Part shown: positions 1-64,000 of the stretch, piece after piece
Layout of the letters: every line of letters begins with the position of its first letter
Position numbering within the stretch: the first letter of the stretch is position 1
DNA from: Acholoe squamosa
Lineage: Eukaryota; Annelida; Polychaeta; Phyllodocida; Polynoidae
DNA: 64,000 nucleotides
Direction: 5' to 3'
NCBI GenBank assembly: GCA_949317995.1
Contig: OX439036.1
Location: forward strand, 21,612,854-21,676,853
Notes under the pieces: generated by a model
What the model saw: only the letters and a program-made list of their open reading frames with translations
Databases searched by the model: none
Told to the model about the DNA's origin: nothing
Program-made: the position numbers and the translations under genes

Positions 1-13
1 TTAGACATTCACT

Positions 14-445
14 ATGCAAAACACGGTCAAAGGAGTCTTTGCTACTCACAGTGGGCCTGATCCACAATGTACTTTCACTGTACTACTCACAGTGGTCCTG
101 CTTCACAGTTCACATTCAATATACTACTTACAGTGATCCTGCTTCAAATGCACATTATTTTGTCTTTTACAACTTCCAGTGGACATTCACTATAATACAC
201 ACACTGGATCTGATTCACAGTGCATATTCACTATACTACTTAAGGGGCCCTGATATACAATACTACTCAAAAGGGCCCTGATATGTAGTGCACACTCACT
301 ATACTACTCACAGGGGCCCTGATAATATTATGTAGTGCACACTCACTATTACAGTGCATATTCACTATACTACTCACAGGGGCCCTGATCCACAGTGCCC
401 ATTCACAGTGCGCATACTCACAGTGGTCCACAGTGAACACAATTA
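14..445. repeat. Degenerate minisatellite, ~40 bp period
   Basis: About ten decayed units share the core ACTCACAGGGGCCCTGAT followed by a CACAGTGCACATTCACTATACT-like segment (written here as two parts because units vary). Unit length varies because of internal deletions, and the best-kept copies lie at 230-400. Short ORFs on both strands here come from the repeat and are not genes. Confidence 0.8.
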
Positions 446-630
446 GTACCAAAAGTGAAAACTTGAGGTGTCTTGGCTGATATGACTATTATATACACAC
501 TGCAGGTGCCTATCATAAAAATCAGAGAGATAGAAGTTCAGAAGTTAGGTTTTTGTGTTTGAAATACTATGGTATAAGCAATACATACTTTCCTGTGTAT
601 ATATCTGTAGGCCCCTCACTCTTGGTTGAT

Positions 631-741
631 ACGCTATTAATGTATTGATAACCTAGGACTCGGTGAGGTTTGCTGGAAATATTCGCCCGACCGCGCAGTG
701 GGAGGGTGAATATTTCCTAGGTTATCAATGCATTAATGCGT
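631..741. repeat. Foldback palindrome with 27-28 bp arms
   Basis: The left arm (631-658) contains ATTGATAACCTAGGA and the right arm (715-741) is its near-perfect reverse complement, TCCTAGGTTATCAAT and onward. An inner pair, GGAAATATTCGCCC (675-688) and GGGTGAATATTTCC (704-717), extends the fold. It is probably a small foldback element or MITE. No second copy was recognised in the window. Confidence 0.75.
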
Positions 742-983
742 TTATTGCACTTCTTCATCCATTATGTATGAATTTCTTATCTTATAACCATGTAGGAGAA
801 GACATTTCGTAAGTGCATTAGATCCGCACGGTTTGCCAAGCCGTCGTGGCCATGTTGTCACTCTGCCCGACGTATACCTCCATCTTTACACACATTTTTC
901 GGGTAGAATCCAATGATGTCAAGTCCTGTACTTCTAACACCAACAAATATACGATCCCTTCTTGCTGTTCACATACATTTTGG

Positions 984-1218
984 CTCCATTTTCTTATAAA
1001 TAAATAAGAATCCAATGATTTTACATAGCGATCCAACACACACGGCCATTCCGTTTTGTTTAGCGAAGCGGGTAGGTGCCCGGATGTAACCTGACATACT
1101 TTCAGCTGAAGAACTAGGTCAAATACGCATCGAACAAGGAATGGCTGGACGGGGCGGGTGCCGACACGTATCGCTATAGAAAATCAAAGGATTCTTATTT
1201 ATTTCAAACATAATGGAG
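984..1218. mobile_element. MITE-like element with 47 bp terminal inverted repeats
   Basis: The first 47 bases (984-1030) and last 47 bases (1172-1218) are imperfect reverse complements. They share CTCCATT, AAATAAATAAGAATCC, TGATTTT and ATAGCG in order. The 140 bp interior is comparatively CpG-rich and includes a GGGGCGGG box. The segment AATCCAATGATTTT and an interior GTTTTG...GCGAAGC stretch recur near 58.6-58.9 kb, suggesting a related element there. There is no coding capacity, and a short target duplication could not be fixed by eye. Confidence 0.75.
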
Positions 1219-4200
1219 AAATTAGGCATGGCATGTTCATCTAGGATATCTAAGGAAGTTTCCCTGTTAATAACTCCACCTGGCACCATTAGATTCTATG
1301 CTAACGAGGTGTGTAAACATCAGGTATGTCAGAAAACCTTTTCAAATCCTTCATATACCTTGGCTTTTGCCACAGCTGCCGGGGATCAATTCCCCATAGA
1401 GCCCTGAATGGTTTTAACTGGAAATGTATGGAGTGGTTGATGTTGTATACTTCTCTCATTATTAACATGTCCAGGTTCGAACCAAAGATGTCTTAAAAAA
1501 ATAAACGAAGTCTCAGAGTGCAGTTAAACCCTGATAACGGAACGGGGTTATGACCAAAAAAGCATGCTGATGGCCCTGAATTGTGAGATAATCAATATTA
1601 ATGTTCTGTATAGTATGCTGTGGTGCTTATTTAAGACTTGCTTATACTGGGCAATGCGGTAGTCTTATGAATTTATGTACTTATATCAATGACCATACAG
1701 CACATCTTTATGGGACATTCTCTTAAGAATGCTCCTCTATCAACCTTTACACCAGCCCTTCCCAAGAACCCTCCTGGGTTCTACTAAATTACCCCCACAA
1801 CGTAAGTAAGGAAAATGGACACATGGAAAAAGCAGGATGAGAGTGATAAATGTGATGTACTTTTTTCTGGGATGGTGGTTATCTTTTTCTGTGACATTAA
1901 CTACTTTGTATCAAAGTCATTGGGTGGGGGTTGACTGCAATGCTCTGAGATCCGTGACCCACTTACAGCCCATCCATGTAATACCTTCAATAATTAAGTG
2001 TCTATAATTGGAGTTCAAGGTTGACTCAGAGGCCTCTGATCGATTACCATGGTAAGCACACTTGCAGAATTTCCTGAATACTTCTCTTAAGTTCTATATC
2101 AATGTGTAAGATATATCTCTTGGCAAGTAGAAAGGTTTATTTTAACAACGATGTTGAAAATATCCGATGGATTTGATATATAGATATGTAGCCTAGTTGG
2201 TAATAATGGATATTGTTTGAGCCTTTGGGCATTCTCACAAGCGGTCCGGACTATGAAGGAAAATGCAGTTTGACCTGTTTGATTTATAGCATACTTCAAT
2301 TAAAGGCATGTCTCCCTGCCCATATTGTGATAAATTAAATATATAGGGAAATAGGCCACCCAGACCAAATAATATAGCGTCCCACTCACTCTCATCTCAA
2401 CGTTCCAGCCCTGGACCCCCTATTTATACGGGGGACATTTCATACCTATATTCCGAGCTATAGTGGGGGTCCCTATAATAGTGCTCCTATAGTCCAGCTT
2501 TATCAATTGCAAAGCTACGACAGGTCTTTCAAAATCGTTATATGTTCGTAGTATATTATGCAGTAACTTCCTCTCATAGAATTTATGCATCCTTAACTTT
2601 ATGAGTGGAAAGCTTATTGATTGCCACATTGCATGATATATGACACTTTTTTACACCCTTCATCCATAGATGATACATCATTATAATGAGGATATGCAAA
2701 CCAGTCGTATGAATCTCAAGGTCTTACCTGCAAATGGATTCTAGGGATTGCATCAACATGCTTGAATATTAAATAACTATGTCAATGTTAAGGATTTGCC
2801 TTCTGATAATGAATCCTTTTTATTCAATTATTAACTCTACAACCATTGCATTCATAAAGAACAACTTCAAAATCTGCACCTTCAACTCCATACAGTGGCT
2901 GAAGCTCATGAGGATGCCGCAGGCCCTATACATGAGAATGTCACAAAGGCACTACTAAAATTTCATTTAAAAAATGCATAGAGAAAAAGATGTTTTTACA
3001 AGTCAGATTGCTATTTATAACAAAGTTGATATCATTGCCAGTCACATGATCTGATCATGATTATATTTTTCCAATCTTCTGTGTTTTCCAGAAAAATCCT
3101 TTACAAATACAAATAAAATAATAATCTGTTACTTTTTGTCTAAGAAAAATATTTAGAAATACAAATCAGCTAGGGATGTGCTTGAAAATGCCATGGAACG
3201 ATTGGAAATTTTCTGTAGATGTAAATAGACAATTTTAGGATTCAAAAATATGCATTTTCTGCATATTTACAACAGTTTCATCTCAATGTCACAAAACATC
3301 CATGTTAAGAGTGTCTGTTATGCATCCGTTACGCCATATCGGGTCATATGAGGTCATATGGGGCCATATGAGATACAGGAGAATTGAAAATGTGGAAGGT
3401 TTTAACTTCGGTAATAATCTTTCTATGAAAATTTTAAGGTTACCTACCCCCCCCCCTTAATCGATGCGCAGGAATCCAATGGTGTTATTTATTTTGTTTT
3501 ATTTCAAATGGTTGCTTAGAAACGTGCCCTTTTATTAGCAAATATTCCTATTTTAGGGGCAATGATGAAAACTATGATTTAACAAGATATTTTCATGATA
3601 ATGATTTCCCAAGAAAGAATCATAGCTATATCATGAAATTTCTTGTGCATGTTCCTGAAGACCTCTATTTTCCATTACAATTGAGAAAAGATTATAAAAG
3701 AAATATTTATTTTTTTACCATTTTTTTCACTTTTATTTGTTGCACACTCATGAGCTTGAGCCATGTGCCTCATCCTGTATTCATCGCATGCTATAAATGG
3801 TGGGGTAGGTGAAGGTGATGATGGATCCACATTACCATTTCACTCACCTCCCTGCCATAGATATTAAAGTATAATGGGGGCTCAATGGTATGAGGTGGAA
3901 CCCAACAGCATGCATAGTGCGGGACATGGTAGACTGGTAGTGCAGTTTTATTGTATTTTCTTTTCTTATAGGCTCAGAGTACATGAATAAGAATAAGGAG
4001 GTTAGCATGATAAAGCATGTACTCTTGAATGATTTCAAATGCAAATGAGGTTTGAACAGATGCTATCTGAAAATGCACTTGGTTTAATTGATAAAACTGT
4101 CAAAACCTTCTTAAAAATCATTAGGAATAACTACCCCATTTCATTCCACATGCCTATGGTACTATAACAAAGCTAGATATCAATATGAAATAAATTGATG

Positions 4201-4513
4201 TATGCCTGGTACTGATAGCAGAATCTATGATAATCAGCAGGATATCACTGAACAAGCATTTCCCTCCTGTAAACTCTGCCCTATTCCCCCAGAACAGTAC
4301 CTGGGTACTCAAGGGTATACAATATGTCCCCTCATAGACATGTCTGTGCAACCATTTCTACAGCTATCACCTAAACAATGAATCTCTCAAGGCACATAAA
4401 AGTGGATGGCTGTTTTCATGCCCCCATCATGATAAAGAAGTGACGAGAAGTATAGGTGGCTGAAGACGAAGACAAGACCCCAATAAGTTTATGAGGTCAA
4501 GAGAGGAGCTCAG

Positions 4514-4515
<2 letters not shown>
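1219..4515. other. No gene recognised; AT-rich unique sequence
   Basis: I see no convincing gene. Short ORFs of 60-70 codons on either strand have low-complexity or unrecognisable translations. Minor structure includes a triplicated CATATG-containing motif at 3340-3370 and a C9 run near 3450. Confidence 0.5.

Positions 4516-4576
<61 letters not shown>
4516..4576. repeat. (GA)n microsatellite, ~30 units
   Basis: Uninterrupted GA dinucleotides run from 4516, followed by a purine-rich G-tract flank to about 4610. Arg-Glu and Leu-Ser ORFs over this tract on the two strands are artefacts. Confidence 0.97.
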
Positions 4577-4578
<2 letters not shown>

Positions 4579-6749
4579 GGGGGGAGGTGGAGAGAGGGGA
4601 GAGGGAGATCATGGCAAAGAAACAATCATCTCATTCTGGGGAGGAAAGGGGGGAGGGAATAGATAATTCAGTAGAGGCGAGCGAAGGAAAGGACATGAGA
4701 TCAAGCGAAGAAAGTGTGGAGTAGGGCAGAGGATACGTAGAGAGGGGTTGGAAATTCATCATCTCAATTCAATCATTCATCAGATCTTTACTGGGAAGTG
4801 ATTCAAGGATATTAAAGAAATGGTGATCACCATAAAAATACGGTGAATTCCTAATGAAAAACTATGGTGAATCCTCGTTTATTGTCTGGTGAAACTGGGA
4901 GCTATGGTGAACCCTAAAATAATGGGGAACTACTGGTACCCACTGTTGCCAGTGATTCTATTTTTATTTAAAGGAATTATTTTTACTGTCCACAATTTGA
5001 CAAAATATATCTTTCAGTCAAATTTACAAATTGAATACTGATAATCTGTGCCAGTGTATTGTCATACAAAGCTTCCTCCACCTGTTCTCTTAGAATCAAA
5101 AGTACAATGTTTTGTCTCACCCCAACAACCGTCCCTCTAGAAGTCCATAAAATATAAATGGGTGAAAATATCACTTGCTATGTACATTTTGATATTAATT
5201 CTGAATTGCGTTATTTTTGATTAGAAGAATATGTTTACGACAACAAGGTGAGCATTGTTGCAAAATTGGTAAAAGGAAAACAAATAATAATTATAATTAC
5301 ATTTCTGAGAACTCTGAATTTATCTTTTAAATTACCTATTAACCTTTACCAGTTGCAGCAATTGCCAAGATCTGTTCTAATGCAGGGGCAAAGGTACCTG
5401 GGATAAAATTACAATGCAAAATAAAATCTGACTCTTATCTATGTAGGTATGATATTAAAGCCCTATGAACCAAGTCAAGCTGAAAGGAATACACATTATC
5501 AACCGAGAGAGGTGTATCTTAGATGTAAGGGTGTAAATTCTAGATATAGTTAATGAAAGATGTGGGCATAAATTAACTTGTCATTGGAGAGCAAATGAAT
5601 TTGACCTAGGTATGGTATGAATTTACAATTTCATGTAGTATTTTTGCTTCAGTTGCCGTTTAGCTGACGATAATTCAATCCAAACTCTCTTTCTGCTTTG
5701 GTAGGTATGTATAAAACTAATGCAGAGTTATTGCAGAATAGGTAAAAATAGAATGACCACACATACATGTTATAAGGGATGCAGGGCACTATAAACGATT
5801 GCTCACAGTGTGTACCTAGGAGCTACAAAACCCCTTCGTCAATTATCCCTTACCAAACTAAACATCAGATACTTTTGGTAGGGACTAAAAGAGTTTTAGA
5901 TAAAGACACATCTCCTCACTGATTGCCTTTTGACTAAGCCTAGATCTGTTCTAGTAAGCTAACAGACAAAACTTATCTTATGGCCTCACCAAGGTATTAA
6001 GACTGAGTGAAAGGACAAGGGTTTTGTGGATCCTGTTTGGATTTTGGGGTTAACCTTAACATTTTTGTCTCTTTAATTATTTTTGCTTTCTTTTCTATGG
6101 CATTTGGGGCCGTTCCGTTGGCTAGCGCTGATTCCCATTGTGCTGGCTTAATGGCACATTGATACAGTGGTATCAACATATTTCAATGAGGATCTCATTC
6201 TCCAGCACCTTATAATGGTGCTGAGTCATTGAATGATCGAAAGATGTGAGGCTTTACAGTTTGTAAATTTTACATTGCATGCTCTGATATACATTACTTT
6301 AATAATCATACAAAGGTACGCAACATTATCAATTTTTAGATAAATTAACACGCCTATGTAAATCTAGGCATTGTCATTCCAATAATAGTGCTACTACACC
6401 AATCGCAGTTGGATTTGGCTTTTGACATATATGTATCCACCTGAGTGGGCGGGGTGAGGGTCAGCTAACAGCCTCCCTTCTCCATCCTTTATCACTCACC
6501 CAGTATCACACATCATCCACACATAATTATACTCGATCCTTCCTACTCTCACTTGCCCTTTTACCAGATACAGAAGGGGGTGGACCTATATCTCTTCATC
6601 ATTCCTGCAGGGATTCCATTCTTTAAACTAACAGGTATAGTACATAGGTCGTGCTTAGAGCAGCAGCTTGAGAATCTATCATCAGACCCTGCCCATTGAT
6701 ACTCTTCTATCAGCCCTACAGGGCCTACCTATCATGCATGTCTATTTGG
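4577..6749. other. No gene recognised; unique AT-rich sequence
   Basis: No exon, RNA gene or clear repeat was found. ORFs here are at most 63 codons and unrecognised. Confidence 0.5.
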
Positions 6750-6900
6750 ATGTGGTGTGAGCATATGCAGAGCTGCTCATTACTCCTATCCACAAGTGCC
6801 TGGGGCAGCTTGCATGTCCAGTGACACTTAAAATAACTCTCTATGGAGTCTTCTGCTGAACCAGACCACTGACACAATGTGAGAACTAGGTCAGGACCAT
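6750..6900 (+). repeat. Dispersed repeat, copy 1 (partner at 12835)
   Basis: This segment aligns by eye with 12835-12980 in the same orientation. Shared blocks include ACTCCTATCCAC, GCATGTCCAG, a CTATGGAGTC/CTGTGGAATC pair and AGCTAGGTCAGG-like ends. Divergence is high, roughly one base in four. Class unknown. Confidence 0.6.
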
Positions 6901-8094
6901 GGGCAGGTCTGTTAAATATACAGGATATTTATTGGTATAGGAAGTGAGAAATGGTTTAGGCTACGTCCTTTCTCTGTGCTCAGCTGATCTAGTGGGTTTC
7001 CCTTAGGAATTCTATTTCTATATTGATGTTATATCTATAGTAATAGTCATTGATACACGGTATAAAATGGCCATATTCACATTTCACTGATGGATACTGA
7101 GTTGCGTGTAATTTAGTGCACAGAATAACCTTTCTGGTTGATGTCTCAGGTTAATCCCCACAGTATATTTCTAAAGAAAATGATTAAGATCATGTGTACC
7201 CAACTGCTGTCCATTACAATAAGGTGCATGAGCAATGCGTCACAGAGTGACCATGCAACTGGTAACATTGGAAGCAGTTATTGGTGTCTGTTTCCTGTTT
7301 TTACACTTAAAGATGTCAAGGACAGGAAACAATGAGATGAGAATAATGAAAAGCGTCAATAGCCAATGGTGAAGTGACTTCTTTAATTAATAAGTCATTA
7401 TTAACTCTTATTCCTCAGGCTTGGCCAACTTGTAATGCCTATCTGGGATTTGCTATAATGTCAATTATAACACTGCATTATACAAAGTTTACAGTTTATA
7501 TTATCCTACCGCATCTTCTCCATTGCCATCCATTGATTATCTCTGGATTTGCTCATATTTAGATGGCTTTCAGTAGACCAGCGCAATTTTAGGAGCGGAA
7601 ATTTATATAAAATATGTACCAGTAGATTGGTAAACAAAATCAAGGTAAACACACCCTAGTACCTCACTACTACACAATTCTAGTATTGGGCTTGTAATCT
7701 GATCCATGGACATTTCGATTCTTGGCCGGATCTCTCAGTTTACTTGAAGGTTTGATGTTAGACATCTTAAATTCTTCCAAAGACAGAGGATCTGCTCTCA
7801 CAAACCCTCACCTCTACAAAGGTGTTTTAAGAGGACTATGATTAGTATCTGTGTCGGGCACTGTGTGTCCAATCTAATTTTCTACCTCCTTGATCTCTCT
7901 AGATGAAAAAAATATAGGCATACCTTCCCTTGGTTTGGAATAAGGTGACCCAACAAAAGCTACTGATACCTACCATGGTACTATATGAACCATTCTAGAC
8001 CAGGACTGTGTCATGTAGACCAATCCATTCTGCAGGATCTAGACACTACTTGCATGCCTATACAAAATACATCAAGTTCCAAACCAGCAGACTG
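6901..8094. other. No gene recognised
   Basis: Unique sequence. Two ORFs of 62-65 codons (7138-7335 and 7374-7562) have no recognisable domain and no sign of splicing or promoter context. Confidence 0.5.
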
Positions 8095-8170
8095 AGGTGG
8101 CATCCTACAGATAATGCACTGTGCAGGCAAACACCATTATAACGATTATCCAGCTGGTCACCTCATTTTA
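8095..8170 (+). repeat. Dispersed repeat, copy 1 (partner at 14366)
   Basis: About 75 bp is shared with 14366-14442 in the same orientation, including CATCCTACAGAT/TGTCCCACAGAT, ATGCAGGC/GTGCAGGC, ACACCATTATAA/ACACCGTTATAA and TTATC(C/T)AGC. Weaker similarity continues upstream. Unknown class. Confidence 0.6.
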
Positions 8171-10927
8171 CTTATAGCTAGGGCCTTGATTGCTGTATCT
8201 AACGGTGCAACGTACCATTGTCTTCTATCTTCCCAACCAGCACCCCCCCATGTACATGGGCCCAGATGGGATTCCCTTAGAAGACCTGGGCTAGACCAGA
8301 TGGTTTAACTGCAAGCAGGTAAAGGGAATTAGAGATGGGACCGAGATGGGCTCAGACCGGAAACATTTTTACCTTTTACATACTCATTTGTCATTTACCT
8401 TAGTGAATGTCATAATACCATCAAGGCTTGTTGCTATAAAGGCTGAGGCTACATGGGGCCCACCTGTAAGCCCAAACGCTACCCGTGTGCACTGGTGTGT
8501 ATCCCATGATTGCCCAGGATCTCATGAACTCCCACTAGCCATGTTTGATAAGGGCATTAATTACTTAATGACAACACGTTTTATATATGTCAAATTGATC
8601 TACAATTAATAAAATGTCAAAAACAATAATTGAAATGCATTGAACACTCCCCATTTTGGTGTGGTGGGTAGAATACCCCACGAAGACCCTGTTCCTAAAG
8701 CAACCCCTTGATACATTAATAAATTACAGGAAACATTTAGAGGAGTCCCCTCCCTTGCACTCATCCATAGATGCGACCACTGCTGTGTCAGGCAAGCAGC
8801 ATAGAAATACAATCATGTCTAGTTGTTTGGACAAGCAGCTTTTAAATACCTGTCCAAATAGAAAAGAAAGGAGTCAATGTGCAAGAACCATAGTAACTCT
8901 GCTAACCTTTAATTACTATTAGTGGAGGTAAAATCAACCAAACCTAATCAAACCCTCCCTTACCCAGGGCTACACACCGTCAGCTCCCAGCAGGAAAGAG
9001 ATAATAAAGTAATAGGTAGAATAAGCGAAGGATATGGCCCTGCTCTGGCACTAGATTATGTAATAATTATTAATTCCATTTTCAACAAGCATTTGGTATT
9101 GAGGGATGTACTTGTAATTCCTTCAGAACGAGTAATAGCATTTGTTGAGTTCAATACAAATGTAGGGAATATATCGATAACGATTATTATGTAAACACAT
9201 TGAGACCTGACCCCAAATAAAAAGAACTGTAATTATGACCTTGCTAATCCAAATTTTATAGACCTGAGCACGAACCTTGCCTTCTTTCTTAGGATCATGT
9301 TTGATTGGGGATATGTAAGGGATTATGTACTACAATAAGCTGCAACAGGTCAATGAAAATGTACTGACTCAGTACCCAATACTATCTTAAGTAGGTGTTT
9401 AGTGAAACTAATGAGACCGTTGGATCTGTCTGTATAACCAAGAATATCTATCTAACCTCTATCTATTCACAATTACACAGACCATTATTTTTATTTTCTC
9501 TCTGAGGTGTCCTCTTCATTCTGTGTGATCATGTCATAATCTTCATTGCACCTGTCACGAACAAAATTACTATATGTAACAATTTATCCTATGATGTGGG
9601 CATGGTAAGGCCACAATATATTGGCATTACCCACTCCTGGTTATGTATTTACTGTAGAGAAAAAAAGGTTACAGTATATGAAAAGAGGTCGGATTTCATA
9701 GTTCATTTACATTAAGCCAAAGGATATGATTCTGTACATTATGACCATAATAGAAGTAAGCTGCACATTGTATAGTTTGAACATATAGAAGAGAGCTATA
9801 CATTGTATATTTTCACTTAGAATACCATGCATGTATGAAAAGCTTTGTCAGAATAGGGAGTATATTCCAGCCTTACTGCAATTGTAACATACAGACTTTA
9901 CAATAGCTTGTATAATTATGCAAGTACACAAAAATGCCTAACTGATTCTCCAACCTCTCCCATACCAGTCCTTCCTAACTGCCATACACTCGGTACTGGA
10001 GTAACCAATTCAAGGATGAGTAGCCAGGTCAATATGCAAGGTGTTAGCAAGGGGTGGAGTAAGGGAGGTCAGTACTGTCAGTGGGGAGCAGAGTAAATCA
10101 ATCAATATGAAGTATGAATTCATTAACACCTTTTCATTGATCCCCCAGTGGTGTGCATTCCTATGACCACTGTTGGTTACTCAATGCTGAGCAGTAGGGT
10201 ACAAGGCCATGAGTAAATACTGTGGTCAGCCCACTATGGTTTGATTGCTTAATGCACAGATAGAGTGCTGGTTATTTTACATAAAGCTTGAGACATTGTG
10301 CCATTCCCAAAGGTTTATTGTATGCTGGCCATTTGCTGGCATAGGGTACAGTTATGGTAAATGTTAGGAGTTTAAGTCGATAGTTGAGGTATCACTTATT
10401 CGAATTAGGAAACTGTATTTGAAAGATTAGCTGCAAAAGCTTTCTGTACCTCTGTATTCGTGTGTCTCGATAATCTCGATGTACAAAGTTCCACACATAA
10501 ACACTGTAGGTAGGGAATAATGAGATGAAAGACATCTACCATTTGTGTGTGAATTATTGCAGAATAGTGTTTCTTCCTATGCTAGAAATCCGTGTATCAA
10601 TGTCCACCTTTTTTTCCTAACTATATCAAGAACTCCACTATTATACCCTGGGCAGAGGGTATATAACAGCTTTGCTATACCTGCCTCTGTGTAATCATTT
10701 CAAGAGCTATTTCCTAAATAATGGATCTCTTTGGATCATAAAGGTGGTTAGTTCAGGGGAGGAAAGGCCATTCTGTCCATGCTCGCATGGTAGTAAAATA
10801 CTACGGGGCAATAGAGGTGGTCATGGGACTAATAACGAGGAGACTAGTAGAAGTAGAACATCCCAACAGAGTCCCATGGTAAAAGAAAGGAGGGGGGGCT
10901 TTAGATTAAAAGGAGGCAGTTCGGAGA

Positions 10928-10931
<4 letters not shown>
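8171..10931. other. No gene recognised
   Basis: Several ORFs of 60-90 codons lie in this stretch (for example 8346-8609, 8656-8922, 8922-9194). None shows a recognisable domain, codon bias or conserved motif, and they overlap on both strands. I treat them as chance. Confidence 0.5.

Positions 10932-10972
<41 letters not shown>
10932..10972. repeat. (GA)n microsatellite, ~20 units
   Basis: A perfect GA run is followed by a degenerate GACAGA-rich purine tail to about 11040. Confidence 0.96.
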
Positions 10973-10975
<3 letters not shown>

Positions 10976-11465
10976 AGGGAGAGGCAGAGACAGAGACAGA
11001 GAGAGACAATAATGTGGACAGACAATAGTCAAACAGACAGAGAGTAACCAAATGTATGACTGAGGCCAGGTCTATGGTTTAGATTGCAGCCTGTGATGAA
11101 GTGGTCATCTCATGCATTTAGGACACAATTGCCTGCCCATCCTAAGTACCTAGCAAGTGCATGATGGGTTAATGGTACTGCTCACCTATTACATAACTAC
11201 CAACGACCAGTACAATAAGAGAAACACCTACTGCTACAACTCTGAACTCTACACTTGCATAAGTCATCACATGCATTTAGCATCTGCAGTTGTAAGACAC
11301 CTATTGCATAAGATAGCCTTAGCCAATGGACCTCAAGAGCTGACAATGTCCATCCCTAAGACACTGTAGTGAATAATCACATACCCACTCCTGCAGCCCA
11401 TTTCATAATTCAGACAGGTCACCTCTCTGTTTCATTCAAGGTGAGTGCGAATTATGTAGTAGATA

Positions 11466-12036
11466 TATCATGGGTTAACAGGGTTACTTGAATATATACC
11501 TGGCATGAAACGCCGGGTATATATTACGTAACCCTGTTAATCCCATGATACATCTAACTTAAACTATGGTCCAAGTTTATCACCCCTGGAGGGTGTTGCT
11601 CCTATAGTAAAAGGAAGAGAGCTGGCTAGAAATGCCCTCATTTCCAGTCCTTTCTTTTCATGTAGCTATAACTTGTCCCTTTTGTTGCTCACAAGTGGAC
11701 ATTCAAGTACAGTGCTAAAAAAAGGGGGATTTGAGTAGGTACCTAGTTGGGAGAAGTCAGTCAGTATGATATACTATAGAGTGCATGACATGAGTAGGTA
11801 ACTGATAGTGCAGCTCTCTCTTAAACAAGGCATGTGACTTTTCAGACTAATGTGGTGAGTGCAAGTTGAATGGTAAAGGAGAGCGTGACTTCTTTTGAAA
11901 AGAGGGTACCTACTAACAGCTCTTTTTACCATAGGAGCAACAGGCTCCTGATGTATATGAGACCGATTTCTATACATCAGGTTACCTTATATATTCGAGG
12001 TGAGATTCTTTCGTTCTAAGGTGTGACCATAGTTTA
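11466..12036 (+). mobile_element. Outer hairpin-bearing element (copy 1), interrupted by a MITE
   Basis: It begins with a near-perfect ~38 bp-arm hairpin (11466-11550: TATCATGGG...GGGTTAC paired with GTAACCC...CCCATGATA, with GGGTATATATTA near the tip). This is followed by AAACTATGGTCC and ends at GTGTGACCATAGTTTAA, giving inverted ends around ACTATGGTC. The same body without the inner MITE occurs at 46131-46322. No coding capacity. Confidence 0.7.
11586..11950 (+). mobile_element. MITE family 'GTGTTGCTCC', copy 1, nested
   Basis: The terminal inverted repeats begin CTGGAGGGTGTTGCTCC, extend through TATAGTAAAA, and are mirrored at the right end (TTTTACCATAGGAGCAAC...). The element is 365 bp. 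An inverted second copy of 366 bp lies at 16952-17317 with similarity along its whole length, for example GGACAAGTTATAGCTACATG on the other strand. It sits inside the outer element, whose unoccupied form is at about 46220-46230. Confidence 0.85.
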
Positions 12037-12496
12037 AATTGGAAATACACTACAACATATTGCCTCACTTACACAGCATGTTGTATGAGGACAAAATTAT
12101 TTCATGGAACGCTTCAAGGATAGCAGCTATGGAGTTTCAGCCATCATGCCAACCCTATTTAGAGTCTGTAATTGGATTTCCAGCTGCATTCCTCTCTTTT
12201 CTGAGGGCAATGATTTACTGCGCATTAATAGATCCACCAATTGTGATGCAGGGGATGAGTTGAGCGTTAGTTTAGACCCCGATTCACCTCAGCACATCAT
12301 CATAATGCAGAAGAATTTAAAAACACAGCTTTCTCTCCAAAACGCAGCCATCAAGGTTTCATTACCTGGTGCCTGATCTTTTTTACAGGTAAATGATCAT
12401 TTTCAGCAAAAAATGGTGAAATCTCTGAGGTTTAAAGGGTTAACCTCTAATCATTCCTTTCCCAGTGTCAACTATACCTGCTGTTTAGAATGGACT
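12037..12496. other. No gene supported
   Basis: Two overlapping plus-strand ORFs of 74 and 90 codons (12039-12263 and 12104-12376) lie here in different frames. Neither translation is recognisable and there are no flanking splice signals of note. Confidence 0.4.
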
Positions 12497-12646
12497 CACA
12501 GGGTTGGATAAAGGATTTTGAAAAGGAGGGGACGCGCCCCTTATTTAGCCCCTAAGTTTGGCGGAATTCTAGGTAAAAAGAGGTAAATAAATTTCTAAGA
12601 ACAGGAAAAAAGGAGGGGGCCACCTCCCCGTCTATATCCGCCACTG
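12497..12646 (+). mobile_element. Short MITE 'GGATCCAGGATTTTGAAAAGG' type, copy 1
   Basis: The left end is CACAGGGTTGGATAAAGG, then ATTTTGAAAAGGAGG. The right end reads TATATCCGCCACTG, so the ends are loosely inverted around CAGTGGCGGAT. Internally it has GGTAAATAAATTTCT. A second copy in the same orientation is at 48252-48396. Target duplications were not identified. Confidence 0.7.
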
Positions 12647-12834
12647 CGGAGAATAGGAATAAATTCTAGAATGCAGATAGTATTCATAAAGCATTTTATA
12701 GCACTTTGACAATTGGTGCAACTTGTGCCTAAGTCTTCTTATACTCTAGGTGTAGAATGGCTGTCACATGGCACTAAAGGAGTTTAGAATGGCTGTCTCA
12801 TCGATCCCCTCTGTCCTGCCCATACATGGGCAAT

Positions 12835-12980
12835 GGGCACTGTGTGAGTACCTCAGAGAAACTCATCACTCCTATCCACCATTTACTAGAGCAGTTCGCA
12901 TGTCCAGCTGCACTTTAACTGACTATCTGTGGAATCTCGTGCTGCTCAAAGACCACTCACAATAAGGGAGCTAGGTCAGG
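12835..12980 (+). repeat. Dispersed repeat, copy 2 (partner at 6750)
   Basis: Diverged partner of 6750-6900; see that entry for shared blocks. A 65-codon ORF (12768-12965) crosses it and is not considered a gene. Confidence 0.6.
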
Positions 12981-14365
12981 CAGTGCACAGGATTACAATA
13001 GAGTGTGTCTCTAATGAATGCCTTTCATTGTGTTACAACTGTCAGGAAGTGGTTAGGTTAGTCCTCATCCTTGACCTGGGCCAATAACACCAATTTGTAT
13101 TTGATTGGTTTTGAATAGTTGAACATGAACAAGAGACCGGTGGAAATCACACTGAGTACAGGATTAAGTTGAAAGGAGGCTGTGATCCATGCCTGTGTGA
13201 TGATCTGTCCTTATGGCAATGTGCATAGCCTGTCCACAAATCACATTGCAGTTCACATCTCACGACCCCTTTATGGTAAACTAATTGATTGGTGGGTGTG
13301 GTAGAAAGGGATAAACATCAGTCAATAGCCTACAAAGTCTCGTTTTACTTTACTCTCTTATACTTGGATAACTGTGTGGTTCATTGTGGACTTACACACA
13401 GCAAATAAATACAAACTCACCATGAATGGTTTGGCCTCCACTTTTCTGAATTAAACTTGTCAACTTGCTCTCTACATCAATAGGCGTGGTGAAAACCCAG
13501 GTAATAAAAGCACACATGGGAAGCAGATTATCAACACCTTGGTAAGGATCCAACTTACTCAATATTATAATCCCATGCTGACCAACACATAGAGTTTCAT
13601 GAAGCAACATATTGAACAGTTTATGCTAAGGCCTAGCCGTTTTTCTTTCTAAGACAAATTCTCTCATGTGGTTAACCCCAAGAATTGAAGAAAACCATAT
13701 CATTTGATTTAACACAAATACATCCCTTCTTAAGCTTTACCATTAATGGCCTGTCAATTAAGACCGGGCCCTTTATAAACCCCGACTACTATTGGCCTCT
13801 TACACACACAGAGATAATCGCTATGGACGGGTTCATCCCTCACAGAGGACGGTTTAGCCGTTGTGACATTCAGTTACCCATACAAGTATGGCCACCTTGG
13901 GTGCACATTCATGAATTTCATCCATGATAACCAGTATACCACTACACAACCATTCAGGGCATGTCCTGCTTCAGAGAACAGATTCCCTGTGCTGCTTACA
14001 ATGCAAAGTTTCAACTCTGTGCCAGATTCCTCCATGGCACTATGCTGCCTTCATTCACCCCTCTTATGTCAGAGGTCACAAAACAGGATCAAAGGCTATA
14101 AACATCTACCTATAGTAAACCTCTACTAATAAGCTAATATAAGTACTTCAGGCAATTACAATAACATTTACTAATACCTGCCAAGGAAGGATGAGGTAAA
14201 ATGAAAGAGCAAGAACAATGAAGGCCTTCCACCATAAATCTTAAAAAAATGCTGTACAGTGCCTCAGTGAAGACTACACCATGATACACTAATTCAATTT
14301 ACAGGTTTTAGAGCCCACTATGTGCATGTCTACACTGAATATGTCAAGTCTCAAGGGATCAGAAT
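12981..14365. other. No gene recognised
   Basis: Overlapping ORFs of 63-88 codons at 13685-14129 are in competing frames with unrecognised translations. No RNA gene or repeat was seen. Confidence 0.45.
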
Positions 14366-14442
14366 AGGGTGGTGTCCCACAGATACTGTACCATGCAGGC
14401 ACACACCGTTATAATGGTTATCTAGCCAACTTCACCTTTTTA
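14366..14442 (+). repeat. Dispersed repeat, copy 2 (partner at 8095)
   Basis: Partner of 8095-8170, with the same order of blocks and moderate divergence. Confidence 0.6.
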
Positions 14443-15602
14443 GTTGCAGCTGGTGTTGTGTTTTACTATTTACATCCATTCTGCTGGTACCTGGCACTAC
14501 ACAGATAACACCGGACACCAGTGGCCTTTGGTAGCGGCACCTAGTGGTGTCGGGGTGCTTCACAACACCCAAATGAAATAAAAGATTAGAATATCAAAGA
14601 CAACAATAAAAGGCTTAAATTGATTCTGAAGCATCCTAGCTAACGCCCAGCCTAATCATGGACTAATTGTCGCTCACTAGGATGTGGTAAAAAGCGAAGT
14701 AAATGTGTGGAAATATGATAAGAGCTTGGGGAAATGCCTAGGGAGGGGAGAGGCAAGGGAAGGGGAGGTGGCCAGAGGGAGGAGGGATGGTGTATTGTAA
14801 TTGTCTGCACCAGCGTTTGTGTAAATAGGTAATCAATGACAACTGTGTCTTGAGGCCATGATGGCCTTTATATACTCTTACAAACATGAAGCTCTGTCTT
14901 TAGGCCTTTGGTGGCACAGAAAGTCGAAGTTTGTAGTTGTACTTTGACAGTTGATGTAGCTGGGGTGTTGCCATGGGCGACTCTAAGAAAAGTTGGCCCA
15001 AGCTCACAAGAAAGGTACATAAAATGCATGATTACAAAGCCGAAGAAATCTATGCATGCTCATGGGAATGTTGGTAGAGATCTTTATTGTGAGCAATATT
15101 TTTGCACTGAAGGCAGTTCTGACATATACCTCCTATAGAAACATGCATAAAGAGAGATACAAACCATTTTTGTAGTCTGTTGCCCTCTTGAGCACTATCC
15201 CTTGTGTCCCTTCAGTAAAATATTTCAATTATTTACATGCTTACCCCCAATTGCAAATGGGACTAGTAAGGCTTTCTATATACAGGTAAGTAATGAATTA
15301 TTCATTCACAGAGGGCCAGGGGTAGTAGTGGGAATTTGCACAAAACGCGCAAACACTTTTATGCCCCTCCCATTGAGAGTGATTAAAATATTTTGTGCCT
15401 TCTTTTGAACCATAGTAGCATGCAAGCCTTTCCCTAGAAAGCGGAAACATCTTTTAAGCCTCCCATCTGATGAAGAGTTAAAACCTTTTCAAGCCCAATT
15501 CCCAGGAGGGGTCAAAACTATGTCCGGTCCTCCAAAACACTTCCCCTCCCCTCTAATGATAAATGATCAGTCCCTTTGAATAGATCTTTGAAACAGAGTT
15601 TA
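14443..15602. other. No gene recognised
   Basis: Unique sequence including a purine-rich stretch at 14735-14790. ORFs of 68-76 codons (14908-15138 and 15202-15408) are unrecognised. Confidence 0.45.
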
Positions 15603-15823
15603 CCCAGCAAATTGTCGTGAGTCCTGGTCAACCTGTGTGAAGTGGCTCACACATGTCGCTAGATGGAACACGACGTCGTTACAGCACAAGATCACCAGGA
15701 ATAGCTATTGCTATGCCACGTGAGTCTAACACACAGTGGCGAAAGATGCAGAATGAGTTATCACTCAAAAAGGAGTCACCATTGATGACCAATCATGGCG
15801 ACAGATGACGACAATTTGCTGGG
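15603..15823 (-). mobile_element. CCCAGCAAATTGTCGT element, short form (221 bp)
   Basis: It starts CCCAGCAAATTGTCGT and ends with its reverse complement ACGACAATTTGCTGGG. TA flanks both sides, a possible target duplication. Read on the minus strand it matches the first ~130 bp and last ~110 bp of the 1696 bp element at 18410-20105 end to end, lacking only that element's interior. No ORF. Confidence 0.85.
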
Positions 15824-16321
15824 TAGTGTGTATAAGCATTTTGGCTTGTCTGTCGTGTAGGTGGATAAGAGGGGGCAGGATTTGATATTAAAATTTCATG
15901 TGTAGAGTCTTCAGTGGACCATATATTCAGAATGGTGCCAGGTGGATAGACCACAGTACTTACCTTGTTTGCCAGTATGAATAAATGATTTGAAAAAAAA
16001 CAACACATGATTTTATCTGATTTCGTCGGTAGATTAACTATTCTTCAAACAGTCATGCTCCATCTGCCCTGCCTTTTTCCCTGCACATTTTGATAACACT
16101 GGACAATAATTGCATGAAGGTGCTTTGCATGTTTAATGCATGTAGAAATCCATGACCGTTTAAAATGTCAGCTGCAGCCAACAAACGCCAATATCAGAAG
16201 TATATTATAGTTCGCACACATCATGTTGGTGTTAATTGCAGAATACAGAAGGGACTATATAGTCACTATGTCACCTAAATCCACATCACGATACTAATAA
16301 TAGCCTAATGTAAACATTTAG
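15824..16321. other. No gene recognised
   Basis: Unique AT-rich spacer between two inverted-repeat elements. Confidence 0.5.
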
Positions 16322-16649
16322 CTCTTTCCAGCCGGCTCTATCATTGTTGAAAGTCCATAGAATACGGCAGATGGAGGTCCCAGGCACAGCTATATCATAC
16401 ATGGGGTTAGAGTGACCTTGGGGACAGAACCAATGTTTGTGAAATGCATTAGAAAATGACTGGTTTGTAAACTGTATGTACTTTCCTTCAATATGATACC
16501 ATGATACCTGGTATTATCTATTGAAAATAAGTATTGATGGGGCCCAGGATAATGCTATTAGATATCATAAATGCCCTCCTCATGGTGTATTAATGCACTA
16601 GCCGTATTTTACCTGGCAGTGTATTAATGCACTAGCCGGCTGGAAAGAG
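16322..16649. mobile_element. Inverted-repeat element with 16 bp perfect ends
   Basis: CTCTTTCCAGCCGGCT (16322-16337) is mirrored by AGCCGGCTGGAAAGAG (16634-16649). Near the right end GTGTATTAATGCACTAGCCG is directly repeated (16585-16604 and 16619-16638). The size, perfect ends and lack of ORF suit a MITE, but no second copy was seen, so this rests on the ends alone. Confidence 0.6.
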
Positions 16650-16951
16650 TTTTTCCTGTGAGTCTGTTCCCAGCAGTGCTGTCAGAGCAGAGACTGTTGG
16701 GTAATAGTCATTAAATATTCACAGAGTCTAGCCTGGTTTTGGCACCAAGGTGCTTATTATAAAACCCCTGGTACACACCGCAACATACCTCACCACAGGA
16801 AGCTCAATATACCTATATAGCCTGTCCATCTCCTAAAACTACAGTCTTAATGGAGTTATAGAACACTAAACCTTCATTTAGGTGCACTTGGCAATAAAGT
16901 ATAGGTTTCTACCTGGACCATAGTCTATGGCAATACAAATATGATAGAGAC

Positions 16952-17317
16952 CTGGAGGGTGTTGCTCCTATTGTAAAAAGAGCTGTGAGCATATGCCCTC
17001 TTTTCTAAACAAGTCGTGCACTGCTTCACCAAAGTACTTGCACTCACCACAGTAGTCTGAAAAGTCACCTGCCTTGTTTGAAATAGAGAGAGCGGCACTA
17101 CCAGGTACCTACTCATGTAACACACTCTATAGTTTATTATACTGACTGACTTCTCCCAACTAGAAACCTACTCAAATCCCCCCTTTACAGCACCATATTT
17201 GAATGACCACTTGTGAGCAACAAAAGGGACAAGTTATAGCTACATGAAAAGAAAGGACTGGAAACGAGGGCATTTTTAGCCAGCTCTTCCTCTTACTATA
17301 GGAGCAACACCCTCCAG
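16952..17317 (-). mobile_element. MITE family 'GTGTTGCTCC', copy 2, inverted
   Basis: Same family as 11586-11950, in the opposite orientation and 366 bp long. Ends are CTGGAGGGTGTTGCTCC and GGAGCAACACCCTCCAG. The minus-strand ORF at 16925-17125 and the one at 11774-11977 are internal to this family and decayed, so I reject them as genes. Confidence 0.85.
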
Positions 17318-17760
17318 AGATTAAGCCACAGTTAAGGGGTAAGTTGTCTGGCAAAATAACTGCCTTATTTGGCTCTTGCCTATCAGTAAAAACTCGAGTT
17401 ACGTAAAATCATACTGCAGGAATTAAAACATTAAGACATTCAATTGATACCATACCCAATATCAAAGTCCACACCATTATATCTTATGATATGGGCACAC
17501 CTTTAGAAGCTATGACTATGCTCATGCATTGTTATCGCTTGTGTTAGAAAAACACTGCAAGAGTAAGGCAGTAAGATACTCTCGATATCCTAAACCATGC
17601 AATCAACATGAATATAGACTTTAACTAGGTGCGTAGACATAGTCTCTATTATCGCACATGTGGATAATTAACATGCCTCTAATCCATATCATATATGTTG
17701 ACCATATTTGCACATCTTCTTTACAGTGTATGCGTGTGCTTTAGAGATATGTCACAGATG
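17318..17760. other. No gene recognised
   Basis: Unique AT-rich sequence. Confidence 0.5.
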
Positions 17761-17825
17761 AAGTCATCAGGTGATTGCTGAATACAAGATATACCCTGGT
17801 AGAAGGAGAATACAGAATTTAAGAT
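17761..17825 (+). repeat. 65 bp direct repeat, left copy
   Basis: Matches 18103-18167 with about three differences. It contains GTCATCAGGTGATTGCTG and GAATACAAGATATACCC. The 277 bp between the copies shows no LTR or TIR signals, so a simple segmental duplication is most likely. Confidence 0.85.
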
Positions 17826-18102
17826 ATAAGCAATTGTCAATGAGTATCGGATATTCTTTCATTGTATTCCCTGGGGTGAGACTGTCCGTATTCAATGACA
17901 CCTCACAGGCGGAGTTGAATGTGAGCATACTTCACCGCAGTGAATGCAATGCAATTTATCTCATGTGAGTTGACATTTGCATTCATTTCATGGTTTTTTG
18001 ATATAAAGACAATGAAAATGTACTGAATTGCAGCTAAGATTGGTTTGATTACACCATCAGAATCTTAATCGATCGTATAGGTAGGATATCATCATAGGTG
18101 GG

Positions 18103-18167
18103 AAGTCATCAGGTGATTGCTGAATACAAGATATACCCAGGTAGAAGGAGAATATAGAATTTAAGAT
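18103..18167 (+). repeat. 65 bp direct repeat, right copy
   Basis: Second copy of the repeat at 17761, offset by 342 bp. Confidence 0.85.
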
Positions 18168-18539
18168 TGATCTTGATTCTGTGAATATGAGCATGAAGCA
18201 AATCTACAAGCTATGTAATGTGCGTGCAAATACTGCTTTTTCTGCAAATCCCAACTTGAGAGGTTATGTAATTTATATCTCTATCCATATATAGGCCCAA
18301 TTCTGTTTTTATGAACCATCAAACAACCTATCATGATAATAATTGAGTCAAACCTATTATGTTCACGTGACGCACATTGGTCCTTTCCTTAGGAAGTTTT
18401 ATTTGCTATCCCAGCAAATTGTCGTTATCTGTCGCCATGATTGGTCATCAATGGTGACTCCTTTCTGAGTGATAACTCACTGCGTCATCTTTCGCCACTG
18501 TGTGTCAGTCTCACATGGCATGGCAATTTATCACAACAG

Positions 18540-19030
18540 TCACCAACATGATCTCACTCACTGCGTGAGTATGTGCCACCCCATGTCATCCCTCACAAAG
18601 CATGGTGACTTATCACCACCATCGCCAACATGGATCTAACTCACTGCGTGAGTATGTGCCACTGCCTGTCAACTCTCACTCAGAATGGCGGCTTATCACA
18701 AGCATCGCCAACATGGATCTGACTCACTGTGTGATTATGTACCACTCCCATGCCACTGGCATCAACTCTCACACATAATGGCGACTTATCACTACCATTG
18801 CCAACATTGGTCTCACTCAATGCGTGAACTTGTGTCACTCCATGTCAATGCTCTCTAAGGATTGCATCATCTGTCACTCACTCTCACTCAGAATGGCAAC
18901 TTATCACCACCATTGCCAGCCTTTGTCTCACTCAATGCGTGAATTTGTGTCACTCCAAGTCAATGCTCTCTGAGGATTGCATCATCTGTCACTCACTCTC
19001 ACTCACAGTGGCAACTTATCACCACCATTG
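18540..19030 (+). repeat. Internal tandem array 1, 83-105 bp units
   Basis: Five units, each with ACTCACTGCGTGAGTATG-like and GGCGACTTATCACCACCAT-like segments. Spacing between ACTGCGTG cores is about 83, 83, 103 and 105 bp. The last two units share an extra segment, CTCTSAGGATTGCATCATC. The unit resembles the element's left sub-terminal TCACTGCGTCATC...CGCCACTG. Confidence 0.8.
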
Positions 19031-19403
19031 CCAAAGGTGTTGAGACAGCACCACTGTTCCACATGTAGCCTATCTAGGAAGTGTGGGCATGAAGTATAAG
19101 TCCCATATGTATCAAATGTGCTTTGTTTCACACTGATTTCCATGTAATACTTCAGAGTTGAATCAAACAAGATTATATAGAGAGAATATCAATTGAATTT
19201 AGATAGAGGTATCTCTAAAATGAAAGCAACTATCCATAAACACCTTTTCTCTGGTTACAGGAAAAATACATAGGGAAATATCAACATGAACACCTTGTCT
19301 GTGGTTAGAGGGAAGATACATATGGCAATACCTTCTCTGGCAAAACATACTTTGATCTGGCAGATGTGAGGCTGCATGATGACCAATGTCGATGATCATG
19401 AGC

Positions 19404-20040
19404 TTTTCATCTAACAAGGTGAGTGATCACCAGCATCGCCATCACTGGTGAGTCTGAGTGATCACCACTCTCGCCATCCATGGTGAACCTGCGCTATGAC
19501 ATGGTGCGTGTTTCATCTAGCGAGGTGAGTGATCAACCGCCTTGCCATCCCTGGTGAGTGTGAGTCATCACGATCCTCGCCAACCGTGGTGAACATGCGC
19601 TATGGCATGGTGTGCGTTTCATCTAGCGAGGTGAGTGATCACTCGTGTCGCCATCCCTGGTGAGTGTGGGTGATCAAGATCCTCACCATCTGTGGTGAAC
19701 CTGTGCTATCACGAGGTACACGTTTTATCTAGCGAGGTGACTGATCACAATCCTTGCCATCCGTGGTGAATGTGCATTATGACGTGGTGTGCGTCTCATC
19801 TAGCGAAGTGAGTGATCACTCATGTCGCCATCCCTGGTGAGGATGAGTGATCACGATCCTCGCCATCCCTGGTGAACATGTGCTATGACGAGGTGCGTGT
19901 TTCATCTAGCGAGGTGAGTGATCACCCGCGTCGCCATCCCTGGTGAGTCTGAGTGATCACCATCCTCGCCATCTGAGGTGAGGCCATGTGATCACCACCA
20001 TTGCTATTCCTGGTGATCTTGTGCTATAGCGACGTCGTGT
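19404..20040 (+). repeat. Internal tandem array 2, ~106 bp units
   Basis: Six to seven units begin TTTCATCTAGCGAGGTGAG. Most are 106-107 bp, with one of about 71 and one of about 140. Each has two GTGATCAC-type palindromes and two TCGCCATCCCTGGTGA segments. The unit opening resembles the element's right sub-terminal TTCCATCTAGCGACATG. Confidence 0.85.
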
Positions 20041-20105
20041 TCCATCTAGCGACATGTGTGAGCCACTTCACACAGGTTGACGAGGAGTCACAACAATTTG
20101 CTGGG

Positions 20106-21366
20106 ATTGTTCTTCTGTTAGATGTGTGTCATCAGTGGCCCCTTAGTAGGAGCTGACAATCACAGGTCCCTTCTTACCTCTGACATTTCCCCTTGTTCCC
20201 CTCTGACCTGTGATCATTGAGCATCTCCAGGAATGGTACCAGACTAGTTCCCCCAAGGCTCTAAAGTACAAGCTAGAATTAGGGTTGAACACGAACAGCA
20301 CCATTTTGCAGGACATATGCCACGCAATTTATAATGCAACGCCCATTCAATATACTATTCAATATACTATTCAATCCTCAGTGAGTGGGCAGCACTGAGT
20401 AGGCTTCATATCAGATTCAGGATAACAGTGTCTATCAACTGCTGTCAAGGTACTTGTGTCATGTTAGTGTGAACTGAGAGAAAACAAGAAACCTCACCAG
20501 GTAACAGGAGATTGCATGAGACAATGTGAGATTAGACAGGAATGGGAGGGGGCATGCCAGACATGGCTAGCCACTATTACCATCCGTCAACACGCTGATC
20601 CCAAGGTCACAGAAAGGCCATCCTAACAGTGTATCCTCATGGACCCAACAGAGATAGCCCTGCACAGATAAGAGGGCTTCATGTATATTGGTAAGAGAGA
20701 GACTGAATCTGACAATGTTATGGATTGTGATCATTTGTGCTATTAAAGTATAACCTCTAGCTAATGTTCATATCACACTGAATGACACACTATGTAGATA
20801 GCCTGATGGCAGAAGTTTTGCTTCCTTGAAAAGGTCACCCACGGCAATACAAGTTCTGTGGCATCAAGCGAATGGCATGTGTCTTCTATATTTATATTTG
20901 TTAATGCCGACATGAAATGCCTTCAACAGTATTCTTAAAAGATGTTATCTACTGATACCACCAAGGACCGAAATAGATCATCTACATGTGTATAAGTCAC
21001 ATGTAGATAATCCTTATACAAGTCGGCCATCTTTTATAACAGCCCTTTCATTTGGGGAAACCATGTTACATATAATTTAAGATATTAGTGTAGTTAAAAT
21101 CAACGTAATAGAAGAAACATTTACGAGAGTAATACATGTGATGTACTTAAATCAGCAATGTGGTTATCATTTTTTCGCTCTACGTAGTTCACTCCTTGAA
21201 GGTTGAATCCTCCGCCTTGAGTCCCCACTTGCAGCTCCTGCACATAAAACCCATCATTAATTGCATTTCTGTAATTAGAGTCAAAGTTTGGCTGTGAAGT
21301 TACCCCTCAAACCACTGAGAGCATCCCTTGAATACCACACTGATATCTGTACCGGCATGTAGGACT
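20106..21366. other. No gene recognised
   Basis: Unique sequence. Minor items are a 10 bp motif (TTCAATATAC) repeated at 20344-20375 and an 11 bp-arm hairpin at 20980-21008 (ATCTACATGTG, 7-base loop, CACATGTAGAT). Confidence 0.5.
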
Positions 21367-21447
21367 ATATGTCTTTGAAGTAACTATATAGGTATATGTC
21401 TTTGAAGTAACTTTATAGCTATATGTCTTTGGAGTAATTATATAGGG
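21367..21447 (+). repeat. 27 bp tandem repeat, three copies
   Basis: Exactly three 27 bp units start ATATGTCTTTGAAGTAAC at 21367, 21394 and 21421; the third has about three substitutions. Confidence 0.95.
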
Positions 21448-21669
21448 GAAAGTTGCCTAATTTGGACTGGCTCTTAAATTAGACCACTCTTGTTTCCCCT
21501 AGTGACAGTAATAGGAACTAGGTTCCAATACTGCCATTTTATAGTCAGTATCACTAAAGTTCCTAATAACTTCCAAAAGTGTAACCTTTCTGTAGTTTTA
21601 TGCACATTTTTTGTGAAAAATGGTTTTTGGACCTCTTGATTTGCATCACTGCTTACTTGAACCCTCCTG

Positions 21670-21682
21670 GTTGCTAGGCAAC
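21670..21682. promoter_or_regulatory. RFX X-box-like palindrome
   Basis: GTTGCTAGGCAAC is a 13 bp palindrome matching the known RFX X-box consensus (GTTGCC/T half sites with R-GYAAC). Two similar sites lie at 34441 and 60686. Function in this location is unproven and no adjacent gene was found. Confidence 0.35.
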
Positions 21683-21936
21683 ATATTTCTGTTCAAAATC
21701 ATTTCATTTTTTAACCTCTTCCACCCCATGAAGCAGGATTTGCATGCAAATCCCATAGAGTACCAGAAATTCACGGATGAAAGGGTTAAGATGTCATATT
21801 ATACTTTTAGACTAAAATGAAATTTGATAAAAACCATTGTCATGTTTTAGAAAACAAACTATCAATGAGAAAGATGAAAAGTTGCCTAAATTGGAACAGC
21901 TTGAGCTGCCTAAATTGGACCATAGTTGTAATATTG

Positions 21937-21964
21937 GGTCCAATTTAGTTGCCTAAATTGGACC
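21937..21964. repeat. Perfect 12 bp-arm hairpin
   Basis: GGTCCAATTTAG, loop TTGC, CTAAATTGGACC. It is formed by two inverted copies of the surrounding repeat motif. Confidence 0.95.
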
Positions 21965-22350
21965 ACCCGGTGGGGCCTAGGCCTAGTTTTCTAAATTGGA
22001 TCAACATTTAACCTTTTTCTTACTCCAGTATGGAGCAAATTCACATGATGTTGATGGAAATACTAAGAGGACATCTGATATCATAATTATATTAAAAGTT
22101 CCCTAGTTTTATATATTTTTCAATATAATGAAAGTATAAGGAAATAGAAAACAATAGTGCATATTGGTCAAATTTAGGATACCAACTGGTCAAATTTAGG
22201 CAACCAGGTGCCTGAATTGGACCATTAGGCTTTGAATTTTAATTGCACACCCTGACCAGAGAAATTGAAATTCCTAGATTTTTATGCTATCACCATAAAG
22301 CTGTATGGTAACATCACAAAGTGCATACATTTTACATTCAAATTCATAGT

Positions 22351-22558
22351 GTAGGGGCCAGCTCTGGCTGTGAGTCCATGGCGGTATGCCATCTGTCCCC
22401 GTTCCGGTTGCACCAGCCCTCGGGGGCTGGTCAGCCGGTATAAGCTACCCCCCGTAGGTAGGGAGGAGTGTAGGGGCCAGCTCTGCCATAAGGCCAGCAG
22501 CCCCGTTTCTGGAGATCCCAGCCCCCAGGGGCTGGCATCCGGTGGTAGCTCCCCCTAC
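22351..22558 (+). repeat. Two diverged GC-rich direct repeats (TGTAGGGGCCAGCTCTG)
   Basis: Both copies begin TGTAGGGGCCAGCTCTG (about 22352 and 22469) and contain a CCAGCCC..GGGGCTGG hairpin and a CCGGT..TAGCT-CCCCC tail. The island is strikingly GC-rich against AT-rich flanks. The opening resembles the LTR start TGTAGGGGCCGGC at 41828, so these may be LTR fragments of a related element. That link is inference from about 12 bases. Confidence 0.6.
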
Positions 22559-22608
22559 ATGTGTATTATACTGATCCAGATGTAGATGGAAGGTAGAGAA
22601 TGTCAGAC

Positions 22609-22679
22609 TGGGAAGTAGATTAGCGGTAGAGCTTCCGCCTGCAGGTTGGAGGGTCCCGGGTTCGACTCCCGGTTTCTCC
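22609..22679 (+). tRNA. tRNA-Cys-like sequence (pseudogene or SINE head)
   Basis: A-box-like TTAGCGGTAGAGC and B-box GGTTCGACTCC are correctly spaced. The T arm is perfect (CCGGG/CCCGG), and a seven-base anticodon loop CTGCAGG gives GCA (Cys). The anticodon stem has a mismatch at its loop end. The acceptor stem GGGAAGT/TTTCTCC pairs poorly, so it is more likely a tRNA pseudogene or tRNA-derived SINE head than a working tRNA. A minisatellite follows at once. Confidence 0.5.
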
Positions 22680-22710
22680 AGGACATTTTCAGGGCCCTAG
22701 ACAGGGGGGT

Positions 22711-22915
22711 CCCATGTCCATTGTCGATTCTAAGAAATGGTTCTTGTCCCTTGTCTCTCAACCCTATGTCCATTGTCAATTTTAAGAAGTGGCCTTGTCC
22801 CTTGTCTCTAAGCCCATGTCCCTTGTCGATTTTAAGAAAGGTGCCTTGTCCCTTGTCTCTCAACCTTGTGTCCCTTGTCGATTTTAAGAAGTGGCCTTGT
22901 CCCCTTGTCGATTTT
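22711..22915 (+). repeat. ~51 bp minisatellite, about four units
   Basis: Units of 50-52 bp contain ATGTCCMTTGTCGATTTTAAG and CCTTGTCCCTTGTCTCT, starting near 22714, 22766, 22816 and 22868. ORFs on both strands (22603-22863 minus, 22646-23032 plus) run through it because of the repeat. The minus ORF also reads the tRNA-like sequence backwards. Confidence 0.85.
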
Positions 22916-23181
22916 ACCCGTCTGGGGCCCTATTTTCCGCTGACCTCTACAATAGAAATAATCACTGGACAGGAAAACGTTCTTAGGGGGTCCAAATTAA
23001 GAAACTTGCCCCTAGGTACCGTTTTCCTATAGTTTCATAGGAATAGGAATTAACACTTACAAATGTTCTCAACTTTATCTAGACCATTCATACATGATTC
23101 ACATGTATGTAGATCTTTGGAGAAGATGGCCATTACTCAATTTATCTATATTGAATCGTCCCTCAGTACAAAAAACAAACA

Positions 23182-23186
<5 letters not shown>

Positions 23187-23263
<77 letters not shown>
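23187..23263. repeat. (AT)38 microsatellite
   Basis: A perfect AT dinucleotide run preceded by (CAAA)n. Confidence 0.98.
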
Positions 23264-23264
<1 letters not shown>

Positions 23265-23623
23265 TAGGAGATGTGAAGGGAACATAGATAAGGAACTTCA
23301 CACACTCGCTTTCCTTCCCTCTGCCTAGGTATACCTATTTATGTTTGCCTCAGGTGCCAATAGTTCACAAACAGGGTATGGTTGATAATGATGATAGCTC
23401 AGCCCAAGGGTCCTACCTAGCTGTGTGCAGTGTAGTAGGAGGCTGCAGTCTTGTACATCTGTCACTGTAGAAACCTGTAGTATAATACTACCAATTTACC
23501 ACCCACCAAGTGCCCAGCACCAGGGGCAGACATAACTCTATACCTCCACTCCCTCTCTGCTACTGACATGTCCCTGGTCCTAGCATTATATTATGAAGAA
23601 TTGGTATTTCTCTACACCACCCA
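23264..23623. other. No gene recognised
   Basis: Unique sequence between the AT tract and the next transposon. Confidence 0.5.
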
Positions 23624-24660
23624 GGAGCTTAATTCAAAACATCCTGGGATCACAACCCCATCGATCTTATAAAAACAGTGTTTAGGGATTAAACACCAGT
23701 GTTTAGAAGTTAAACACTTGGTTAAACACTTATTTGTCCCACTTTTCTAAACGCTTCTTAAGTGTTAAACGCGTTCAATTTTAAACATGTTTAACTAGGA
23801 GGTGTTTAACCAAGTGTTTAAATGCTAAACACTTAAACACTTCAGTGTTTAGGTGTTTGAGAATAAGTGTTTAAAAGCTAAACACCTAAACACTTCAAGT
23901 GTTTAGATGTTTAGATATTGGTGTTGAGAAAATTTGGTGTGTATCTTTAAACACCTTTTTTGCAGTGTATAGTGTAGGCACATATCATAAGAGCTGGTCT
24001 ACCCTATCTAATGCAGGGGTTGCATGCCTGTCCAGAATAGCTAGTCCTGGGATCACTTCACTATTCCACTTCCACCACTAAGATCACTGCGATCTTAGTG
24101 AAAGAAATGCATAGTGGTTTCACCTGAGTACAAGTGCACTTACAGGTAACACTCCAGATCGAAAGAGGGAACAGCCTGCTGATTACATAAACAGGGGAGG
24201 GAGGATGTTTACTGAGACCTTGAGGGCCCTTAGGCCTACTCATGCGTTAAGGGCACTCTAAGGTAATTCTTCCTTCTCAAGTTTTGAAGTGAAGTCCTAC
24301 CCCACTCCCTTTGGTATCCTCTTACTGCAAGCCAGACTATGTCTTTGCATTAAAGTAACTTATTTACAGATGGAATCTAATATATTTCTTAGCCCATATG
24401 GGGATGGGGAACGATGGTATAAGCACTCTTGTGAAGAAGAGTGACTCCACAGCTATTCCTTTATTTTGGGACTCTTACCCCTGTGCCTAGTCAGTTATTC
24501 TTGGAATAGTGTAGGAGGGCTGAGGCTAAGATCGATGCGATCTTAGTGCTGACTAGGATATGTGAACCCAGTCAACTCTTAAGATCGCTTAATAGGATAA
24601 GGCTGATTTATTCCTAAGATTGCTGGGGTTGTGATCCCAGGATGTTTTGAATTAAGCTCC
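23624..24660 (+). mobile_element. GGAGCTTAATTC element, copy 1, with nested insertion
   Basis: Terminal inverted repeats of about 45 bp start GGAGCTTAATTCAAAACA, continue through TCCTGGGATCACAACCCC, and are mirrored at 24615-24660. Copy 2 (63073-63817) shares the ends and most of the body in the same orientation. Copy 1 is longer because of the insertion at 23670-23969 and a different central segment (about 24275-24390). Internal palindromes contain GATCTTAGTG. No ORF of note. Confidence 0.85.
23670..23969. mobile_element. CACTGCAAAAA-family MITE nested in copy 1
   Basis: A 300 bp TGTTTA-rich element whose right end is ACACCTTTTTTGCAGTGTA, the reverse complement of the family's TACACTGCAAAAA start. 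The left end is worn (TAAAAACAGTG). It is flanked by TA on both sides (23668-23669 and 23970-23971). The unoccupied site reads CGATCTTAGTGTAGG at 63111-63125. A longer relative lies at 44153-45039. Confidence 0.85.
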
Positions 24661-25024
24661 TGGGAATGATATTGATTAGTAGTCCCTTTTTCTCCCCAAA
24701 ATGGCAAAAGTATGATAGCAAATTATTATATGAAAATCAATAAATATATTGAATTGTTTAGCAATAGTTGACCAGTCCCTATAGGTATAGAACTGAACCA
24801 ATTAAAACCTCTTTGCATATGATTTATAAGTATATGCTAGACGAGTAGATCTATATCAGTCTTTTGAATAGATCGCAGATTAAATGGAATAAGTCTGTAA
24901 ATTCATAATTTGGACTTCATGATAAAAGTTTTTACCTCACTGAATTGTGACAAAAAAAGATAGAATACATGCAGCCTGCCATGGGGTAAGAAATCCATTA
25001 GTATTTCCGGTTACATAGCTTCAG
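24661..25024. other. No gene recognised
   Basis: AT-rich spacer immediately upstream of the candidate ORF. Confidence 0.5.
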
Positions 25025-25288
25025 GTGGCCATGTCGTTATTTCCTTCCACAGCTTCTCTGCGTATGTCGCCATTACATGAATTGCCAACACTAGTCCTTC
25101 CTACAGCGATCCTGGCGGTTACCCCCCGAAAGCAGTGGGCTGTCACTCTGCTTTTAGCGACTGTCCCCTTGTTGTCAGGGGCGCGGTCTGATGATTGCCT
25201 TTATGGGATATTCAGAGCTGCTCGCGAGGGGAATGATGAGGCGACAAGGCGCTTGCTCGCATGCCAGAGGGCAGGGAGTGAATGGTGA
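25025..25288 (+). CDS. Candidate small ORF or terminal exon, signal-like segment plus ankyrin-like helix
   Basis: 87 codons in a locally CpG-rich, higher-GC stretch unlike the AT-rich surroundings. A hydrophobic segment WAVTLLLATVPLLSG is followed by ARSDDC and then IFRAAREGNDEATRRLL. That last piece resembles the first helix pair of an ankyrin repeat, but a single partial unit is weak evidence. A good acceptor (TTATTTCCTTCCACAG ending about 25052) could make this a terminal exon read from CTTCTCTG. Otherwise the ATG at 25025 or an in-frame ATG at 25064 could start it. An AATAAA lies 23 bases after the stop. No other exon was recognised nearby. Chance or a transposon remnant remains possible. 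Confidence 0.3.
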   Translation: MAMSLFPSTASLRMSPLHELPTLVLPTAILAVTPRKQWAVTLLLATVPLLSGARSDDCLYGIFRAAREGNDEATRRLLACQRAGSEW

Positions 25289-25310
25289 TAGCGGTTTCAG
25301 GTAGCAAGGG

Positions 25311-25316
25311 AATAAA
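25311..25316 (+). terminator. Candidate poly(A) signal AATAAA
   Basis: An AATAAA hexamer shortly downstream of the stop codon of the candidate ORF ending at 25288. The hexamer alone is common in AT-rich DNA. Confidence 0.25.
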
Positions 25317-26660
25317 ACCATAAAGGAATTATGTGAGTGATATGTCCCCTGGGGGATGACGGGAATCTCCTAGAATGTTCCACTGAGCAGTTCCAACGAA
25401 GAGATCCCATATATGAAGAACTCATCGTAGGCTTGCTAAATTATAGTTATTTGAGCAGCTCACTCTAAAATGGTCTGACCATATTATGGTATTGTCTTTG
25501 CTCATCAAATTGTGACATTGTCTCTTAGTGCCCTCCAGAAAGGCATCATTTCTTTCCTCAGCGGTAAAAGAATATGTCAGACATTTAATTTGCGAAATCA
25601 GTAAGGTGATAAAAGTCGTCCAAAATAGTCAATTCTCATGAAAGCTTTTGGTCCCGATAAAATAACCCTAACAACAAGCCAGGGTATGTTGAATACTTAT
25701 TGTTGATGTCGGTCTACGTACACTAAATAATGCATTGCATAATCTTGTACATAATGTGGTCCATGATAAGTGCATTATGTCAGACAAGTATTGGGTTTAG
25801 TGTGTTGAGGCGTCCAGACCTACATAATATGTTAAAGAAGTATTGTGTATCGCGTACCATGTTCCAGTTCACTAATATCAGAGGTTATGGTCGATACCCC
25901 CACTACTTCACCCTATGGGTGTATTTAATGTGACTATTTAACCTATTAATTTTTTTGTGTTTTTTTTTATAGATTATATGTAAAGAATCTATTATTTCAG
26001 ACATAGGGTAACTATAGTGCATTTCATTTAAAGCAACAGAGTAGTATTATATTATATACAAAAAGAGTTGTCATCATTTGGTTATCCGTTTCGATGTATA
26101 CATGACACCAATCTTGCATATTTGGAACACAGGTCACATATCACTTGTGCCTTGGCCTATACCATGGTCATCGTTCCATATCCCCAACAAATAAACATAT
26201 TATGCTGGATACTTATGTAGTGATAATCTGAGAGACATTAGGTGATATGATTATGGAGACATTTTATGCTTTATAAACACTGAACCCTTACCATGAAGAT
26301 ATACCATGGCTTATCCACATAATCACGACAAACATACATTCCACTAGAAACGTATTTGGAAGCTCACACCTTGGCTGTGACTGTATAATCTACTGGGCGG
26401 TGTATGCTTTAACCATGTGCATATACCGGTGAGGTAATCCCATGTAAATGACCCTGCATCCCTCCATCAGACGGATCAATAAGGTATTGACCAGGTAGGT
26501 AGCCTCTCACCACTCAGGTAACAAACCCTGGGTCAGGTGGTGTACACAAAGCTACACCTACAGCTAGCATCATGAACACTGGTAAAGTCAGGGTTTTGTG
26601 GTAGACATTCAGTGTAGGTGTATATGGAGAGGGTATTCACATCACATCTTGTAGTGGTAT
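25317..26660. other. No gene recognised
   Basis: Unique AT-rich sequence. The 67-codon ORF at 25730-25933 is unrecognised. Confidence 0.5.
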
Positions 26661-26785
26661 CAGGAGGTCATTTCTAAAGGTACTACAATCGCATACAGCA
26701 CTACGACTGCAAACTACAATGCTATTTCTATGGCAATGCTGATACAACTCGAAGGGAGCAGTCGTAATATGTTAAGATATACCAT
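26661..26785 (+). mobile_element. CAGGAGGCCATTTCT MITE, internally deleted copy
   Basis: The left end CAGGAGGTCATTTCTAAAGG and the right sub-terminal GCAGTCGTAATATGTTAAGA match the family at 31681-31959. Most of the interior is missing. Confidence 0.6.
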
Positions 26786-26963
26786 ACAGTTGTATAGACA
26801 AACACAGTTGATATTGCATATTCTACAAAGCTACAAATCTATGAGAAACAAGGTCTGAAGGAAAGGTTGATCATTACAATCTTAACAAGATATTTGCATG
26901 GTTGCAGTGCTACACTAAATTCAGAACACCAGCAGGTGCTAGCAACATATAGTTTTATTTATT

Positions 26964-26992
26964 ATTCTATGGTCTTAGGCAGACCATAGAAT
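26964..26992. repeat. Perfect 12 bp-arm hairpin
   Basis: ATTCTATGGTCT, loop TAGGC, AGACCATAGAAT. Unknown role. Confidence 0.9.
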
Positions 26993-27329
26993 AGTTACAA
27001 GAACCATGTTCACCGATGTTGAATCGCCCTTCTAGTGTAGACTTGCTAAGTCAAATCTATAGCCTAGCCACATATTGCCCTTTTTTACTCATATGATTAC
27101 ACATAGGGTTGCACAGGGACCAACCTATCCTTTTAATATTGGCTGTTAGTGCTTGGACAAAAAAAGTCTACTCACCCTGGATATAACTGTGAAAACCCAT
27201 TTTAACCCTTTAATGCACTGGTGTCTGTTTCTATAGGGGTATACATAGGGCAGTGCATAGGGTTTATGATGCATTGATTCACACTGAGATCCTTACAGGA
27301 TTAGCAGGCTGTCCAGGGGCCGCACATAC

Positions 27330-28510
27330 TTCCCTATGATGCATTGATGCAATTTAACCCTTAATGGATGGCATGATGCATTGATACACAGTCAACCCTT
27401 TATGAATGGCATGATGCATTGATTCACTTTAAGCCTTTATAGATAGCATGATGCATTGATGCACTTTTACCCTTTATTGGTGGCATGATGGATTGATACA
27501 CAGTTAACCCTTTATGAATGGCATGATGCATTGATTCACTTTAAGCCTTTATTGATGGCATGATGGATCGATACACAGTTAACCCTTTATGAATGGCATG
27601 ATGCATTGATGCACTTTAACCTTTTATGAAAGGCATGATGCATTCATGTACTTTAACCCTTTATGAAAGGCATGATGCATTGACAAACTTTAACCCGTTA
27701 AGAATGGCATGATGCAGTGATGCACTTTTACCCTTTATTGGTGGCATGATGGATTGATGCACAGTTAACCCTTTATGAATGGCATGATGCATTGATGCAC
27801 ATTTAACCCTTTATGAATAGCATGATGCATTGATGCACATTTAACCCTTTATGAATGGCATGATGCATTGATGCACATTTAACCCTTTATGAATGGCATG
27901 ATGCATTGATTCACTTTAAGCCTTTATGAATGGCATGTAGCATTGATGCACAGTTAACCCTTTATGGATAGCATGATGCATTGATGCACAGTTAACCCTT
28001 TATGGATAGCATGATGCATTGATGCAGTTAACCCTTTAAGGATAGCATGATGCATTGATGCACAGTTAACCCTTTATGAATGGCATTATGCATTGATGCA
28101 CAGTTAACCCTTTATGGATGTTACAAAGCATTGATGCACATTTAACCCTTCATGGATAACATGATGCATCGGTGCACTTTAACCCTTTATGAATGGCATG
28201 ATGCATTGATGCACTTTAACCCTTCATGGATAACCTGATGCATTGATGCACTTAACCCTTTATGGGTGGCATGATGCATTGATACACAGTTAACCCTTTA
28301 TGAATGGCATGATGCATTGATGCACATTTAACCCTTCATGGATAACCTGATGCATTGATGCACTTAACCCTTTATGGTTGGCATGATGCATTGATACACA
28401 GTTAACCCCTTAGGGATAGCATGATGCATTGATGCACAGTCAACCCTTTATTGATAGATAAGGCATTGATGTGCAGTTAACCCTTTTATGGATGGCATGA
28501 TGCTTTGTCA
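27330..28510 (+). repeat. Satellite array 1, 37-38 bp units (~31 copies)
   Basis: The unit is about AACCCTTTATGAATGGCATG followed by ATGCATTGATGCACAGTT; units vary by a few substitutions. Monomer drift (CACTTT versus CACAGTT) and mixed GATAGC/GAATGGC variants occur along the array. Related wording (GCATGATGC, AACCCTTT) also occurs in the inverted-repeat elements at 32.3 and 52.4 kb, which may be the source. It joins array 2 directly. Confidence 0.95.
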
Positions 28511-30365
28511 GCAAATATGTAATAATGCACTATCTGTCAGCAATTAGTCAATTTATGTTAGTAATTACTCACTTTTTGTCAGTAATTAGTCCAAATATGT
28601 CAGTAATAATGCACTATTTGTCAGCAATTAGTCAATTTATGTTAGTAATAACTCACTTTTTGTCAGTAATTACTCACTTTTTGTCAGTAATTAGTCCAAA
28701 TATGTCAGTAATAATGCACTATTTGTCAGCAATTAGTCAATATATGTTAGGTATTACTCACTATTTGTCAGTAGTTGTAAAAATATATCAGTAATAATGC
28801 ACTATTTGTCAGCAATTAGTCAATACATGTTAGTAATTGCTCATTATTGGTCAGCAGTTCATCAACATATGTCAGTAATCACTCACTATTTGTCAATATC
28901 TGATTGAATATTGAAAATTGAATTGAAAATAGCATTGAAAATTGCATTAAAAACTCGGGTCTTTTAGGTCTTAGACCTAACCTGCTCCATCTTATAACAA
29001 CACTTAGTCCACGTATGTCAGTAATTACTCACAATTTATCAGATATTAGTCAATATATGTCAGTAATTACTCGCCATTTATTAGGAATTAGTCAATATAT
29101 GTTAGTAATTACTCACCATTTGTTAGCAATTAGTCGAAATATGTCAGTATTTACTCACAATTTGTCAGCAATCAGTCAATATATGTCAGTACTTAGTCAT
29201 TTTATATCAGCAATTACCAATACATGTCAGTATTTACTCACAATCTGTCAGCAATTAGTCAATATATAACCAAGGAATAGCCATTGATTCAATTGTGCAT
29301 CCTCCCTTTCTCACAATTTGTCAGATATTAGTCAAAATATGTCAGTGTCTATGGACTATTTGTCAGCAATTAGTTAATATATGTTAGTAATTGTTCACTA
29401 TTTGTCATCAATTTGTCAATATATGTCAGTAATTACTCACTATTCATCAGCAATTAATCAATATATGTCAGTATTTACTCACTATTTGTCAGCACTAGTA
29501 ATTGTTCACTATTTGTCAGCAATTCGTCAATATATATCAGTATAATTTTACTCATAATTTGTCAGCAATTAATCAATATATGTCAGTACTAAGTCACTCT
29601 ATATCAGCAATTGTCAACACATGTCAGTATTTACTCACAATCTGTCAGCATTTAGTCAATATATAACAGAGAAATAGCCATTGATTCAATTGTGCATCCT
29701 GCCGACTGGTTTGTGTCAAAATATGTCAGTATATATGGACTATTTGTCAGCAATTAGTTAGTATAATTATGTTAGTAATTATTCACTATTTGTCAGCAAT
29801 TAGTCAATACATGGTAGTAGTTACTTCCATTTTATCAGCATTTAGTCAATATATGTTAGTAACTGCTCACTATTTGTCAGCAATTAGTCTATATGTCAGT
29901 AATTGCTCACTATTTGTCAGCAATCATTCAATATATATTAGTAATTACTCACTTTTTGTCAGCAATTAGTCGATATATGTCAGTAATTGCTCATAACTTA
30001 TCAGAAATTAGTCAATATATGTCAGTAATTACTCACTCTTTTTCAGCAATTAGTCAATATGTCAGTAATTGTTCACTATTTATCAGAAATAGTCAATATA
30101 TGTCAGTAATTACTCACTCTTTGTCAGCAATTATTCAGGATATGTCAGTACTTAGTCACTAGATATCTGAAATTAGTCAACACATGTCAGTATTTACATA
30201 CAATTTATCAGCAATTAGTCAATAAATGTCAGTATTTTACTCCATTTTTGTCAGCATTCATTCAATATATGCCAGTACCTCCTCCTATGTCGGTAATAAT
30301 GCAGTATTTGTGAGAAACTATTCAATGTATGTCAGTAATTACTCACTATTTGTCAGCAATTAGTT
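28511..30365 (+). repeat. Satellite array 2, 42 bp dimer of 21 bp monomers (~40 copies)
   Basis: Two alternating 21-mers, TGTCAGCAATTAGTCAATAT(A) and TGTCAGTAATTACTCACTAT(T), form a 42 bp unit. Non-repeat interruptions lie at about 28905-29005, 29276-29310 and 29673-29715. The last two share AATAGCCATTGATTCAATTG and sit 397 bp apart with matching variant monomers before them, which is evidence of a higher-order repeat. Because 42 is a multiple of three, long ORFs appear but have no protein meaning. Confidence 0.95.
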
Positions 30366-30970
30366 AAAGCATAGTTTAGCATAGCACATAGAACACAGTT
30401 GCCCATAGATCATTTTAGGGCAATGCCCAATCCTTAGACATTTTAAACTGTTAAAAAGATAGACTTAGATGATAGTTTCCGAAAGTACCATTAATTGTAT
30501 CCTCAAGTGCCAAAGTCCTCCTGTCAGACTCGAAATTGTTTTGCAATATGTGAACACCTAAAATGCTTAACAAACATTTCTGTCATCAACCAGGAATTCT
30601 TATGTTGTATGCCACAGTTTTGCAATAGAACCTCTTCGGGTGGCTAGCTTTAATTGATTCATGACAATGGCTCTTGTATAAAAGCCGTAACTTCAAAGGG
30701 GATTGAACCAGTAAAGAAGATTGATATCAAAACAATAGAGAAAATCGCAAGATGAGAAAACTAAGTTGAGATTTAACAGTGTTCTATGCATCACACAGAT
30801 CCAGACACCATAGATTCTGTGCCTTATTACATCGATTACCCAGTAACATGGATAACTAATTTCCAGCTCCCAACTGAGAGATTTATTATCTGTCAAGGCC
30901 CTGTTTTAGTTAGCCCTGTAATTAACAACCAGAAATTGACTGACATCTACCAGCATTCCCACAAAAACCT
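30366..30970. other. No gene recognised; spacer before promoter-like cluster
   Basis: Unique sequence. A 94-codon plus-strand ORF (30786-31070) runs into the promoter-like motifs and is not recognised. Confidence 0.45.
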
Positions 30971-31100
30971 CCAATTGGCTCAGACAAAGCTCTGCAGGAT
31001 ACCGACCAAGGTCAGGGTCATTAACAATTCAGGCGCATGCGCATCCCGTGCAGGTGTTTATGGGTATTGATTCCGTAATCATCTTTGCCGGAAACGGAAG
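30971..31100. promoter_or_regulatory. Candidate housekeeping-type promoter (CCAAT, NRF1, ETS motifs)
   Basis: Within 130 bp there is CCAATTGG (30971-30978, reading CCAAT both ways), the perfect NRF1-type palindrome GCGCATGCGC (31033-31042), CCGGAA (31088-31093) and CGGAAG (31095-31100), both ETS cores. NRF1 and ETS sites close together are known from TATA-less, often bidirectional metazoan promoters. Local CpG density is above background. No downstream coding exon could be identified, so the transcript could begin with a non-coding exon and continue beyond the window, or be a non-coding RNA. Confidence 0.4.
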
Positions 31101-31680
31101 GAGATAACGTTATTGATGACTGCAGCATGGTGGGAAGGCTAAAGTGGGCCGATAGTTGTGAATGCTGGTATTGTGCTCTATCAGGGGTAAATATACGGGA
31201 CTTTATATCGATTTGTATGGCTTTATATTTGAGAAGCTATATTAGATTTTAAATTAGACATGTTCTTTATGGATATATCTGTTTTATTTTTACTACATCG
31301 AAATCCATCATAAACCAACATTTTGTAAGACAGATTAGGCCACATATTACCAATCGATGTAAGCATGGTTATATTGTAATTTAGTGAGACAATCTTCACA
31401 AAATAGGTTTTGGTTCAACATCATACATTGAGAATAAATTAATGTCACTCCAACCCTCTAGCGCAAGGTATTGCGCACTGATGTTGCTCTTGATGACAAT
31501 TATCACCTGTGAGCTCGTACTGCTGATATTACTATTCTACTGTTTAAAACAAAAGGCCAATGAAATGTAATGGTTAATCATCTCCTTGCATTTGAAATAA
31601 CAAAATGCTAAATGCAAACATAGTTGAACTGTGCAAGTTCAATATCTCATATTCTAAGCAAATAAATTTGCATAGCAGTT
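31101..31680. other. No exon recognised downstream of candidate promoter
   Basis: AT-rich. A possible weak donor (GGG/GTAAATA near 31186) follows the promoter-like cluster, but nothing codes convincingly. Confidence 0.4.
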
Positions 31681-31959
31681 CAGGAGGCCATTTCTTAAGG
31701 TAGTACGACTGCATACAACCACTAAGATTTGACAACCTAAACGTTAGTGCCATACAGACTGTCATAGGTAATGCCCTACGACTGCTCTGTATGACCAGCA
31801 CTTATATAGCAATCACATAGAGTTTGGTAGGGCAGTCATATTGCTACAGGTACTACACGACCAATTGTCCAATACTATTGGGCTGTATTGTCACTAAAAT
31901 AACAGTTCCTACTACGATTTGAAAGTGGGCAGTCGTAGCCTGTTAAAAATGGCCTCCAG
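31681..31959 (+). mobile_element. CAGGAGGCCATTTCT MITE, full copy
   Basis: Inverted ends: CAGGAGGCCATTTCTTAAGG then TAGTACGACTGC on the left; GCAGTCGTAGCCTG then TTAAAAATGGCCTCCAG on the right. 279 bp, non-coding. Relatives at 26661-26785 and 53690-53949. Confidence 0.8.
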
Positions 31960-32270
31960 ATACTGTATAGTAGCCTTTAATTAGAAGTATCACTTCATTG
32001 GCCCTACAGCAATGGATGATGTATAACAAGCAGAAAGAACATGCAGGAGCACAAGGTATTGAAGCGGAGAATTCGCAAGATATATGATATCAGGATAAAT
32101 CAGATGTATACACATTCGGAAGACAAAGCGCTATTAAAGTATCACACCGATTAGATATAATTTAACCCTACCCATCCCCAGAGTATCACACTCCTCTATC
32201 ATATCACTCACCATGTGGGCAGCAAACGTACAAGCACGGGCCACATTGAGGGGCGCAGCCAGCCGGAATG
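31960..32270. other. No gene recognised
   Basis: Unique sequence. Confidence 0.5.
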
Positions 32271-32540
32271 AAAGGGTTAAATGAGGCGTGCTGCCGCGGT
32301 TCATTTAATACTTAACCCTTCAAAGTCCGCATGTATTGTGCATTAATGCATTATGCCGACCCTATCTGGTTTGTACACTCCTGGGGAATCATCCTGATGC
32401 ACCAATGCAGCGCCGGCGAGTAGACAAGGGATGCTGGATTGGTGCATCATGACGACCAAGGAGCATTAACATGTGGGCATCATGCAATACATAAAGGGTT
32501 AAACGAGGCGTTGTGCCACGGTTCACCTAATACTTAATTC
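32271..32540. mobile_element. AACCCTT...AAGGGTT inverted-repeat element between 42 bp direct repeats
   Basis: A 42 bp sequence starting GGGTTAAATGAGGCG with core CGGTTCA-Y-TAATACTTAA is directly repeated at 32273-32314 and 32497-32538. Between them lies a 182 bp segment with inverted-type ends (AACCCTTCAAAGTCCGCATG on the left; CATCATGCAATACATAAAGG on the right). Internal ATGCACCAATGCA and TGGTGCATCATG pair. Vocabulary overlaps the satellite at 27.3-28.5 kb and the element at 52.3 kb. Confidence 0.55.
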
Positions 32541-34440
32541 CCATACGCACAGGGACCAGTATATAGAACAGCTCTAGATAGCCACAGTGGAGATGAAGCC
32601 CAGGGGATGAAGCAATCTGAAGGATGAGGGATAGTTTGGGTAGTAATGTGTTGGGTAGTGTATATGTGGGCAACTTTATACCTACAGTTTCATTGTAATG
32701 TGTTATAATTAAATTGATGCTAGGGCAATTTCTGTTTTTTTGCCCGAAACTTATCGTAGGCAAGTTATTTTCCATAGTTATAATTATCATTCTGCCTTTA
32801 GGGTATATAGATATATTCCAGTAACTCAAATACTAACCAAAATATGTCTCACGTGCAAATATCCTTTGTAGACACCTGGGGTACAATAAGGCTCGCTTTC
32901 CCATTTCATGTCAAACATTTCTTAATATTATCTTTATGTATATATTTTAAATTCTCGTCATTATATCCTACCCGTACGTTTTTCCACCATAAGTACATGG
33001 ATAGGGGATACTCATTTCTGAGGCGTAACTTGAAGTCTATTTAGTTGTGCACGATAAGAAAATGTAGATCCGTCAATTACTGTAGCCTAATTGGCATTGC
33101 CTGATGATATAGGCATTCACAATCACTAGAAAATGCCAAGTTATGCACATGTCACATCAAATGTGTTAGAATCAACTAAACTAATAATGCTATGTCAGCA
33201 TGAATTCCACTTACTGTTATATAATATTGGCCCGTAAAAAGCACTAGGGTGTAAACTTTATATGCATTTGTCTCACATGGGCGGCTGGGGATATTGGCAA
33301 CAACTCCAACCTATGACTATGAGCTCCTAATATGCAAGTACGGTATGCAATCTCCACCTCCAATCCATGTCCCTTCAGCAGTCTTGCCTGTCCTTCTTCT
33401 CGTTTCCCTTTAAAGCCTGGGCTTCCTAAGCCCCATTAAAGGGGTCTATATATCTCCTCTTTCCTATCCCCTTGGCATGTCTGGTACGCATATGCGGGGC
33501 ACCAACACACATCTGTGATTTATTTACAATGTAGTTTTCTCACCATGAATATACCTTAGCTGTCGAAATAGCATTAAACATCTATTCCTCACTCCCTGTG
33601 TGCCATTTCTCTACTCGTCCCCCAACAAATCCCCATAGCATGATGGGTTTCATGCCGTCACTGTCACGCCCCATTAACATTTAATGTTTGATTAATTCCA
33701 TCTCCACTCCCTTTTTCATTCTTCCCGCTGAAGCATCTCATAGAGCTGGCTTAGTGCCAGTGTAAGCTCTTAAGTATCTGGGCCATTATCTGGACCTACG
33801 ATTCTGGTACAATTCATCAATATTTATAGCATGTAAACATTGCCACGTGCTGTATCTTATGTATAGTCTGTATTGGCCAATTAGAATTGCATCGAATCCC
33901 CAACCATTGCGATCCAAGTGTTCAATTATGACTCACTGGGTTATAAGATGTTGGTGCATTGTCCAAGCAAACCAGTACGGTACATAAACTGAAAATTTCA
34001 GACAAATATGTTTAAAATGGTCTCTGCTAGATACAGACGATGGTATTCTGTCTAAACTACCCATCTCAACTGAGAGAAACACTAATTGAATCTTATAGAA
34101 AATTTAATAGATAAAGATATCTAAACTAACTGCATCATGCATCACATGTAGAGTGAGGCTTCAGATTCACATCATCTGAACTGCCCTATAGTCATGGTTA
34201 ATAGCCAGACCCATCAGGGGAGAACACCCCTCTGCCGGGGATTTTTAATTCCACATTTGGCCACCAGGGAGCGTTGGAGGGCAAAATTACTCTAAAATCA
34301 TTATAAAAATACATTAAGGTAATTTTTGATGCAGAATTCAATGGTTTCATTTAAAGTGCACCATTTTTGGTAGAAATGGCCCACATTTGGATGGTAAAAT
34401 GAACATTTCTCATGAGAAATCAACCTATATGCCTGTTCCT
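32541..34440. other. No gene recognised
   Basis: Unique sequence. ORFs of 66-100 codons (32527-32829 minus, 32844-33044 plus) have no recognisable features. Confidence 0.45.
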
Positions 34441-34456
34441 GGTTGCCATGGCAACC
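34441..34456. promoter_or_regulatory. Perfect RFX X-box palindrome
   Basis: GGTTGCCATGGCAACC is a 16 bp perfect palindrome identical to the ideal RFX X-box. Such sites are known upstream of ciliary genes, but they also sit inside repeats. No gene start was identified within 1 kb. Confidence 0.4.
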
Positions 34457-35171
34457 ATTCCAATAGTTGAAATTTGCAGATTTTTATGCCAGTTTTTGGG
34501 GATATTCACCAGAAACCCAAAATTTAAACAGAAATGGAAAATTCCTTCTAGATCAAAATCTGGGATAAAAAGCACCATATTATTATAAATTTTTTATGAA
34601 AAAGGCTGATTTATTGTGTTTTTAATGTATTTAGAGCTTAATCATTGATTTCAGATATGAATAACGACCTATGTTCAAGGAGGGGTTCTGACATAACTAC
34701 TATGAATATTTAACCCAATGATGTCTCATTTTAAAGATCTTAGAATGAACATTGATAATGAATTTCCCTGCAGAGGGGTATTTTGGCTTGACTGGTCACA
34801 GTTATTTAGAGTATTCTCTAAACTGGTTATTTCAGACACCCCCATAGACCGCCCGGAGCTTAATGCTCAACCATTCCTGAATAATGGACCATACCAAGCC
34901 CATCCTTACAGCCACAAAGCCCACAGAGGGATCATTGCCTCAGCATAACCCAGACCCTCCTAACTCTTTCCCATTGTCACCCTATGGCACCTACACACGA
35001 TAGCCTCAGATTGTCCCCACCCAGCCTCTATCTTGGATCTAGTCACGACACCAAGATGTGATGGATAGACCCTCTCCAAGCAGATGTTCATCCCTTAAAC
35101 GTGCGTAACGGTGTTGGAGTCTGTGATGGAGAATGATGAGGATAATGGCTCAAGTGAAGGGCTCCTGAGCT
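34457..35171. other. No gene recognised
   Basis: Unique sequence. The ORF at 34718-34948 is unrecognised. Confidence 0.45.
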
Positions 35172-35243
35172 GTTGTGTGTGCTGCCTAGTGTGCTACTCT
35201 GTGAGCAGTTGTGTGTGCTGCCTAGTGAGCTACTCTGTACGCT
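35172..35243 (+). repeat. 36 bp tandem duplication in a decayed minisatellite
   Basis: Two 36 bp units start GTTGTGTGTGCTGCCTAGTG at 35172 and 35208. Degenerate GTGAGTTGCTC/GTGAGCTGCTC motifs continue to about 35545, suggesting an older array. Confidence 0.75.
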
Positions 35244-35545
35244 GCAATGAGTGTCGCTTTGTGAGTTGCTCACCCAATTGCTCATTTTACAGTACATGAA
35301 AAGTATGCTCAATGGGTACCTCATGACCCACTCTGTGAGTTGCTTTAGCATGAGCTTCTGAAGTGCTAGTCTAATGGTGTGGCATGAGAGTTGCCCTGTA
35401 CGACCCTGTCCTCACCAAATTTCAGTGAGAGCCGAACTGTGTTGTGCTATATGAGGTGTCCAACTGGATTGATTTAATTGTTTCTCAATGAGTTGCTCTG
35501 TGCACTGTTCTGTAAAGCCCTTGTGAGCTGCTCTACCGTTTGAGC

Positions 35546-38007
35546 TACAATGTGAACCCTTCTTTTTGTTTTCTTTTTGCCTTTTCCCTGCAAAGATTGT
35601 CATTTACTTTGCTTTACAAAATCCTTAGATATTGCATACAGGCTATTTACATTCCTCGGAAAAGACACTTACTAAACTCATATAATGCCTGGAAAACCTC
35701 ACACATGAAGGTGCTACATTTGTGTAAGACCTATCAGTTGTTGATCTTACTGCAAAATACACATTTCAGCTCATACATATAAGATTGGCGGACTTGAGTC
35801 TGAGTCTGATCGACAGACGCACACCAATTCACACATTCTGTTTCTAAGCTCTATTTTTCATTCTTGTTATAATTGGAGGCACAAAAAATATCCAGATAGA
35901 AATGTGATGATCGTGCAAACAGTTACTCATTTGTTATAGATAAAGCTGGAATATTGCCGTTTCGTTGGCAGTGTCGTATTACAGTATCGTGATGTTTTGT
36001 TGTAGGAACATAGTACCTGTCCTATCTAGGGATATGTTCTAGGGTAGGCAGTCTGCAATAAGTGATTTACATTTTATGTGTACAGATCGAAGGTGAATTG
36101 TCCCAGTCTTTACTGATAAAACTGAAATGCTTCTAGACACATTTGCAAAACCTCTCTAACATTTACAGGGCGCATTTAAAGATCTATATCAATTGATACA
36201 TCAATAGAGCTAAAGAGTTGTTTTATTACCAAATATGGCCTTTTTATATCCCTTTATCACAACTTGAATTGATTTTATCTTCTAAACGCTAATGCAGAAA
36301 ATAATTCTTCACTTGTAAAGGTTATTTAGCAGTTTAATTGTAGCCCTCCATCATTAAGCATCAAGGTATGGTGCTGTACATGCAGGATGGAGGTTGACAG
36401 GTAATACATAATGATGTACACATGAGATTATAATGAGGTGTATGTGAAGGTATGACTGATGTAAACCTGGGGAGTGAGCTGACAGCTCATGTCTTTCATC
36501 TCTCTCTGTGGAAACTATCTATAGGCTTCATGCGGGGCTGGAGATGGCTCTGGTGATATTCACCGTTGATCAGAGCTGATAAGATGGGGAAGAGGTTGTC
36601 CCTGGAATTAGGTGTTATCCAGTGACATGGTTCTCATCGTGGCATGTCTTATCAATGGGTTTTACCATTTTACCCAGACCCAGAAATTCAAAAGGGTGGG
36701 CCTGCTAGGCAAGGTCTAGACTCCCCCTCAACTGTCCACTAGGGTACTTCCCTTGATAAGCAGATCATTGTATTATACCAAGCTTTCACAATAGATTGCT
36801 TCTATTTTTGGCAAACTGGTTGTTGCTGTCAGTACAAATCCAATGAACCGATGTAGGTTGTCCTGTACTCACTACAGTGGTCTTTATAGCCCATTTACAA
36901 TTGGGGCTGAGAGTGTAGGGTGGCAAATGGGAGATGGACCTAGAGTAGTCTCTGTGCATTATGCTACCATGTTTATATATCATGTATCAAATGAAGTAAA
37001 TAAAGAATCCTGTATAGCCCATTCAACAGGCATACCGCACAGTAAGCAGGTTGTCTGATAATTAGGCTTACCATACAGCGGTTCTGGACACCAGTGATTA
37101 TCATGCAAGCTCCCTGACCAACAGATTAAGCTGCTGACTGAATCTCATCCCAGGCAGATTACACAGGCTAAAACTTGGGAACATCGGTTTAACCAGATCT
37201 CTGTCCCACTTAGCCACATTCCCTGTGCTCATCCATTACCCCCTACACCCTCTTACATCCCACACCTACTTCCCCAACCCCTCCCCTTTCCCCTGGGCTT
37301 TAAGTGATTCATTATCTAAATCAAATACCACTCCTACAACCCCTCCTACGTTACAGACACACTGCCCTGACCACATATAACATACTGCCCAGGTCTGCTC
37401 GCCGCGAGCATGTCAGGTAAATACGCAGGTCAGCTGTATCTCTGTGAGCTTCATAATTTAGGCAGTGAATTCTAAAATTGATATTTAGGTGTCAAGCACC
37501 CATAAAACCTACCTTCTAAAACAGAGATTCTGTAACATAACTGTGTCTCTGTGAACTTATATTAGGGGTAACTCACCATTAATGTAATGAATGAACCCCC
37601 CTCCCATAAAGATTACAGTTAGATGCAATAAGGGACTTGCATTAGGCAGGACTCTGTTCATAATCTTTGTGACACTCAGAGAAAACATCTCATAGCCCAA
37701 GGCTTTTAAAAGCCAGGATGCCTATGGCCACTGTGACAGCAGAGTAGGCAGACCTGTGGTCGACCCCCTGTACCTTATGCCTCCTATCATTTACCATAAC
37801 CCAGTCTAATGACAGTGCATTGTGGCTCACTACAAAGCGATAGGAGCAGCTCAGACAGTGGGGAGCTGCTCAGAGGGGGTCATAAAGTCCCCTCATCTGA
37901 TCTAGATCAACTGGAATGGGCCAGACGCACCTAGTGGTATCGGTTACAGGCTCGTGAACTCAGACAATTACCTTCAGCAGGCACCCATTGCAGTATACTA
38001 CTTGTAG
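35546..38007. other. No gene recognised
   Basis: Unique sequence. A GAGCATGTCAG/GTAAATA stretch near 37415 resembles a short first exon with donor but has no supporting context. Confidence 0.45.
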
Positions 38008-38250
38008 CGCTATAGCCACACCCACTGACTCCTGTTATATCCCTCTAGGGGCCACATAGCGCTATGACCACAACCACTGACTCCTGTTTTATCCCATAAG
38101 GGCCACATAGCGCTATGACCACACCCACTGACTCCTGTTTTATCCCATAAGGGCCACATAGCGCTATGACCACACCCACTGACTCCTGTTTTATCCCATA
38201 AGGGCCACATAGCGCTATGACCACACCCACTGACTCCTGTGATATCCCTC
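38008..38250. repeat. 51 bp minisatellite, 4.8 copies
   Basis: Units begin CGCTATGACCACACCCACTG and end GGGCCACATAG. Unit 1 is 52 bp, units 2-4 are exactly 51 bp and nearly identical, and unit 5 is partial. The 17-codon period keeps minus-strand ORFs open (repeating VGVVIALCGPYGIKQES-type peptide), which is artefactual. Confidence 0.95.
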
Positions 38251-39415
38251 TGTTGAGAAGGATGTTCAGCCTGTATTGCCGCATCATGATCGAATCACTT
38301 CTCTATACCTGTGGCCCTCACTGTCTGCCTCTCTGCCTAACCCCATCTTTCCTTCCTTCCTCCTTCTATTCATCACTGCCATACCTTTCTCCCTACACCG
38401 ACGCTTCCCTTCCATTCCTCATTTAAGCTTGATAACGTTTCTGTGCCTGCTTCAAAGTACACCTTGCACGTCCATCATCCCATAGAGAAGCTTAGTCGCA
38501 GTAGATAGATCAGTGCTTTGGGTTTTACATGAGATGAACTACTTTACAAGTTATCCCGTGTGGCCAATCTGTCCTTTCACCAAATCAATGACCATCAATA
38601 TTGGACCACCCTATACCTCTGTGTGTATGTGAGTGGGGGTGGGGTGTAGCCTCCAGTTTGGCTGCAATATAAGGGATAAGCTGCTTGAGTTGGGTCATTC
38701 AAACTCTGAATAGGATCCAGCTTTAGTTTAAATTGTCTGCCACATGCTATGGCAATCGGAAATTAGTGACGGTAAAATTCCATCCAGTGGCGGTAGTGCA
38801 TTTATTATAAAGATCATATAGCATTATTGGTATTGGGTGATGATTTATTATTACTTGAAGTCTAGTTATAGTCTAGTAGATGAGCCCTCAAAAAGAATTG
38901 AGCTAAACATTTTGGGTAGAAGCTGGAAGCAAGTTAGATACATCCCCTGGCCTTCAGAAAAGGTTTGCTTCCAGGCTGGGATCCACCTGGCAGCCATCTT
39001 GGATTTCATGTCCGAACATCTAAAAATCACCTTTTGGACAATATCTCTAATTCTAAGACAGTTACCATCATCATAATAATTGTAACACCCCTAGTCCTGA
39101 AGGCCAGGGGTCTATTTATTCAATTCCAATTGTTTTTAGATCACTCTGATTGCACAATTCAAGATGGCTGCCGTTTAAATCTAATTTTCGGTTATTTTCT
39201 GATAGGACCACAAACCTAGAAGCAATCTAAATTGATTCCAATATGCTTGATTATCTTTCTGAAAACTTCAGAAATGTCTTAGGAAAGAGAAAAGTGCCAT
39301 TGGGGTAGCGAGTCATCAATTTGAAGGGGCTAAAATAATGCGATATTGTTTGAAAGTGTGTAATCGGAGCTTTATCATGTAATGAGTGAAATAGGAGTGA
39401 TGGGGCTGGCATCGT
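38251..39415. other. No gene; two YY1-like motifs in inverted orientation
   Basis: CAGCCATCTTG (38991-39001) and AAGATGGCTGCCG (39161-39173) are inverted YY1-type motifs. A third lies at 46404. Overlapping ORFs of 62-84 codons are unrecognised. Confidence 0.4.
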
Positions 39416-39737
39416 TGTATATATACTAGTGCGGATCATCCGAGAGATGTGCTCGTGTGGTGCTCGTTCCTTCTATGCCAACCAGCTGTCTCTTCGCGAT
39501 ACCCGGTACAAGAGGGGGCAGCACCATGCCTCGCATCCAGCTCCTACCAAGGAGCTGGACGATCGGCAGAAGGGAACTGGACCAGAAGTATCTCTTTACC
39601 TTCTCGCAATAAAGTCCATCCGAACAGATGGGAAGTTAAGGGCTTTGCCCAACCCGAACCTTTGTGATGTGTGCTGCTTGTAGTACTTAAGCGAGCCTAA
39701 GAGCCACCCAATCTAACACATAGAACGAACCGTTACA
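39416..39737 (+). repeat. 5' LTR (worn start)
   Basis: It ends CCGTTACA one base before the primer-binding site, fitting a TGTA...TACA LTR. The start is uncertain: TGTA at 39416 precedes an unmatched 9-12 bp, and similarity to the 3' LTR begins at CGG (39432-39434) followed by ATCATCCGAGAG. Confidence 0.6.
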
Positions 39738-39738
39738 C

Positions 39739-39751
39739 TGGTGCCGTGACC
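39739..39751 (+). other. Putative primer-binding site
   Basis: TGGTGCCGTGACC begins with TGG, complementary to a tRNA CCA end, and directly follows the LTR end with one spacer base. Which tRNA primes was not determined. Confidence 0.6.
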
Positions 39752-40019
39752 AGTTGGTTCGGGGTGGTGCGGTCTGCTGAGTGGATTGATTAAACCTGCT
39801 CGGTCTGACTTGAGCGATTGGTCTCAAGTAATAACTAGTAGACGCAGACTAGAAGCCGGTATCTCAGTGGGCGCTACTAGTACTATAAAGACTCCAAAGG
39901 CTCAAAGTCCTATTCAAAGGACAGGAACGCCAAGCGAGCATGGGGTACGAAAAGTTACCCGAATCAGGCAAGATCTACCTTTAATGACATCATCGGCTCA
40001 CGATAGCGATCGAGACGAT

Positions 40020-41144
40020 GGAGGGGATGGTAAACACCAACCCGGCTGATCGGTGCAAGTCCGGACAGCAGGTCTCGGCATTGGATATGCCTGGCTACCC
40101 GACTTCGCGTGTGGTCAGCCAGACTATTAAAACCACCACCGCCACCACCCGGCTTTACTGCTGGAGCTCAACGACCTCCGGGTGTTGACACCAGAGGCCA
40201 GGATGACTGGAGTACTTTCCTGGGCCACCCCACCGGACACGGTGCATGGTGGGCCGGGTAGGAGTCCAGCGATGCACAGCGCCAAGCATACCAGGAGTAC
40301 ATGGCGAAGTTCCCTGCTATGGGACCTGCAGGACCTGAATCCCAAGTCCTGACCTCCTCGGGTAGGGCTAAGGCTAGGGGAAGGGGTCGTGGTGGATGCG
40401 AGTCCACCCAACCACTCCCTGGCTATGGTCGTGGAAGAGGAGGCACCATGGTTGAGGGCTCTGTGGTCCCTAGTGCAGGCGCACCACCTGTTATTGTACC
40501 CCCACCCGCTCTGGTACCAGCTGCTGCTCCATCTGCGGACCCTTGGGTCCCTATCATGGGGCTAGTAGCGAACAGGTTGGCTGGTCTCAAGAATCCAGAA
40601 ACGTTTGTCAACCACCATGACGAACGTACATGTAGGATCCAGAATGACCTCATGGGCCAATGGCAGTCACTTCACCTTCAGAAGTCTATCGACTAATGGC
40701 GGGATGTCACTGAAGCCACCTTCAATCTCGTTTACGAGATACAGAAGAGTGAGGAGGACAAGATCAAAGAGCAGGAGATGAAACGGGTCGAGGAGGCCTA
40801 CAAATCCTGTGTTGAGAAGAGGAAGGAAGCCGAGAAGCTTAAGGAGTTCCACGCCGCTGAGAATTTAAATTAACAGGTATGAGGAGGCTGACCTTAAGTT
40901 CTTCCTCTGCTTTGGTAAGCACCTGGACGACTGGGACGGCAAACTGTCTTTAGCTGTCCCTTTAGATGCCGACGCTGGAGCAGTGGGAGGCAGTTCGTCT
41001 GAGGGCATGGGTGCCTTGGGTCTACTTGACATGGACCCGAGCACCTGTACCCTTAAGCTTCTCAACGAGGAACGCAGCAGCTCGGCTCCAAACCTGGAGT
41101 TGGCTGAGAAGATGGACACAGACGATGAGTCTGGTGACTTGTAA
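40020..41144 (+). pseudogene. gag-like remnant of the LTR element
   Basis: A discontinuous reading frame of higher GC than its surroundings. The frame containing the ATG at 40301 is interrupted by TAG at 40259 and TAA at 40694, and ends at TAA 40871. There a +1 shift leads into a further open stretch to TAA at 41142. Visible features are an RG-rich patch (GRGRGG, GYGRGRGG), a proline/alanine-rich linker, then a charged helical stretch rich in E, K and R (about 40740-40860), and an acidic C-terminus. No zinc knuckle was seen. The position between primer-binding site and polypurine tract fits gag; sequence alone does not identify it. Confidence 0.5.
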
Positions 41145-41815
41145 GTGTCCATCTGCCATTGAATTTTTAGTACCTGAGGGTAAAGGCATGCCCCATATGC
41201 CAGAGACTATTCTCGGATGACCACCCCGATCCTATGACTGGAATGACGACCTGCAGCTAGATGGACGCTACCCGAACCACTCTTGGACCACCATTTGAAA
41301 GGGGGCTCCATCTACACAACTTCATCAGGGCACATCACAACAGCAACGTGGCTTGCCACCACACACATGTCGCCGGATGGAGCTGCAGAAACCAGTCATT
41401 CCAGGTTTGCCGGAAGTCAAACTTTTATTGTAAGGGTGATTCTACTACCCCGGTAGGACACCTCTTAATTTCTCTATAAAATTGTTTGTATATATTTTCA
41501 TTAAATCTAAAAAAAAATGTCGCCGGACGTATAGATATAATAATGTATGTCATTTACTACTATAACTTCGTAACATTGTTACCTCATAATACAGGTTGTT
41601 GGTACATAAGGTACCACCTCCTATTTAGTTATATATAGTTACTTCGGGTTATATGTGACGATGCCTATTTTATGTACATAATATTTATAATGCCCCTCTA
41701 TTGTCACATTAGTTTTATAAACTACTATATATAAGACTTAACTGTGTAAATAATTGTTATATGTCATATTATCAGGTTTCAATAGTCTATTGTAACACCC
41801 ACCCTAGGTAAAGTG

Positions 41816-41889
41816 TAGGGGGGGTGGTGTAGGGGCCGGCATCATCCGAGAGATGTGCTCGTGAGGTGCTCGTTCCTTCTATGCCAACC
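41816..41889 (+). repeat. Polypurine tract and truncated 3' LTR
   Basis: TAGGGGGGGTGG precedes TGTAGGGGCCGGC, the LTR start. The LTR stops after TATGCCAACC, and the following bases (41890 on) do not match the 5' LTR. Confidence 0.65.
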
Positions 41890-43406
41890 TTCTATACCCC
41901 CTGAAAAGTATTTATCCTGGTCTGGCTCTGTATTTAAAGGTGAGCCCCCATACTGTGGAGGCTGTGACGCATCCTAACCAAATCAGGCAGATCTCGCCCC
42001 TCATAGACCAGAGATAATGAGGTCAAAAGGTGGAAAATGCTAATTGTAGTCATTTTGAGCTTTTTGGGTGTTTGCTTCCATTATTATCTTCCCTTTCATA
42101 TGATAAAAGAATAAATACAAAAAATTAGTAGAAATGATGAAAATTGGCCGAATTGATAAGTGTCGTTGATTTTCACCCCGACAACTTTCATCGATATATT
42201 TACAATATAATCTTACTGAAAATATTGAAAGAAAGGTATCAAATAAAGAAACACAACAAATATTAATATTCAAATGTAGCTCAACATTTTCTCTTTAAAT
42301 TGGTACTAGCTTTACTTTGCATGTATTTGGTACATACAGAGTACACACTGAAACAATGGTGCCTCCATACTTTCCGTATGAGTATACAGTGATAAAAAGG
42401 CCTATGTTTAGAGCTCTATTTCTCGGAATGAACAATGGCCAATTTATGAAGATTCAGTAAAAATTGACAAATAAAGATATTTTAATGAAACAAAAAGTAT
42501 TCTAAACCTCTTGATGTACTCTCTGTGATTCCAGTATAATCCTGAAATCCATTTTCCGACATGTGCCTGGTTAGGTAAGGATGCATCACTTATGCTTACT
42601 GATGGCCATATCAGCTGAATAGCAGATAGCACCTTGTTAATAAACAACTATATTGCTTTTAAAGAAACACACTCCCTTACTGGTACAAGCTACTTTCACT
42701 CAATTTTGGTAGCTAACTGAGTCTAATGTAACCACTGGTCATTAAGGTGACCATATATGAGCCTGCAGTGGTACCACACTGGAGTTTATAGCTAGTCTCC
42801 TGCTGGGTTTGTATGCCCAGGCTGCCTTTGTCGGCCTCACCTTTAGTAGATTTAGCCCCTTTGGTGTGATGGAAATGCAATAGTGTATCAATGGTCTTTT
42901 CTCTCTGTGTCCCCTTTCAGATGATATAGTAGGATATTTAAATGAAACCCATGACATTATAGATTCACTAACGATTGTTATCTAAGTATCACCTCTGGAT
43001 ACACTGGAAATCATGGCAAATTCTATTGGTTGACATCCCAAGTCACAAGTGTTTATGGTGAGCATCCCGTGGATGCAAAGTCAATAACACATCACATAAT
43101 GAATAAACTTCATTGGTGACAATCGTTCAACAATTTTGGACATCATGGCATTGCTATATTATAATTATTACAACCTCGACAGTAATCTGAAGCACAAGGA
43201 CCAACTGATTTTGATAATTGATTTTCTCTACACTAACATTCTATTTAACCCTTTAACTGTCGGCCCTCAAAGATGTCATTTGGGACTTAACTGCCGGCCC
43301 TTTGCCCTTTGGGCAGCTGGATTGACATATCATACTGCCCCCAATTAGCAGAAGTAGTTGCATGCTGATAGTAGGCAGGTAGTTATAGCTAGTCATGAGG
43401 CACCAC
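41890..43406. other. No gene recognised
   Basis: Unique AT-rich sequence. ORFs of 67-77 codons are unrecognised. A TTTAACTGTCGGCCCT / TTAACTGCCGGCCCT pair at 43250-43305 is a short local duplication. Confidence 0.45.
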
Positions 43407-43651
43407 AGTGGGGTGTTTCAGAAGCCGGACATGATAATGAACATCAAATATCTGTTTCTAAAATTGTTAGATTCTAAACTTACAACTGCAACCATTATCA
43501 TCTCTCGCCAGTCATATAGTTATAGACACAGTAAGATAATGGTAATGCTTTAGAAACACATGCAGCTATAAGCCTACAATCACTATTAAAACTGCTATCA
43601 TATCTCCTTGTGACTGGTTGTAAACATTACCTGCTTCTGAAACACCCCACT
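43407..43651 (+). mobile_element. AGTGGGGTGTTTCAGAAG MITE, copy 1
   Basis: Inverted ends AGTGGGGTGTTTCAGAAG and CTTCTGAAACACCCCACT. 245 bp, non-coding, containing ACATGATAATGAACAT and ACTTACAACTGCAACC. It abuts copy 2 head to tail so the touching ends form a palindrome. Confidence 0.8.
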
Positions 43652-43653
43652 GA

Positions 43654-43775
43654 TGTGGGGTGTTTCAGAAGCCGGACATGATAATGAACATTAAATATCT
43701 GTTTCTAAAACTGCAGGCCTCTAAACTTACAACTGCAACCGTTATTATGTCTCTCCAGTCATATCTCAGTCATAG
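43654..43775 (+). mobile_element. AGTGGGGTGTTTCAGAAG MITE, copy 2 (left half)
   Basis: Starts TGTGGGGTGTTTCAGAAG and follows copy 1 closely for about 120 bp (ACATGATAATGAACAT, ACTTACAACTGCAACC, TCTCCAGTCATAT), then diverges. Confidence 0.75.
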
Positions 43776-44152
43776 ACTATAACTTTAGGTGTTTCACAAC
43801 AAGATACAACTGAAGTTATAACTACAGTCATAAATACTTACGAACGGTCTGCAACTGGTGGCAGCTGTTTCTAGAGGCTGATCTGTGTGGACCTATTTCA
43901 ACCACATCAAACAAGAAATATGACTTATTCAGAGGAAAAAAAGGGTTCTATCTTTTCTGCATGGTAAGGATATATCATATATCGATTTTTTTTAAAATAT
44001 ATATCCTTTTAGACCTTGAAATGGAGTAAATTCAAAGTTTCCACCTATGGTACGTAAGAGGTCACTCTTAAGTCAGTCATAACTTTTACAGTCTACAACA
44101 GGTCACCGCTATAGCACAGTGACTGTAGTGTAATGTTAAAGTAGGTGATCTA

Positions 44153-45039
44153 CACTGCAAAAATGGTGTGTAGATCTTAAACATAATTCTAAACATAATC
44201 TTGTCCCGTTTTTCTGAACACAATATCATCCTAAACACATGAAAAGTGTTTAGAGAAATGACATGTTTAGCTAATTAATGTGTTTATGCTATAAAGTGTT
44301 TAGGTTTATACCAGTTTTTTTTCTGATTTAAGGAATTTTGCTTAGATATTTGATTTGCTTCTCTATGCATACTATGATATTGTATTTGGGGATTGGCTTA
44401 TGAATGGATTTAGGTTGAGAACCCTTTGCATCATTCATGCCCACTTTCTGAAGGGGACCAATGCACCTTCATCTACAGGGACAGCTATATTGTCCAAGTA
44501 TTTCATCTATACTGTATTGAACCCATATCACATCAGTGTCAGGGCCCCATTGTAAAATACAATAGACACACATAAAGGAATTTACCTTATATATTTTCTT
44601 AATTCACTAAATGGGTGTCCAAGCACTAGTTGCTTCCCCCTGGTGCATTAGTAGCAATGCCATAGGGTGTAATTGCATAGCCTTTTATTGTTAATGTAAT
44701 ATACATACTCCATTAGATAAAACTGTGATTTAGGAGAATACTCCAATATATTGTAATGAAGCAATAACAGATGACTGCAAGCAGAAGGTCAACTATAGAT
44801 TAGAGCTTACACCTGGTGTATATTTTTATGTCTAAACACCAAGAAATATTAGTGTTTAAAAGCTAAAAACCTAGTTTTCTGTCTGTTTACAGTCTGCACA
44901 TGTAAACATGTTTAATGTAACTGTTTAGGTGTTTAGAATTTAAATTTTTTAATCCTAAACACATTGTTGGCTAAACACCTATTGAACCAAAATGTTTAAA
45001 TTTTAAACATGTTTAGACATAAACACCATTTTTGCAGTG
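44153..45039. mobile_element. CACTGCAAAAATGGTGT element (887 bp) with TA duplication
   Basis: Perfect 17 bp ends CACTGCAAAAATGGTGT, mirrored at 45023-45039. TA flanks both sides (44151-44152 and 45040-45041), a target duplication expected for Tc1/mariner-like or similar elements. Long TGTTTA-rich sub-terminal zones resemble the 300 bp member nested at 23670. The middle (44330-44820) is unrelated, with a 66-codon ORF and no transposase motif. Confidence 0.85.
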
Positions 45040-45140
45040 TAGTGCAGTTGTAGTTAAACTTACAGCTACAGCTAAACTTACAACTACATATCACTCTATA
45101 ATTGTAGCCCCCTGTGCTATAGTGCCCAACAGCGGCCTGA

Positions 45141-45725
45141 GGCCTGTTTCACAAGGACCAAGTACAAGTAAGATTGGTGTACAAGCAAGATCACTCCTAT
45201 GGTCATCCTAAGATTGAACTTAGGCTGCTTAGGCTTAGGGGAAGTGTTTCAAAAGTAAATGGGGAGTGAAACTTACTAGTAAAGGGTCAATGTAAGAGTG
45301 ACTTATGACCAACATAAAGTAGCTGACTTATGGGGAAGGTTGATGGTACACATAAATTTGAAAAATCCTATCAACAAGTAGAACCCCACAAGATTCTCTG
45401 ATGCATGAAGTCAGGCATATATCAAATGGAAATTCCCCCTTTTAATACCATTTTCTATCATGGAATTATTAAGTAAAGCCATATTCTGCACCTAGGTGAT
45501 TGATCTTATTAGCTGAATAATTGGCCTGTGAGTGACATTACAACTGATCTTGATTACTGCCCCTATGTCTAATTGACAGCTGTTTCTAAAGGACCAGTCT
45601 TATCTTCCATTTGGAGTAACAGCTTGTTCTGAAACACTTGTAGTAATTCCCAAATGACTGATCTTAAGTGGTTACTCATAGAGTGGAAAGAATGATCTTA
45701 AATAAAGAATGATTGTGAAACAGGT
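45141..45725. mobile_element. GGCCTGTTTCACAA inverted-repeat element
   Basis: Outer ends GGCCTGTTTCACAA (45141) and TTGTGAAACAGGTC (to 45725). Nested inverted pieces include AAGTGTTTCA (left) and TGAAACACTT (right), and GACCA/TGGTC blocks. 585 bp, non-coding. No second copy seen. Confidence 0.65.
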
Positions 45726-45982
45726 CTCTGATCCCATTGTGCCGGGTATGATTGGTACAATATATCTGCCTCATGTGACTCAGATGGATTTCCCTCTGAA
45801 CTATCGTGTAAAAGGGGGGTTCTCCATGTTATACACTGTTTTCCTGCCGTCTGCGATTGAAATTATAACTTACAATCAGAGTTATAGTGGAAGTTACAGT
45901 CTACAACTGGTTCAGTCATAAGTCGGGACTTACAACCACTGTCTGTTTCACAACAACTTTAGCTATAGCACTGATTTTAGGT

Positions 45983-46113
45983 TATAAACTCAGTAAGATA
46001 GTAATCATCATTCAGAAACACCTGCAGTTTTAAGCCTACCATCACTATTAAAACTGCAATAATATCTCCTTACAACTGGTTGTAGACATTATTTCCTTCT
46101 GAAACACCCTACT
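45983..46113 (+). mobile_element. AGTGGGGTGTTTCAGAAG MITE, copy 3 (right half)
   Basis: Matches the right half of copy 1 (CAGTAAGATA, CAGAAACAC, AAGCCTAC(C/A)ATCAC, ACTGGTTGTA) and ends CTTCTGAAACACCCTACT. Confidence 0.75.
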
Positions 46114-46130
46114 GATGTGCTGGTGAGCTA

Positions 46131-46322
46131 TGTATACCCTAATGGTCGCACCGGGTATATATTACATAACCTGGTTAAACCCATAGTTTATCTGCTTTAA
46201 CCAAGGTCCAGGTTTGTCACACCTAGTGTATGTGGGAGACATTTCTATACACCAGGTTACGTGATATATTCAGAGTGTGATCCTTTTGTTCTAAAGTGTG
46301 ACCATGGTTTAAGTACCAAATC
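46131..46322 (+). mobile_element. Outer hairpin element, copy 2: unoccupied site
   Basis: Same body as 11466-12036: GGGTATATATTACATAACC, a TATGGTCC-like AAGGTCC block, TTTGTCACACC, then ATTTCTATACA(C/T)CAGG, TTCTTTTG/TTCTAAAG and GTGTGACCATGGTTTAAG. The left hairpin arm is mostly lost. Where copy 1 has the 365 bp MITE, this copy reads straight through (about 46219-46235). Confidence 0.75.
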
Positions 46323-46982
46323 TTTAGGTTGTATCATCATAACAATGACTTTTATAGAGGCATTTTGCTATTTCCCTATAATTTTGGCAGCCACCTTGAA
46401 AATGGCAGCCATCTTGAATTTTCATGTTCACAAGTTTTATACATGAGCTTGTACTCTGATAAACATGGCTTTTATAGATACTCTTGTTGCCTGACAACTG
46501 TTTGGGCCAAACGCAATAAAGGTTGACACAGACGAGTACTGCAGGGTGATCTTTACATTACATGTTCCCATGGGACAATTTTCTGCAAAACAGGGATGAT
46601 TTGGTCAAATGCTCTGAACATATTCGGTAAACATGATATTTTGTTTCATTGATAACTTTGCAATATCACTTACTAAGCCTCGAGTTGCAATTGGTGAATA
46701 TGCCTAGAAAAGTTGTGCGCTTTGCTTGACATATTTCCTTAAACTAGTCAATCCTAATGATGCAATGTGCACCACTGCACAGATACAAATGTTCTGTGCA
46801 GATCTGCCTGTATACATGGACGTATAGCCATAGCCTCATTGTCAGACACATAACTACACCAGTCCCCTTCCCCCGCCACACCTTCTGATACCAGACTGAT
46901 AACTAGTGACTCAGTCTGGCTGTACTAATGAGGCTATCTGTACGTGTAGTTGGAAGGTCAGAGGGAGGGTTAGGGGTAAATG

Positions 46983-46988
<6 letters not shown>
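46323..46988. other. No gene recognised
   Basis: Unique sequence with a YY1-like GGCAGCCATCTTGAA at 46404-46418. Confidence 0.45.

Positions 46989-47049
<61 letters not shown>
46989..47049. repeat. (GA)n microsatellite, ~30 units
   Basis: A pure GA tract, followed by a polypurine G-rich stretch to about 47195 that includes a G10 run. Confidence 0.97.
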
Positions 47050-47052
<3 letters not shown>

Positions 47053-47195
47053 ATGGAGCTGGGGAAGAGATGGGAAGGGGAGGTAGAGGAGGAGGAGGGG
47101 AAAATCGAGCGGAGAGGCAAAGTGGGGGGGGGGGGCGAAGGGGGGAGTCAGGAAGAGAGAGGGGAAAGAATTACTGGAGGTGGAATTAGGAGAGC

Positions 47196-48251
47196 TTAGA
47201 TTATTGCAACCATGCCCTCAGTCATGGGAACGATTTGACTATATCATAGTTCTCCTATCATCACCGATATGTTGGGAAATGTATGGCATTCATACACTGA
47301 AAAGAATTCTCCACGCATGGGTTGCATGGCTTGCATACAAATACTATTCGTAGCCCACTAATTCTTTAAACAGACAACCCTTACATCCCTTCCACTGGTA
47401 GTCCTTATCATTAAAAACGGATCTCTATTAATTTTGGAGTAGAGATCGTTACCGACCGGAAATCCACAGTACTGCAGGCCCGTCAATACCCCTTTTGGCT
47501 TGGCACCAAACACTGTGTTTTTTACTTATGGAAATGAGGCCCCCATCGGTAAAACCAGAAGCATGGCGACCCCGAAGCAATGTATAATTTTTTGTGCTGT
47601 TCATTTTGTCCCTTTTTTATGTTTTATCAGCAAATGAATGGTATCATTAGCTGCTCCAGGGCATGATAATTCCGAGTGGAAGGAAGTCATAATGCGTACA
47701 CCTTTGGGGTCAGATAGTGTATTTATTAGAGCTGCTTTATGCATCTTTAACAGTACATAATGAACATGACCTCCCTTCATCCTTGGGTTTGTATCTCTGC
47801 TTAAGTTTGGGGTGATTCAATTCTTCTCATTCCCTACCTTCGTCCCTTTCCCTTAATTGTCTATCGCACGTTCCCAACATCCGTCGCTTAAATACTATAC
47901 TCCCCAAACCAATTATGGTAGTATAGCATACTTGTGGACAAAGGGAGAGTAGTTTCACAACAAAGGTGTTACCTCATATGTGGCTGTATCCAGTACAACT
48001 TGTATATCCCCCTAACCCATCTATAGTAGTCCCTGTATGATAGGGTCAGTCCATCTTGCACCCAGACTCTGATCTGAAGGCTATAAAGCCAACAATGGAG
48101 ATCTCAATCCTATAGTGGTAAAGCAGGCAGACTGTGCCACCATGGTGGTAGTCATAGCCGTCAATCGGCTATGACATACCATGTGGTTGAGTTTAAGAGA
48201 GGTCTTGAAATAATATATCTTATATGACTGCTCATGAAGAAGCACCCCTCT
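47196..48251. other. No gene; small hairpin
   Basis: Unique sequence. GTCATAGCCG/CGGCTATGAC (48151-48175) is a perfect 10 bp-arm hairpin, preceded by the palindrome CCACCATGGTGG. Confidence 0.5.
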
Positions 48252-48396
48252 CAGTGATGGATCCAGGATTTTGAAAAGGAGGGATACACTCTTTGTTTAA
48301 GACCAAATTATGGGGTTAGAAGGGGCAAATAAACTCTTTATTAGTGATCATAAAGGGGACCATCGCCTCCGTGATCCCTATTTCAATCTGCCACTG
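48252..48396 (+). mobile_element. Short MITE 'GGATCCAGGATTTTGAAAAGG' type, copy 2
   Basis: Left end CAGTGATGGATCCAGG then ATTTTGAAAAGGAGG; right end ATCTGCCACTG. Relative of 12497-12646. Confidence 0.7.
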
Positions 48397-48958
48397 TTTT
48401 TCTTCTGTAAGCGCTCCAAATCTGTTTACACCAGAGCTGCTATTCATGATGTTAGAGGTTGCTCATCTCTGATGACAATTACAAAGCATTCAGAGCTGGG
48501 AGTTGGATTTCACTGATGTGCACTGAGTAACAAATATATATGACTGCCTACACTGGATAACCAGTTACACCCCTATATATAGGAGCAGCTCTATGAGTAG
48601 CTCAGATAGGCACAGAGTGATGTAGAGGAGTATAGAGCAGGCTTTAGGAGTAGCTGATGCTGCAGGATGAGGACCCTGGATGAGTTGTTAGGGCTGGGGT
48701 GAGGGGGGAGGGTAGGATGATGGAGGAGGGGTGGGGTACAATTTATGGCAGTATACTGTAGAGTGAAGGGAGGGGCTCTATATTGTCTATGGAATATATC
48801 TATATCATGCTGATGACACATTGGCATGCCTAGTAAACTCCCTTGGCTGCTGCTCACAATTACCCATGCTCTAAACATGTATAAGTGGTGTTTTATGGAC
48901 AGAGGATAAAAAAAGGACATCCCCTGTCGTGTTGACATAGCAACGCATTATATCTGCA

Positions 48959-48960
<2 letters not shown>
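48397..48960. other. No gene recognised
   Basis: A 115-codon minus-strand ORF (48591-48938) is proline/serine/leucine-rich through a purine-rich plus strand (48690-48780) and is probably chance. Confidence 0.45.

Positions 48961-49020
<60 letters not shown>
48961..49020. repeat. (AT)30 microsatellite
   Basis: A perfect AT run. Confidence 0.98.
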
Positions 49021-49022
<2 letters not shown>

Positions 49023-50977
49023 AGCAATGTCTGACTCTAATTGTCATCGCCATACTTGTATGAAGCTGTAATTAAGAGGTGGGGATGCATATTGTTAACT
49101 CCATATTCCTCGTCTAAACACACCACGTAAGACGTTGAACTACACTTATGGTTATTCATATCTCTTTAGTTCATTGTCCCTGGTAGGTAATTATGAATTC
49201 TGGACAGCTTTGCATCTCTTGCCACGTGGGAGATCTCAATTTAAAACACCTCTACATATCCAAAGGGAATGCAAACCAGAAATATTCCACAGTGTACGAT
49301 GTCAAAAATAAGGTATGTGATTCAAAGTAATCGTTATCTGGTTCAACATAAAGGATTCCTGTAGACAGATCAAGCTGGTTCCATGACTCTCTACACAACC
49401 CAAAACATTCCCAGTTTTATTACCCTTTGGGGTATTGCTGGTACCTGTGGTCCGATAAACAGGGTGGGCAACCAGCGACGCTATCTCATCTGGAAGAGAC
49501 ATTAATCTTACTGAGACCCTATAATGTTGAGATCACAATGTCCAATGCCTCTACCCGTGCTCAACCTTAAGGGTTGTATAGTACATGTGCATCCATGGTG
49601 TGTACCCCTTACTATCATGGTACATGATTGCAGTTGTGGTAGCCTCTTTGAACAGGCTCACACCAGACCAGTAAAATGATCATCTAGTACAGTGTTACAA
49701 AGTTAGTCTACTCTGGTTTAATATCAGTGGATCAATATTTGTCAGGTGTTGGGACCATACCCCCTGGCCATTAACCCCATGGGCATTACCCCACCACCAA
49801 ACCCTAGGACATTAGCCTCCGCTACCCCGCCTCCGCCCCCACCCCACTCAAGCCCCCTTCTATGGTGTTGTTACTTATGGGTTAAGGTATAGTTTATCTC
49901 AGCTAAGGGTTAGAGAAAAGGATAGGCTTATATTTAGGGTTAGAATAGGGTTACCTTAGCAAACTCCTCCCCTAACCTATGACCCATGTATAGTCCATGC
50001 ATGCAAAATGTAAATATGAACGCAGCTTAGGGAGTAGAACATTTATGCACCTCCTGGATCATGTTTCATCCTATCTCAATCCCTGACACCCCGATCCAGC
50101 CAATATCGGATAAATTGATGCACCCCGTCAGCTATGAACTGCGATGTACTTTAAGTGAGGGAAGCCAGTGAGGGGACTGTAAGAGGCTAATGAATCCATG
50201 GTGAAGACATTGGGAAATATGCTGGGTTTTGAGATGTCATAAAATGATGACAGGTTACCCGATCTAATACAGGGATTTGTTAATATTCATGGGATCATAA
50301 TGTTTATTATAACTGTCATTGAGACATTTGACTTGTGAAAGTATCGATCCCTTTACACCAGTTTCCATGTTTGTGTGGTTTGCCAAAAATACTAACATCA
50401 GCAATAAGTCACATTAAACATACTTTCATAAGGGAATATCCCTCTAAACCTAAGTTTTACAGACCAATTTAGGTAAGCTGTGTGAAATAAAACTATAGGA
50501 GTAGTTTGCCATGAATTCAAATGTGTATTGAATTCAAAATTGGTCCCTTTGCCCTCCTGATACAAACCATACATACAAAATATCTAGATTGATTACAACG
50601 TCTCTTATCTATGTGAAATCTCGTTGGAATCAATTCTACATAATTTCCACACAATTCATTTGACGATTAGGAAGATTCGATTGACAGATTTGACATGTGA
50701 TTCAATTCAATCTAACACATTCTGCAGTCTAACATGCTCAACCGCCCCATCCTTTAAATATTCAACTGTGAATTTTACAGCGTTACCCTGCTGACAGTAA
50801 TTCAAGGGTCCAATCGATATAATGGCCCCCATAGATTAACAGACTATGGACTACAGAAGGTTTATGTGATAAAACACAGGGTTTTCAATACTTAGAGCAG
50901 TTTAATCCTTAAGCATTGGCCCCCATAGGTTGGGCTGCTCGGTCAGGCTCCGGTCAGGGCTCCGGGCTGCTCATTAC
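49021..50977. other. No gene recognised
   Basis: Unique sequence. A C-rich patch lies at 49830-49860. Confidence 0.5.
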
Positions 50978-50984
50978 TATAAAA
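50978..50984 (+). promoter_or_regulatory. TATA box candidate in a GC-rich island
   Basis: TATAAAA sits between GC-rich sequence (GCTCCGGGCTGC upstream, CCCGGCGGGCGGCTCGG downstream), a promoter-like arrangement that is rare in this AT-rich window. The following sequence contains only unconvincing ORFs. Confidence 0.25.
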
Positions 50985-51039
50985 TAACCCGGCGGGCGGC
51001 TCGGTCTCCTGCCACCCATAAATAACGTGGATTGCAATT

Positions 51040-51535
51040 GACGTTTCGTCTTATGGAGGTTTGCCCCTCCCCCATGCACGCCTTCTGCCTTGCCTCCACA
51101 CAGACGTGCCTCTATAACCCTAACCCTACCCCAACCAATGGACCTACTCCTCTCTTTCTTATTGGCCTCTCAGTGACCGTGCCCTCCCCCCCCCTCATGT
51201 GGTATGCTGCCTCTCAACTTCTTACCTTCCTGCTCGCTTTTTGTCTCCCCTCCCATTGCTCCCACCATTGCTCTCCCTAAAGATTCCATATTTCCTCCAG
51301 TTATCATGCTTGCCTTCTCTTCCTGGTGCTATCTCCGTCATTCCTCCTGTATTACACCATTATTATCACCATCCCCCCCTTCCTCCTCCTTCCCCTCCTC
51401 AGTTGGCTTCCCTCACCCCCCCCTTCACCCTTTGCAGACTATGCTACCGTCTCCTCAATCCTCCTCCAAATCGCTTCCCCAAATCCCTCTGCCCTCTCCC
51501 CAGGGTTAGCATGCAGTTGTTCCGTCTTTGGCCCT
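51040..51535 (+). repeat. Polypyrimidine/low-complexity tract with spurious ORFs
   Basis: A CT-rich strand with many C runs. ORFs up to 201 codons (51326-51931) and two overlapping ones in other frames stay open because CT-rich codons lack stops. The longest encodes Pro/Ser/Leu-rich low-complexity sequence and then an ordinary tail. I do not accept it as a gene, though it is the longest ORF in the window. Confidence 0.6.
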
Positions 51536-52319
51536 AGGGCTGTGGAGAGTGATTGGAGGTCACTCAGGCCGATACAATGTGAACTTGTGTTACTTTGCAT
51601 GTCACTTAAAATTAGCCCCCCGCCCACCCCTGCACACTCACCTCCATCCCTTATCCCTTTCATTTCACATTTGCCCCCATACATAGGCATTTTCTATTAC
51701 ATTAGAAAACACAATGTAGATCTGGTTAGTAAGACATGTCTTAACAATGTACGACAAGACATAGCCAACACGACTCAGAAGGCCTCTCCAATCATACTAA
51801 GCAGAACTATCTCACCACATAGCGTGTATCTTACAGAAGGATTGTGGAAAAAAAGCACACTGAAGTATATGGAGGAAAACTGGAGGGCCCCCAGGCACAT
51901 TAATGGAAAAGAAGACACACTTGAGGCCTAATGATTTAGAGGTTATATCCAAACAGGATCTTATAGGGAAAAATGCAAACAAACAGGCAGGGAAGTGTCA
52001 CAGTGGGTAAAATGGCTCGTTCTGTTGAATTTGGAAGGAAGGTTGGGGGGGGGGGGACAAGGTTAGACATTGTTCTAGGCAGAAGGACAGAAGCGGGTGA
52101 CGACGGGGTAACCTCCCGGGGGTGGAGGGTGGATAGTCCTGGCCGGGTATCAAGATCTTCCTCCCAACCTGTTCTGCCATCTAACTCGGTTATCTGTATA
52201 TCTAACTATATTTGTGTATACATAAACCAGAAATAATAGCCTGGTGTGCCCCTTTTTCGCTTGAGATAGAATAATGAATTGAACTGACATAAAAAGCTAT
52301 TAATCCGTTAGTGATGGAT
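51536..52319. other. No gene recognised
   Basis: Unique sequence with a G10 run at about 52046. Confidence 0.45.
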
Positions 52320-52502
52320 GAATACGTATACTCCCCTGGTGTGTTACTGTATGCGTTCAGGCATCATACCGACCCTATACGGGGTTCGATTCACAAACTC
52401 CCTTAGGGTCAGCATGATGCTCCAATGAAGTGCTGGCAAAAGGTCTCCCCAGCACTTCATTGGAGCATCATGCATTGATGCATCAGTGGCCCTTAAAGGG
52501 TT
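52320..52502. mobile_element. GCATCATG inverted-repeat element
   Basis: Contains a strong internal inverted repeat (GCATGATGCTCCAATGAAGT with ACTTCATTGGAGCATCATGC around an AAAGGTCTCC loop) and ends in TTAAAGGGTTAA. Shared words with 32.3 kb (CATCATACCGACCCTAT/ATTATGCCGACCCTAT) show that the two are related. Confidence 0.65.
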
Positions 52503-52955
52503 AACAGTGAACAGCGAATAGACGTTTTCCAGAAAGAAAAAAAAGGATAGATAGGTATAGTGTGGGTATAATCAAGTATAGTTTGTGAGGAGAAGGAGAG
52601 CGGTGTCAGCTCATCTAGGTCAAGTGTGGCTGGCGGCATCAGGTTACCTTTGATGCCTGAGGCTACCTGCAAATTGCTGATGGAATGGGTGTAGAGAAAG
52701 AGGTTGGGCGAAGAAAGAGAGTCACTATAGCGCATCCAGAAATATATGGAGCTTTAGAAACCTTTATCAAATTTGAGTATTAAAGGGAACACTTCAACAG
52801 TTTTGGCTTGCACCGCCTCATACTTGTGTGAATTTCATACATTTAAATGTATTGTCTTTATAGTTATACTACTGTATTGGATACATGCCTCAGTCTGACC
52901 ACATGGGTCTGCACACAATCAGGGTTAAGTGTATTATATAGGGCAGCTGCATGCA
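52503..52955. other. No gene recognised
   Basis: The minus-strand 80-codon ORF (52493-52735) is unrecognised. Confidence 0.45.
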
Positions 52956-53190
52956 TACCATAGAATCCTACGTATAATCCGCACTTGCATATAAGCCACA
53001 CCCTGACTTCAGGCCTTTACTATAAGCTGCATAAGGGATCTGAGATGGTCCTCATCCTTTAGCAAAGTATATTATTATAATAAACCCCCTCGTATATGCC
53101 GCACCATGAGTTCCAGGAGGTGCTATTAACCACATCAGTAGTCTGAAATAGTCTAAAGGCCGCAGCTTATACCCCGGGTTTTCGATACAC
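52956..53190. mobile_element. MITE-like element with ATAAGCC/CCGCAC motifs
   Basis: The left end has CGTATAATCCGCAC and CATATAAGCCACACC; the right end has GGCCGCAGCTTATACCCC. Inverted GTATAAGC(C/T)GC motifs with an internal CGTATATGCCGCACC fit a class of short DNA elements found in many animals. Boundaries approximate. Confidence 0.5.
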
Positions 53191-53689
53191 TTTCTACAGG
53201 TAGGTGAGTAGTATATGGGGTCGGGGGTTCTATGCAGGGCTACTATACATACAAAGGTATAAGTGACGAGCAGGAATCACATTAGATTCAGGTGCAAAAT
53301 AACACTCATATGCGATATGCATTCTTGTAAAAAGGCTTAAGTAAAGGTGTGTAGTTAAATTAGGTTGGGAGTCAAACATTTAAGAAACTGGATAAAATCA
53401 AAAGGCTTATTCATGTACTCAAATCTATTCTACATGTAATTTCCATTGAATAGAAAGCAAACTGCATTTGAAGGCTTCTAGAGTTTAACGCTACAAAATG
53501 GTACACTTTTTCTAGTGTCTATCAGCTGACTATAGTCATGTTAACTGATATCAGAATTGGATTTGATTATAGGTAATTGTATAGCCTAGCGTGATGACGC
53601 ACACAGGATCACTCTTCATTAAGTTTATCTCAAGTGATACAGTTTTCCTGGAACACTCCTATTCAGACTGTAAGCTAAGGGCAACCACC
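53191..53689. other. No gene recognised
   Basis: Unique AT-rich sequence. Confidence 0.5.
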
Positions 53690-53949
53690 CTGGATGCTAT
53701 TTCTCAAGACACTACGTCTACACACATCCATAACGATTTAAAACACACAAGAATAGTACTGGTGATTGCAGGTACTGCCGTGCGACTGTTCTGTATTGTT
53801 AGCACCTAATCTTTCGTTACTTAAGGCATGGTACAGGCATTAGTAACCACTAGATTATTACTACAGTATTACTGAAATGGCATTATTGTAAGGTCTCTCA
53901 GGACGATTTTAAGGATTTCAGTCGTAGTGTGTTAAGAAATGGCCTCCTG
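53690..53949 (+). mobile_element. CAGGAGGCCATTTCT MITE, copy 3
   Basis: Right end CAGTCGTAGTGTGTTAAG then AAATGGCCTCCTG is a close match to the family. The left end CTGGATGCTATTTCTCAAG and ACTACGTCTAC is worn. 260 bp. The ORF at 53591-53809 overlaps it and is not a gene. Confidence 0.7.
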
Positions 53950-55384
53950 GAGATGTCAGCCCTAGTTACAGGTTACAAGTAAGACATGAAGTACATCGTC
54001 ACAGGGGTGACAGGTTACATGGACCCTGATGAGAACAGGCTACAGGTGGTACTCAAGTGTCCAGTCGAGACAATTATGGAAAAGGTGAACAGTTAAAGCC
54101 ACTTGCCTTTTTTTTTTGTAACAAAAAGGAAATATAGAGGAAAGGAATGAAAACGAATGCACAAAAAGAAGCAGAAAGATCTGGGAAAGGGATAGAAAAG
54201 GTACAAGCTGGAGCTACATGATTGTGTGGGTCATGAGCCAGCTAATGCTGGACAGGCAGTTGACAGGGGCTGTGGTCAACTCCTGTCTCACTGTCAATGC
54301 AAGGTACCATTATCCTCAAACCTCTATCCCACCCCTCATTCCCTCTCTCTCCTTCCTGCTCCTTCCTCCCCCACTTCCCCTTACATTTCTGTGTCCAAAG
54401 CCATCCTCATATGAAAGACTCACACTCCACTGTGTCCTCTCCCCATCCACCCCCCCCCCATGGAGGCCAGGACCAGTCTGTAGTTAACCCCCTCCCCCTT
54501 CTCTGTTGGAAGGTGTTATTGACTGACGGTCCATGTACAGGGTGTCATTAAGTGTGCAGGGTCCATGTCCTCCTCCTCCTGCCCTGCCCCGCCTACCTGC
54601 ACACCCTCCAGGGGATCAGTCTACAATACAGCCAAGGATGGCTCATGTGATAGGTTCATACTGAAACTATATTTTGAAAAATAATCTGGTTATACTTTAA
54701 AAGTGGCCCCCGTGTGGTTAGCTTCAATATGATTATCATTTTATTGAGGAGGCCTTTTTCATTTAATAATTGGTTATTGTTACTTGAATTTCCAGTGCTG
54801 ACCTTACATGTGGTCGAGGAATCCTTATCTCTTAACTATAAATAGTAGAATATGGAATTGAAAGAATATTGAGACAAATGAAAGAGTGATGTGGAATGAA
54901 GTCTATAGATCCACTGCAGCTTCTGGGCTGTAGCAATTTTAATGACATGAATCGAGCCCACTGCACGACCTATATCTATATTTATCGTCTAACCTGAGGC
55001 TATCCGGTGGGAGACCTATACATAGCCATTGTACGATCTGGGAGATATACATGCATGGCAGGCCGCGGGGTGTTAGATAGGTTAAAGAGATACCTGTTAC
55101 CTATTAGTGAGTGAAAGCTCTCTGGAAGGTCTTGCTAAACAATAATGAGGAAGAACCTCAGTAATATTTGTAATGGAAAACTTCTGCAGGGCTCCGGGGT
55201 GAAGCTCCATGGAGGTTTTCTTACTTATACTCCATCCACAGAAGTTTATAGAACAGTAAAGCCCTGAATATAAGCATAGTTTGACTTTAACTGTAGAGGC
55301 CTTGAAGAGGATTTGAATCATCTACACTGGCTGTGATATAAAGCTATGATAAATATATGATGTTCAAGTCAACAATCACCAGCA
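53950..55384. other. No gene recognised; pyrimidine-rich patch
   Basis: CT-rich 54300-54500 keeps several overlapping ORFs open. Otherwise unique sequence. Confidence 0.45.
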
Positions 55385-55455
55385 GTCTCAGTAGTATAAT
55401 GGTTAGCATGGCTGACTTTGAATCACAGAATGTGGGTTCAAGACTGCATGGGGAA
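55385..55455 (+). tRNA. tRNA-Gln(TTG)-like pseudogene or SINE head
   Basis: D-arm region AGTATAATGGTTAGCAT and anticodon region GACTTTGAATC (TTG) match eukaryotic tRNA-Gln. B box GGGTTCAAGAC is present, but the anticodon and T stems carry mismatches. Probably not a functional tRNA. Confidence 0.5.
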
Positions 55456-55606
55456 AGTGTTTTAACCTACACATACAAAGTAAAAGGAGTTTTTGTAAAA
55501 GGCCCCCCTGAAGCCCCCTTTATCATTTTGGCAATCAGAGGATGTTCATTATAATACATTATTATTTGCAGAAATGACAGTGGTCAACCGAGAATAAAAC
55601 AAAATC

Positions 55607-55676
55607 ACACCAGCGGTTTGAACCTGTGTGGTCTAGATTTATAGTCCCAGACCTTAACCGCTACACTAGATAGACC
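55607..55676 (-). tRNA. tRNA-like sequence, minus strand
   Basis: Read on the minus strand: TAGTGTAGCGGTTAAGG (A-box/D-arm-like), loop CTATAAA, and B box GGTTCAAACC. Stems are degenerate, so the amino acid identity (possibly Tyr from an ATA anticodon) is not secure. Confidence 0.4.
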
Positions 55677-55786
55677 AGTCAAACTTTCAAAGTGAAATTA
55701 CCCTGTTTATCTATAATAAATTACTCAGTCATAGTAGTAGCATATCATCATTCAGTAGATGTTCTATCACCCACATTATCCCCTGA

Positions 55787-55869
55787 GGACTCATGGTGTA
55801 ATGGTTAGCACATGAGACTCTGGAACCCAGCACTGTCTGGTGCGTGGGAACAATTCCCATATGGGACAG
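55787..55869 (+). tRNA. tRNA-Gln(CTG)-like pseudogene
   Basis: CATGGTGTAATGGTTAGCAC matches the tRNA-Gln D-arm region exactly as commonly seen in animals, with anticodon region GACTCTGGAAC (CTG). The T-arm part is lengthened and the B box is degenerate (GGGAACAATTCCC). Confidence 0.5.
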
Positions 55870-56259
55870 AATTTTCCCAAGAATTACATCTGCTGTTCAA
55901 AAATTATTCATAAAACCTCCTGCTACGCTTGGCCTATTTCACAAAACCTCCTCCCAAACCTGACCCAATTCACAAAAACTCCTGCCAGAACTGACCTAAT
56001 TCATAAGACCTCCTGCTAGCCTCCCAACCATAGAATGTGGAAATAAACCTACAGTAGGAACAATAGGGTGCAGAGCCAGGTGGAGTATAACCTTCCAGAG
56101 AGTACTGAGAAAACTCGTTTCCTAGTAGTCTATTGACAAACGAATGTACGGCAACATGCATGAAAAACTTTGCGTTAACATTTTCTTTTTGGCAAGACCC
56201 TCCAGATAAACATAAAGGGGAAGGTAGACCCACAGAACCCAATAAGTAAATAAGATAAT
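55870..56259. other. Short degenerate tandem motif, no gene
   Basis: CACAAAACCTCCTGCYA-like phrases recur at about 55910, 55941, 55971 and 56000 (~30 bp period), a small decayed tandem repeat. The 90-codon minus ORF (55970-56242) is unrecognised. Confidence 0.55.
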
Positions 56260-56262
56260 GAA

Positions 56263-56390
56263 CAAGTAACCAATGGATAACTCATGACGAGTGGGGGTTA
56301 TCGACGGATAATAACACTCGGCCTACGGCCTCGTGTTATTATCGTCGATAACCCCCACGAGTCATGAGTTATCCATTGACTACTTATTTT
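56263..56390. repeat. Long terminal hairpin of copy A
   Basis: Arms of about 55 bp: AACCAATGGATAACTCATGACGAGTGGGGGTTATCGACG-type sequence (in parts) pairs with its reverse complement to 56387. The tip is ACTCGGCCTACGGCCTCGT. The arms are nearly fully complementary. Confidence 0.9.
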
Positions 56391-56673
56391 ATACCACGAA
56401 ACCAATAAATAATCAATATTATACCAATAAATTCAAGTTGAAAACAAAAATTATTCCCCCTCTCCGGGACTCGATGCCAGCCATTGTGTGTACACGATCG
56501 GTACATACACCTCCTCGCCCGGCAGCGGACAGCGGCAGCCCCGGTCTCGGCTAGGCTTGGCAGCGGCACATGGTGAAAGATTTCAATGCGTCTCGCTGTT
56601 ATGTTTGTGTATAATACACCTCCTCGCCCGGCAGCGGACAGCGACAGCGCACACGGCGAAAAAAGATGCACCC

Positions 56674-56741
56674 AGACCGGGACGCGATCCGCGGACCTCT
56701 GACGGCTGAGCGCAAAGCGCTAACCGCTAGACCACCGCGCC
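56674..56741 (-). tRNA. tRNA-like sequence 1 in copy A
   Basis: Minus-strand A box TGGTCTAGCGGTTAGCGC and a worn B box GGATCGCGTCC. Its partner in copy B (62140) keeps a better B box and a T run. Confidence 0.5.
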
Positions 56742-56869
56742 TTGTCCATTCACTGCGTCTCGCAGTTATGTTTGTGTAGAATACACCTCGTCGCCCAGCA
56801 GCGGACAGCGACAGCGCACACGGCTTTGTATCATATCGAGACGTAGTTTGAACCGAGCATTTCTCGTCA

Positions 56870-56942
56870 GTCCTTGTGGCGCAGTGCATAAGGAGTTGGA
56901 TTTCGGATGTGAGACTGCAGGTTCGATCCCTACCCTGGCCTG
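56870..56942 (+). tRNA. tRNA-like sequence 2 in copy A
   Basis: A-box region GTGGCGCAGTGCATAAGG and B box GGTTCGATCCC are separated as in a tRNA. The anticodon stem is worn, while the copy B partner (61933) folds better. Confidence 0.5.
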
Positions 56943-56993
56943 GAAAATTTCGTGGGTTTTAACATGTAACATATGACATGGGAGGACATGAGA

Positions 56994-57112
56994 GGCGTGC
57001 GGTTATCCTGGATAACCGCACGCCTTACATGGATAACCGCACGCCTTACATTGATAACCGCACGCCTTACATTGATAACCGCACGCCTTACATTGATAAC
57101 CGCACGCCTTCC
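56994..57112 (+). repeat. 14 bp-arm palindrome and 21 bp tandem array
   Basis: GGCGTGCGGTTATC-CTG-GATAACCGCACGCC is a perfect hairpin (56994-57024). Its right arm is then repeated as 21 bp units (GATAACCGCACGCCTTACAT) four to five times to 57112. ORFs here are artefacts of the 7-codon period. Confidence 0.95.
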
Positions 57113-57147
57113 AAAATTGATGTTACAGCCTATAGGGTGTGCAATAT

Positions 57148-57275
57148 CGACAGATATGTGTATGGGAATAGCCACCAAAAAGCACTGTGTAACCCAGAAA
57201 TCGTGGTATAACGACAGATATGTGTATGGGAATATCCACCAAAAAGCACTGTGTAACCCACAAATCGTGGTATAA
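57148..57275 (+). repeat. 64 bp tandem duplication
   Basis: Two near-identical units start CGACAGATATGTGTATGGGA at 57148 and 57212. Copy B carries only one. Confidence 0.95.
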
Positions 57276-58189
57276 TGAAGATGAATATTCTGTTAACTCA
57301 AGGTAGAGACAATGATTATATACTGACAGTGTAATACATGGAAATATGTCCAACTTGGAATTACATAAAGCAAAGGTTGACTAGAATAACGTGTCTCGGA
57401 TTAAGATGCTCGATGTATTCTGTCATTGCCTTGGGGTTGATTGAACGGCTTCTTGCATATAATGTCAGCCATTTAAACGCTTTAATGGCGGCTGTTTATT
57501 GGGAAATCATATTTTCACCCTACCCTCTGAGTCTAGTTTCAGCCTCTCTTATTCTTCTTTCCCGCTACTTTCCATTTTACCCTTATGTTTATAATACGAT
57601 GCAATAGATAATTCTAAAGATCCCCAATGGTGATATGAGGCTGAATGTAAATTAGGCGGAGCAGGAGTTCTATTTGTAAATGAGCTATTTTCATGCCGTC
57701 TGACCCGTTTATTAATATCTAACCTTTAGTTAGTGTCAAGTTGTGAAATCACTCAGACATTAAAGACACTGGGGATATTTCCAGAAATACATTTTGGATT
57801 AGAACACATAGTTTGACCTTCCTTTGGACGGCTATAAAGCTGGAATTGTGACGCAAGTAACCTTAACTTCAGAAAGGGGTTAAAATGTTCAGGAAGCCCA
57901 TTCCAAGGGTCAAAATATTAATTACAATGTCATCCTTCTAAACGACATTGTACCTGAGTAGCTATTCCAAATGTATACTGCCACTTACTGAAGCTTTTGC
58001 TAATATGTAAAAAGATCTTTCTATGTGAAAATGAGCCGTATTTTCTTTTAAACTTTGATTTCCACTTGTAAAATACGGTTTCTCCATGGTGATTAATAGT
58101 GTAAATGATCATATCCTTCAGATCAGAATAGCAGATAGGATATATCCTTCAAAACTAGGATCCTGTGATTAGTAATTCTACTTGCAGTT
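57276..58189. other. No gene recognised
   Basis: Unique sequence. An 89-codon ORF (57338-57607) has a hydrophobic tail but no recognisable family. Confidence 0.4.
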
Positions 58190-58400
58190 TATCAAAAGCC
58201 ATTATAAACAATGTCTTTGCATCTACACTTATGTGCTTATTTATTTCAATACCTTTGTATCCCCAGCCCTTATTTGAGACAGGCGCTTATTTAAATACTA
58301 GTTTTATTGCTTAAGATTATTTGCAATGCCCCTCTGTGCCCGGTGCTTATCTGAGACTCATGCTTATTTGAGACCCCAGCGCTTAAATTAGCCAATACGA
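58190..58400 (+). repeat. GCTTATTTGAGAC motif repeat
   Basis: Variants of GCTTATTTGAGAC occur at about 58267, 58286, 58341 and 58363, with a CAGCGCTTA tail. Probably part of a decayed DNA element; boundaries uncertain. Confidence 0.45.
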
Positions 58401-58635
58401 TAGATAATGTGATGATAATGCAATATAGCATAAATATTGAAGCCCATGGTTTCGGCTCGTGCAATATCCTCAATATCCAAACCATAATGCGTTTATACCA
58501 CCTTTTCCTCTATAATAACATTAATTACCTACCTGATATCCCCAGAATAAATACAGCAGAAGGCATTTTGTAAGTGCCAGCAATACTTCCCGTTTTGCTC
58601 TGCGCGAAGCCATTGTTTTTCCTCGGCAGCCCGAC

Positions 58636-59037
58636 TTTGCACTCAGTTTTCGTATTGAATCCAATCTTGTCATGTCAAGTTATTAAAATGTATGTATCCT
58701 TAGATAACCTAGATGATGATAGTAGGCCATTTTGGGCTCTAACCTTTGAAATATAGAAGGATTTCATGAATGTTCAAGCCTAAGCGAGTCACGGTCTGCC
58801 ATTCGCATCGTCTTCCTCCTTCGTCCTGTGAACTTCATCTGGGCCACTGACACATTTCGTTGGACGAGGAGGCAGACATGAATGGCGGACTGTGGAAAAA
58901 TCATTGGATTCTTCTTTATTTTGAGTGTTAGAGACCAAAATGGCCTACTTACAGTATCTATGGATCATAAATTTCCTTGTTGGGCATAGGATATTATCCA
59001 TTGACATGATTGGATTCAATACGAACAGTGGGTGCAA
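58636..59037. mobile_element. Inverted-repeat element with CGTATTGAATCCAATC ends
   Basis: TTTGCACTCAGTTTTCGTATTGAATCCAATC-type left arm (58636-58676; read in parts) pairs with GATTGGATTCAATACGAACAGTGGGTGCAAA (59008-59037; read in parts). The interior includes ATCATTGGATTCTTCTTTAT, which resembles the arms of the element at 984-1218. Confidence 0.65.
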
Positions 59038-60685
59038 ACATAGGACTACCGCTACAGGTTAGAATTTATTTACTTTTGCATTGGACTTCATCACCGTTCA
59101 GTGTGGCGTAAAGGCTAAGGCTTTTGCCCAGCTCCACTGCCACTCTGCCAGCACTTTCCCAAAATATTCTAAGTCCAACTTGACCTTGAAAAAGTATATC
59201 CAAAAATTAAAAGAAAAGCACATGTTTGTATATGCTCTCATAAGGCACTGGTAGAGGAAAGCATTACAGTAAGGGAGGTGGCAGAATAGTGGTATAATAA
59301 TAAGATAAGGCATGGATTGAGGCAATAAAAGGCAAAGGACATGAAAGTAACCCATTTAATTTCACACATGATGTTATTAGTAGGCAACATAGGTTGTGCA
59401 ATAATCACACAATTGGGTCCTTTATATAGCTAATGGACCCCTCCCCATACTTTCCATATCGTAGCCATATTTGATGGACAGCTCAATATAGTAAACACAA
59501 TAATTTGATACAACAACATCAATGTTCTATCAAGATGCAAAATTAATTTTAGTGATTATAGTGAAACCAACAGAGTCCTATTCAGATATGGAAACTGGAC
59601 AGACAAAATAAGGGCAATTCACAGACATCTCCAGTTCATGCAGTTTAGTGGCCAGGTAAATTGAAGTTAAAAGGTCGATACCCTGGCCCCAATAGCACTT
59701 AAGCCATGTATAGCATGTTGATAGACATTAAGTGGACCATGACTAAGGTTTAAAATGCTGTTAACATTACTGTTTCATGCTGCCACATCATTGCCGTGTA
59801 AGGGGGCCAATTACCGACCCCCCAGACCCCCACAACCAAACCCCATTCACCTACTGATGGCCTAGTGGTCATTGTAGTGATCAAATGAGGTGGAAGGAAT
59901 CATAGCTCACGAACAAGTCAACATGCATGAAATATATTTTACTTCCAATGGTAAATTGGTAAATGCCCATACATGTCATTGACGAGACTATAAATGTCTA
60001 CTTGTTTAGGACTTTTTTTTTTTTTTTTAGAAATAGCTATATTTATTTGACCTACCCTACTGAGAAGCGATGACTTAATTCAAGCAGTCTCCTTCTCCCC
60101 TTTATGGAATCCTCTAAATTCTACAGTCTATATAATATCTTCACTGTTCACAATAGACATTGAATAACATTAGCTATAAATCATATCTCATTCCATTACT
60201 CTACTGTGCTTGCAGGTGAGAGACTTTTACATCGGATGTAAGGTTGGTGTGGCGCTTACGTAAGTATATATAGGCAGCTATAGGGTTCAATTGTCAACTA
60301 GTGGAATACCTGGCTCTATTTACTGCAGAAATACCAGTGCCAGGTACCAAATCAGGTAATGGCAGCCCCGATAGAGAAATGAGGAATTATAAACAAAGAA
60401 CAGGCCTTCTAGGGTAGCTCAGAGCAGACGTATACACACTCAACCTCTTGCCAATATGATTGGTCACGTATCCAGTGCTGGTTTAGAGGGGTTGGTAACT
60501 TTTAATTTCCTTTATCTTTATCAAGATGCCCGCTGCTAGACACTTTACTTGAAATTTGCTGGTTGATAAGCAACCAAAACGCGATACCACAAGAATTCCT
60601 GGTGTTAATTTGGTAGGGGGAGGTGAAGCATCTATCATGGCCCAGAATAGTCGTTGCTATTAAGCATTCTGGATAATGTAAGCTA
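59038..60685. other. No gene recognised
   Basis: Unique AT-rich sequence with a T18-type run at about 60007-60028. The minus ORF at 59098-59355 is unrecognised. Confidence 0.5.
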
Positions 60686-60698
60686 GTTGCTAGGTAAC
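60686..60698. promoter_or_regulatory. RFX X-box-like motif
   Basis: GTTGCTAGGTAAC, one base off a perfect palindrome. Additional TTGCTAG and CTAGCAACC half-sites lie nearby (60530-60820), so it may be part of a local repeat. Confidence 0.3.
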
Positions 60699-61132
60699 CA
60701 GCATCTCTAGCAACCAAGTAACAACACCACCAAAATCTTTAGTATTAGGGGAGTTAATCAAAATGCCTGTTGCTAGGCCGAAATTTGGTTTTGGTTGAAA
60801 TCTGGTTGCTACGCGACATGGTTATTAGGCATAGTTTGCCACGGAGGATTACTGTGGATTTTAGTACTTGAGACCTCAAAGAAATGCATTGTGAATAGAA
60901 GCCTTTTGTGGCAATATGTTTGGGTTGAAATATACTCTGCCTGAAATACCAAACATGTCTACAGTTTGGTTCATAAAGAGTATCAAAAACTCAACCGTCT
61001 CTCACTTTTAATGTGGTTAAACTGTTTGTGTCTGGTCCTGGTCAGTGTCTACACAACAGGGGTGTGCCTGACTATCACCCCTACCACTGACCAACAGAGT
61101 CCAACTACACACGCCATACGGCCATCCATAAT

Positions 61133-61133
<1 letters not shown>
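60699..61133. other. No gene recognised
   Basis: Repeated TTGCTA(G/C) half-site phrases, otherwise unique. Confidence 0.45.

Positions 61134-61226
<93 letters not shown>
61134..61226. repeat. Self-complementary compound microsatellite (CA)n(TA)n(TG)n
   Basis: About 5 CA, 26 TA and 16 TG units in a row, so the CA and TG ends can pair over the AT core. ORFs on both strands across it are artefacts. Confidence 0.97.
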
Positions 61227-61227
<1 letters not shown>

Positions 61228-61713
61228 TTGTGTATACGGACCTCACCTTGGTGGTTTGCTGTAAAAAAGAGAAAGGAAGCTCAGGCTTATCCATAAACAC
61301 AGATGGCTAGCTTATTGCACCAACCCTTTCCAAATTATTTATCATTCCTATTAATTTAACCCATGTTTATAAAATCACAACAGTGTTCTTCCTTTTTGTA
61401 AACACTCATAATGCGTTAAATTGATGATTGCCAGACATATAGATGAGAGCACTAGGTCTACAGAGAACCACTTTGCCACACAGTGTACCAGTGTAGGCAA
61501 TATCAACCTCATGAAATGTCTATGAAATATCCATGAGTCACTGTGCTAATTACTTAGTACTAGGTGACTTATTATTGGGGCATAAGAAGGTATTTGCGTG
61601 ATGGAAGTGCAATTAGGTTGTGTTCTTAAGTGACATTTCATTATCGTGCATTTAGTGACTCAGTACAATGCAATCCTCACTGATGTGTAGGTTAATCATC
61701 AGATGCTTAGTGT
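61227..61713. other. No gene recognised
   Basis: Unique sequence. Confidence 0.5.
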
Positions 61714-61932
61714 ACGTTATACCACGATTTCTGGGTTGCACAGTGCTTTTTGCTGGATATTCCCATGCACATACATGTCGGTATTGCACACCCTGTAGGA
61801 TGTAACATCAATTTTGTAAGGCATGCAGTTATCCATGGATAACCTGAACGCTGTGTGGTTACCCATGGATAACGCGCACACCTCTTATGTCCTTCCATGT
61901 CATATGTTACATGTTAAAACCCATGATAGTCT

Positions 61933-62005
61933 TGACCAGGGCAGGGCTCGAACCTGCAGCCTTAGATCCCTAGTCCAACTCCCTATGCAGTGCGCCACAG
62001 GGACT
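61933..62005 (-). tRNA. tRNA-like sequence 2 in copy B
   Basis: On the minus strand: GTGGCGCACTGCATAGGG, anticodon stem TTGGA/TCTAA with loop CTAGGGA (anticodon AGG if functional), T arm GCAGG/CCTGC with TTCGAGC. The acceptor stem does not pair, so it looks like a tRNA-derived promoter head rather than a tRNA gene. Confidence 0.55.
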
Positions 62006-62139
62006 GACGAGAAATCCCTGGTTCGAACCATGTCTGGATATGATACAAAGCCCGGGAAGGCGACGACTGCAGGCTGTCAGCTACCATAACGGGACGCACT
62101 CAAAAATATCCAAGTTGAGACGGCCACTGAAGGAGGAGA

Positions 62140-62221
62140 TGTGGTGGTCTAGCGGTTAGCGCATTGCGCTCAGCCGTCAAAAGTAGGCGGATCGAATCCC
62201 GGCCCGGACGCGTCTTTTTTT
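62140..62221 (+). tRNA. tRNA-like sequence 1 in copy B with Pol III-type terminator
   Basis: A box TGGTCTAGCGGTTAGCGC and B box GGATCGAATCC lie at tRNA-like spacing, followed by a T7 run at 62215-62221, a normal Pol III stop signal. The acceptor stem is unconvincing. Best read as an internal Pol III promoter unit. Confidence 0.55.
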
Positions 62222-62514
62222 CGCCGTGTGCGCTGTCGCTGTCCGCTGCTGGGCGACGAGGTGTATTATACACAAACATAATAGCGAGACGCATTCAAAG
62301 CTCTAGCTATCCATATTTTTTCGCCATGTGCCACTGCCAAGCCTAGCCCAGACGGGTGCTGTCACTGTCCGCTGCCGGGCGACGAGGTGTATGTACCTGT
62401 GTTCACACACTATGGCTGGCTTCGATCGAGTCCCGGGGAGGGGGAATAATTTTTGTTTTCAACTTGAATTAATTGGTATTCTATTGATTATTTATTGGTT
62501 TCGTGGTATAAAAT

Positions 62515-62640
62515 AAGTAGTCAATGGATAATTAATGACTTGTGTGTGTTAGCAAAGGCTAATTACACTCGGCCTACGGCCTCGTGTAATTGTCCTTCAC
62601 TAACACACACTCGTCATGAATTATCCATTGATTACTTGTT
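62515..62640. repeat. Long terminal hairpin of copy B
   Basis: Arms pair along about 55 bp with a few mismatches (AATGGATAATTAATGAC with GTCATGAATTATCCATT; GTGTGTTAGCAAAGG with CCTTCACTAACACAC). The tip is ACTCGGCCTACGGCCTCGT, identical on the plus strand to copy A's. Confidence 0.9.
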
Positions 62641-62642
62641 CA

Positions 62643-63072
62643 ATATTTTATGTGGTTGCATTCATCATAAATTGGTACGCCATTCAATATCACTTTTATA
62701 CAGCCCCGCCCTTTACATTAAAGAAGAATTATTTGGAAGTCCTTCAGATAAAGAGTCTATCCTGAACCAGCGCTGAAAGAAAACAATATTGCCTTGATTT
62801 TGATTAGTGCTTGGGGATCATTCTGCACTGCCAAGGTGCACGAGCCAAGTGTCACTAGAGACTTGCATGATACTGGTAACTTGTGCACTTACATGCTCGG
62901 GGAGCGGAAAATAAAGGGGCGCAAGGCTTTACAGTATTTTGCTTTCCTTTACAATATCATTCAGTAAATGCTTAATTTAACCAGATTCTGAAGCTACTAA
63001 AGTTAAAAAGAAATCCAGGGCTGACCTGATCCCTCACGTGGATCCTTGAACTAGCGGTAGTTTTGTCGCTCT
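62643..63072. other. No gene recognised
   Basis: Unique sequence. Confidence 0.5.
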
Positions 63073-63817
63073 GGAGCTTAATTCAAAACATCCTGGGATC
63101 CCAACCCCAGCGATCTTAGTGTAGGCACATATCATAAGACCTGACTGGTCTACCCTATGTAATGCAGTGGTTGCAGGCCTGTCCAGAATAGCTAGTCCTG
63201 GGATCACTTCACTATTCCATTTCCACCACTAAGATCACTGTGATCTTAGTGAAAGAAATGCATAGTGGTTTCACCTGAGTATAAGAGCACTTACAGGGAA
63301 CACTCCTGATCGAAAGAGTGAATAGCCTGCTGCAGATATAAAGAGGGGAGGGAGGGCGTTTGCTGAGTGTCCTTGAGGGCTCTTAGGGCTACTCATGCGT
63401 TAAGTACATTGTAAGGTAATTCTTCCCTTCTCTCTCTTTGTCCTGGGGGAGGGCACAATGCTTCTAATAGGCAAGCATAAATGATACATTCATGGGAACA
63501 ACTCTTGAATACTGTACAGGGGTCAACTGCACCCTGTCCTCTTTTGTTAGCCCATATGGGGACGGGGAACGATGGTATAAGCACTCTTGTGAAGAAGAGT
63601 GACTCAACAGCTATTCCTTTATTTTGGGACTCTTACCCCTGTGCCTAGTCAGTTCTTCTTGGAATAGTGTAGGAGGGCTGAGGCTAAGATCGATGCGATC
63701 TTAGTGCTGGCTAGGATATGTGAGCCCAGTCAACTCTTAAGATCGCCTAATAGGATAAGGCTGATTTATTCCTAAGATCGCTGGGGTCGTGATCCCAGGA
63801 TGTTTGAATTAAGCTCC
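63073..63817 (+). mobile_element. GGAGCTTAATTC element, copy 2
   Basis: 745 bp with ends GGAGCTTAATTCAAAACA and TTGAATTAAGCTCC. Same body as 23624-24660 (AGGCACATATCATAAGA, CTAGTCCTGGGATCACTTC, CTACTCATGCGTTAAG, GGAACGATGGTATAAGCAC). It lacks the nested MITE, so it shows the unoccupied site at 63111-63125. The central ~140 bp (about 63425-63545) differs from copy 1. Confidence 0.85.
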
Positions 63818-64000
63818 TGAGTCATTGCTGTGTGATTGCCCAGTAAAGCTATCATGGCCACATCCACTCAACATGGGACTAGGCCTTATTGCAGGCAGCT
63901 TCACCATATACATGATACCCCTAGTCAGCCTCACATTATGGCCCTGCACTCACCCACATCCACATAAACATCCCTCAGGGGATATGGGCAATTTTAGGTT
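63818..64000. other. No gene recognised
   Basis: Unique sequence to the window end. Confidence 0.5.

Follow-up and report, generated by a model that had tools for sequence, protein, structure and literature searches.

In a 64,000-nucleotide window of the genome of the polychaete Acholoe squamosa, a segment of about 1 kb carrying a long hairpin and two tRNA-like units is found twice in opposite orientation (copies A and B), which raises the question of whether a mobile element is present and, if so, of what kind. The analysis suggested that the two copies very probably belong to a non-autonomous rolling-circle transposon family of the Helitron2/Helentron group (HINE-type), about 0.8-1.1 kb long and present in dispersed copies.

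Anatomy of the copies and of the family

Copy A matched the reverse complement of copy B at 76% over 1000 alignment columns (E = 0.0), and both carry the same parts in the same order (hairpin, GC boxes, a minus-strand tRNA-like unit, a plus-strand tRNA-like unit, tandem repeat and tail), as the original prediction had proposed. Homology breaks off at fixed bases and the flanks are unrelated. The predicted extents (56260-57275 and 61714-62642) were correct at the right-hand edges and were otherwise revised as in Table 1, the last part of the first, to 57275, lying outside copy A and repeating the 5' end of the element. The predicted orientation was backwards, as the hairpin is the 3' end of the element and the strands of A and B are thus exchanged. 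The inner junction of the stub, CTGTCG^, corresponds to the internal site where the L004 copy sits inside an older copy, and a nested insertion, after which the remainder was lost, probably produced the stub.

Table 1. Positions of the element copies and their parts in the window
Feature	Copy	Positions	Strand	Remarks
Complete element	A	56259-57211	minus	953 bp; 5' end 57211, 3' (hairpin) end 56259
Complete element	B	61717-62642	plus	926 bp
Stub, extra copy of 5' end	outside A	57212-57275	minus	64 bp
5' asymmetric terminal inverted repeat	A	57201-57211	minus	TTATACCACGA
5' asymmetric terminal inverted repeat	B	61717-61727	plus	
3' asymmetric terminal inverted repeat	A	56389-56399	minus	directly upstream of hairpin
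3' asymmetric terminal inverted repeat	B	62501-62511	plus	directly upstream of hairpin
3'-terminal hairpin	A	56259-56388	minus	ends 2 nt short of 3' terminus
3'-terminal hairpin	B	62512-62642	plus	
21-bp tandem repeat	A	57011-57110	minus	4.8 units
GC-rich central repeat boxes	A	56505-56824	minus	three boxes
GC-rich central repeat boxes	B	62223-62392	plus	two boxes
tRNA-like unit 1	A	56659-56744	minus	A box TGGTCTAGCGG, degenerate B box, T6 run behind
tRNA-like unit 1	B	62139-62221	plus	T7 run behind
tRNA-like unit 2	A	56866-56960	plus	B box GGTTCGATCCC, TTTT run about 26 nt past B box
tRNA-like unit 2	B	61926-62012	minus	

For comparison across the family, 27 of 31 copies were aligned, A and B included, while L003, L026, L028 and L030 were left out as truncated or rearranged. 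The consensus is 910 bp long, and copy B, with 85% identity to it, is the lowest in the aligned set. Conservation is highest in the 3' repeat together with the block preceding it (0.98) and in the first 100 bp at the 5' end (0.95), in comparison to 0.88-0.93 in the middle. No open frame of at least 130 codons was found in copy A or copy B. The 21-bp repeat differs in unit number among copies, and the GC boxes number from 1 to 5 per copy among 39 copies.

The 3' end of the family is formed by the hairpin plus TTGTTCA. The start TTATACCACGA was found in 28 of the 31 copies, and the end TTGTTCA in 26 of the 27 aligned ones, with the remaining copy off by one base. The original prediction had overlooked the inverted repeats TTATACCACGA / TCGTGGTATAA, which are 11 bp long and lie at 1-11 and 770-780 of the consensus, followed by the hairpin from 783 to 910; they are perfect in 24/27 and 23/27 aligned copies for the 5' and 3' repeat, respectively. 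A 5'-terminal hairpin is weak, with a CCA(C)/(G)TGG stem of 3-4 bp (-1.3 to -4.4 kcal/mol). The predicted long terminal hairpin was confirmed by folding with DNA parameters, which gave -53.5 kcal/mol (z = -14.5) for A and -44 kcal/mol (z = -14.2) for B, with none of 200 shuffles folding as well. It folds in all 27 aligned copies and reaches about 60 pairs, several times the length of hairpins described so far. Among the 19 copies with intact centre, the 8 of 27 hairpins whose centre was lost or altered being left out, 1027 of 1045 cells are paired and both sides have changed at 7 of 55 pairs; four of these seven track one split into two hairpin types, so that few events are represented.

Insertion sites and relation to known elements

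The original prediction had expected target duplications. None was seen at six empty sites, where neither duplication nor loss of target bases and no gap at the junction was observed (6/6), and this absence is itself an indication of a rolling-circle element. Insertion occurs at N^NTA: of 26 copies, 23 are followed by NTA at the 3' end, in comparison to a background of 8.4% (P = 4e-22; copy A, L001, was also dropped from this count, its 5' end being doubled), and so are all 12 copies obtained subsequently with a different query. The target NTA echoes the element's own first bases, TTA.

The locus had been put forward as an undescribed type of mobile element, a view that was not supported, as the terminal anatomy and the insertion free of target site duplication (TSD) match what is described for Helitron2, Helentron and HINE (PMC3627910, PMC4067079, PMC7492417, PMC5148889). 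The kind of element is known, and the family and its tRNA-derived cargo look new as far as searches of the literature go, in which no published element of such build was found. HINE / DINE-1 elements are described as non-autonomous Helentrons (PMC4067079), with Cg_HINE as an oyster example (PMC7492417). As far as these two accounts describe them, HINEs share with the present family an inverted repeat that lies at the 5' terminus and recurs ahead of the 3' palindrome, microsatellite or central tandem repeats (here the variable 21-bp and GC-box repeats), an unmodified target and the lack of a long open frame. They differ in a palindrome of 5-10 bp in comparison to up to about 60 bp here, in a TT target, shared with Helentrons, where N^NTA was found here, and in the two tRNA-derived Pol III cassettes, which are present here unlike in HINE / DINE-1 (PMC4067079, PMC7492417).

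Helitron2, in the features given for it, has likewise a 5' asymmetric terminal inverted repeat (ATIR) 0-2 bp from the end, a 5' T and a 3' ATIR directly upstream of the 3' hairpin, and compensatory changes keeping the terminal structures were reported; however, it is defined by a 5' hairpin, which is weak here, and the distance from the 3' ATIR to the 3' end is 130 bp here in comparison to 20-30 bp in Helitron2 (PMC3627910) and to 20-60 bp among described elements. The FoHeli elements of Fusarium, described as autonomous members of the Helitron2 group with ATIRs and a length of about 5-11 kb, may lack the hairpin at one end, and some of their subgroups resemble the present family in a target other than TT, which is TNAT^A in two of them, so that the differing target here is not disqualifying (PMC5148889). 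A canonical Helitron (Helitron1; 5'-TC, CTRR-3', A^T target) was rejected, since the ends are TTATACC ... TTGTTCA and the 5' flank is not fixed at A.

The genome encodes Helitron transposases, with 87 Helitron_like_N matches, 31 of which lie in frames of at least 2000 codons. In 53 loci taken from around Rep or Pif1-type helicase domains or from the region downstream of them, no element was seen that combines a transposase with the family ends; this set covers few upstream regions, contains several loci of the same gene, relies on estimated downstream positions (that of L045 from a wrong frame length) and includes at least one gene with likely exons further on. Near transposase genes the 3' end gave three 10-base matches in comparison to 0.7 expected, none of them behind a long hairpin. 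An 18-base consensus match in L053 and L074, which represent the same element (99.5% identity across 2338 bp), occurs without the family ends and was taken as chance.

A Helitron Rep is presumably the mover of the family. The Rep/helicase, made elsewhere in the genome, would nick just before the 5' TTATACCACGA (cleavage X^TTA) and a single strand would be peeled off 5' to 3', with the stop marked by the 3' inverted repeat and the long terminal hairpin; the strand would then be inserted at a nick made in the target at X^NTA, and as this target resembles the element's own 5' start, no target bases would be duplicated.

Another mobile element inserting without TSD, either a tyrosine-recombinase (Crypton-like) circle or an IS200/IS605-like single-strand element with hairpin ends, is improbable. 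It would agree with the large hairpin, with TSD-free insertion into a short motif and with the resemblance between the element start TTA and the target NTA in the fashion of an attachment site, but paired ATIRs with the 3' one directly before the hairpin, together with variable central repeats, are what is described for Helitron2/HINE, and Helitron genes are present in the genome. We consider very improbable a TIR transposon (MITE) with a TA target duplication, which the TA on both sides of the insertion and the inverted repeats could suggest: the repeats do not both lie at the termini, the junctions of the empty sites show no gap, and TA is preceded by T at the 5' side in nearly all copies, whereas at the 3' side any of the four bases can precede it, in agreement with the empty site in 4 of 6 comparisons.

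The tRNA-like units

The prediction of two divergent tRNA-like units stood in part. Units 1 and 2 both have A-box/B-box pairs about 43-44 nt apart and T-runs, beyond shuffled controls, and unit 1 aligns co-linearly with the host tRNAs Cys and Ala. The numbers of 1000 shuffles aligning as well with Cys and Ala, respectively, were 0 and 2 for unit 1 of copy A, 13 and 7 for copy B, and 1 and 11 for the consensus; the alignment of unit 2 with host tRNAs was weaker (158 and 4 for copy A, 40 and 79 for copy B, and 27 and 32 for the consensus). On the other hand, ARAGORN found no tRNA in the units (0/28 sequences) and the Rfam tRNA model gave no match to them, which rules out intact tRNA genes; at a relaxed threshold ARAGORN gave several shifting tRNA predictions per copy, which were taken as noise. 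Judged from their sequences, the units thus appear to be tRNA relics in which Pol III boxes and terminators were kept and tRNA folding was lost. Within the rolling-circle family they would be cargo amplified along with the element, and may still be transcribed.

A search with unit 1 listed 41 matches as best candidates, of which the 12 examined are complete copies of the element family, and one further match falls in its member L028. With these 13 of the 41 listed best matches all belonging to the family, unit 1 as a free-standing SINE was rejected, though a more diverged free SINE is conceivable. A tandem or composite SINE, meaning a retroposon that has two tRNA heads and relies on a LINE for copying through RNA, is extremely improbable: the Pol III boxes and T-runs of both units and the alignment of unit 1 with host tRNAs would agree with it, but the units are internal and divergent in comparison to the single 5' tRNA head of a tRNA-derived SINE, the element terminates in a hairpin whose arms covary and no A-rich or LINE-like tail was seen, the copies found via unit 1 alone have both ends complete (12/12), and target duplication is absent from every empty site.

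A link between tRNA genes and Helitrons was likewise proposed for an Arabidopsis tRNA-Cys cluster annotated as Helitron, which holds tRNA genes in comparison to the relics found here; according to the portion of that report dealing with the cluster, no reliable Helitron prediction overlapped the genes, whereas the present family has defined element ends, empty sites and dispersed copies (PMC10701932). It is conceivable, though unlikely, that the divergent Pol III cassettes are working parts which were captured, kept and spread, with their transcription aiding replication of the element through strand opening, R-loops or Pol III recruitment. If true, this would make the family a Helitron/SINE hybrid and a demonstrated capture of a non-coding RNA gene by a Helitron-type element.

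Dispersal and significance of the family

The genome-wide search bore out the predicted mobile element, whose copies are dispersed and end at fixed bases. In the 1.48-Gb genome an end-to-end match was obtained at 20 of 40 scored places, copy A included, and copies with identical ends lie on many contigs. L089 and L091, on different contigs, share 99.6% identity across 798 bp, suggesting recent movement. The alternative of one old inverted segmental duplication 4.4 kb apart, suggested by two oppositely oriented copies in one window, has a negligible probability, because homology stops at the element's ends between differing flanks, copies with the same ends are spread over many contigs, and copy B is only 76% like A in comparison to 84-87% for the nine best other copies of the genome search.

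The family is well defined, includes one or more very young copy pairs and makes the rules of Helitron2-type movement testable, among them the likeness of the target motif to the first bases of the element and a terminal hairpin of great length with covarying arms. It also means that tRNA-derived Pol III units would have travelled as cargo of a DNA-type element and not via RNA, where a tRNA-Helitron link was still treated as unproven in the relevant part of a 2023 paper (PMC10701932).

Dispersed copies with fixed ends

The original prediction had regarded copies A and B, two inverted segments of about 1 kb, as a candidate mobile element or a segmental duplication. Alignment of copy A with the reverse complement of copy B, the check it had proposed, gave a full-length match at 76% identity with abrupt ends at fixed positions, and a self-comparison of the window showed the flanks to be unrelated; the hairpins of both copies far exceed chance. 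When the genome (1.48 Gb in 63 contigs, 18 of these 54 to 127 Mb) was queried with copy A, 5354 first-look candidates were obtained, and the many dispersed, fixed-end copies anticipated for a mobile element were found: 20 of the 40 places scored, copy A included, matched without interruption from base 1 to base 951 or beyond, a lower bound since copy B, at 76% identity, is absent from the list.

The copies examined comprised 30 genome loci, one of them copy A, plus copy B (n = 31). Oriented with the hairpin rightward, 28 of 31 begin with TTATACCACGA, and 26 of the 27 aligned copies end in TTGTTCA, the other (L011) differing by one base. The majority consensus of these 27 is 910 bp long; identity of the copies to it ranges from 85% to 95% and is lowest for copy B. 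With unit 1 alone as query (units 1 and 2 are the two divergent tRNA-like units inside the element), both element ends were present in all 12 loci read among the 41 matches listed. Among 39 copies, the two closest (L089 on contig 18, L091 on contig 13) share 99.6% identity over 798 bp, which argues for recent movement of the family.

Two other kinds of repeat were observed in the window. One is a second dispersed pair with terminal inverted repeats of about 50 bp around GGAGCTTAATTCAAAACATCCTGGGATC, which looks like a MITE and at which no clear target duplication was seen; the others are satellite-like tandem arrays found by self-comparison.

Coordinates of the features, in the window or in the 910-bp consensus
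Feature	Reference	Position	Strand
Copy A	window	56259-57211	minus
Stub beside copy A (64 bp)	window	to 57275	
Copy B	window	61717-62642	plus
Second dispersed pair	window	23620-24664; 63073-63821	
Tandem arrays	window	27336-30375; 18473-20061	
Inverted copy of 11-bp repeat	consensus	770-780	
Unit 1 T-loop/B-box patch	consensus	~484-492	

Anatomy of the element and its tRNA-like units

From 5' to 3', the consensus carries the 11-bp repeat TTATACCACGA at base 1, a 21-bp tandem repeat which adjoins the 5' end and itself forms a hairpin, unit 2 (minus), GC-rich boxes flanking unit 1 (plus), an almost invariant 90-bp block, the inverted copy of the 11-bp repeat, and directly after it the terminal hairpin. 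Across 39 copies there are 1 to 5 GC boxes and 0 to 3 exact 21-bp motifs per copy, and no open frame of 130 codons was found in copy A or copy B. Conservation was 0.95 in the 5' 100 bp and 0.98 in the 3' repeat and the stretch preceding it; the hairpin scored 0.92 and the regions between 0.88 to 0.93. The ends were best conserved, as expected if transposition requires them.

The terminal hairpin folds in all 27 aligned copies, with the centre shortened or altered in 8. In the 19 with intact centre, 1027 of 1045 cells are paired and both sides have changed in 7 of 55 pairs, 4 of these 7 tracking a single split into two hairpin types, in a structure derived from the same sequences. The covariation therefore represents few events, but the stem is clearly maintained. 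The loop of copy A is oriented opposite to that of the 18 other copies with intact centre, as would be expected from palindrome flipping or templated repair.

In unit 1, the A box is perfect in 26 of 27 copies, the B box deviates at no more than one base in 13, and six or more Ts follow the unit in all 27. In unit 2, 25 copies show a perfect B box and 16 an A box with no more than one mismatch, and TTTT is present in all 27. When a single mismatch was tolerated per box, 20 of 27 copies carried one or more A-B-T cassettes versus 2 of 540 shuffles, and 9 of 27 carried at least two pairings versus 0 of 540, counts made over related copies and not over 27 independent cases. The alignment of unit 1 of copy A with the window's tRNA-Cys beat 1000 of 1000 shuffles and that with a host tRNA-Ala 998 of 1000; the likeness of unit 2 to tRNA is less clear, 4 to 158 of 1000 shuffles being equally good. 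The predicted tRNA-like character therefore stands for the boxes and T-runs, which go beyond shuffles, and does not extend to tRNA genes, a reading rejected for both units since neither ARAGORN nor Rfam recognises them. By eye, unit 1 may resemble tRNA-Glu and unit 2 tRNA-Arg. The T-loop/B-box patch of unit 1 is a variation hot spot amid conserved sequence in L001 to L030, its variants including GGTTCAAATCC, GGATCGATTCC and GGATCGCGTCC among others.

Separately, near-identical tRNA-Ala(TGC) genes were observed in the genome among the best 63 matches scored of 97,417 first-look candidates; ARAGORN called 19 Ala and 1 Val in the 20 read (L096 to L115). Several occur in doublets 458 to 459 bp apart on contigs 1, 2, 5, 7, 9 and 11, which together with the near-identity suggests an amplified tRNA-Ala repeat.

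Insertion sites and candidate Helitron transposases

At six empty sites, the joined flanks of copies match uninterrupted sequence with zero gap at the junction, two of the six being weaker (the 5' side of L005 matches over 18 bases only, and the final pre-junction bases of L016 differ). The gapless junctions indicate neither target duplication nor target loss, and the target duplications originally expected are thus absent there. The empty site of L007 is a stretch recurring element-free beside L028, L021 is inserted in its own tandem repeat, and the other four of the six checked insertions (L004, L005, L014 and L016) each lie inside an older family copy. Two of these four share the same spot in the hairpin.

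Of 26 copies, 23 have NTA directly after the 3' end, against a background of 8.4% (P = 4e-22), as do all 12 of a second set (P = 1e-13), statistics in which insertion sites within older family copies are not fully independent. The element's own first bases are TTA, comparable to the target NTA. In canonical Helitrons, the element's first T is likewise matched by the host T that follows the insertion; a Rep protein that cut X^NTA at the element's own 5' end as well as in the target would account for the likeness. The stub outside copy A consists of the element's first 64 bases and ends CTGTCG^, the same position where L004 sits within an older copy. Copy A may have inserted into an older copy, with recombination between the two bodies leaving the stub.

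Helitron_like_N (PF14214) gave 87 genome matches, and open frames of at least 2000 codons hold 31 of these. L031 and L032, two copies that lie on different contigs, share 99.97% identity over 3594 bp, which argues for recent movement of autonomous Helitrons, and L039 to L042 are 99.3% to 99.9% identical; long transposase frames in near-identical copies of this kind point to autonomous Helitrons that were probably active recently. DUF6570 was present in all three Helitron proteins scanned, and a replication-initiator family match lay just under the cut-off in two. The element's ends were absent from 53 loci, 32 around Rep/Pif1-type helicase domains and 21 4-kb stretches downstream, a set in which few gene-upstream regions are covered, several loci are the same gene, downstream loci were positioned by estimated frame lengths (wrong frame for L045) and some gene stretches continue further.

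Relation to known elements

Helitron2 (PMC3627910) and HINEs (PMC4067079, PMC7492417) are alike to this family in their terminal repeats, in the 3' hairpin and central repeats, and in TSD-free insertion, and target motifs differ within the Helitron2 group (PMC5148889). The family is unusual in the length of its hairpin, its N^NTA target and its pair of Pol III cassettes, and is therefore best read as a variant within a known kind of element. Degenerate tRNA-derived units are here found within a mobile family of Helitron2/HINE anatomy.
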